This document shows, in pieces, positions 1 through 38,347 of a stretch of 38,347 bases of DNA. Source of the stretch: Akkermansia muciniphila. GTDB lineage: Bacteria; Verrucomicrobiota; Kiritimatiellia; RFP12; UBA1067. Position 1 is the first letter of the stretch; each line of letters opens with the position of its first letter. The notes under the pieces were generated by a model. The model did no database searches and had not been told where the DNA came from. It saw nothing but the letters and a program-made list of their open reading frames with translations. The DNA lies in assembly GCA_945870145.1 (NCBI GenBank), contig CAMBQV010000007.1, positions 1-38,347 on the forward strand, written 5' to 3'. Both the position numbers and the translations under genes were made by a program.

Positions 1-233
1 TCGGCCTTCTCCTTGCGCGGTTCGTCAATGTGTTCCAGAGTCTGGAACGGGAGGATGGCGGTACAGACCTCGCGGGACTTACCGTTCCAGACGAGTTCGA
101 CCTCGCGCTTGTCCTCGAAAAGAAGAAAGCGGTACTTCTCCGGGAGCGGCTTGCCCTGTTCAATGAGCTTGATCAGGTCGCGCTTCTCGGCATCTGAAAA
201 TTCGTAACGTTCGGTATCATTCGGGCGTGCCAT
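1..233 (-). CDS. Type III-like site-specific DNA (adenine) methyltransferase, N-terminus only; runs off the left edge
   Basis: Minus-strand ATG at 233 gives MARPNDTERYEFSDAEKRDLIKLIEQGKPLPEKYRFLLFEDKREVELVWNGKSREVCTAILPFQTLEHIDEPRKEKA..., open to the window edge. This resembles the N-terminus of Mod-type methyltransferases and lies downstream of a Res-like gene. Confidence 0.7.
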   Translation of the reverse strand, partial: MARPNDTERYEFSDAEKRDLIKLIEQGKPLPEKYRFLLFEDKREVELVWNGKSREVCTAILPFQTLEHIDEPRKEKA

Positions 234-273
234 TTGATTTTTCCTGTCGTTTTCTTTCGTTCAATTCTTTTGT

Positions 274-371
274 TTTATTCTGCACAAAATAGAGTGAACA
301 TATCGTCATATCAAGGAGTTACAACTTCTTTATTCTGCAAACGGGTGTTTTTATTCTGCATTTATTCTGCA
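274..371. repeat. Cluster of four 11-bp direct repeats TTTATTCTGCA (minus strand TGCAGAATAAA)
   Basis: Exact copies at 274-284, 329-339, 350-360 and 361-371; the last two abut. They sit between the AlbA_2 stop codon and the mod start. Confidence 0.85.
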
Positions 372-2020
372 ACCTCCCAGCGGGGAGACTTTTTGGACGC
401 GAGATTCTTGATTTTGCCAGTTCGCCTCATGTTGGTCAACAGATTACCGATTTTGTTTCCTTTTTGAGCCTCATCCAGCCCCTCGCTCAATTTCGACTTC
501 AATAATTGGTCTATCTCAGATCGAGATGCGCTTCCGAACTTAGCTAGGTAATCGAGGATCAATTGGGCATAGAAAGTATCATCCTGTGCTCTGGTTCGTA
601 TATAGGAGGCCTTATTTCCCGTGATCTGCGCAATCGTGGCCGCAATATGCAAATTAGGTCTATGTCCCTCGACGAGTCCAGCCTTGCGCAAGTGGGCAAC
701 AGTGGTTGCATCCACTGGGAACTTTTTCTGAATGCGGTCGAGTGCCTGAATGTCGGGCAGACTGAGACCTGTCTTTTGGATCAGGAGGCGGCTGTAGGCC
801 GGATCAACGATTTTTCCATAGAGCGTCATCTTGACAGCACCTGGATCGGAGAGATCATAATCCGGCAGAGGGAAGAAGCGTTTGGCTTGTCCTTCGAACA
901 TGCCGTGGATGCCGTATCCCATGGTGTCTATCATATTCAGTTCGACCATGGCTTGGACCAGAAACGGATTCCGATAGTTACGCGGGGTTTTTGTGCCCGA
1001 AACATAGTCCTGAGGAACCCCCTCGAAAAATCCGCCACTGTTTTCAAAAAGTAGGCGGTCAGAGAGTTCCGTTACAAGGATCCGGCTATTGCGGTGATAG
1101 TCTTGATGGGCAATGCAATTGTGCAAGGCTTCGAGAACGATTTTCTGGTCGTATTTGGACATTTCCAAGGCGATAAGTTGGTCTTCGGGCAGAATACGCA
1201 TTTGTATGTTACGAATCTTGCGGTAGATCGCGCCCGTGTTCAGAAAGAACGGGGCTGAAAAGTGCTCATACGCCCGCTCCTCACCTTCGAGCTTCCACGT
1301 GATCTGGACCGGATAGGGCAGGAGATGATACGTGGACTCCCTTCGTCCGAGCAGCAGCAGGGCGGTTCGGGTCAGTGCGCCATGGATGGTTATTTTAGCC
1401 CGATCCAGAAATGCTGTGTCCGACCAGCCCCTCACTTCGTCGGATGAAAAGCGGTTGGCATATTTGCGGGTAAAGGCTTCGCGTGCGGCAGCAATTGCAG
1501 CGGGATCAAGATCGCTCAGTCGCGCATCTGGAACAATGCCTGCACTCCAGTCGGACGCCAGACTTTGGGCGCGAATAGCATCCTGCTTGTCTATGCTCAA
1601 CGCCATCAGGCTTTCCCCTGCCCGTGCGTAATAGTGACCTTTCCAGGAAATGGGAATACCCTTGGGCGCAGCAGGAATCTCAAAAAGAATCACCCTGCCG
1701 TTTTCATGGGCAAGTTCGTGAATTTCCCTGAAGGTCATGGACGGTTGCGTCCCGTCGGCGATCTGTTGTTTCAAGCCGTGCAGCCGTTCCGTATTCGTCC
1801 GATAATCACTTCCCGCCACTTTCCGAGATTTATTATCCACCCCGAACACCAGCCACGCTCTTTCGTTGCCGCGCAGATTAGCTTCATTGGCCAACGCAGA
1901 AAAATATTTCCCGATATCGGAAGTCGAATAGGAATCCCCGACGTTCTTAAATTCCACTGTTTCGTTTTCCCAGCGGTCAATGAGCAACTGAAGTAAATTT
2001 TGAAGTTCTACAGAGTTCAT
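362..2020 (-). CDS. AlbA_2 / divergent AAA_4 (Schlafen-like) domain putative DNA-binding protein
   Basis: 552 aa ORF; N-terminal ENETVEFKNVGDSYSTSDIGKYFSALANEANLRGNERAWLVFGVDN is typical of AlbA_2; ALHNCIAHQDYHRNSRILV...FENSGGF is typical of the AAA_4/HATPase_c_4 region. Confidence 0.85.
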   Translation of the reverse strand: MNSVELQNLLQLLIDRWENETVEFKNVGDSYSTSDIGKYFSALANEANLRGNERAWLVFGVDNKSRKVAGSDYRTNTERLHGLKQQIADGTQPSMTFREIHELAHENGRVILFEIPAAPKGIPISWKGHYYARAGESLMALSIDKQDAIRAQSLASDWSAGIVPDARLSDLDPAAIAAAREAFTRKYANRFSSDEVRGWSDTAFLDRAKITIHGALTRTALLLLGRRESTYHLLPYPVQITWKLEGEERAYEHFSAPFFLNTGAIYRKIRNIQMRILPEDQLIALEMSKYDQKIVLEALHNCIAHQDYHRNSRILVTELSDRLLFENSGGFFEGVPQDYVSGTKTPRNYRNPFLVQAMVELNMIDTMGYGIHGMFEGQAKRFFPLPDYDLSDPGAVKMTLYGKIVDPAYSRLLIQKTGLSLPDIQALDRIQKKFPVDATTVAHLRKAGLVEGHRPNLHIAATIAQITGNKASYIRTRAQDDTFYAQLILDYLAKFGSASRSEIDQLLKSKLSEGLDEAQKGNKIGNLLTNMRRTGKIKNLASKKSPRWEVAE

Positions 2021-2025
2021 GTGTT

Positions 2026-4734
2026 TTATTTATACTCCAAAAAGCTATCTGCCAGCGCCGCGAAGGTCGTTGGTGTATGCTTCTCGAAACTCTCTTGATC
2101 CACAAAGACAAAATCATAAATCGTGCCGTTGTCCTCGGCAACGGTGGCCTCGGTGCACCATTGTTTCAGCCGTTCCATTTTCTGGGGCAAATCAAGTTCT
2201 TCTCGTCCTTTGGTTTCAACAATCCAGACCTTGCCATCACTCGTGCGGACCACGAAGTCGGGTGTGTACGTTGAGAGGTCGCCGTCGGCTTTGATGTAGT
2301 CGAATTTGAAGCCGATGGCCAGATAGTTTTTTGCAAAGGCGGCTACATCTGGCGCGGCTTCCAGAAAAGCGGCAAAGGAGAGTTCCAGCCCACCGGAATG
2401 AGCCTCGCCGACTGTTTTCGTGAAGATACATTTTTTTGCAGAAAGGAAGGGGCGATACTCTGTGCGGAAGGGTCGCATGTCGCGCAGACGGATGCGGTCT
2501 TCGATGCGGGTTGTACCGGCCTCCTGAATGGTCAGCGCATTGATGGCTGTCTTGAAGGCATCGTAGAGAATTTTCCCTACGTCCGGCTCTGACAGATTTC
2601 GCAACACAACAGGGTCTTCGAGATCGACAGGTGACGGACTGAAGAGCTGTTCGCGCACAAAGGTTTTTACCTTGCCATACAGTAGGTCATAGCCGCCGAC
2701 CAGCCGCATGTCTTTGAGGAGTTGTCGGGCAAAAAAGGCAATGACTGAGCGGTAGTCCGCAGGTCCCGAGCCATCGAGATGGATGGTGTGATGAATCTCA
2801 GCGTCGAGCATAGTCTTAAAAACAATTTCGCGGGTCTCTTCCGGCGTAAACGGTTTGAGCAACAGCCGCTTGTTTCCAAGCGCAGCGGGATCGAGGTCTT
2901 CGAGGTTCTTAAATTCACGTTGGAACCTTCGGGTCAGTCTCGGAAGGGGAATGTCCAATACATCCAGATTTTTAGCCTCGTTGGTTTCGTCCACTTCCAC
3001 AATCAATGAATCCTGACGCATTGCGCCGCCGCCCATCGGAACGTGCTCGAAGGCAATGTCTTGCTCCGACTGAATGGATTCGACGAATTCCATGAAGGCC
3101 GGAGTACCCAAAATAGAAACCGTCTCTTTCACATCAGTCCCGAAATACATTCGGCGCAATCCGCGACCGATAGCCTGCTCCGGCAGGATATTGCTAGGCG
3201 CATTGAAGGGGCGCAACCCGACCACCGTGGTGACATTGCGTACGTCCCAGCCCTCTTTCAACATCAGTACAGATACAACAGCCTTATAGGGTGAACTCCA
3301 AGAATCGATTTCATTGGCTTGCTTTCGCAGGAGTTCAAGTTCTTCCTTATCTTTTCCTGTTGGGTTCTCGCCTATCTCCCCGTTTTTCTTGGTATGGATC
3401 ACCAGCACGGCACCTTGCAACTCCGAACAGATCTTTTGAAGATGTTCGCCGACTTCGTCACAATTTCTGGTATCATCCACCATGACGAACAGCACAGCCT
3501 TTTTTCCAAGTGCCTGGTGTTCAGCATAACTCTTACGCCACTCTTCAACACCCAGTGCGAGATAGTCGGCGTACTTTTCTGAAAAAATGGCACTCTTGTG
3601 ATCATGGAGCTTCGCTCGGCTGGCGGCATCTGGGAGGATAGGATGTTTGACAACATTCTGATGAATCGCCTCGACCAGCGGATAATCGGAAACCGTCTGG
3701 ACAAAGATTGCACCATTGTCGTGTCGCGGTGTGGCCGTAACATCAATCTGGAGTGTCAGGCGCAAATCCTTCTGCAGCAATTTGTGGTGAATGTCCTGAA
3801 TGGACTTAAACCAAGCCATTTTCGGATTGTGAATATGATGAGCCTCGTCGTTGAACACAGCCAGCTCTTCAACTTCTCGGACGATCTCACCGAGGTCGGT
3901 TTTACTGTCCGTGGTTTTTCCAGACGGTTTTGCGCCGAACGGGGCAAGAAAATAGTTGCGGAGATCATCGTCTTCCAGCGAAGGATCGACGACATCGCCA
4001 AGAAATACGCGGTGGATGTTGGTCAGAAAGATATTGCCCGTATCCCGCAACACGCGCACATCATCCTGGATATGCAACGTCATCTGAAAATCGTCGCGCC
4101 AATTGTGGCCATTATGGCCGTTTTCAGGAAGAATCGGGTCATTGAAGAAAATGCGCAGGCCGTCAAAGTCGGCACGCAAACGATCCAACACGATAATATT
4201 AGGTGCAATCACGAGAAAATTGCGTGAAAGCGCAGACTCTGGTTCATACAACTTATGAAAGAAGCTCCAAGCGATCAGTAGCGACAATACCTTTGTTTTC
4301 CCTGCACCCGTTGCCATTTTTAGAACATAACGAGGCCAGTCTTCTGAAAACATCCCAGAGGAAACAGCGCCAGAAGCGTCAAAACGAAGCAGATCGAACT
4401 TGTCCCGCGCTTGCCGGACATCATACAGCCAAATGACGGTTTCAACCGCCTCGCGCTGGGCAAAATAGTAGCGAAACGGTGAGAGCGTTCCGTCGGCGTT
4501 TTCGATGAGCTGTTCTGTCTCAAACCACCAGCGCAATAGAGAGATTGAAGTCGCTGATGCGCCAGGATATCCGTTGTTACGCCATTTATGTACCTCTTGC
4601 CGGACGTTTGCCACCAACGGCGGAATCAGTTTTTCGTAGGCGGTGCTGCGAAGCATCTCGTCTGCCGGAAACCAGCGCTGTTCTGGAATCAACGGCGCAT
4701 AGGGGGATGTCGGAAACTTCGGATGGAGGGCCAT
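2026..4734 (-). CDS. Type III-like restriction endonuclease/DEAD-DEAH helicase (Res); resembles BPTD_3080-type restriction endonucleases
   Basis: 902 aa; Walker A MATGAGKTKVLSLLIAW, NDEAHH, DVTATPRH, and PEQAIGRGLRRM helicase motifs; C-terminal KVWIVETKGREELD nuclease-like motif. Five bp from the AlbA_2 gene. Confidence 0.85.
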   Translation of the reverse strand: MALHPKFPTSPYAPLIPEQRWFPADEMLRSTAYEKLIPPLVANVRQEVHKWRNNGYPGASATSISLLRWWFETEQLIENADGTLSPFRYYFAQREAVETVIWLYDVRQARDKFDLLRFDASGAVSSGMFSEDWPRYVLKMATGAGKTKVLSLLIAWSFFHKLYEPESALSRNFLVIAPNIIVLDRLRADFDGLRIFFNDPILPENGHNGHNWRDDFQMTLHIQDDVRVLRDTGNIFLTNIHRVFLGDVVDPSLEDDDLRNYFLAPFGAKPSGKTTDSKTDLGEIVREVEELAVFNDEAHHIHNPKMAWFKSIQDIHHKLLQKDLRLTLQIDVTATPRHDNGAIFVQTVSDYPLVEAIHQNVVKHPILPDAASRAKLHDHKSAIFSEKYADYLALGVEEWRKSYAEHQALGKKAVLFVMVDDTRNCDEVGEHLQKICSELQGAVLVIHTKKNGEIGENPTGKDKEELELLRKQANEIDSWSSPYKAVVSVLMLKEGWDVRNVTTVVGLRPFNAPSNILPEQAIGRGLRRMYFGTDVKETVSILGTPAFMEFVESIQSEQDIAFEHVPMGGGAMRQDSLIVEVDETNEAKNLDVLDIPLPRLTRRFQREFKNLEDLDPAALGNKRLLLKPFTPEETREIVFKTMLDAEIHHTIHLDGSGPADYRSVIAFFARQLLKDMRLVGGYDLLYGKVKTFVREQLFSPSPVDLEDPVVLRNLSEPDVGKILYDAFKTAINALTIQEAGTTRIEDRIRLRDMRPFRTEYRPFLSAKKCIFTKTVGEAHSGGLELSFAAFLEAAPDVAAFAKNYLAIGFKFDYIKADGDLSTYTPDFVVRTSDGKVWIVETKGREELDLPQKMERLKQWCTEATVAEDNGTIYDFVFVDQESFEKHTPTTFAALADSFLEYK

Positions 4735-4875
4735 AGTAACCTTTAGGTATTAATGATCATTCAGAAGGTTGTTATAGTAAACCAGATGTGAATGAATGTT
4801 GCAATCCCCTTTTCAGCTTTTTTAGCTATTTTAGCTATGAAAAAGAGAAAATAAGCAGAGTACCAGAATGAGCCC

Positions 4876-4938
4876 CTATTTACTCGCGAGCGTACCGACC
4901 CAATCGCGCATGTTGGCGACTGTTTTCTGCCATTGGCG
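4876..4938 (-). pseudogene. C-terminal remnant of an RdgC-like gene (RQWQKTVANMRDWVGTLASK*)
   Basis: Matches the C-terminus of the intact 8840-9937 gene (RQWQKTLAKMRDWVGTLSNK*): 16/20 aa and about 55/63 nt by eye. Confidence 0.8.
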
Positions 4939-5044
4939 GGTCGCCATAGCTTTTGGACGGATCCTCAATCAGGATGCGAGGCTCCAGAACAGGCTGCTCG
5001 TCCTTGCCGATCCATGTCAGTTCCAATTTCTGTTTTTTTATCAT
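4937..5044 (-). pseudogene. N-terminal remnant of a second Mod-type adenine methyltransferase
   Basis: MIKKQKLELTWIGKDEQPVLEPRILIEDPSKSYGDP matches the well-known N-terminal LTWIGK(E/D)xxPxLEPRIL(L/I)EDPxKSY motif of type III Mod proteins, then ends abruptly at the RdgC-like remnant. Confidence 0.75.
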
Positions 5045-5082
5045 TTCAAAATTCCGTTTGCGCGCATAATCGATTTGCCTGT

Positions 5083-6165
5083 TTAAATTGCTTTGCCTAG
5101 CAAAGGACGAACTTCCGGCTTTAACTCGTGGAAGCTGGTCCATGAGGCCTTCTTGTGGTGCTGAAGGCATCCTGCAATGATACCTGGATGAAGTCCCAGT
5201 TCCTGTGCAACCATTTGGATACGGAAAGAGGAAGGGCGCTGAATCTCTCTGAACGCGGCGAGGATATCCGCGCTCTTGAGCAGCGAAGCCGCAAAGTCGT
5301 CTGCCTCTTTCTCACGCGTGTTCGTCAGGTCAAGATGATCCAATGAGTCAATAAAGACTTGGCCTTGATTATCCTCGTGCAACAGGACATGTCCCAGCTC
5401 GTGCGCCATCGTGAACCAGAAGTTGTCAATGCGGTCATAGCGGGCTGTGTAGACAATAACCGGACGCCCTTCAGAGAAGAACGAGGCACCATCAGTATAT
5501 GTTTTCTGAAAGTGATCCACCTGCCGAAACACGACACCACACTGTGTCAGTTCCTGAATGAAGAGTCGAATGCCATTGTCCAGTTCTGTGAATTCAGGTA
5601 TCCGTTTAGCCAGCGTCTCCAACCGAGTTCTGTTGTATTTGCCAACCGAAAGTTTTCCTCTCAACGAGTTCCTAGCGAGTTGCAGCCATGTAAGCGCGTA
5701 AAAGGGGTTAAAACCTTTGTAGGCATCAGACTTACTGAAGCAGGCGGCCTTTTTTTCCAGAAAACTAAAGTCTAACTCGTCAATGCCCCAGAATTTTTTA
5801 ATCGCAGCGACCAGCTCATTCGTCTTACGAGGCAAATCCAAGACCTTCCGCAAATCTCGAATCGGCATATAGCGATAGATCAAAGCTTTTGCCTCGGTCT
5901 CCATCACCTTCGCTGACTCTTGAAGACGTTGGCGATAATTGGCATCGAGATTCAGCCAGAACTGAGGAGTCTGCTTGAATGCCTTCGACAATTGGCAGGC
6001 GGTCTCATACGTGACAGGGACTTTATTCCGCACCAGTTGACTGATGTGTTTCTCCGTCATGCCCATGATATCGGCTAAATCCTTCTGCTCCCATCCGTAA
6101 TGTTCTAACTCTTCACGGATTGAATCTCCCGGCCCCACATTCGTAAATGGTTTATATTGGCCCAT
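5083..6165 (-). CDS. higA: HigA-type HTH antitoxin fused to an ImmA/IrrE (HELGH) metallopeptidase domain
   Basis: PGDSIREELEHYGWEQKDLADIMGMTEKHISQLVRNK HTH; FTMAHELGHVLLHED zinc protease motif. The ORF could begin at GTG 6177, but ATG 6165 is preceded by GAGGTGG. Confidence 0.85.
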   Translation of the reverse strand: MGQYKPFTNVGPGDSIREELEHYGWEQKDLADIMGMTEKHISQLVRNKVPVTYETACQLSKAFKQTPQFWLNLDANYRQRLQESAKVMETEAKALIYRYMPIRDLRKVLDLPRKTNELVAAIKKFWGIDELDFSFLEKKAACFSKSDAYKGFNPFYALTWLQLARNSLRGKLSVGKYNRTRLETLAKRIPEFTELDNGIRLFIQELTQCGVVFRQVDHFQKTYTDGASFFSEGRPVIVYTARYDRIDNFWFTMAHELGHVLLHEDNQGQVFIDSLDHLDLTNTREKEADDFAASLLKSADILAAFREIQRPSSFRIQMVAQELGLHPGIIAGCLQHHKKASWTSFHELKPEVRPLLGKAI

Positions 6166-6173
6166 GCTCCACC

Positions 6174-6485
6174 TCACGCGTAATGCTTGCTGACTGTTAC
6201 GATCCGAACGAAGCCCTCTGTTTTTTCTTCGTTCTCAAAGTCGATCTCGAACTCCAAACGATGCTTACCATCCAAGCGGATGGAGAATCGGTTTTGATAC
6301 CCTTTCAACGCTTCAAAATTCATTGAAGGTGGCTCCCTCAAATCATAGATACTGACCGCCGCCTCAATGCGGCCGACACGTTCGACAAATTTTTTGGCCA
6401 AAACCTTGTCGATGAATTTAAACTTGTTGCTTCGCCCCTTTTCATAGAGCTCCTGCAGATGTCGGTCTGAAAAGTCCCATTTCAT
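6174..6485 (-). CDS. higB: HigB-family (RelE/ParE superfamily) toxin
   Basis: 103 aa, ...LVGRIEAA..LREPPSMNFEALKGYQNRFSIRLDGKHRLEFEI pattern; immediately upstream of the HigA-like gene. Confidence 0.8.
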   Translation of the reverse strand: MKWDFSDRHLQELYEKGRSNKFKFIDKVLAKKFVERVGRIEAAVSIYDLREPPSMNFEALKGYQNRFSIRLDGKHRLEFEIDFENEEKTEGFVRIVTVSKHYA

Positions 6486-6514
6486 TTAAGATTGTTCTTT
6501 TTTACCATATTCTT

Positions 6515-6535
6515 GATTTACCTGCAAGGTTAATC
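6515..6535. promoter_or_regulatory. Candidate HigBA operator: palindrome GATTtACC-TGCAA-GGTtAATC
   Basis: Inverted half-sites GATTnACC / GGTnAATC about 30-50 bp upstream of the higB start; autoregulation by the antitoxin is typical of HigBA systems. Confidence 0.4.
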
Positions 6536-6581
6536 ATAAAATATGTTAGCTTTGGTAATAAAAAATAGATCCTAGTAGGTA

Positions 6582-8771
6582 TTAGCGCGTCGGTTTCGTC
6601 TTGCGGAAGGCATCGACGTAGAGGCCGATTTTTTCAACTGGGATTTCAGCGAGCGCGGGCATCAGGCGGAGGATCGCAGCGCTCTTTTTAAAGCAAAGGA
6701 TGTTGCGGTCTGGCAATCCCAAGTCGATCGACTGCCCTGGCTTCGCCACCTCACTTGAAAAGCCTTTGAACTCAAAGGCGAGCTGTGACGCCTTGTTGGT
6801 TCCCACGGTATCCACCACGCGATTGTTCTCACTGACGAGCTTCGGGAAGACCTCCCGGACCTGCTTGTCAAAGGCGAGTGTTTCCTTCTTGGAGTCGATG
6901 AGCAGATTGTTTTTCAGGACATTACCCAGCGGTTCGCGGGGTGAATTATTCATGGTCGTTGCAAGGCGCGGATAACGTGTGCTCCACGGCGGGTTTTTGT
7001 AATCCATATTCTCAGCCTTCTCCTCAAGATTCCATCCATCGCCAGGCTGGTTCCATTGCTTCCAGGTCATGCCGCGCGCATCGAAGTGAAAGCTGACCAC
7101 ACTGTCCATGACGAGGTTACAGGTGACGGTGTTATCACGTCCGCCGCCAATGAAGAGAGCGCGGCCCGCGCGTTGAAAGAGATTGCCGTGCAGTGTATCA
7201 CCCGAATCGCAGTCATCGAGGTAGATCCCCATGAGATGTTCGTTCTGGCCTTGTCCGCCACCGCCCAGGTCATGGAAATAATTATATTGGATCACATTGC
7301 CCTGGCTCGTCCAATCGCGGCCCGTATAAAAGGCGCCCACATCGCCGGTTTCCTGCTGCACGTTGTAGATTTCGTTAAGCTCGATCAGCTGCTCATTGCC
7401 ACCATAGAGAATCGCCAGATGAGGCGCATCGTGCATCACGTTATGGCGCACGACATTTCCGCAGCCTTGCACCCCGAAGGCGCCTGCGTATGTCCGGCTG
7501 AATTGTCCAAAGCGATAGACATGGTTATTCTCTGCTATATTGTTGGCCTTCACGAGCGTCTTTCGATCTCCCCCGTTCAAGACAATCCCTGCTGCGCCGA
7601 CATCAAAGACATCACAGGACTGGACACGATTATTCTTTCCATGGACTGAAATCGCAGTTCGGGCGACATTGCGTACCGTGCACCCAACAATGGTCACCGA
7701 CTCGCACTCCTGAAGGCTGATTCCATCTCCGTGATTGTAGGCAAAGGTCACTCCCTGGATCTGGACATGCGTCACCTGTTTCGCGACAAGGAGAGGCTGC
7801 TGGAGCGTGGCTAACACGATCTCCTCATGCTTCGCATCTGGTTCAGGATAATAATAAAGCAGTTTCGCTTTGCGGTCCAGATACCACTCGCCCGGCGCAT
7901 CGAGCTCCTCTAAAATATTTAACGCGTAGAAGCGTCTCTCCTTCTTTCCCCACGTGCCGGATGCAAGACCATAACCATGAATGCCTGCGAGTCTGACGAC
8001 GCCTTTATCCGCCTCATAACTCGCAACCTTCAAGACCTCCTCCGACCAGTCATGCGTCCAATAGCCATGGAACCAGACACCGTCCGCCATGTTCCACCTA
8101 GCCATGCGCACATCCTTAAATTCAAACGCCCCGGGGTGTTTTTTAAGGGACTGTTTCGGGGCGTGGCGCTCTGAGGGTTCGATTCCTTTGTCGATCACCT
8201 TGGAGAACGTGACCCACTCGCCCTTGTTCGGCCAGCGGGCAATCGTCTTGGGCTGGCCATCGACATACAGGAACGGTCCAACAACAGCACCTTTATAGGC
8301 GACAGGAATCTCAGGAAGGTCGCCCTTCAATTTCTGTGACACGTCACAGACCAGCACATGCTTTCGGGCCTGTGGCCGCAAGCGTGCGAGAATTTTTTCG
8401 TCCGCGATCAGATTGAAGTTCTTCTTGTCCAACAACGCACCACCATACAGCTTGGCACCGCCCTGCTTACTTGACGTGTAGTTGACGGGATACTGCTCTG
8501 TACCACTGTCTGCTTCGTTCAACTTAAAAGAGCCTGACAGCAGATAGACGCCTTCTTTGACAATCACAGTAAAGGCTTGATTTGAATTACTTTTTTTCGC
8601 TATGCGGATAGCATCGCGCGCCTGTTCAAGGGTCGCAAACGGACGTCCTGAGGAACCAGAGCCGTCCGCGCTGCCAGACGGTGAAACATAAAAACATGTT
8701 TCAGCGAAACTCGTTGAGACGCTGTTGACCACTCCCAAAAGACAAACCATTGCCAGACTTGGATACTTCAT
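6582..8771 (-). CDS. Secreted right-handed beta-helix (pectate-lyase-fold) protein
   Basis: 729 aa with signal peptide; CFYVSPSGSADGSGSSGRPFATLEQARDAIR start and repeated NxVxxCxVxNV.../NNI beta-helix rungs. Confidence 0.8.
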   Translation of the reverse strand: MKYPSLAMVCLLGVVNSVSTSFAETCFYVSPSGSADGSGSSGRPFATLEQARDAIRIAKKSNSNQAFTVIVKEGVYLLSGSFKLNEADSGTEQYPVNYTSSKQGGAKLYGGALLDKKNFNLIADEKILARLRPQARKHVLVCDVSQKLKGDLPEIPVAYKGAVVGPFLYVDGQPKTIARWPNKGEWVTFSKVIDKGIEPSERHAPKQSLKKHPGAFEFKDVRMARWNMADGVWFHGYWTHDWSEEVLKVASYEADKGVVRLAGIHGYGLASGTWGKKERRFYALNILEELDAPGEWYLDRKAKLLYYYPEPDAKHEEIVLATLQQPLLVAKQVTHVQIQGVTFAYNHGDGISLQECESVTIVGCTVRNVARTAISVHGKNNRVQSCDVFDVGAAGIVLNGGDRKTLVKANNIAENNHVYRFGQFSRTYAGAFGVQGCGNVVRHNVMHDAPHLAILYGGNEQLIELNEIYNVQQETGDVGAFYTGRDWTSQGNVIQYNYFHDLGGGGQGQNEHLMGIYLDDCDSGDTLHGNLFQRAGRALFIGGGRDNTVTCNLVMDSVVSFHFDARGMTWKQWNQPGDGWNLEEKAENMDYKNPPWSTRYPRLATTMNNSPREPLGNVLKNNLLIDSKKETLAFDKQVREVFPKLVSENNRVVDTVGTNKASQLAFEFKGFSSEVAKPGQSIDLGLPDRNILCFKKSAAILRLMPALAEIPVEKIGLYVDAFRKTKPTR

Positions 8772-8839
8772 ATTTCCCCCTTAGTAAAGCATTAAGGGTT
8801 GAAGTATATGCTGAAAGGCGAAACGTTTCAAGGCAGCAT

Positions 8840-9937
8840 TTATTTATTTGAGAGCGTGCCGACCCAATCACGCATCTTGGCGAGTGTTTTCTGCCATTGG
8901 CGGGGATCGGTGCGGAGATCGAGGAAGGTATCGAAGAGGTGAAGCCAGGCGCTCCAGAAGAACTCGATGAACATCATCCGTTCTTCAATCTTGCCTGTGT
9001 CTTCCACTTGCTCACCCTTGGGCAGTTTGAGTCCGCGGAAGGCAAAATCTGAATCCATATTTGCCGTATAAGACGCTCCTGCATGGGCTAAAGTGACTTT
9101 TGCGCGCTTCAATTTCTTACCGCAGATCAAGGCTGTACCGGCTTCGCGGCTGTTCAGCGGCAACCCTTTTCGCAAGGCGACTTCGTGGGCGCCTTGACCT
9201 TCACGGAAGAAGGTGACAGGCCCTTCCAGCATGATACCGAATTCACGTCCATCCGGCAGATGATAGACGCCACCGTCCTTCTCCCAGGCGAACCAGAGCC
9301 ATGTCATAAAGTCCATGCCCAACGTACCTTCAATCGGTGGATCGATGGTGTCATCTGGCGTAAACATCACAGGATCGAGATCCTTGGCATTCACCTGTTT
9401 CCGGCGCATCGCAGCGGTTTCGGCGGTCAGCAGGATCGGCATCGAGTCGAGTGTCTCTTTAGCATAAAGCACAAAGGCATCAATCTGTTGATCGCTCAGT
9501 GCGCCTGCGATCAGCAGGTCATTACGAAAATCAAGCACGGTCGGGATGCTCTGCAAGGTCGGCGGCATCTTGGGCTGAAGCATCGCGATCACGCGTGCCT
9601 TTACCTCTGCCTTGGCCTTCCGTGAGAGGTTTTCCACGCCACGTGCCTTCATCTCGATATCCTCTTCGAGCTTCTGATAGGCACGTAACAGAGAGGAGGG
9701 GATTTTCTTCTCCGCCTTCAACAACTGAACACTCAAGAAGGGTCCCGTAACACACTTTTCATCTGTAATTTCACGGTCGAAAAGATGTCGGGGGCCAACC
9801 CAACCTGAGATTGGATCGCGGTCCAATTTCTCAATCGGAGGGGCGAGTCGCTTGGCAAACTCCTCAACAATGGCGGAGGTAAATTGCTGCGTCAAATAGA
9901 AGAGACGAAAACTGACATTGCCTGATTCAAAACCCAT
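8840..9937 (-). CDS. RdgC-like recombination-associated protein
   Basis: 365 aa; FLSVQLLKAEKKIPSSLLRAYQKLEEDIEMKARGVENLSRKAKAEVKARVIAMLQPKMPPTLQSIPTVLDFRNDLLIAGALSDQQIDAFVLYAKETL matches the RdgC layout (basic helix, then L..P.., then LLxxxxxxxxxxD). Confidence 0.55.
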   Translation of the reverse strand: MGFESGNVSFRLFYLTQQFTSAIVEEFAKRLAPPIEKLDRDPISGWVGPRHLFDREITDEKCVTGPFLSVQLLKAEKKIPSSLLRAYQKLEEDIEMKARGVENLSRKAKAEVKARVIAMLQPKMPPTLQSIPTVLDFRNDLLIAGALSDQQIDAFVLYAKETLDSMPILLTAETAAMRRKQVNAKDLDPVMFTPDDTIDPPIEGTLGMDFMTWLWFAWEKDGGVYHLPDGREFGIMLEGPVTFFREGQGAHEVALRKGLPLNSREAGTALICGKKLKRAKVTLAHAGASYTANMDSDFAFRGLKLPKGEQVEDTGKIEERMMFIEFFWSAWLHLFDTFLDLRTDPRQWQKTLAKMRDWVGTLSNK

Positions 9938-9946
9938 ACGACTCCT

Positions 9947-10275
9947 TAGCTATAACTTCAGAAGAATTGCCTTATTGCCTTATTGCGTCATTACCGCTTC
10001 GCTTTCGGCTTTCGCCGAATGGTTTCCGCTTCGCTCCAACGAGCCTTATTGAAATGCAACTACCGGACCACAAAGACACTAAGATTATAAGAATTTAAAG
10101 TATTTCTCTTCTTCGTGGCTTAGTGGCTTCGTGCGATACGGTTACTCATTCGTTTATCCCCGGGGGATTAACTGCCAACTGGTACTGCCGACTGCCGACT
10201 GCTACTGCCAACTGCTACTGCCGACTGCCGACTGCTACTGCCGACTGCCACTGCGCCGCCTCGGGCGGCGGGATT
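9947..10275. repeat. Dispersed intergenic composite repeat (copy a): GCTATAACTTCA...GCCTTATTGCC...CTTCGTGGCTTAGTGGCTTCGTG...GTTACTCATTCGTTTATCCCCGGGG...(ACTGCC)n...GGGCGGCGGGATTGCC
   Basis: Shares modules with 20748-21105 and 34468-34656; fills the gap between the RdgC-like start and the topA stop. Confidence 0.75.
10170..10253. repeat. Degenerate tandem (A)CTGC(Y)(R)ACTGC array
   Basis: actgccaactggtactgccgactgccgactgctactgccaactgctactgcc...; short version at 34621-34656. Confidence 0.8.
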
Positions 10276-10279
10276 GCCT

Positions 10280-12805
10280 CTATTCGTCCTTCTTATCCGT
10301 CGCCTTCTTATTCAAGCCCAACTGCTCAGCATAAACTTCAAACTTCGAAATCTGGCCCTTGTAGCGGAAGACCAAACGCTTCATTGCCGCACGCTGACGG
10401 AAGGTCAGAGACTGCTGGCGCGCGAATTGACCTGCGAGGCTATCATAGAAGTCCTTGTCGTTGAAGACCAACTTGCCCCGTTTCACGGGCTCTTGCCACT
10501 CTGTGACCTGCCCGAGCATCTCTAAGAGAAGCGGACTTTCATTATCCTGTTCCGGTTTTGCTTGTTCAGCAGAGAGGCCTAATTGCTCAGTGACCGCTTG
10601 AAAATCTTTAAACTGGGAGGCATTCTGAATAATGATACGCTCCAGCGCAGCCATTTGTTTGTCGCTGAGTTTGCGGCCATTCATCATTTGACTCCGTAGC
10701 GACTCCACAAACTCGGTTTGCGATTCCGAGAGCTGCACCTGGGACAACAAGTCAAAACGCATCATGGAAGACTCTGTCGTGGCCATGGACTGATCAGAGA
10801 CAACCAAGTCATTGTACCCGAGTGCCATCAACTGAGCATCCAGATCCGGGATCTGCGAACGGTAACGCATCGCAATCTTCACAAGTGCCTCTACCTGCTT
10901 ATCGGTAATCGGCTTCTCCTTGGTTTCAATCTGCTCAACGATCGAAGTAACAAAGCGCGCATCGCTGTACTTACGTTTCCCCCGTTGAACCTCGGGTCCC
11001 CATTCCTTAACAAGGCTGACCAAAGCCATGACCCCCTCCACCTTTGCCATTTCTGCAGGCGGTTCCTTGGCCAGCTCCATCCACGTTGAAAAACGTTGAT
11101 AGAAATCAGCCATCATCTGGGTCCACTCCGTACGCCCCTCCTCGACGTGATCCAACTCCTCCTCCATCGCAGCAGTGAAGCCGACATTAAACAGAGAATC
11201 GAGTTTTGCCACAAGGAGATCATTCACCTTCAACCCTAACTCGGTGGGTGTCAACTGACGCTTCTCGCGGGTCGTGTATTCGCGTGAATTCAATGTTTCG
11301 ATAATGGCCGCATACGTCGAAGGACGCCCCACGCCATTCGCTTCGAGCGCCCTGATGAGCGACGCTTCACTATACCGTGCAGGGGGCTTGGTCTCTTTGC
11401 GGTCACTTAACCAGTTGAGAACATCGAGCAGGTCGCCTGGCGCCAATGGCGGAAGATGGTCAACCTCTTCAACTTCCTCCTCCTCATCATCCTCTTTTTT
11501 CTTATGGATATTGATGGCCATCACCTTCAGGAAGCCATCGAACAACACCTCAGAAGCCGAGGCAAAGAATGTATAGATATGGGAAAGCCCCTCTTTACTG
11601 GGCTGAATCTCGACCGTCTTCTGCTGGAGTTTCGCAGCAGACATCTGGCTGGCGACAAAACGCTTCCAGATCAGATCATAAAGCTTAAGGGACTGCGCAT
11701 CCAGAACCCCTTTCAGGCTTTCAGGCGTACGCAGAATATCCGTTGGACGAATCGCCTCATGGGCCTCCTGCGCATTGCTACGGCTCTTGTAGAAATTAGG
11801 TGTTTCTGGATAATAAGCAGCCCCATACGAGGCGGTGATATAATCCTTTGCAGAGGCCTGAGCGTCACGCGCGATATTGAACGAATCCGTACGCATATAG
11901 GTGATCAGACCCACTGCACCCGCATTGCCAATCTCGACACCTTCGTAGAGCTTCTGCGCAAGACTCATCGTACGATTGGGCGAGAACCCACAAAAACTAG
12001 AGGCTGCCTGCTGAAGCGTCGAGGTGATGAAGGGAGGCAAAGGCCTGCGGGAGGTCTCGCGGATGCGAACATCCTTGACCGACATCCGGCTTCCCTCGAT
12101 CTCCGAGAGCAGTGCACGGGCAGCGCCTTCCGAGTTGATGGCCGGCTTCTCGCCATCAATCTTCACCAGCTTAATTGAAAAGGGATCTTTCGGCGGGGTC
12201 TGACGGGAAACATTAGCGCCCATAACCCAGTATTCTTCAATCTTAAACGCCTGAATCTCGCGCTCACGTTCAGAGACTAAGCGCAAGGCCACGGACTGCA
12301 CGCGCCCCGCACTTAAACCGCGCTTGATGCGACTCCAGAGCATCGGACTGACTTTATAGCCCACAATCCGATCCAAGACGCGGCGTGCCTGCTGGGCGTT
12401 GACCCGATTCATATCAATAACGCCTGGATTATCAAAGGCGGCCTTGACCGCCCGCGACGTGATTTCATTGTACTGAACACGATAAAAAGGCGTCTCCTTG
12501 GCCTCACCCAAAAGCGTCTCCTTCAAATGCCAAGCAATGGCCTCTCCTTCACGGTCAGGATCGGGTGCCAGATAGATCACATCAGCCGTCTTCGCGGCCT
12601 TCTTGAGCTCTGCAACCGTCTTTGTCTTATCTGAGGAGACGACATACTTAGGAGTAAACCCATGTTCAATATCAACGCCCAACGTACGTTCTGGCAAGTC
12701 GCGGATATGCCCCACGGATGACTTGACCACATAGTCAGAACCTAAAATTTTTCCGATTGTCTTGGCCTTCGCTGGCGACTCGACAATGACAAGCTTCTTT
12801 CCCAT
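10280..12805 (-). CDS. topA: DNA topoisomerase I, with a zinc-finger-less C-terminus containing three ~65-80 aa repeats
   Basis: MGKKLVIVESPAKAKTIGKILGSDYVVKSSVGHIRDLP; YMRTDS active site; C-terminal repeated LSDKQMAALERIIIQNASQFKDFxxxxxQLGL-type modules. Confidence 0.97.
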   Translation of the reverse strand: MGKKLVIVESPAKAKTIGKILGSDYVVKSSVGHIRDLPERTLGVDIEHGFTPKYVVSSDKTKTVAELKKAAKTADVIYLAPDPDREGEAIAWHLKETLLGEAKETPFYRVQYNEITSRAVKAAFDNPGVIDMNRVNAQQARRVLDRIVGYKVSPMLWSRIKRGLSAGRVQSVALRLVSEREREIQAFKIEEYWVMGANVSRQTPPKDPFSIKLVKIDGEKPAINSEGAARALLSEIEGSRMSVKDVRIRETSRRPLPPFITSTLQQAASSFCGFSPNRTMSLAQKLYEGVEIGNAGAVGLITYMRTDSFNIARDAQASAKDYITASYGAAYYPETPNFYKSRSNAQEAHEAIRPTDILRTPESLKGVLDAQSLKLYDLIWKRFVASQMSAAKLQQKTVEIQPSKEGLSHIYTFFASASEVLFDGFLKVMAINIHKKKEDDEEEEVEEVDHLPPLAPGDLLDVLNWLSDRKETKPPARYSEASLIRALEANGVGRPSTYAAIIETLNSREYTTREKRQLTPTELGLKVNDLLVAKLDSLFNVGFTAAMEEELDHVEEGRTEWTQMMADFYQRFSTWMELAKEPPAEMAKVEGVMALVSLVKEWGPEVQRGKRKYSDARFVTSIVEQIETKEKPITDKQVEALVKIAMRYRSQIPDLDAQLMALGYNDLVVSDQSMATTESSMMRFDLLSQVQLSESQTEFVESLRSQMMNGRKLSDKQMAALERIIIQNASQFKDFQAVTEQLGLSAEQAKPEQDNESPLLLEMLGQVTEWQEPVKRGKLVFNDKDFYDSLAGQFARQQSLTFRQRAAMKRLVFRYKGQISKFEVYAEQLGLNKKATDKKDE

Positions 12806-12850
12806 TTAATCTCTTCCTTTCTAAAAACGTTGTTACAGCCTTGTGAACCT

Positions 12851-13987
12851 TTACGACGCCCGCATGACCGAGCCACCTGGCATCAACTTCACAAGCCGTT
12901 TAATCTGCAAACTCACCAAAAGCGCATTCACACGTCCAGCCGGCAGCTCCGTTTTACGAATAATCACATCAATCAGGGTTCCCCCCTCTTCGATATTCGC
13001 CATCACGGACCGTTCCTCTGCCATCAAAACAGGTGCTGGACGCTCTTCCTTCAGGGCCGCCTTTTTTAAGGGGTTGGCCAAACTGGCGGAGATGCGTGCA
13101 CTTTTCCCGACAAACAAATCTTGAACCTCTTCAATAACCTCTTCTGGCGAAGTCACCAAGCGAGCCCCCTGCTTCAGCAAGGCATGACACCCTTGGGAGG
13201 CCGCCGAGTCAATCCGCCCCGGAATCGCCATTACCGACCGGTTTTGCTCCATCCCCTGCCTCGCCGTGATCAGCGTACCACTATTCATCGGGGCTTCCAC
13301 AACCAACACACCCTTTGAGAGCCCGCTCACAATGCGGTTTCGCATCGGAAACGTCTGCCGATCGGGTTGACGACCAAACGGATACTCGGAGATAACCGCA
13401 CCCCCTTGAGTCGCAATCTCACGCGCCAAGGTCGTGTTTGACTTTGGATAAAGACAGTCCAAAGCACCACCCAAAACAGCAATTGTCCGCCCCTTTGCCT
13501 TCAACGCGCCTGCATGCGCCTCAGTATCCACCCCTTCAGCAAGGCCGCTGGTGATGGTATAACCTGCCCCTGCAAGCTGATAGGCGAACCGTCGCGCAGT
13601 CTCACGTCCATACATCGACGGATGACGCGTTCCCACAAGGGCGATTGCCGGCGTATCCAAAACCGCGACCTCACCTGCTATATAGAGAACTAGCGGCGGA
13701 TCGGCGATCTCCTTTAACAAGGCAGGATAGCCTTCATCATCCCATGTGATAATCTTTACACCCGTCTTTGAAGCCCGCACCAGCTCCTCTTCGGCTGAAA
13801 CCTCCTTTAATTCGCGTGTCAGCAAAAGCGCACGTTCACTGCCAATCCCTGGAATTTCCATCAATCGCTCTGCCGAGGTCTCAAAAACAGCTGCCAGCGA
13901 CCCCAGCGCTTCAATAATCTGACGCGCCGTTACAGGGCCGAGTCCTTGAACCCGGTTAAACGCTATCAATGCTTCTCGTTCCGTCAC
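12851..13987 (-). CDS. dprA: DNA processing protein DprA/Smf
   Basis: GTRHPSMYGRETARRFAYQLAGAGYTITSGLAEGVDTEAHAGAL...GGALDCLYPKSNTTLAREI; C-terminal winged-helix; adjacent to topA. Confidence 0.96.
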   Translation of the reverse strand: MTEREALIAFNRVQGLGPVTARQIIEALGSLAAVFETSAERLMEIPGIGSERALLLTRELKEVSAEEELVRASKTGVKIITWDDEGYPALLKEIADPPLVLYIAGEVAVLDTPAIALVGTRHPSMYGRETARRFAYQLAGAGYTITSGLAEGVDTEAHAGALKAKGRTIAVLGGALDCLYPKSNTTLAREIATQGGAVISEYPFGRQPDRQTFPMRNRIVSGLSKGVLVVEAPMNSGTLITARQGMEQNRSVMAIPGRIDSAASQGCHALLKQGARLVTSPEEVIEEVQDLFVGKSARISASLANPLKKAALKEERPAPVLMAEERSVMANIEEGGTLIDVIIRKTELPAGRVNALLVSLQIKRLVKLMPGGSVMRAS

Positions 13988-14121
13988 GCTTTCCTTTTCC
14001 TCTGAAAAATAAGTAGATGCGCTATGCCTCAGCGCTCAAAAGAATTTAAGGAAATATCATAATTTTTTTGAATTGGCAAGGGTGGAGACGAAAAAAAAAT
14101 GAAATTTTCAACGGTTAACAA

Positions 14122-14150
14122 TTGACCAAGCCGCAAAATAAAGGTAATAT
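14122..14150 (+). promoter_or_regulatory. Sigma70-type promoter for rpsT: TTGACC-17-TAATAT
   Basis: -35 14122-14127, 17-bp spacer, -10 14145-14150; AAGGAG about 10 bp before the rpsT ATG. Confidence 0.7.
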
Positions 14151-14198
14151 TATGCACGTTTTTACTACGAGAAGAGTATCTTTAAGGAGCAATGTTTC

Positions 14199-14462
14199 AT
14201 GGCGAATATCAAGAGTGCAGTCAAGCGTGCCAAACAGGCCGCCGTTAGTCACACGCGTAACAAGGCTGGCAAAAGCCGTTGTTTGACCTCCCGCAAGAAA
14301 GTTTTAGCGGCGATCGAGTCTGGCAACAAAGAAGAGGCGTTAAAGGCGTTTTCCGCCTATACCTCCGTCTTAGACAAGACAGCCAAGAAGGGCATTATTT
14401 GCAAGAATAACGCTAGCCGCAAGAAATCGCGCATGGCAACGAGCATCGCAAAGCTGGCTTAA
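14199..14462 (+). CDS. rpsT: 30S ribosomal protein S20
   Basis: MANIKSAVKRAKQAAVSHTRNKAGKSR..., 87 aa, typical S20. Confidence 0.97.
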   Translation: MANIKSAVKRAKQAAVSHTRNKAGKSRCLTSRKKVLAAIESGNKEEALKAFSAYTSVLDKTAKKGIICKNNASRKKSRMATSIAKLA

Positions 14463-14488
14463 CCCCGCTTTGTTGTTATAGCGAGCAA

Positions 14489-14525
14489 GACCGGTCACTC
14501 TACGTAGGTAAGGTGTCCGGTTTTG
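14489..14525 (+). terminator. Probable rho-independent terminator after rpsT
   Basis: ACCGGTCAC...GTGTCCGGTTTTG, one mismatch, short T tract. Confidence 0.5.
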
Positions 14526-14544
14526 TCATTATGAGCAAACCCGC

Positions 14545-15186
14545 ATGAGAGTGCTATCCATACAGGATTTAGGGAACGACCAACCCTACTCAGAAGTCTT
14601 GACCCTCCAAGAAAAGACGCACGCTGCGCGCTGTACAGGAAACGTACCCGACACCCTCTTCCTCCTGGAGCATCGGCGTGTCTATACGTTGGGACGCTCG
14701 GCTGAAGCTAACAACATCCTTCATTCCGATGAGGATTTGCAACACGCCGGTTTTGATTGTGTCAAGACCTCGCGTGGCGGGGATGTCACCTATCACGGAC
14801 CTGGACAGCTCGTTGGCTACCCCATCCTTCATCTTGGAGAAGCGAACCTGCGCGTACTCGACTATGTCACGTCACTCGAGGAAGCGCTCATCCAAGCCTT
14901 GGCGACCTTTGGCATCCAAGGCAACCGCGACCCCCGAAACAGAGGCGTATGGGTTGGCAATAATAAATTGGCGGCGATCGGCATCCGTGTCGCCCATTCA
15001 GTCACCATGCACGGCTTCGCGCTCAATGTGAATACGCAACTTTCGGATTATGGCGGCATTGTTGCTTGCGGACTTCAAGATGCCGGGATCACCTCCATGA
15101 ACCAGCTTCTGGCTAAAACAGTCGACATGCAAGAGGTTAAACAGTCTGTAAGCTTAGCCTTTAAACGTCTCTTTCATTATGACTGA
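14545..15186 (+). CDS. lipB: Octanoyl-[acyl carrier protein]:protein N-octanoyltransferase LipB
   Basis: RGGDVTYHGPGQLVGYPIL, KLAAIGIRV, HGFALNVN motifs. Confidence 0.96.
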   Translation: MRVLSIQDLGNDQPYSEVLTLQEKTHAARCTGNVPDTLFLLEHRRVYTLGRSAEANNILHSDEDLQHAGFDCVKTSRGGDVTYHGPGQLVGYPILHLGEANLRVLDYVTSLEEALIQALATFGIQGNRDPRNRGVWVGNNKLAAIGIRVAHSVTMHGFALNVNTQLSDYGGIVACGLQDAGITSMNQLLAKTVDMQEVKQSVSLAFKRLFHYD

Positions 15187-15212
15187 CATCCAGACACCGG
15201 GAGTATCCTCAC

Positions 15213-15641
15213 ATGAAAAACATCCTCAAATCAAATGTTGAAGCAGCAGTCGCCATTCTTCTGTTCCCGCAACTTTTCGTCTTTCTCTACTTCTTTTTCC
15301 CAACCCTCCGTGGTGCAGACTGCCTGAGCATGATGAAAACACTCATGCTGTTAGGGTTGACGATTTCACGTCTAGCAGGGCCCATTCTGTATATCCTGTA
15401 CTGGGGCATCACCCTACTCAACCGCGACAAACGGAGAGTTGGCCTCTCCTTTCTCCTTTGTGCCGTAACGGGCTATCTCGGAATCATCGCCTGGAACCAC
15501 TTTATCTTTGAAAACTTTTCCTATTCCTGGGGCTTGCTCCCTGTGCTCATCTGCAGCGGGGGCGTCGGGCTCTACCACTATTTCAAGGACAAAGATCACA
15601 TTGCCCGGCCCAAGCCCGAACTCTTCCTCGCAAGGGAATGA
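15213..15641 (+). CDS. Hypothetical multi-pass membrane protein
   Basis: 142 aa, several hydrophobic segments, between lipB and pgk. Confidence 0.6.
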   Translation: MKNILKSNVEAAVAILLFPQLFVFLYFFFPTLRGADCLSMMKTLMLLGLTISRLAGPILYILYWGITLLNRDKRRVGLSFLLCAVTGYLGIIAWNHFIFENFSYSWGLLPVLICSGGVGLYHYFKDKDHIARPKPELFLARE

Positions 15642-15709
15642 TTCTTGAAAACCCCCGATTCTTTTGGCTTTTCTATCCTCCCTCACCCCTACACCTTCCT
15701 TCCTAGGTG

Positions 15710-15736
15710 CGATTTTATTTCAACAAAATAAAATCG
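15710..15736. repeat. Perfect AT-rich inverted repeat CGATTTTATTT-caaca-AAATAAAATCG
   Basis: 11-bp perfect arms, 20 bp upstream of the pgk -35 box. Confidence 0.85.
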
Positions 15737-15756
15737 TATCCGCCATCACCCCAATC

Positions 15757-15785
15757 TGGACAAAATTCGGATAAAAGGGTATAGT
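15757..15785 (+). promoter_or_regulatory. Sigma70-type promoter for pgk: TGGACA-17-TATAGT
   Basis: Box spacing of 17 bp, about 33 bp upstream of the ATG. Confidence 0.65.
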
Positions 15786-15817
15786 AACGACTCTTTTTTG
15801 AAAGGAAACGATCCACT

Positions 15818-17062
15818 ATGAGTAAGAAAACACTTCGCGACGTCTGCCTCAAAGGTAAGCGTGTTATCATGCGCGTTGACTTCAACGTGCCGATTAAAGA
15901 CGGTGTCATTGCCGATGATACCCGTGTCAAGGGTGCCCTCCCCTCAATCAATTATGTCCTGGAACAGGGTGGTTCCGTTGTTCTGATGAGCCATTTGGGC
16001 CGTCCTAAAGGAAAAGGTTATGAAGCCGAATTCTCTCTGAAGCTCGTCTCTGACTACCTCGCCAAGATGCTGAACAAGCCTGTCGTCTTCGCACCTGACT
16101 GCGCAAATGCGGATGCCGAAGTTGCAGCACTCCAGCCCGGCGGCATCGTGATGCTCGAAAATACCCGCTTCTACAAGGAAGAAGAGGCCTCGGTCAAGAA
16201 GACCGACGAGATGACTGATGAAGAATACAAGACAAAGAAGGCCGCACTGAAGGAAAAGCAGAAGGTTCTTGCTCAGAAGCTCGCCTCCTACGGCGATATC
16301 TATTGCAATGACGCTTTCGGTTCCGCACATCGCGCCCATGCCTCCACAGCCGTGATTTGCAAGTACATGAAGGAGAACGTCTCTGGCTTCCTGATGGAGA
16401 AGGAGATCGAATATCTGGGTAACGCGGTTGAAAAGCCTGTCCGCCCCTTCGTCGCCATCCTCGGCGGCGCCAAGGTCTCTGACAAGCTCGCAGTCGTCAA
16501 CAACCTGCTCGACAAGGTGGATACCTTGATCATCGGCGGCGGCATGGCCTACACCTTCCTGAAGGCGATGGGACATAACATCGGCAAGTCCATCTGCGAA
16601 CTAGATCAGCTCGAGTACGCGAACCAGATGATTGCCAAGGCCAAGGCCAACGGCAAGCAGCTCCTGCTGCCTGTTGACAATATTGCGGCTGACAAGTTTG
16701 ATCCAGAAGCCAACACGCAGATCGTCGGCAACGACATCCCTGATGGTTGGATGGCCCTGGACATCGGACCGAAGACCACGGCAAACTATGCAGCGGCCAT
16801 CAAGAGCGCCAAGACAGTCGTTTGGAACGGTCCTATGGGCTGCTTCGAGATGAAGAAGTTCGCGGCTGGCACCACGGGTGTCTGCCAGGCTGTGGCCGAC
16901 AGCGGTTCCGTCTCCATCATTGGCGGCGGTGACAGCGTCAACGCGGTCAACAAGAGCGGTCTCGCTCCCAAGATGACCCACATCTCCACCGGCGGCGGAG
17001 CCTCCCTCGAGTATCTCGAAGGCAAGGAACTCCCCGGCGTGGCCGCGCTCAGCAATAAATAA
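15818..17062 (+). CDS. pgk: Phosphoglycerate kinase
   Basis: [58 protein letters not shown]. Confidence 0.98.
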
Positions 17063-17083
17063 GCTGCGTCAGATTGCTCAAAC

Positions 17084-17120
17084 AAAAGACGTCCGTTCCT
17101 TGCCGGGAGGGACGTCTTTT
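17084..17120 (+). terminator. Rho-independent terminator of pgk
   Basis: AAAAGACGTCC-GTTCCTTGCCGGGAG-GGACGTCTTTT, perfect 11-bp stem. Confidence 0.9.
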
Positions 17121-17162
17121 GCTATTCTGATACCAGAAAACGCTGGGTTGACGGAGACGACT

Positions 17163-17501
17163 ATGAAAAAATGTCCTTATTGTGCTGAAGAGATACAAGA
17201 TGCTGCTATCAAATGCAAACACTGCCATGAGTTCTTGAATGGGCATATCCGTTCGCAACCTGTTCAGCAGACTGTCGAGAATACGGTTCCCTGGTATTGC
17301 AAGACTGGCTCCATCGTCGTCACGTTGCTCTGCGTACCGCCTTTTGCGTTGCCATTAATCTGGTTGCATCCGACGATGAAACTAGTGACAAAAGCCATCT
17401 GGACGCTTGTCACGCTTGCCCTGACGGCTCTGACCATATTTAGCATCATCAAATTCATCCAAGTCTTCAAGGAATTGAATGCGATGCTGCAGGGATTTTA
17501 G
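17163..17501 (+). CDS. Small zinc-ribbon membrane protein
   Basis: MKKCPYCAEEIQDAAIKCKHCHEFL then two hydrophobic segments. Confidence 0.7.
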   Translation: MKKCPYCAEEIQDAAIKCKHCHEFLNGHIRSQPVQQTVENTVPWYCKTGSIVVTLLCVPPFALPLIWLHPTMKLVTKAIWTLVTLALTALTIFSIIKFIQVFKELNAMLQGF

Positions 17502-17505
17502 ACTA

Positions 17506-20094
17506 TCACTCCAATGTCGGACGGACAAGTTTGCCAGCGATCTGTTCATTGGTCTCGCTGTGGGCACTGAAAAACACGCTGTTGCAGTCCAGCCACGTGG
17601 TGATGCGCCGCATCTCCTCAGAAGACAGCTTCACGTCATGATGGCCTTTGCAGAGCATCTGATAAAGCTTGGAAGCCTTCGCACCGAATGCGCCTGGCGT
17701 TGTCTCCGTCGGAAGGCGGTCTGGCGGACGGGAACTAAAGGCAAACGCGAATCCCTTGATCGGATCGGCGTCGCTGTATTTGCCTGTGGTGAGGGCGATG
17801 TACGAGGCGGACCAGATCCTCTTCCCACCGCCATAGCCTGCCCGACTCCAGGTAGCAGGCGCACCGCTCAAGTCAGGCGCCTTGCCTTTGTTTTGGGTGT
17901 GACAGGCGACGCAGTGCCGGTCCAGTATCGGCTGGACCAGTCGCGGGAAGGAGACAGGGCTCGAGCCTTCGACCTCAGGCGAGAGCGCCACGGCAGGCGA
18001 CTGCAGGGCCATCGGCGGATGGATGGGCGTACCCGGCGAACCGTGAGTCTTTTCGTGGCATCCCTGGCAGGTGAGCCGCTCTCCGGGATGCACGTAGGTC
18101 TCGGATTCCATGGACTGGATCGCGCAACCCTTTTCGTCTAATGCTTGCATGTAGAAGGGTTTCCCAGCCGGAACAATGATCTGGACGCTTCCGTCCGGAA
18201 AGACCGGTGCCGTGCCTAGCACGTTGCGGGCCAGTGATTCGCTGCCAATACCGATGTCCGGATTATTGATCGGCGCGGTGGCCTTCGGGTAAACCTGGAT
18301 GAGGCGGATCTCCTTGATCTTCACACCCTCGGGCCACGCTTTGCGACTGTTGTAGAGATTGACGCACAGAACCGTCCCGTTCGTCGGTATCTCGTCTACC
18401 CCTTGCTTGTCTGCTCCACTGGGCAACCCGACGGCGGTCGCATGCGGAATCACGGGCGGGCACTCTCTCGGAGCAACTGGGATAGGGCTCATGCAGTTGA
18501 TCCTGGGATCTTCGTGAATAAGCTCCTTGTTACCAAAGCTATCCACCAGATAGATGCCGTGATAACGGCCACTTCCTCGGACGTTCGCAATGCTCGTCGC
18601 ATTCGGCGGAGCGTACGCGCAAAGAAAATAGTTTTTATTCAGCGGCCAGGCCGTACCATAAATTTTTTGCCCTCCTTCGACCTCGGGGAACTTGGCTTCA
18701 GGCGTGAGCCGTTTGAGGGGCGCCATGGCACCATCGTCTTCGATGCGCGGGTCGAAGATGACCAGCGAACCGAACGACTGACCGTGGTGCGGTGCCGCCG
18801 TTGCCACGTAAAGCGGCGAATCCGGGATCGCGCGCACATCCATCTCGGCATCCGGACGCGCCCGGCGGGCAACCGGATAATTCCCATGAAGCGCCCGAGG
18901 ATCGCGTCCATCCGCATAAGTGATCCACGGATGGTGCGCAATACAGTCCCCCCTGTCAATGTAGTCCCACCGTGTATAGACGATCATTCCGTCGTGATTG
19001 ACGCTGGGATTCCATTCATTGGTCTCATGAAAACTCAGCGTCACAATATCACTTCCATCGGGATTCATGGAGTGCAGCGTGTACGTCGGCACCGGTCGTC
19101 CATGGCAACGGCCGAAACCGCCTCGGCGCTCGGAGATGAACGCGACACGGCCACTCGGCAACACACACGGATCGAAATCGTTCCACGCACCATCGGTCAC
19201 CTGCGTCAGCGCCGAGCCGTCAAGATTGACCTTAAAGACATGGTATACCGTTTCTGGAGTCCACACACGTTTGCCCGGAGCACACTGGGTGGCGGCAAAG
19301 AAAATCTGCTCGCCATCGTAGGAGAGTTCTGGCGCACGGAACGAGCTGCCCCAAAGTGTCTTGCCCTGGAGCCGTCCATTGCTGACGGGCGAACTGGCCA
19401 GGATGTCACGTAATACCGGTTTTGCGCCAAAAGGGTCATCCAGAATGTACACACTTCCGCCAGGGCGGGTGGTGTTGCCGAAAAATTGGTCGCAACAGTG
19501 GCTAGCCCCTAAGTAGCTCTTGACAAAGAGCAGCTGTTTGAAGTTCAGCAGCGGGTTAGAAAACGCAATCTGGCGGCGAAGCTCGGCGATTGACATAAAG
19601 AGCGCCTTGCGCGCTGACAAATCCGCAAGCTTACACGTGGCAACCTTAGCCTTGAGCTGCGCCAAAGCTTCTTGACGTGCCGTCAGGTCCGGCGCATCGG
19701 GAAGTTCCTCGATATCAGCCAACAGTGCTTCGGTTCGACGAAGAATCACATCTGTCGGGTCACGGTCTTCCTTGGCGATCAGCGCTTCCTTGCAATAGGT
19801 CTGCGCCGCCAACGCTTCAAAACGCGTCCGTTCGCTAAGCTCTGAACGGATGAGATTGAACTCATTTTCCCATCGGCGCGCAAGATCTGGCACAACCGAC
19901 GCAATCGGCACAGCTGGTGCCAGTGGCACAGGCGGTTCAGAAGACGATTTTTCTTTCCTTGCCCAAGCCGGCCCGCAGGTTGCCAGTATAAGAGCGAAGA
20001 GCACGACTAACAGAGATCCGTCCACATAAGAACGGGATCTTGGCAAACTAGAAAACTTCACGTTAGCGTCAACGCGCGACAATGCGATCTTCAT
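17506..20094 (-). CDS. HZS-alpha (hydrazine synthase alpha middle-domain)-like secreted protein with two CxxCH haem-binding motifs
   Basis: Signal/TM segment LLVVLFALILATCGPAWA; TolB-like repeats; HDGMIVYTRWDYIDRGDCIAHHPWITYADGRDPRALHGNYP; CQGCH and CVACH motifs. Confidence 0.75.
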   Translation of the reverse strand: MKIALSRVDANVKFSSLPRSRSYVDGSLLVVLFALILATCGPAWARKEKSSSEPPVPLAPAVPIASVVPDLARRWENEFNLIRSELSERTRFEALAAQTYCKEALIAKEDRDPTDVILRRTEALLADIEELPDAPDLTARQEALAQLKAKVATCKLADLSARKALFMSIAELRRQIAFSNPLLNFKQLLFVKSYLGASHCCDQFFGNTTRPGGSVYILDDPFGAKPVLRDILASSPVSNGRLQGKTLWGSSFRAPELSYDGEQIFFAATQCAPGKRVWTPETVYHVFKVNLDGSALTQVTDGAWNDFDPCVLPSGRVAFISERRGGFGRCHGRPVPTYTLHSMNPDGSDIVTLSFHETNEWNPSVNHDGMIVYTRWDYIDRGDCIAHHPWITYADGRDPRALHGNYPVARRARPDAEMDVRAIPDSPLYVATAAPHHGQSFGSLVIFDPRIEDDGAMAPLKRLTPEAKFPEVEGGQKIYGTAWPLNKNYFLCAYAPPNATSIANVRGSGRYHGIYLVDSFGNKELIHEDPRINCMSPIPVAPRECPPVIPHATAVGLPSGADKQGVDEIPTNGTVLCVNLYNSRKAWPEGVKIKEIRLIQVYPKATAPINNPDIGIGSESLARNVLGTAPVFPDGSVQIIVPAGKPFYMQALDEKGCAIQSMESETYVHPGERLTCQGCHEKTHGSPGTPIHPPMALQSPAVALSPEVEGSSPVSFPRLVQPILDRHCVACHTQNKGKAPDLSGAPATWSRAGYGGGKRIWSASYIALTTGKYSDADPIKGFAFAFSSRPPDRLPTETTPGAFGAKASKLYQMLCKGHHDVKLSSEEMRRITTWLDCNSVFFSAHSETNEQIAGKLVRPTLE

Positions 20095-20299
20095 GGCAAA
20101 AGATGTCCCCTGTTATTTAATATTTTTTATACGACATCGGCCTGACAGTCATTATCACTTGCCAAGCCAACATCTCCCCTTCTCTGACACGTTGAAGGAT
20201 GTCAGAAGTCGGAGAAGATGTCAAGCGCATGCCTTGGCCATGGGAGCGCACTTTCGATTCAATGACTTGCTCGTGAAAGCCAGGCGTGTGTTGTTTTGG

Positions 20300-21473
20300 T
20301 GCTGTGATCCGATCCAAAAATAACTAGGATATTTTTTGAAAGATTAAGTTCGTCTAACGTGGCCAAGACCTTGCCGATCCCATCATCAAGGTGCTCAATC
20401 AATGCCACAATGCCAGCTCGCTTGGACAACATTGCGGGCTCTCTCGCCTTGACTCGCGTTAAATACTCAACTGGTGGCTGAATCGGCGAATGGGGTGCAT
20501 TGTACGCCAGATAGAGAAAGAAGGGCTGCCCTTCTTTGGATTGGTCCCAAATGTAGGTACACGCCCAGTCCGTGAAGAGATCCGTCGCATGACCTTCGGG
20601 GTTAATGACCTCTAGGTTCCTGCGCATATAGTTCTGACCATCCCTCATGTGTGTCGTATAGATCTCCATCATATCACCAAGGAACCCCTGAAAGAGATCA
20701 AAGCCCCTGTCGTTAGGTAAATTCGGCGATTGCAACCCCAAATGACACTTGCCTATAACTTGGCCAAAATGTCTCACACAAAGCCACAAAGGGCACAAAG
20801 AAATTAAAAGATAAAACATGTTTCTCCTCTTCGTGGACTTAGTGGCTTCGTGTGAGAAAGTTATTCATTCGTTTATTCCCGGAACCCCGGGCGGCGGACT
20901 TGCCTATAACTTCAATGAGAATTGCCTTATTGCCTCATTGCCTTATTGCCTTATTAATCTTTGTCGCGCCTGCCCACCGTAGCCGTATTCGCGAAGGTGG
21001 GAACTTTGTCGATTCAAAAACTCTGTGAACTCTGTGGGCTCTGTGAGAAAAAGTTACTCTCTCGTTTATTCCCGGGCCCCCGGGGGGCGCGCTTGCCTAT
21101 AACTTCATGGTTTTCTATCCTTCTTGAGTTCCGCAGGCAACAAACTGACTTTGGGATTCAAAAAACCAAATGAACTTTCCGAACGTGTTCGAATGACACC
21201 GGGCACCCCTACGCGATCCGGATAGCACCCCGTGAGCACAGCCGCACGGGAGGGCGAACAGACTGTACAATTGGACCGCATATGTTCAAAGCGAATTCCC
21301 TCTGAGGCAATACGGTCAATGTGAGGTGTCCGCACATCCGTCTACCCGCACATCGAGACATCCGCATAGCCTTGAGCATCCGTATAAATGAAGATAATGT
21401 TCGGTCTCGCTGCGGAGAAGGTTGTGAGTCCACCGAGCAGGCTACATAGACTGACGAGCGTATTTACCTTCAT
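20300..21473 (-). pseudogene. Arylsulfatase/sulfatase pseudogene (nonsense codon, ~340 bp repeat insertion, 3' truncation)
   Basis: MKVNTLVSLCSLLGGLTTFSAARPNIIFIYTDAQGYADVSMCG*TDVRTPHIDRIASEGIRFEHMRSNCTVCSPSRAAVLTGCYPDR...LLPAELKK // VIGKCHLGLQSPNLPNDRGFDLFQGFLGDMM...PFFLYLAYNAPHSPIQPP...NILVIFGSD then lost. Confidence 0.9.
20748..21105. repeat. Two adjacent copies (b, c) of the dispersed composite repeat inserted in the sulfatase gene, bounded by three CTTGCCTATAACTT direct repeats
   Basis: 14-mer at 20748-20761, 20899-20912 and 21092-21105; conserved cores GTTATTCATTCGTTTATTCCCGG and GTTACTCTCTCGTTTATTCCCGGG. Confidence 0.85.
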
Positions 21474-21544
21474 AGATAGCAATTCCCCTGATTACTGAGC
21501 ATCGCTAACACATGACGCTGATAACCCCATTACGGTTCGCAGTA

Positions 21545-21595
21545 AAAAATTTGGGGTGCGGTGATCCGGGAAATCCCCGAACCAGCGCACCCCAA
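21545..21595 (-). terminator. Rho-independent terminator of the rha operon
   Basis: TTGGGGTGCG...CGCACCCCAA 10-bp perfect stem followed on the minus strand by a T tract. Confidence 0.85.
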
Positions 21596-21608
21596 TGGAA
21601 GTGATATC

Positions 21609-22865
21609 TTAGACGCGCTTAGCGAGAACTTCCGCTTCGTAAGCCTTGATCTGATCAAACCAGGCTTCGGTCGAGGGAACCTTGGACTTCGCGCAGAACA
21701 TTGCCCAAACATCGCTCAACGGATAGGTCTTCATCTCTTCCTGAAGCATCAGCATCTCGGTGAACTGCCGCTTGTTTTGCAGTTTCGCCAAGGTTGCCCG
21801 AGGCAACAGGAGTGCAGCCAGAAGAGCCTTCTGCATGTTGCGCATGCCGAGAACCCATGCAGCCACGCGATTGATGCTCGCATCAAAGTAGTCGAGCGCC
21901 AAGATCACGCGATCAGAGCCATTCTTGATGATCTCTTCCGCGATGGAACGGGTCTCATCGTCAAAACGGACCACATGGTCGCTGTCCCACCGAACGGGGC
22001 GAGAAACATGTAGTGCGACTTTGTCTGCAAAGAGCAGCATCGAGGAAATTTTGTCCGCGACCGATTCTGTCGGATGGAAGTGACCATTGTCCAACAGGCA
22101 GAGCACATTGTTCTTGGCTGCATAGTTCATGTAGAACTCGTGCGACCCCACGGTGCAGCTTTCAGCGCCGATACCGAAGAGCTTTGATTCCACCGTAACG
22201 ATGACGCTCTTCTTGTTGTACTTCATCTTGAAGACCTCATCCAGCGAGGCTTTCAGACGAGCGCGGGGGGCCATGCGGTCAGAGGGGACATCCTTGAAGC
22301 CATCTGGGATCCAGATATTCAGGGCGCTATGGGTCTTCAGCTCCTTTGCGAAATATTCGGCGATCTTGATGCAAGCCTGGGTGTGACGAACCCAGAAGGC
22401 GCGAATCGCAGGATCTTCATGGGAGAGCGTCAGACCATCTGCCTTCGGATGCGAGAACATCGTTGGATTGAAGTCCAGCCCGAGGTTACGCTTCTTTGCA
22501 AATTCTACCCAACGCTTGAAGTGCTTCGGCTCCAGTTTATCACGGTCCACCTTCTTGCCATCTTCAAAGATCGCATAGTTGGCATGCAGATTCACGCGAT
22601 GGGTACCAGGGATAAGGCTCATCGCCTTGTCAATGTCCGCCATCAGCTCATCAGGTGTGCGCGCCTTACCCATGTAGTTGCCCGTGGCTTGGATGCCCCC
22701 CGTGAGGGAGCCAGCGTTCTCAAAACCTGAGACGTCATCACCCTGCCAGCAGTGCATGGAAATGGCGATATTCTTCAATTCCTTCAATGCTGCATCGGTG
22801 TTCACGCCGAGCTTTTTGTAGATTGCCTTTGCCTCTTCATACCGTTGTGCCGTACTCATGCTCAT
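21609..22865 (-). CDS. rhaA: L-rhamnose isomerase
   Basis: 418 aa; ISMHCWQGDDVSGFE, GNYMGKARTPDELMAD, RVNLHANYAI, GLDFNPTMFSHPKA, LLDNGHFHPTE, RWDSDHVV. Confidence 0.96.
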   Translation of the reverse strand: MSMSTAQRYEEAKAIYKKLGVNTDAALKELKNIAISMHCWQGDDVSGFENAGSLTGGIQATGNYMGKARTPDELMADIDKAMSLIPGTHRVNLHANYAIFEDGKKVDRDKLEPKHFKRWVEFAKKRNLGLDFNPTMFSHPKADGLTLSHEDPAIRAFWVRHTQACIKIAEYFAKELKTHSALNIWIPDGFKDVPSDRMAPRARLKASLDEVFKMKYNKKSVIVTVESKLFGIGAESCTVGSHEFYMNYAAKNNVLCLLDNGHFHPTESVADKISSMLLFADKVALHVSRPVRWDSDHVVRFDDETRSIAEEIIKNGSDRVILALDYFDASINRVAAWVLGMRNMQKALLAALLLPRATLAKLQNKRQFTEMLMLQEEMKTYPLSDVWAMFCAKSKVPSTEAWFDQIKAYEAEVLAKRV

Positions 22866-22903
22866 TCTCCTTTTATTGAATTAAACATCCTTCACTTATG
22901 AAA

Positions 22904-23941
22904 TTAACCTGCAAGCTTTCCGCTGTATCCCGCGATCACCGCTGAGATTAACAGGATACCCAGACCCGCCCAAAGCAGTCCTCGTGTCTTGGCGCTCGTC
23001 CCCTTCCATTCGCCCAAAAGAACACCCAGTACGCCGCTAAACATGATCGAGCTTCCCATCAAGACAGCCCATCCAACATACGCCTGTTTGCCCATCAGCG
23101 GTTCGCCAGTCTTGAAAGCCACAAACTGACAGACCCAGAGAACACCTGCAAGTGATGCCCAGAGGATATTCGTCAGGCCAGGTGCATCCTTTTTCAAATA
23201 ATCGCCCCCTGTCTTATTCTTGATATTGAGGACCAGGCAGAGGATGCCATTCACCGTGAAGCCACCTAACAAACAGACAACCAATACCGGCATTCCCTGC
23301 CACGCAGAAGATGCCCCATGATCCAATGCCAATTTTGCAAGACTTTCGCCCCCTTGCAAACCAAAGCCTAATCCCGCGCTGGCCAAACCAGAGAAGATGG
23401 CAACCATGATGCCCTTGTTAAAGTTATACTCAGCAACAGCTTTCTTCTTTACTTCTTCGGGCAGCTCGCCTTCCTTGGACATGCCAGCCATGCCCACCAA
23501 CACAATACCGATAATAGAGATGACAACCCCTGCGAGAGACACAATACCAGCACCGGGCTCCAAGAGCGTGCTGAAGGTTCCCTGGATGATTTTCGGGATC
23601 AACGTACCGGCCGCAGAGCAGATGCCGCAACCAATAGCCAAGCCCAAGCCAACACCCAAATAACGGATCATCAATCCCCAAGTGATGCCGCCGAAGCCCC
23701 ACGCCGCACCACAGAGATAACAATAGACAAGCTCTTTTGAAGGAGCGGCAATAAATAAGCTACAGAGCTTGGGCACTGTCAAGAAGGCAAGAGTAACAGG
23801 GGCAACCACCAGAGCAATGATCGCATAGACCATCCAATAGCTCTCCCATGCCCACCCCTTTTCCTTCTTGAACGGCAACGTGAAGATAGCGCCAGCAAGA
23901 CCGCCCAGCACGAATATCATTGTTCCTAATACAGGATTCAT
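22904..23941 (-). CDS. rhaT: L-rhamnose/proton symporter RhaT
   Basis: 345 aa; FTLPFKKEKGWAWESYWMVYA, CGAAWGFGGITWGLMIRYLGVGLG. Confidence 0.94.
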   Translation of the reverse strand: MNPVLGTMIFVLGGLAGAIFTLPFKKEKGWAWESYWMVYAIIALVVAPVTLAFLTVPKLCSLFIAAPSKELVYCYLCGAAWGFGGITWGLMIRYLGVGLGLAIGCGICSAAGTLIPKIIQGTFSTLLEPGAGIVSLAGVVISIIGIVLVGMAGMSKEGELPEEVKKKAVAEYNFNKGIMVAIFSGLASAGLGFGLQGGESLAKLALDHGASSAWQGMPVLVVCLLGGFTVNGILCLVLNIKNKTGGDYLKKDAPGLTNILWASLAGVLWVCQFVAFKTGEPLMGKQAYVGWAVLMGSSIMFSGVLGVLLGEWKGTSAKTRGLLWAGLGILLISAVIAGYSGKLAG

Positions 23942-23999
23942 CTTTCAACTTCCTTTCTTATAAGCACAAGCGGACATCACAATCCGCTTCTACAACTCT

Positions 24000-24755
24000 T
24001 TATTTACCCGCCAACATTTGCTGGCGATACTTTTCATCTGGACGTCCCAGCAGGTGAGAGACAACCTCAGGAGAGAGCGGATTGATGCCCCCTGCCTGAA
24101 GTGCCCCCAACCGCATCCGTGCGGCCTTGATCGCCATCTGGGTCACATTCAGCGCCTCAGCCGGATTCGCACCCAGCGCGATCACGCCATGGTTCTGCAT
24201 ATAAATTACTTTGGGGAACTGGCCCCACTTACTCATATAGGCATCGACCCCTGACTTGATACACTTGGCTAGGACCACGCCCGGATCAACATACGGAACA
24301 AAAACAGAGTCCGGCCCGATCACGACCGCTTCGTCAGGACACATCCGGCCAGCCAAAACGGTAGGCCACCCCTTGCTACACGTCAATGCGTTAACAGCAG
24401 TCGCATGCGTATGAACAACTGCCTTCACATTCGGGTATCCGAGCAACAGCGCATGAAAAATCGCCTCAACAGAGGGACGAGCCTTAACGGTCTCATCCAC
24501 CTTGGATAATTTGTAGGTCTCTTGGAGTTCCTGCTCGCTGACCGAATCCTTCTCGAGGAGCGCCATCAAAGGGGCTCGTCGCAGGTGAACTGCATGTTCC
24601 GCACCCAACGTCAAGAGGTTACAGCCTGAGGCCTTGACATAAAATGTATCGCCCTCGCCAAGCACGGAGGTGTTACCTTCACCTAAAATAACAGCATCAA
24701 GCTCAGGCGCACCTGCAGCATGAGACATAGAGACAAAATCATCAACAATACTCAT
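24000..24755 (-). CDS. rhaD: Class II aldolase/adducin family protein, probable rhamnulose-1-phosphate aldolase
   Basis: GEGNTSVLGEGDTFYVKASG, VVHTHATAVNALTCSKG, MQNHGVIALGANPAEAL; operon with rhaT and rhaA. Start taken at MSIVDD. Confidence 0.75.
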   Translation of the reverse strand: MSIVDDFVSMSHAAGAPELDAVILGEGNTSVLGEGDTFYVKASGCNLLTLGAEHAVHLRRAPLMALLEKDSVSEQELQETYKLSKVDETVKARPSVEAIFHALLLGYPNVKAVVHTHATAVNALTCSKGWPTVLAGRMCPDEAVVIGPDSVFVPYVDPGVVLAKCIKSGVDAYMSKWGQFPKVIYMQNHGVIALGANPAEALNVTQMAIKAARMRLGALQAGGINPLSPEVVSHLLGRPDEKYRQQMLAGK

Positions 24756-24800
24756 ACATTCCTTTCCAATGTTGAAAACTCCTTGCAATCAACGTTTTGA

Positions 24801-24829
24801 AGTATAGCGAAACAGAGTCCGCTTGTTAA
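24801..24829 (-). promoter_or_regulatory. Sigma70-type promoter of the rhaD-rhaT-rhaA operon: TTAACA-17-TATACT
   Basis: Minus-strand boxes with 17-bp spacer about 45 bp upstream of rhaD. Confidence 0.6.
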
Positions 24830-24866
24830 TCAATTTTTCTAACTTCACGTGATCTTTTTTGCACGT

Positions 24867-25712
24867 TTATTCCACAACCACATCCTTGACCTTTTCCTTC
24901 GCCGCTTTTAATTGCTTCTGAAGGTCCTGCAAGGTTGGATCCGCGTTGATCACGGCGGGAGGGGTCGGATTCTGCTCTTTCCACGCCTTGTAGCTCGCCG
25001 CCTCTTTGTCTGCCATGATTTTTACTCGTGACTGTTCATATTTTAACGTACGCAACTCGTCCACAGCCTTGCTCTTAGCCCCGCCTTTGAGTGTGTTGAA
25101 CTTCTCCTCCAACTCCGCTGCCGCAATGATAGAATCCGCATAGCGTTTTTGCCAGAGCTTTGCAGACTCAAAATGCGGATTTTTACTCTGGTTTCCCAGT
25201 TCGAGCTCTTCCTTGCGGGCCTCAACCTTTCCAAGTAATGTGTAATAGTTCTGGATGTTCGCAATGAGCTGCTCTGGCATCTCCGTCAGCTCCCCGCTAA
25301 AAAAGACCACATCCGGAGACTGAATAAGAAAGGGGCCTTCCCATTTGCCTGATTTACCTTTGATCTTGGCAACAAGGACAAAACAGCCTGTCGCATGCTT
25401 CACCCCTGAATAGGTGAACAATACCCCTGCCGGCACCTTGCCAATGTTCTCCCCCGCCTCCGTAAAAAAGGCAGAGGACTTGCTGACCACACCCCAGCCA
25501 CTCTTGGGTCCGGCAAAAATAGGTTCTGCCACGGGCTTTTCCGTCTTAGCCGGAGCAGGCGTCTTCACAGCATCCTTCGGCTCCTTCTTCGCCTTCAACG
25601 ATTCGAGCGGCTTTGTGCTACCCCCCGTCTTCAAAGGGGTCAGCTTTATCTCCGCAAAGAGATTGAGATGCGCAGCTATTAAAAACCCGAACAGAACGAG
25701 CATCTTTCTCAT
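24867..25712 (-). CDS. Secreted hypothetical protein (possible SH3-like region, coiled C-terminus)
   Basis: 281 aa with signal peptide MRKMLVLFGFLIAAHLNLFA. Confidence 0.65.
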   Translation of the reverse strand: MRKMLVLFGFLIAAHLNLFAEIKLTPLKTGGSTKPLESLKAKKEPKDAVKTPAPAKTEKPVAEPIFAGPKSGWGVVSKSSAFFTEAGENIGKVPAGVLFTYSGVKHATGCFVLVAKIKGKSGKWEGPFLIQSPDVVFFSGELTEMPEQLIANIQNYYTLLGKVEARKEELELGNQSKNPHFESAKLWQKRYADSIIAAAELEEKFNTLKGGAKSKAVDELRTLKYEQSRVKIMADKEAASYKAWKEQNPTPPAVINADPTLQDLQKQLKAAKEKVKDVVVE

Positions 25713-25802
25713 GCATAACTCCTAATTCTTAACATCAAAAAAATTGCCTGCTGTATTTCGGTACTACGGCACTACGGAACTACGGGACTGCCGACCCTGG
25801 CG

Positions 25803-25865
25803 CGGCGTAGCTTACAAGCGAAGCCGGCTACTCCCCTGGCCGCCGTAGCCTTGGCGAAGGAGGCT
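25803..25865. repeat. Two consecutive GTAGC-N-GCGAA hairpin elements at the ispG 3' end
   Basis: GCGGCGTAGCTTACAAGCGAAGCCGG and CCGCCGTAGCCTTGGCGAAGGAGG. Confidence 0.75.
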
Positions 25866-26928
25866 GCCACTGCTTGACCAGTTGAACAATTCGCTCGACT
25901 GTCTCCGACTCAGGGATCTTCCCCGTCGGCTCTCCCCGAACAAACAACATGCACTCGCCCTCGCCACCTGCGATAGCAATGTCCGCACCCTTAGCCTCGC
26001 CTGGACCATTGACGACACAGCCCATGACCGCGACATGCGGGCGTGGCGCCTTTGGATGCTCGCGGTAAAACGCTTCGAGACGCTCCTCCACCTGCATCGC
26101 CATGCCTGCGACATCCACCCGTGTGCGACCACAGGTCGGGCACGAGGTCACGGCTGCACCGGGCGCACGCAACCCGATACACCTTAAAAGCTCCACACCC
26201 ACACGCACCTCTTTGGCTGGCGAATCCGTCAATGAGACCCGGATCGTATCACCGATGCCTTCGAGCAAGAGTGCGCCCAAAGCAACCGATGAGCGGACGG
26301 TCCCCGGAATAAAGGTCCCAGCCTCCGTCACCCCTAGGTGCAACGGATAGTCTGTTTTTTGTGACAACAGACGATAGGCCGCAATCGTACGCGGAACATC
26401 CGAGGCCTTCACCGAAATCTTGATCTCATGATAGTCTTCGGCTTCCAAAACAGCGACATGCCTCAGCGCACTCTCAACAAGCGCTTCTGGCGTCGCAGCT
26501 CCGTGTTTTGCAAGAATATCCTTTTCCAAAGAACCGCCATTGACCCCGATTCGGATGGGAATCTGCCGCACACGTGCTGCAGCGACCACCGCACGGACGC
26601 GATCTGCCCCGCCAATATTCCCCGGATTAATTCGCAACCCATCCGCTCCAGCCTCCAAAGCAGCCAAGGCCAGACGATAATCAAAATGGATATCTGCAAC
26701 AAGAGGCAAAGGAGAAGCTTGCCTCACATGCTTAAAGGCCTCTGCTGCCTTAACATCAGGCACTGTCAAGCGCACAATGTCGCAGCCTAAGTCAGTTGCC
26801 TCCTGAATTTGAGCAAGCAGTGCCGCTGCATCATGCGGATCTGCATTCACCATGGTCTGCACACTTACCGGCGCACCACCCCCGATTAACACGTTTCCGA
26901 TCTTAATTTGCCGAGTCAACTTTCTCAT
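25828..26928 (-). CDS. ispG: 4-hydroxy-3-methylbut-2-en-1-yl diphosphate synthase (GcpE/IspG)
   Basis: GGGAPVSVQTMVNADPHD, DIVRLTVPD, DIHFDYRLAL, GLRINPGNIGG, SCPTCGRT, VMGCVVNGPGEA. Confidence 0.96.
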   Translation of the reverse strand: MRKLTRQIKIGNVLIGGGAPVSVQTMVNADPHDAAALLAQIQEATDLGCDIVRLTVPDVKAAEAFKHVRQASPLPLVADIHFDYRLALAALEAGADGLRINPGNIGGADRVRAVVAAARVRQIPIRIGVNGGSLEKDILAKHGAATPEALVESALRHVAVLEAEDYHEIKISVKASDVPRTIAAYRLLSQKTDYPLHLGVTEAGTFIPGTVRSSVALGALLLEGIGDTIRVSLTDSPAKEVRVGVELLRCIGLRAPGAAVTSCPTCGRTRVDVAGMAMQVEERLEAFYREHPKAPRPHVAVMGCVVNGPGEAKGADIAIAGGEGECMLFVRGEPTGKIPESETVERIVQLVKQWQPPSPRLRRPGE

Positions 26929-27076
26929 CAGACTTATAATGATACAAGATACGCTTCATTCCCGTCAATCCTTAGCGAGGCAAAAAAAGGGTTTTCTGGC
27001 ATCTTTCTCATTGACCCATGCGCCCGACAAACGATATAGTATTCGCCTATCTGCACAAAGACTGAAAGTGGCCACG

Positions 27077-28792
27077 ATGAATAATGATGATAAAGATGCT
27101 GTTTTAGACTTAAACTTCGATTTGACACCCAGTTGGGCACGCGCGACTCCAGATGCCAGCGCGGAAAGCTTCAAGGGGCGTCACTACGATGATGGCGACC
27201 GCGGTTCGTCGCGCCACAATCAAGACCGACGCGACAGCGGCAATCGCCGTCCGATGCGTGATCAGGGTGATCGCCCCAAAGGCGGTACTGATCGCCGTCC
27301 CCCGCGTCGTGAACTCGAACGTAAGGGTCCACCCTCCAGTATGCCACGTCCAGAATCACGTGGCGCTGTTGTTGACTTTGGTGCAGCCAGACCTTCCGGA
27401 GACAACCGTCCTCCGCGTCGGGATGATTTTCATTCGCGTGGCGAGAGACCCTATCGCCAAGAGTATCAGCAGCCCATGCTTCCGCTGGAGATTCGCGTTC
27501 TCCCCGAGCAAAAGGCCTTAGGTGCTGTTATCCGGCGCGTGCAAACCACGCACAGGGCCTTCCCTCTCAGGGATATCGCCTCGCTCTTTCTGGACAACCC
27601 GAACTCTTGTTTGGTCCGCATCGAGCCTCTTAAGGATCAGCCACTCCCGTTGTTCCAATGCAAGGTTTGCGGCTTCCCGGCTCTGACCGAAGAAGAGGTC
27701 CGCTCACACTTGATCAGTCATCACATCAACGATTTCTTTGACACCGAAGAGGTCGACTGTGATCCGCCAACCGGCGTCTTCACCTGTGTTGCTCGCTGCA
27801 CCATGAGCGGTGAGTTGCTCGGCCCGACCAACCATCACAGCTACAATGCCAAGGTCCAAGAAGTCTTGCGTACCAAGTTCCCAAGCATGACCGAGGAAGC
27901 CTACCGTTCCCGCATTGAAGTCGTACGTGACGCAGAGGTCATTGAACAATGGCGTCAGCAGTGCACCAAGAAAAAGATCTATCGCCGTAAAGGCGTCGTG
28001 ACCGAGACAGCCCCCGAGGTTCCACCAGCCGAGGGCACAGAAGCATCCCCTGAAACAGCTGTAGAACCGCCACTGAAGGCACCGCCTCTCTCACGTGAAG
28101 TTGCAGAGCTCGTCTTTTTGCGCGAGATTGTCCCTGAACAACTGGCCAGCGTCAAACATCTGGTTTGTACGGTAGCCGTGGCGCTCAACACCTCTAGCCG
28201 TCCGTTAGCGGGTATGTTGCGGGATATCTTGAATCGCGAGCGCCGTTTCCCGGCTTCGCTCTTCTTCGCCTTGCGCGGAGCCTTCCGCCATCGCAAGCTC
28301 CATCTCTTCCGCGTCAATGACGCGAAGGGTCCGGACTTCGTGATGCTGAAAACACCGGTTCCCTTAGATCCTGTCCACACGGTGAAGGCCCTGCACGATG
28401 TTCTGATGTTTGTAACCGAACATCCCGCCTGCACCAAGATGGAACTCGTCAACACACTCTCTGAGAATGATGACGAGAAGAAGAAGGAAATCCTGATCCA
28501 ACTGGCTTGGTTGCTCGAAAAGGGACATGTCATTGAGTTCTACAATGATGTCTTGAGTTCTCCGACAGAATATCCAACGTTCCGATATCTGCCAGGCGAA
28601 AAGAACTACAACAGTGGCAATCAACGCCCGCAGGCACCTCGTCAGCAGGCTCCAACCCCTGCGACTGTTGCCCCTGAGGCACCTACATCAGAGGTCGTTG
28701 AGGAAGCTCCTACGGCCCAAGAGGAAGTGCCGACTGCTGAAGCATCCACGGAAGCTCCGACACCCGCTGAGCAACCTACGGAAGTGCAGTAG
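27077..28792 (+). CDS. Uncharacterised protein with an Arg/Asp/Gly-rich N-terminus, a C2H2-like zinc finger and a low-complexity acidic tail
   Basis: Start MNNDDKDAVLDLNFDL; CKVCGFPALTEEEVRSHLISHH; PTPATVAPEAPTSEVVEE... tail. Long + strand ORF ending at a good terminator. Confidence 0.75.
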   Translation: MNNDDKDAVLDLNFDLTPSWARATPDASAESFKGRHYDDGDRGSSRHNQDRRDSGNRRPMRDQGDRPKGGTDRRPPRRELERKGPPSSMPRPESRGAVVDFGAARPSGDNRPPRRDDFHSRGERPYRQEYQQPMLPLEIRVLPEQKALGAVIRRVQTTHRAFPLRDIASLFLDNPNSCLVRIEPLKDQPLPLFQCKVCGFPALTEEEVRSHLISHHINDFFDTEEVDCDPPTGVFTCVARCTMSGELLGPTNHHSYNAKVQEVLRTKFPSMTEEAYRSRIEVVRDAEVIEQWRQQCTKKKIYRRKGVVTETAPEVPPAEGTEASPETAVEPPLKAPPLSREVAELVFLREIVPEQLASVKHLVCTVAVALNTSSRPLAGMLRDILNRERRFPASLFFALRGAFRHRKLHLFRVNDAKGPDFVMLKTPVPLDPVHTVKALHDVLMFVTEHPACTKMELVNTLSENDDEKKKEILIQLAWLLEKGHVIEFYNDVLSSPTEYPTFRYLPGEKNYNSGNQRPQAPRQQAPTPATVAPEAPTSEVVEEAPTAQEEVPTAEASTEAPTPAEQPTEVQ

Positions 28793-28874
28793 TTTTTAGC
28801 ATCCGAAAGACGCGAACAGCACGAATAATACGTTTTGTGCTTTTTGTGGATTTTGTGGTTCCAAAAAAATGCCA

Positions 28875-28907
28875 AACAGAGCGCCGATTTAGGCGCTCTG
28901 TTTTTTT
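28875..28907 (+). terminator. Rho-independent terminator; overlaps the 3' end of the convergent M48 gene
   Basis: AACAGAGCGCC-GATTTA-GGCGCTCTGTTTTTTT, perfect 11-bp stem. Confidence 0.92.
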
Positions 28908-30859
28908 GCCAGCTTCGCATTCCAGCTGAGTGCATCAATCGCATCTGCGATTGCAAAGAGGAAGGTCTCCTCCGTCTCTGTCATCTCGTTGTCGTACATA
29001 ACAATAATTTCACAAGCTTGCATGAACTCCCGCTTGAGCAGCGGAGCAAGCGCTTCCAGCTGCCGCAGAGAACGATCAAGTTTTTGAGCATCGACGGTTT
29101 CCGGAATCGTTCTGAGCTGTACAGCTCCAATAAAGGGAAGCAACCGTTTGACCCCCGTTTCTAAAGCCGGAACAATCGAGCGTCCCTCTTTTGCGCCATA
29201 CAGAGCAATCACGGAGAGGACATCGACGATTTCATTAACCATCTGTTTCGGGGACACAGGCGGCCTGCGTGACGCCTCAAGTGATTCATCCGGAAGCAGG
29301 CGGCGACGGATCATGCACCCCACAGCAAATTCAAAAGGCTCGATCTGATCATCCGCACTGCTCAGCGCCTCGACGGAATTCGCAAGTCGCTCCCTCAAAT
29401 CACGCGGTTCGTTTCGCAAGCCCATCACTGCGAGTTCACACAATTGCCGCTTTTCAGAGACTGTCCGTTCGCGGATTCGTTCAGCCCAGGATTCAACCCA
29501 TTGACGTACGAGTGCATCATTGAATGAAAGCCTTGGCAACATGCCCATCTGACGCTCGCGCACAGATTCATCAGTCGAGAGCAAGCAACCGCAGATACAG
29601 CCGATTGCAGCAGGAACGGTCCGTAACGTCTCACGGTCCGCCTGGCTCAGCCACGCCAGTGAAAACAGAGCACTCACCACGGAAGCATCTTCGTCCTCAA
29701 GTCCAGGAATTGAAAGGGTTGGATGAAGTTTTTTCAGAGGATTCAAGTCCTCCTGACTGGTCGACTCATCGGCCACCACCGCCCCGCTTACCGCCCTAAC
29801 AAGCTCAGATCGCCGCGCGTCCAGCATCAGCCGTGCGTCTGAAAAATTCCCGTTAAACTGTGGATCCAGACGACGAATGCGATTGTTAATTGGCGGGTGG
29901 GTCGCAAACAGGGAGTTCAAGCCAGAGGCAAAAAGCATGTGAGAGACCTCTGACGTGTTGGGGTTTGCCAGATCACTTCCTGCGGCGCCGATCAATTTCA
30001 AAGCCTGAGCAAGGCCTTGTGGATTCCGCGTGAACTGGACTGCAGAAGCGTCTGCCAAAAATTCGCGCTGACGCGAGATGCCACTTTGAATAAGTCGCCC
30101 GAAGAAGAAACCGACGAGTCCGACAATCCAACTGGCAAGCCCTACAAGTGCGAGAATTGCTAACGGATTATTGTTTTTGCGCGAGGAAGATGATGAGCGT
30201 GATGAGGAACGCAAACCTATTTCAATCAACACACGCCCTAAAATGGTCAGCGCAAAAATGCCATGCAAGACGCCGACAAGCCAGATATTAAGTCGCATAT
30301 CCCCGTTAAGAACATGGCTAAACTCATGACCGATCACGGCTTGTAACTCATCTCGCTTAACAACCTCCAAAAGACCGCGTGTCACCGCGATCGCGGCATC
30401 TTTTGAGGAAAAGCCTGCGGCAAAGGCATTCATGCCACGCTCATTATCCAAAACAAAGACACGTGGCATCGTAATTCCTGAAGCAATGGCCATCTCCTCA
30501 ACGACGTTCAAGAGGCGGCGCTCCAGGGCATCTTGCGTACCGTTCGTCACCTCGCGTCCACCCAACTCCTCTGCCACAGCCGAACCTCCTGCCCGCAGTT
30601 GGGTTATTTTATAGAGGGAGGAGAGAAAAATAATGAGCGAGGTGATTCCCATAGTCGCAAGAGCTATCTCCGGCATGAGCACATATCCCAGAAACTTCCC
30701 CATTGCAATCCCCTGCCCCTCCGAATCTCCATAGCTGAAAACAGCACAGAGGCTGAGATGCAAGAGCAGGCATGTCGCCGCCACGGACAAGATATAGAGC
30801 AAAAGCAAGCCAAAGGTCGCTTTACGGGATTTCTCCTGTTGTTCAAAAAAATCTGTCAT
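28889..30859 (-). CDS. M48 family (HtpX-like) zinc metallopeptidase, integral membrane
   Basis: 656 aa; VIGHEFSHVLNGD; ERGMNAFAAGFSSKDAAIAVTRGLL; FLADASAVQFTRNPQGLAQALKLIG. Confidence 0.92.
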   Translation of the reverse strand: MTDFFEQQEKSRKATFGLLLLYILSVAATCLLLHLSLCAVFSYGDSEGQGIAMGKFLGYVLMPEIALATMGITSLIIFLSSLYKITQLRAGGSAVAEELGGREVTNGTQDALERRLLNVVEEMAIASGITMPRVFVLDNERGMNAFAAGFSSKDAAIAVTRGLLEVVKRDELQAVIGHEFSHVLNGDMRLNIWLVGVLHGIFALTILGRVLIEIGLRSSSRSSSSSRKNNNPLAILALVGLASWIVGLVGFFFGRLIQSGISRQREFLADASAVQFTRNPQGLAQALKLIGAAGSDLANPNTSEVSHMLFASGLNSLFATHPPINNRIRRLDPQFNGNFSDARLMLDARRSELVRAVSGAVVADESTSQEDLNPLKKLHPTLSIPGLEDEDASVVSALFSLAWLSQADRETLRTVPAAIGCICGCLLSTDESVRERQMGMLPRLSFNDALVRQWVESWAERIRERTVSEKRQLCELAVMGLRNEPRDLRERLANSVEALSSADDQIEPFEFAVGCMIRRRLLPDESLEASRRPPVSPKQMVNEIVDVLSVIALYGAKEGRSIVPALETGVKRLLPFIGAVQLRTIPETVDAQKLDRSLRQLEALAPLLKREFMQACEIIVMYDNEMTETEETFLFAIADAIDALSWNAKLAKKQSA

Positions 30860-31070
30860 ACGTTTTAAAATCTCTCCAGCTCTAACTGCTTCGCATTGCC
30901 CTAAATGTTACAGAATCACCCGTCCCAACGCAAGTCTGTTTGTCCGTACGTGGCCGTGCGCATTTCTGTTTGATTGACTCGGGCATAAGCCCGTCATTAT
31001 TCGGAACCAGAAAATCCAAAAACCATCACAAAAAGGTTGAAGCAGGAGGATTCGACTACATTTTTTCTCT

Positions 31071-31625
31071 TCACACACTGCGCGATAGGAAGATCAGGGC
31101 TGTACCCGCCCAGACACGCCACGCCGAAAGACGGAAGAAATAGGGTACGGCGAAGAGGCATAGCCCCAATACACCGAACGCGACTACCACAGAACATTCC
31201 CCGCGTGCAGAATCACACTGAATCGCGGCGATCAGCGCGCCGGTTCCGATCAGAAGCGACCCCAGCAGGCTCTTAAACTGCCAAGAACGCAACTCCCGAG
31301 GGGAGCAGACGATCACATCATGTGGATTATGAGGGAAAAGAAAGAGCATCGCTGCGATGCTTAAGAGAATCCACCCCTGAACAGAGGAAACGGGATGGGG
31401 TCGAGAAGACATGTCGATACTGCTGGCATACAGTGCTGGCAGCAAGATAACCAGTCCCAGGGCCCCTGTAAAGGCCACAAGCCAAGCCCTGCGCAAGAAG
31501 ACCCATGCACGCGGCATCAGGATATCTTCAGTGCAATAGGGACAGGTCACGACATGGGGCCACGGCGGATGCCTGCCACACGAAACACACTGCCCTTGCG
31601 GATGACGGATCATCATCTTAGACAT
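31071..31625 (-). CDS. Hypothetical membrane protein with an N-terminal zinc ribbon
   Basis: CVSCGRHPPWPHVVTCPYC then several hydrophobic segments. Confidence 0.65.
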   Translation of the reverse strand: MSKMMIRHPQGQCVSCGRHPPWPHVVTCPYCTEDILMPRAWVFLRRAWLVAFTGALGLVILLPALYASSIDMSSRPHPVSSVQGWILLSIAAMLFLFPHNPHDVIVCSPRELRSWQFKSLLGSLLIGTGALIAAIQCDSARGECSVVVAFGVLGLCLFAVPYFFRLSAWRVWAGTALIFLSRSV

Positions 31626-32490
31626 CGCACAACTTCACCGCATCACGCAGACTCTGCATGGCATCAGGTTTTTTGGGGGAGAACTCCTGTCCAAGGAAGC
31701 CTTTATAGCCACTATCGGCAATCGCCTTGGCAATCGCGGCATAATCCAATGTCTGGATACCAGGATCAATCTCGTTGCGTCCGGGCATGCCGGCCGTATG
31801 GTAGTGTCCCCAGCAGGAAGCATGCTTCTGGATATCCGTCAGCGGATTTTCCTTCATCATGGCAGCGTGAAAGATATCATAAAGCACTTTGACGCGCGGC
31901 GAATTAACCTTGTTCACCAGTTCGACGCACCAAGCTGTCGTATCCGCCATATAATCCTTATGCCCGATCGAATTCAAAAATTCCAAACAGACGGTGACCT
32001 TCTTCTCTTCCGCATACGGCGCGACCTTTTTGAGCGCAACCACACACTGCTCAAGTCCTTGTTGCTTGTCTAGTCCCCCGCAATTTCCCGAGAAGGTGAT
32101 CACATTGGGGTAACCCCATGTCGCCGCCTTATCAATGTTCTTACGCAAGCTGTCCAGGCAGGCGTCATGATTTTCCGCACGATTCAGGCCTTTACCGATG
32201 GAATGCGTTGAAATCATGGCACAGACCATATTTTGCTTCTTCAGAAGCGGCCAATGCTCTTCATCGATCATTTCAACACCCTTGAGGCCCATTCCTGCGC
32301 AGGACGCAATGAACTGCTCCATGGAGATATTATTCTTCTTCATATAGCCGGCATAACACCATTGGCAGACTGACTGTTTGATGTTGCCCTTGAGTGCCTC
32401 AGCACTCCAAAGAGACATAGGCGACGACATGGCGCTTACGGCTGTCGCTCCTGCGATTGTCTTCAAAAGATCACGACGTGATGTGTTCAT
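31618..32490 (-). CDS. Sugar phosphate isomerase/epimerase (hydroxypyruvate isomerase-like TIM barrel) with Tat signal
   Basis: MNTSRRDLLKTIAGATAVSA Tat-type leader; VTVCLEFLNS, VKVLYDIFHAAMMKENPL, GHYHTAGMPGRNEIDPG. Confidence 0.88.
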   Translation of the reverse strand: MNTSRRDLLKTIAGATAVSAMSSPMSLWSAEALKGNIKQSVCQWCYAGYMKKNNISMEQFIASCAGMGLKGVEMIDEEHWPLLKKQNMVCAMISTHSIGKGLNRAENHDACLDSLRKNIDKAATWGYPNVITFSGNCGGLDKQQGLEQCVVALKKVAPYAEEKKVTVCLEFLNSIGHKDYMADTTAWCVELVNKVNSPRVKVLYDIFHAAMMKENPLTDIQKHASCWGHYHTAGMPGRNEIDPGIQTLDYAAIAKAIADSGYKGFLGQEFSPKKPDAMQSLRDAVKLCDV

Positions 32491-32600
32491 TTTTAACTCC
32501 CTCATTCTGTTTTTGTATACTTTATCGGATGTTTTTCTCCCTGTCAAACAAGCTGTTCCAAAAAGTTCTCTTTCACCACCCGATTACTTAATTTTAGGGC

Positions 32601-32630
32601 TTGCTTTAACGCAGATGGGGCTGGTATACT
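32601..32630 (+). promoter_or_regulatory. Candidate promoter of tRNA-Ala: TTGCTT-18-TATACT
   Basis: Boxes about 20 bp upstream of the tRNA 5' end. Confidence 0.5.
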
Positions 32631-32649
32631 AAACGCTTCTTTAACTCAT

Positions 32650-32725
32650 GGGGCGATAGCTCAGTTGGTAGAGCATCACGTTCGCAACGTGGGGGTCGGG
32701 AGTTCGAATCTCCTTCGCTCCACCA
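32650..32725 (+). tRNA. tRNA-Ala (anticodon CGC), CCA encoded
   Basis: GGGGCGA/TCGCTCC acceptor stem, TAGCTCAGTTGGTAGAGCA D-arm, TCACG-TTCGCAA-CGTGG anticodon arm, GTTCGAATC T-loop. Confidence 0.95.
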
Positions 32726-32730
32726 TGTAT

Positions 32731-32757
32731 AAAAAGCCGCCAGCACCGGCGGTTTTT
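32731..32757 (+). terminator. Terminator after tRNA-Ala
   Basis: AAAAAGCCGCC-AGCACC-GGCGGTTTTTC. Confidence 0.75.
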
Positions 32758-32764
32758 CTCTTTT

Positions 32765-34459
32765 ATGAAAACGCTTCATCAAGTTTTTGACTTAATTTCT
32801 GCTCGTTTCCACCCTGCCCTCCTGTCGGTTTTTAAAGAAAAATACACTTTTCACAAATTTACACAGGATCTGCTGGCTGGATTGATCGTTGCTGTTGTTG
32901 CATTGCCGTTGGCAATCGCCTTTGGTATCGCGTCCGGTGTTTCGCCCCAGCAAGGCCTCATTACGGCCGTCGTCGCTGGTTTCCTTATTTCATTTTTCAG
33001 TGGCAGCCATGTGCAGATCGGGGGTCCAACAGGGGCCTTTATCGTGATTATCTATGGGATTGTCCAGCAATACGGCTATGACGGACTCGCGGTTGCAACC
33101 ATTCTCGCAGGCATCATGCTGATCTTGATGGGGGCTTTCGGGTTCGGAACCATTATCAAATACATCCCCTACCCTGTGACGGTCGGGTTTACCTCAGGAA
33201 TTGCGCTCATCATCTTTACAAGCCAGCTTAAAGATATTCTGGGGCTTGATATCGACAAGGTACCAGCAGATTTTGTCGCGAAGATCGAATCCTATTACCA
33301 CCATATCCATACGATCAGCCTCATGGATATCGCCATCAGCGTGGGCACCATTCTCATCTGCGTCTATTGGAGGCGTGTCACCGCCAAGATCCCTGGTTCT
33401 CTGGTCGCTGTCATCGTCATGACCGTGATTGTCACCATTTCCCGCCACTATGGCTTTCTCACAATAGAAATAATCCAGACTATCGGTGATCGTTTTCCGG
33501 ATGTTTCCAAGGGCATGAGCATTCCGATGCCGCACTGGCCATCCTGTTCCTACGAAACGTTCCGCGCGATGATGTCCCCTGCCATCTCGATCGCGCTCCT
33601 TGCTGGCATTGAATCGCTCCTCTCCGCTGTTGTTGCGGACGGAATGACCGGCAAGCGCCACCATTCCAACACCGAACTCATTGGTCAAGGAATCGCCAAC
33701 CTCTGTTCACCGCTCTTTGGTGGCATCCCTGCCACTGGCGCCATCGCACGTACAGCGACGAATATTAAAAACGGTGGCGTTTCTCCGATCTCTGGCATCG
33801 TGCATGCGGTGATCCTTGTTCTGATTATGCTCTTCCTCGGCCGGTTTGCCTCGTTGATCCCCATGGCAGCGCTGGGGGGTATTGTAGCTGTTGTTGCCTA
33901 CAACATGAGCGAGTGGCACAGCTTCGTCAACATGTTCCGCAGCACCCGAAGCGATACTGCCGTCATGGTCATTACCTTCCTCTTGACGGTCTTTATTGAT
34001 CTCGTGGTCGCCATTCAGGCTGGTATCCTGCTGGCGGTCTTCCTCTTCATCCGCCGGGCAAGTGAAACCATGGTGACCAAGCGGGTGACCTCGCGGACAG
34101 ATGAAAAGGATTTTGCTGACGCCGAATACATACCGAACCTGCCAAAAGATGTTGAGATTTTCAGACTTGAAGGGGATCTTTTCTTTGGCGCAACAGACCA
34201 ATTCAGTTCAACCATCTCACAGATCGGGCGCTATCCGAAGGTGCTGATCTTGGAGATGACGCATGTCTTGAACCTTGATGCAACAGCGTTGCATGCGCTT
34301 GAAGATGTGCATGGCGTGCTCACAAAACATGGCACGCGCCTGATCCTCTGTGGTGTCCACAGCCAGCCCATCCTTGTCATGCAACGGGCAGGATTCCTTG
34401 AACGCGTCGGCGACACCAACACCTTCGGCACGATCAAAGAAGCGCTAGAGACCCTGTAA
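32765..34459 (+). CDS. SulP family inorganic anion transporter with STAS domain
   Basis: 564 aa; DLLAGLIVAVVALPLAIAFGIASGVSPQQGLITAVVAGFLISFFSGSHVQIGGPTGAFIVI; C-terminal STAS LILEMTHVLNLDATALHALE. Confidence 0.94.
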   Translation: MKTLHQVFDLISARFHPALLSVFKEKYTFHKFTQDLLAGLIVAVVALPLAIAFGIASGVSPQQGLITAVVAGFLISFFSGSHVQIGGPTGAFIVIIYGIVQQYGYDGLAVATILAGIMLILMGAFGFGTIIKYIPYPVTVGFTSGIALIIFTSQLKDILGLDIDKVPADFVAKIESYYHHIHTISLMDIAISVGTILICVYWRRVTAKIPGSLVAVIVMTVIVTISRHYGFLTIEIIQTIGDRFPDVSKGMSIPMPHWPSCSYETFRAMMSPAISIALLAGIESLLSAVVADGMTGKRHHSNTELIGQGIANLCSPLFGGIPATGAIARTATNIKNGGVSPISGIVHAVILVLIMLFLGRFASLIPMAALGGIVAVVAYNMSEWHSFVNMFRSTRSDTAVMVITFLLTVFIDLVVAIQAGILLAVFLFIRRASETMVTKRVTSRTDEKDFADAEYIPNLPKDVEIFRLEGDLFFGATDQFSSTISQIGRYPKVLILEMTHVLNLDATALHALEDVHGVLTKHGTRLILCGVHSQPILVMQRAGFLERVGDTNTFGTIKEALETL

Positions 34460-34467
34460 TAACTTAG

Positions 34468-34656
34468 GGGTCAGGGGTCGGGGTTTCCGCCTTCGCGATG
34501 CCTACGGCGGACAAGCAGGGTTCAGGAAATACTTTGTCTCGAACTTCGTCGATTCTAAAACTCTGCGCCCCTGCGCCTCTGCGGGATAAAGTTACTCGTT
34601 CGTTTATTCCCGGGGCTATCCAACTGCCAACTGCTACTGCCGACTGCTACTGCCAC
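34468..34656. repeat. Dispersed intergenic composite repeat (copy d)
   Basis: CGTCGATTCTAAAACTCTGCGCCCCTGCGCCTCTGCGGGATAAAGTTACTCGTTCGTTTATTCCCGGGG...AACTGCCAACTGCTACTGCC; fills the gap between the convergent sulP and CDF stops. Confidence 0.75.
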
Positions 34657-35547
34657 TCAATCCTTCTTCGCCTTCGTGGGCTCCAGATGGATCATGACGT
34701 CATAGACGAGCTTATTCGCGTCCATGATCGCCCCTTTGATTTTGTGGCTCAGAGCATGGCCTTCGACAATGGTCATCAGGGGTGAAACCCAGACATGCAT
34801 GTCCACATACCAACCAATCCCGCTCTTACGAATCTTAACAACCTCGACATTGTCGACAGAGGGGATCTCGCTCGCGAGCTTATAGACCGCATCAATAGAG
34901 TCCTGCGCAACCGTTCCATCCAACACATCATGCATGGAACCTTTGATGATCAAAATCCCGTTGATTAAAATAATGAAGCACGCCAGTAATGCCCCCCAAT
35001 CGTCAGCCATCTCGTAGCCTTTACCACCAAATAAGGCAATAGCAATGCCGATCGCAGCAGCAGCAGAGGTGATCGCGTCCGAGCGATGGTGCCACGCATC
35101 CCCTTTCAGGGCTTGACTCCCGACATCGGTATTGGCCCCAAGCACCTTTCTCGACAGGGTCTCCTTGACGATGACTACAATGATTAAAACAGGCAAAGTA
35201 AACCAAGAAGGCACTAGATGAGGAGTCAAAATCTCTTTTACCGACTGATAAGCGATAACCCCAGCGGCTGCAATCAAGGAAAAACCCGAAAAGACCCCCA
35301 CCAACGATTCGATCTTACCGTGTCCGTACGGATGCTCTTTGTCTGCTGGCTTTAACGAAAAATGGAATCCTACCCACGTAATCAATGAGGTGAAAATATC
35401 AGAGGCGGACTCGATACCATCTGCGATCAGCGCATAGGAGTTTCCAATAACGCCCGTAATAATTTTAACCATCATCAACGAAACATTGACGACGATGGTC
35501 AAAATTCCGAGGTTAACTAGCTCATTTCTCTGTTCTGTTTGCAACAT
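34657..35547 (-). CDS. Cation diffusion facilitator (CDF) family transporter
   Basis: IADGIESASDIFTSLITWVGFHFSLKPADKEHPYGHGKIESL; ALKGDAWHHRSDAITSAAAAIGI. Confidence 0.94.
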   Translation of the reverse strand: MLQTEQRNELVNLGILTIVVNVSLMMVKIITGVIGNSYALIADGIESASDIFTSLITWVGFHFSLKPADKEHPYGHGKIESLVGVFSGFSLIAAAGVIAYQSVKEILTPHLVPSWFTLPVLIIVVIVKETLSRKVLGANTDVGSQALKGDAWHHRSDAITSAAAAIGIAIALFGGKGYEMADDWGALLACFIILINGILIIKGSMHDVLDGTVAQDSIDAVYKLASEIPSVDNVEVVKIRKSGIGWYVDMHVWVSPLMTIVEGHALSHKIKGAIMDANKLVYDVMIHLEPTKAKKD

Positions 35548-35651
35548 AATATTAATGTAGCATACCATAAGGGCTCCATTTCCGTCAGCAAGAAAGATAT
35601 GCACTATTTGTCAAATTGACGAATGGTGCTAGGGTTGTTAAACTGACCTCG

Positions 35652-37412
35652 ATGAAATTTCTCCTCCTTCTATTGATTGCGTCTGTCATCGCACTACCCT
35701 TTCTCTTTAAGCGTACTGCCTCTGAGGATTCGTGGAAGCTTGGCGATCCGGAACTGATTATCATCACGCCGCAAAACGAAGCCATCCGTCAGGAGTTCAG
35801 GCATGGGTTTTCAGCGTGGCATCAAAAGAAGTACGGCCAGCCGGTTCGCATTGACTGGCGAGCCCTCGGTGGTACGACAGAGATCATGCGCTATCTTGCA
35901 GCCGAGTATGTTCGCTCCGCCAAGCACTATTTCAAGGCATCATCTAAGCCATGGCCTGCCAACGGACCAGAAATCGTGCTTGCACCCAAACAACCCACAA
36001 CCGCTGAAGATCTCTACTTGTGGAACCGATTCCGTGACTGTGACAATCCCCAATCGATCTCCTGTAACATGGATATCTTCTTCGGCGGCGGACCTTATGA
36101 CCACAGCAAAGCCCAGTCCCAAGGGTTAACCGTGCCGGCTTGGGGTACGAATGCCCCACCTTCAGGCCTCTTCGTTGATGTGGAGAACCGCATCCTTATC
36201 CCTGAAGGGTTGCACGGTGAGGTCTGGCGGGGGCGAGCCTTCTATGGGACTGCCCTCAGTGCCTTCGGCATCTGTTACAACAGAACCCGCCTGCGCGACC
36301 TTGGCATCCTGGATCCGCCACAGACCTGGGAAGACCTGAGTGATCCGCTCTATTGCGGCCAACTGGCTCTGGCCGACCCCACCAAAAGCGGAAGCATTGC
36401 AAAAGCCTTTGAGATGATCATTCAGTCTCAGTGCATGAAAACGATGATCGAAGCGGGCATTTCCGCTGAGCAAATTGAACATTATGAGAAAGTGATTGCC
36501 GAAGCGAAAGGCAAGCCAGAAAACGGTGCGTCTCTACTCCCTGCCACATACCAAGCGACGCTCGAAGAGGGATGGCGCAAAGGAATCTCGCTTATACGCC
36601 TCCTGAGCGCCAATGGTCGTTACTACAGCGATTCCGCCTCTAAAATTCCAATTGATATCAGCATGGGAGTTGCAGCCGCAGGGATCACCATTGACTTCAT
36701 GGGCCGTTTTCAGGCAGAGATGTCCACCCCTGCCGGGAAGGAACCGGTTGTCTGCTATGTCAACCCCAAGGCCGGGTCCAGCGTCAATGCAGACCCCATC
36801 AGTCTCCTCCGAGGGGCACCCCACCGCAAACTGGCGGTTCGCTTCATCGAGTTTGTCCTGAGCGCTGAAGGACAGAAACTCTGGAACTATAAACCTGGAA
36901 CACCTGGCGGCCCCAAGCGCTTTGCCTTGCGCCGCCTGCCGATCCGCCGCGATTTTTATCCATCGACTGATCCGGTCATCCAACAAGCCTTTGAACAACA
37001 CAAGCCCTTCCTCTCAGACCACCTATGGCTCCCTGAGAACGATGCCTATCATCTCGCGCAGTCCTTCCACTACATCCCTCGCTGGACCTCCATGCATTTC
37101 GGAATCCAGCGCGACTTAATTCGTGCCATGTGCATGGACTCGGGTGAAGAACTGAGATCGGCATGGCGCTCCATCTTGGCGCATGGAGGTCCTGAGGCCA
37201 ACCCCAAAGCCATGGCCCTGCTGGAAGCAATGCCAGACACCCCCTATCCGCTGACCTGGAAGAGCGCCATCACCGACTATGCAAGCGTCCCCCGTGCAGA
37301 AATCCTTCGCACTTGGACCGCTTTCTTCCGCACACAGTATCGCCTCGCTGAGGCGGAGGCAATTGGCAGTCGACAGCCTCCTTCGCGGATACGGCTACGG
37401 CGGCCAGAGTAG
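35652..37412 (+). CDS. ABC transporter substrate-binding-like protein (family 1 extracellular solute-binding)
   Basis: Signal MKFLLLLLIASVIALPFLF; DPELIIITPQNEAIRQEFRHGFSAWHQKKYGQPVRIDWRALGGTTEIMRYL; FIEFVLSAEGQKLWN. Confidence 0.8.
   Translation: MKFLLLLLIASVIALPFLFKRTASEDSWKLGDPELIIITPQNEAIRQEFRHGFSAWHQKKYGQPVRIDWRALGGTTEIMRYLAAEYVRSAKHYFKASSKPWPANGPEIVLAPKQPTTAEDLYLWNRFRDCDNPQSISCNMDIFFGGGPYDHSKAQSQGLTVPAWGTNAPPSGLFVDVENRILIPEGLHGEVWRGRAFYGTALSAFGICYNRTRLRDLGILDPPQTWEDLSDPLYCGQLALADPTKSGSIAKAFEMIIQSQCMKTMIEAGISAEQIEHYEKVIAEAKGKPENGASLLPATYQATLEEGWRKGISLIRLLSANGRYYSDSASKIPIDISMGVAAAGITIDFMGRFQAEMSTPAGKEPVVCYVNPKAGSSVNADPISLLRGAPHRKLAVRFIEFVLSAEGQKLWNYKPGTPGGPKRFALRRLPIRRDFYPSTDPVIQQAFEQHKPFLSDHLWLPENDAYHLAQSFHYIPRWTSMHFGIQRDLIRAMCMDSGEELRSAWRSILAHGGPEANPKAMALLEAMPDTPYPLTWKSAITDYASVPRAEILRTWTAFFRTQYRLAEAEAIGSRQPPSRIRLRRPE
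37378..37411. repeat. GTAGC-N-GCGAA hairpin element (inverted orientation) encoding the C-terminus of the upstream CDS
   Basis: CCTCCTTCGCGGATACGGCTACGGCGG; same element as 25842-25865. Confidence 0.75.
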
Positions 37413-37556
37413 CAGTTGGCAGTGCCTACTTGCGTCCTGCTGTCCTTACGTCCTTGGGTCACACTCTTCTCGCGTGCCTTCCTGCGCCTTCCGGCGACCA
37501 CACAGTAGTCACTGGGAAGTGATTAAAAGGGCGAAAGGCCAAAGTAAAAAGAAAAG

Positions 37557-38021
37557 CCAAAAGTTTTCACTTTTGACTTTTCATTTTTTACTTAAAATTG
37601 GCGGAGAGAGAGGGATTGACGCTCTTTCGCTTACGCTCATCGCTCCCGTCCGTCAGTAGCCGGACGGGCCTCAAACGTGCGGTCGCCCTGCGCGACTACG
37701 CTGGGGCTTCGCGCGCGTTTGATCGAACCGGGGGTTCTCATCCCGAGAATAAGAAAAAAACCAAAAGTTTTCACTTTTGACTTTTCATTTTTCACTTAAA
37801 ATTGGCGGAGAGAGAGGGATTGACGCTCTTTCGCTGTCGCTCATCGCTCCAGGCTGGACGAGCCAGCCTGGCCTCAAACGAGCGGTCGCGCTACGGGGAT
37901 ACCCTTGCGCTTTGCGCGCGTTTGATCGAACCGGGGGTTCTCATCCCGAGAATAAGAAAAAAGCCAAAAGTTTTCACTTTTGACTTTTCATTTTTTACTT
38001 AAAATTGGCGGAGAGAGAGGG
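37557..38021. repeat. Tandem repeat, period ~203-204 bp, two full copies plus a partial third that runs into the tRNA-Ser 3' end
   Basis: CCAAAAGTTTTCACTTTTGACTTTTCATTTTT(T/C)ACTTAAAATTGGCGGAGAGAGAGGGATT begins at 37557, 37761 and 37964; the third continues as the genuine tRNA-Ser sequence. Confidence 0.95.
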
Positions 38022-38094
38022 ATTCGAACCCCCGGTGCCTTGCGACACACAACATTTCCAATGTTGCGCCATAGACCAACTCGGCCATCTCTCC
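38006..38094 (-). tRNA. tRNA-Ser (anticodon GGA), CCA encoded
   Basis: GGAGAGATGGCCGAGTTGGTC...CAACA-TTGGAAA-TGTTG...GGCACCGGGGGTTCGAATCCCTCTCTCTCCGCCA; long variable arm. Confidence 0.95.
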
Positions 38095-38173
38095 AATTAA
38101 AAAAGAGCAGTATTTATAGCGTTTCCTGCTGCAAAAGACAATTCAAAAGATGCAGGATACGCTTTTTTATTCA

Positions 38174-38250
38174 TGGTGCACCTGGCGGGGATCGAACCCA
38201 CAACCTTCGGCTTCGGAGGCCAACACTCTATCCAATTGAGCTACAGGTGC
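38174..38250 (-). tRNA. tRNA-Arg (anticodon CCG), CCA encoded
   Basis: GCACCTGTAGCTCAATTGGATAGAG-TGTTGGC-CTCCGAA-GCCGAAGG...GGTTCGATCCCCGCCAGGTGCACCA. Confidence 0.95.
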
Positions 38251-38347
38251 AAAAAAGAAGGGCTTTACTATAATCGGTGGGACTCTAAAGTTCAAGCACG
38301 TATATTTCCGATATGAAAATAATTCCTGTACTTACTTACTGCTCCAC

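Follow-up and report, generated by a model that had tools for sequence, protein, structure and literature searches.

A tRNA-linked tandem repeat with the layout of the Escherichia coli tyrT/RtT repeats, and a hairpin element that is probably mobile DNA as its core, behind tRNA-Ser(GGA) of Akkermansia muciniphila

Near one end of contig CAMBQV010000007.1, a tandem repeat lies directly behind a tRNA-Ser(GGA) gene and carries pieces of that tRNA at both ends of every unit. This raises the question of what such a repeat is, and in particular whether the hairpins within it belong to a structured RNA or to a mobile piece of DNA. We analysed the window, the whole stretch of 38,347 nucleotides that contains the array, together with the genome it comes from (G000, 2.43 Mb in 162 contigs) and that of a sister species (G001, one contig of which is CAIZQW010000379.1). 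TRF places the array at 37552-38024, with a period of 203, 2.3 copies, 90% matches and a score of 778. A preliminary description made from the window alone had reported a tandem repeat of ~203 bp, which is real; it had begun the array slightly too far to the right and had omitted the AT-rich terminator-like spacer. The motifs and stems that it named all lie where it had put them (Table 1).

Table 1. Features of the array and its tRNA, in window coordinates.
Feature	Coordinates	Strand	Basis
Intact tRNA-Ser(GGA), source of the repeated 3' end	38006-38094	minus	ARAGORN; Rfam tRNA 57.6 bits
203-bp unit nearest the tRNA: spacer, inverted T-arm, core, tRNA 3'-end copy	37803-38005	minus	direct reading, TRF
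Second 203-bp unit, 88% identity to the tRNA-proximal unit	37600-37802	minus	direct reading, TRF
Partial third copy: AT-rich terminator-like spacer beyond the last tRNA-end copy	37552-37599	minus	TRF
19-bp copy of the tRNA-Ser 3' end (TGGCGGAGAGAGAGGGATT), distal unit	37599-37617	minus	direct reading
19-bp copy of the tRNA-Ser 3' end (TGGCGGAGAGAGAGGGATT), proximal unit	37803-37821	minus	direct reading
Element E core, distal unit, between T-loop halves GGGATT / CGAACC	37618-37723	plus	CM R1 112.8 bits
Element E core, proximal unit	37822-37926	plus	CM R1 118.7 bits
Hairpin H1, distal unit; sequence variable, pairing conserved	37645-37668		
Hairpin H1, proximal unit	37849-37871		
Imperfect hairpin H2, distal unit; conserved mismatches and internal loops	37671-37722		
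Imperfect hairpin H2, proximal unit	37874-37925		
Inverted T-arm, distal unit; GGGATGAGAACCnnnGGTTC on the tRNA strand	37725-37744	minus	
Inverted T-arm, proximal unit	37928-37947	minus	
Terminator-like hairpin and T run, between tRNA and first unit	37958-37989	minus	
Terminator-like hairpin and T run, beyond the last tRNA-end copy	37551-37582	minus	

Read on the tRNA strand, each unit consists of an AT-rich terminator-like spacer, CTCGGGATGAGAACCCCCGGTTCGA, a core of 105-106 bp made of H2 and H1, and AATCCCTCTCTCTCCGCCA, which is the tRNA 3' end. The order is tRNA, spacer, GGATGAGAA..GGTTCGA, hairpin core, and AATCC with the remaining tRNA 3' end, and the inverted arm GGGAT..GAACC of the unit pairs with GGTTC..ATCCC. 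The 19-bp sequence that ends the units recurs at 38006-38024, where it is the genuine antisense 3' end of tRNA-Ser(GGA), and CCGGGGGTTCTCATCCC of the inverted arm stands at 37728-37744 and 37931-37947. The proposal that both unit ends derive from the tRNA, in opposite orientations, is supported. The pattern CTCAAAC..GTTTGWTCGAAC..GGTTCTCATCC matched twice, against 0.00 matches expected in shuffles, so the array is not a product of chance. Terminator-like sites in the array region were no more numerous than in shuffles. We call the core element E; it is a palindromic element of ~100 bp that occurs dispersed, in tandem, and as the core of the tRNA units. Its boundaries were inferred from empty and filled sites, and the distal-unit copy contains its own right-end GAT, where most copies have RTT.

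We found that the array is one of several in the genus. The genome of the window also has units behind tRNA-Ser(CGA), tRNA-Ser(TGA) and tRNA-Asp(GTC), whose repeated ends match the local tRNA (GTGGCGGGGACGACGGGATT at Asp, GGCGGAGAGGGAGGGATT at Ser(CGA)). In the sister species, Asp, Ser(TGA) and a further Ser-like tRNA end carry units, and Ser(CGA) a truncated one; its orthologue of tRNA-Ser(GGA) was inspected and has no array. When the strict unit pattern was searched in the genome contig collection it matched in the sister species only, and neither plasmids nor phages gave a BLASTN match to the unit. At one contig end of the sister species (L093, contig C202), the right half of a tRNA-Asp unit has another repeat (..CGACAAAGCTCGCGACAAAGTT) in place of E; cores can therefore be swapped.

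Local tandem duplication followed by decay, or an assembly artefact, would explain the array with no special element at all. The array does lie near a contig end, and so do several other copies. Against this, many positions separate the two window copies, with paired changes; two independently assembled genomes, and genomes of other families, have copies at several tRNAs; and complete E. coli genomes carry the same layout, at 1-12 matching places per genome. We consider this explanation highly improbable.

The ends of the unit were then found far beyond the genus. Among 390 genomes of the phylum, 31 (from 28 genera) contain the arm pattern TCGAACN{1,12}GGTTCTCATCC, with 58 matches in total; its reversed control has 1 match. 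Since the pattern used to choose the set prescribes part of the motif, conservation inside the pattern is no evidence; tRNA adjacency, local matching and the reversed control are. At 24 of the 30 loci inspected a tRNA of the same orientation precedes the pattern, its 3' end 10-98 bp away (for arrays, the distance is that of the nearest unit), and the tRNAs are those for Ser, Asp, Tyr, Glu, Thr, Asn, Pro and Gln. On average the inverted arm agrees with the tRNA beside it over 7.0 nt, 4 nt of which are fixed by the pattern, compared with 4.83 nt after permutation (largest of 2000 permutations, 5.72). The outer closing pairs are formed in 86 of 126 cells compared with 64.6 in permuted sets, and none of 5000 permutations scored as high. 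Both unit ends follow the local tRNA. The frame was seen, for example, behind tRNA-Ser(CGA) in G010, tRNA-Ser(GGA) in G062 and tRNA-Tyr in G019. The RtT-like units of these relatives are 122-217 bp long, their cores of 30-112 nt are mutually unlike, and in several the spacer is merely 9-34 nt. A model of the E core (R2) found no match in this wider RtT-like set, and E is therefore not claimed as a general RtT core. The preliminary description had missed that the unit is a composite of a phylum-wide tRNA-end frame and a core that, among tRNA-linked units, is specific to this genus.

Integrases that target tRNA genes classically leave a direct repeat of the 3' end beside an intact tRNA gene, with the crossover region in the symmetric T-arm. 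The layout of the window fits this picture, and the tRNA-end copies might be read as attachment-site scars of a lost tyrosine-recombinase element that integrated at the T-arm and 3' end, restored the gene and displaced the old 3' end. However, no unit contains an integrase or any other gene, and the units span only the lengths given above. At each of eight tRNA species both arms fit the local tRNA, which is impossible for one attP, and the inverted arm GGATGAGAA is conserved across the phylum and in E. coli. We think it very unlikely that the array arose in this way.

The known tyrT/RtT repeats (RF00391, rttR) have this same layout, a likeness that the preliminary description had not recognised. 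The 178-bp repeats of E. coli were reportedly described by Egan and Landy and by Bosl and Kersten in 1991. To our knowledge these repeats behind tRNA-Tyr, known for decades, have no accepted origin. In the tyrV-rttR region of E. coli K-12 the layout is identical with a period of 178: GGTTCGAATCCTTCCCCCACCACCA, spacer, GGGGAAGGATGAGAAGCTTCGACCAAGGTTCGA, a 68-nt core and AATCCTTCCCCCACCACCA, three times over. Like these repeats, the window array directly follows the 3' end of an intact, identically oriented tRNA, is tandem, and closes each unit with the final ~19 nt of that tRNA. In both, an inverted arm GGATGAGAA (GGGGAAGGATGAGAA..GGTTCGA) pairs with the tRNA-end copy, and GGTTCGA is followed by a hairpin core at the position of the T-loop. 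The two differ in period (203 here compared with 178), in the terminator-like spacer between tRNA and unit, and in their core sequences, which are unrelated; the units of the genus stand at tRNA-Ser and tRNA-Asp, not tRNA-Tyr.

The window units gave no match to RF00391 at E up to 5 and did not reach its gathering cut-off of 45 bits, and because of this they are not filed in that family: they combine the same frame with a different core. In relatives the model matched exactly on units, always below the gathering score (L245, 39.8 bits, E 2.8e-4; L183, the tRNA-Tyr unit of G019, 35.6 bits, E 1.8e-3). Weak matches of the RtT model fall on units in L232, L237, L247, L252 and L257 as well. Common descent of the window units with E. 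coli RtT would rest on the layout, on the GGATGAGAA and GGTTCGA motifs, and on these weak model matches in relatives. A related start of a unit may be present in sX4 (RF02223), a Xanthomonas sRNA family whose model comprises tRNA-Ser and a flank ending in GGGGGGUGAGA, the start of a similar inverted arm; unlike the window unit, the model stops there and the remainder of the unit is absent. At L232 (1339-1508) this model spans the tRNA-Ser and ends in GGGGGGUGAGA. The sX4 family may be tRNA-Ser plus the beginning of an RtT-type unit.

With two copies, too few to judge, the preliminary description had proposed that the hairpins covary. Using 12 copies of the E core, and counting pairs on named structures rather than predicted ones, we found that 12 of the 25 pairs change on both sides and that 96.2% of cells pair. 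The covariation score is 0.421; shuffles give 0.167, and sliding the partner strand gives no more than 0.107. Addition of more divergent copies (14 in all) raises the changed pairs to 16 of 25. Thus structure is kept while sequence changes, as had been supposed, although the differences in H1 arise partly by exchange of whole hairpins of unequal length, beyond paired substitutions. Single-sequence folding z-scores of the units are modest (-1.5 to -2.6) and no argument rests on them. The R of the right-end RTT of E is paired with column 59 of H2, and the two covary (C-G in 7 and U-A in 5 of the 12 copies). Because of this, and because two filled sites (L027, L029) end in ATC, the right-end (A/G)TT belongs to E.

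Strong covariation of pairs together with conserved unpaired motifs is what selection on an RNA would leave, and the unit could be a functional structured RNA, an RtT-like sRNA made from the tRNA transcript whose tandem copies raise dosage. The closing stem is maintained against the local tRNA end at many tRNAs, and the short spacers of several relatives leave little room for a terminator. In E. coli, according to PMC4986893 (citing Bosl and Kersten 1991), RtT RNA is liberated from transcripts of the tyrT tRNA operon and has a proposed role in the stringent response. However, the cores are wholly different between genera in both length and sequence, the sister species lacks an array behind the same tRNA, the E core is also dispersed and in tandem elsewhere, and in the window a terminator-like spacer parts the tRNA from the unit. 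We therefore regard a functional RNA as an unlikely, though by no means negligible, account of the array.

E was also traced outside the tRNA units. A covariance model of the core (R1) found 9 copies of E in the genome of the window and 26 in the sister species, most of them away from tRNAs, and R2 found related cores in 22 of 347 genomes of the class, from 15 genera; the E-values of both models, which were built here, are rough. Such a search of this and related genomes had been put forward in the preliminary description; over all searches made here, many copies do stand beside tRNAs. At four loci (L010, L027, L029, L031) E lies within the loop of a REP-like hairpin, exactly 3' of TATT, as in GCCGTGCATGTATT-core-CATGCGTGAGGC. 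The same hairpin, GCCGT(4-5 bp)TATT(4-5 bp)GYGAGGC, occurs without E in 54 copies (23 in the genome of the window and 31 in the sister species), often in inverted pairs about 125 bp apart. Comparison of empty and filled hairpins places the insertion of E 3' of the short fixed motif ATT, without target duplication. About half of the insertion sites are simple repeats rather than clear hairpins, and at L032 copies of E stand head to tail with a period of 94 and share one ATT. Because empty and filled REP-like hairpin sites exist, E is, as judged by this comparison of loci, mobile. The preliminary description had offered a mobile element with folded DNA intermediates as one option, and these sites speak for it.

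Further observations concern the same surroundings. The REP-like hairpins (for example L105-L134) have stems of CCGTG, CCATG or GCTG before TATT and of CACGG, CATGG or CAGC after it, between GCCGT and GYGAGGC; these stems covary, and the hairpins form a BIME-like family of their own. A short E of ~50 bp, with the left arm and H1 only, sits in the loop of GGGTGAAGGAC GGATT ^ GTCCTTCACCC in the sister species (L025 / L103, contig C310, ~207-306).

E resembles several known kinds of element. Like REP/BIME palindromes it is short, imperfectly palindromic and dispersed, with conserved mismatches and 9 and 26 copies. Some REP families are inserted inside other palindromes, and GTAG- and CGTC-tagged families are known (PMC3733652); rtT-like sequence has been found within enterobacterial BIMEs (PMC2965389). 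Unlike REP/BIME sequences, E is ~100 bp with two or three hairpins and, in the alignments inspected (A1, A2), shows no conserved GTAG or CGTC tag. REP elements are linked to Y1 (RAYT) transposases, whereas no E was found to flank a Y1 gene: there was none within about 1.5 kb of 19 Y1 matches in G000, G001 and G070, which are incomplete genomes. A search of three incomplete genomes for an autonomous relative, with the ends of E and a Y1 transposase, found none, and two E patterns searched in viral contigs had no match.

Non-autonomous elements of the IS200/IS605 type do not duplicate their target when they insert 3' of a short fixed motif, and have terminal hairpins and tandem junctions. E shares all of these features; it differs in that neither a full-length element nor a transposase with E ends was found, in that its motif is merely (A/G)TT, and in that H1 is freely exchanged. 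An integron attC site was rejected, since its core boxes RYYYAAC / GTTRRRY are not what E has at its ends (CYYAARC..GYTTRTT, alignments A1 and A2). Rickettsia palindromic elements offer a further likeness, as E-like 105-bp copies appear in frame in RHS/YD-repeat-like genes of other genera (L135, L138, L141, L203), but E differs from them in sequence and hosts, and we know of no counterpart of the tRNA frame among them. E-like copies apparently in frame within such genes, several of 105 bp, were seen at L140, L202 and L205 in addition, and give a recurrent peptide like GDRDFIAVPRGRSEERYPATQRQ; the location of the E-like cores of G004, G009, G414 and G488 in these genes is putative, the frame having been read by eye.

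Taken together, the array is probably an RtT-type tRNA-linked tandem module whose core in this genus is E, a mobile hairpin DNA. E would move as folded single-stranded DNA through an HUH/REP-like reaction supplied in trans, inserting 3' of ATT, retaining its own right-end RTT and making no target duplication. The T-loop, in antisense GGGATT^CGAACC, would offer an ATT site in a hairpin loop exactly where the core sits in the tRNA units. E may have colonised an RtT module already behind these tRNAs, or replaced the core of the module, and recombination between the repeated tRNA 3' ends may then have expanded the 203-bp array. Since the tRNA gene stays intact, the site behind it would be a safe harbour. 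If transcribed, the unit is predicted to form a stem that resembles a tRNA minihelix and has CCA at its end, and tRNA 3' processing could free it, as happens to the E. coli RtT RNA. Because a terminator-like spacer precedes the first unit, such release of RNA would be secondary in the window.

The layout of E. coli tyrT thus recurs throughout a second phylum; at least eight tRNA species have such units behind them, and the ends are copies of the local tRNA. In one genus its core is mobile, with empty and filled sites, so that the origin of such repeats becomes testable by comparative genomics and is tied to REP-like palindromes. The results also call for caution with Rfam families like RtT and sX4, which may in part be descriptions of a DNA element and not of a regulatory RNA. 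More speculatively, RtT-type units might form a broad bacterial class of tRNA-capturing modules, which on settling behind a tRNA acquire direct and inverted copies of its 3' end by a hairpin-templated DNA reaction, hence the local ends behind many tRNA species, and whose core is a slot for mobile hairpin DNA. We offer this generalisation tentatively and lean towards doubting it.

Some minor observations extend the picture. Simple tandem strings of ACTGCCAACTGCT / ACTGCCGACTGCT occur in the window at 10171-10254 and 34623-34655, and similar strings adjoin dispersed copies of E in the sister species. In genomes of family f15, E-like cores were seen at L211-L217 and L220, several of them amid many palindromes of the TTTTTCCACACTGTGGAAAA type. 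In viral contigs the arm pattern has 8 matches; some, L223, L225, L227 and L228 among others, look like chance matches in coding sequence, L222 resembles a unit, and at least L221 and L226 are tRNA-linked. L221 is IMGVR_UViG_3300025942_000043, where a unit at 5843-5862 carries the frame behind a tRNA 3' end in the viral collection.
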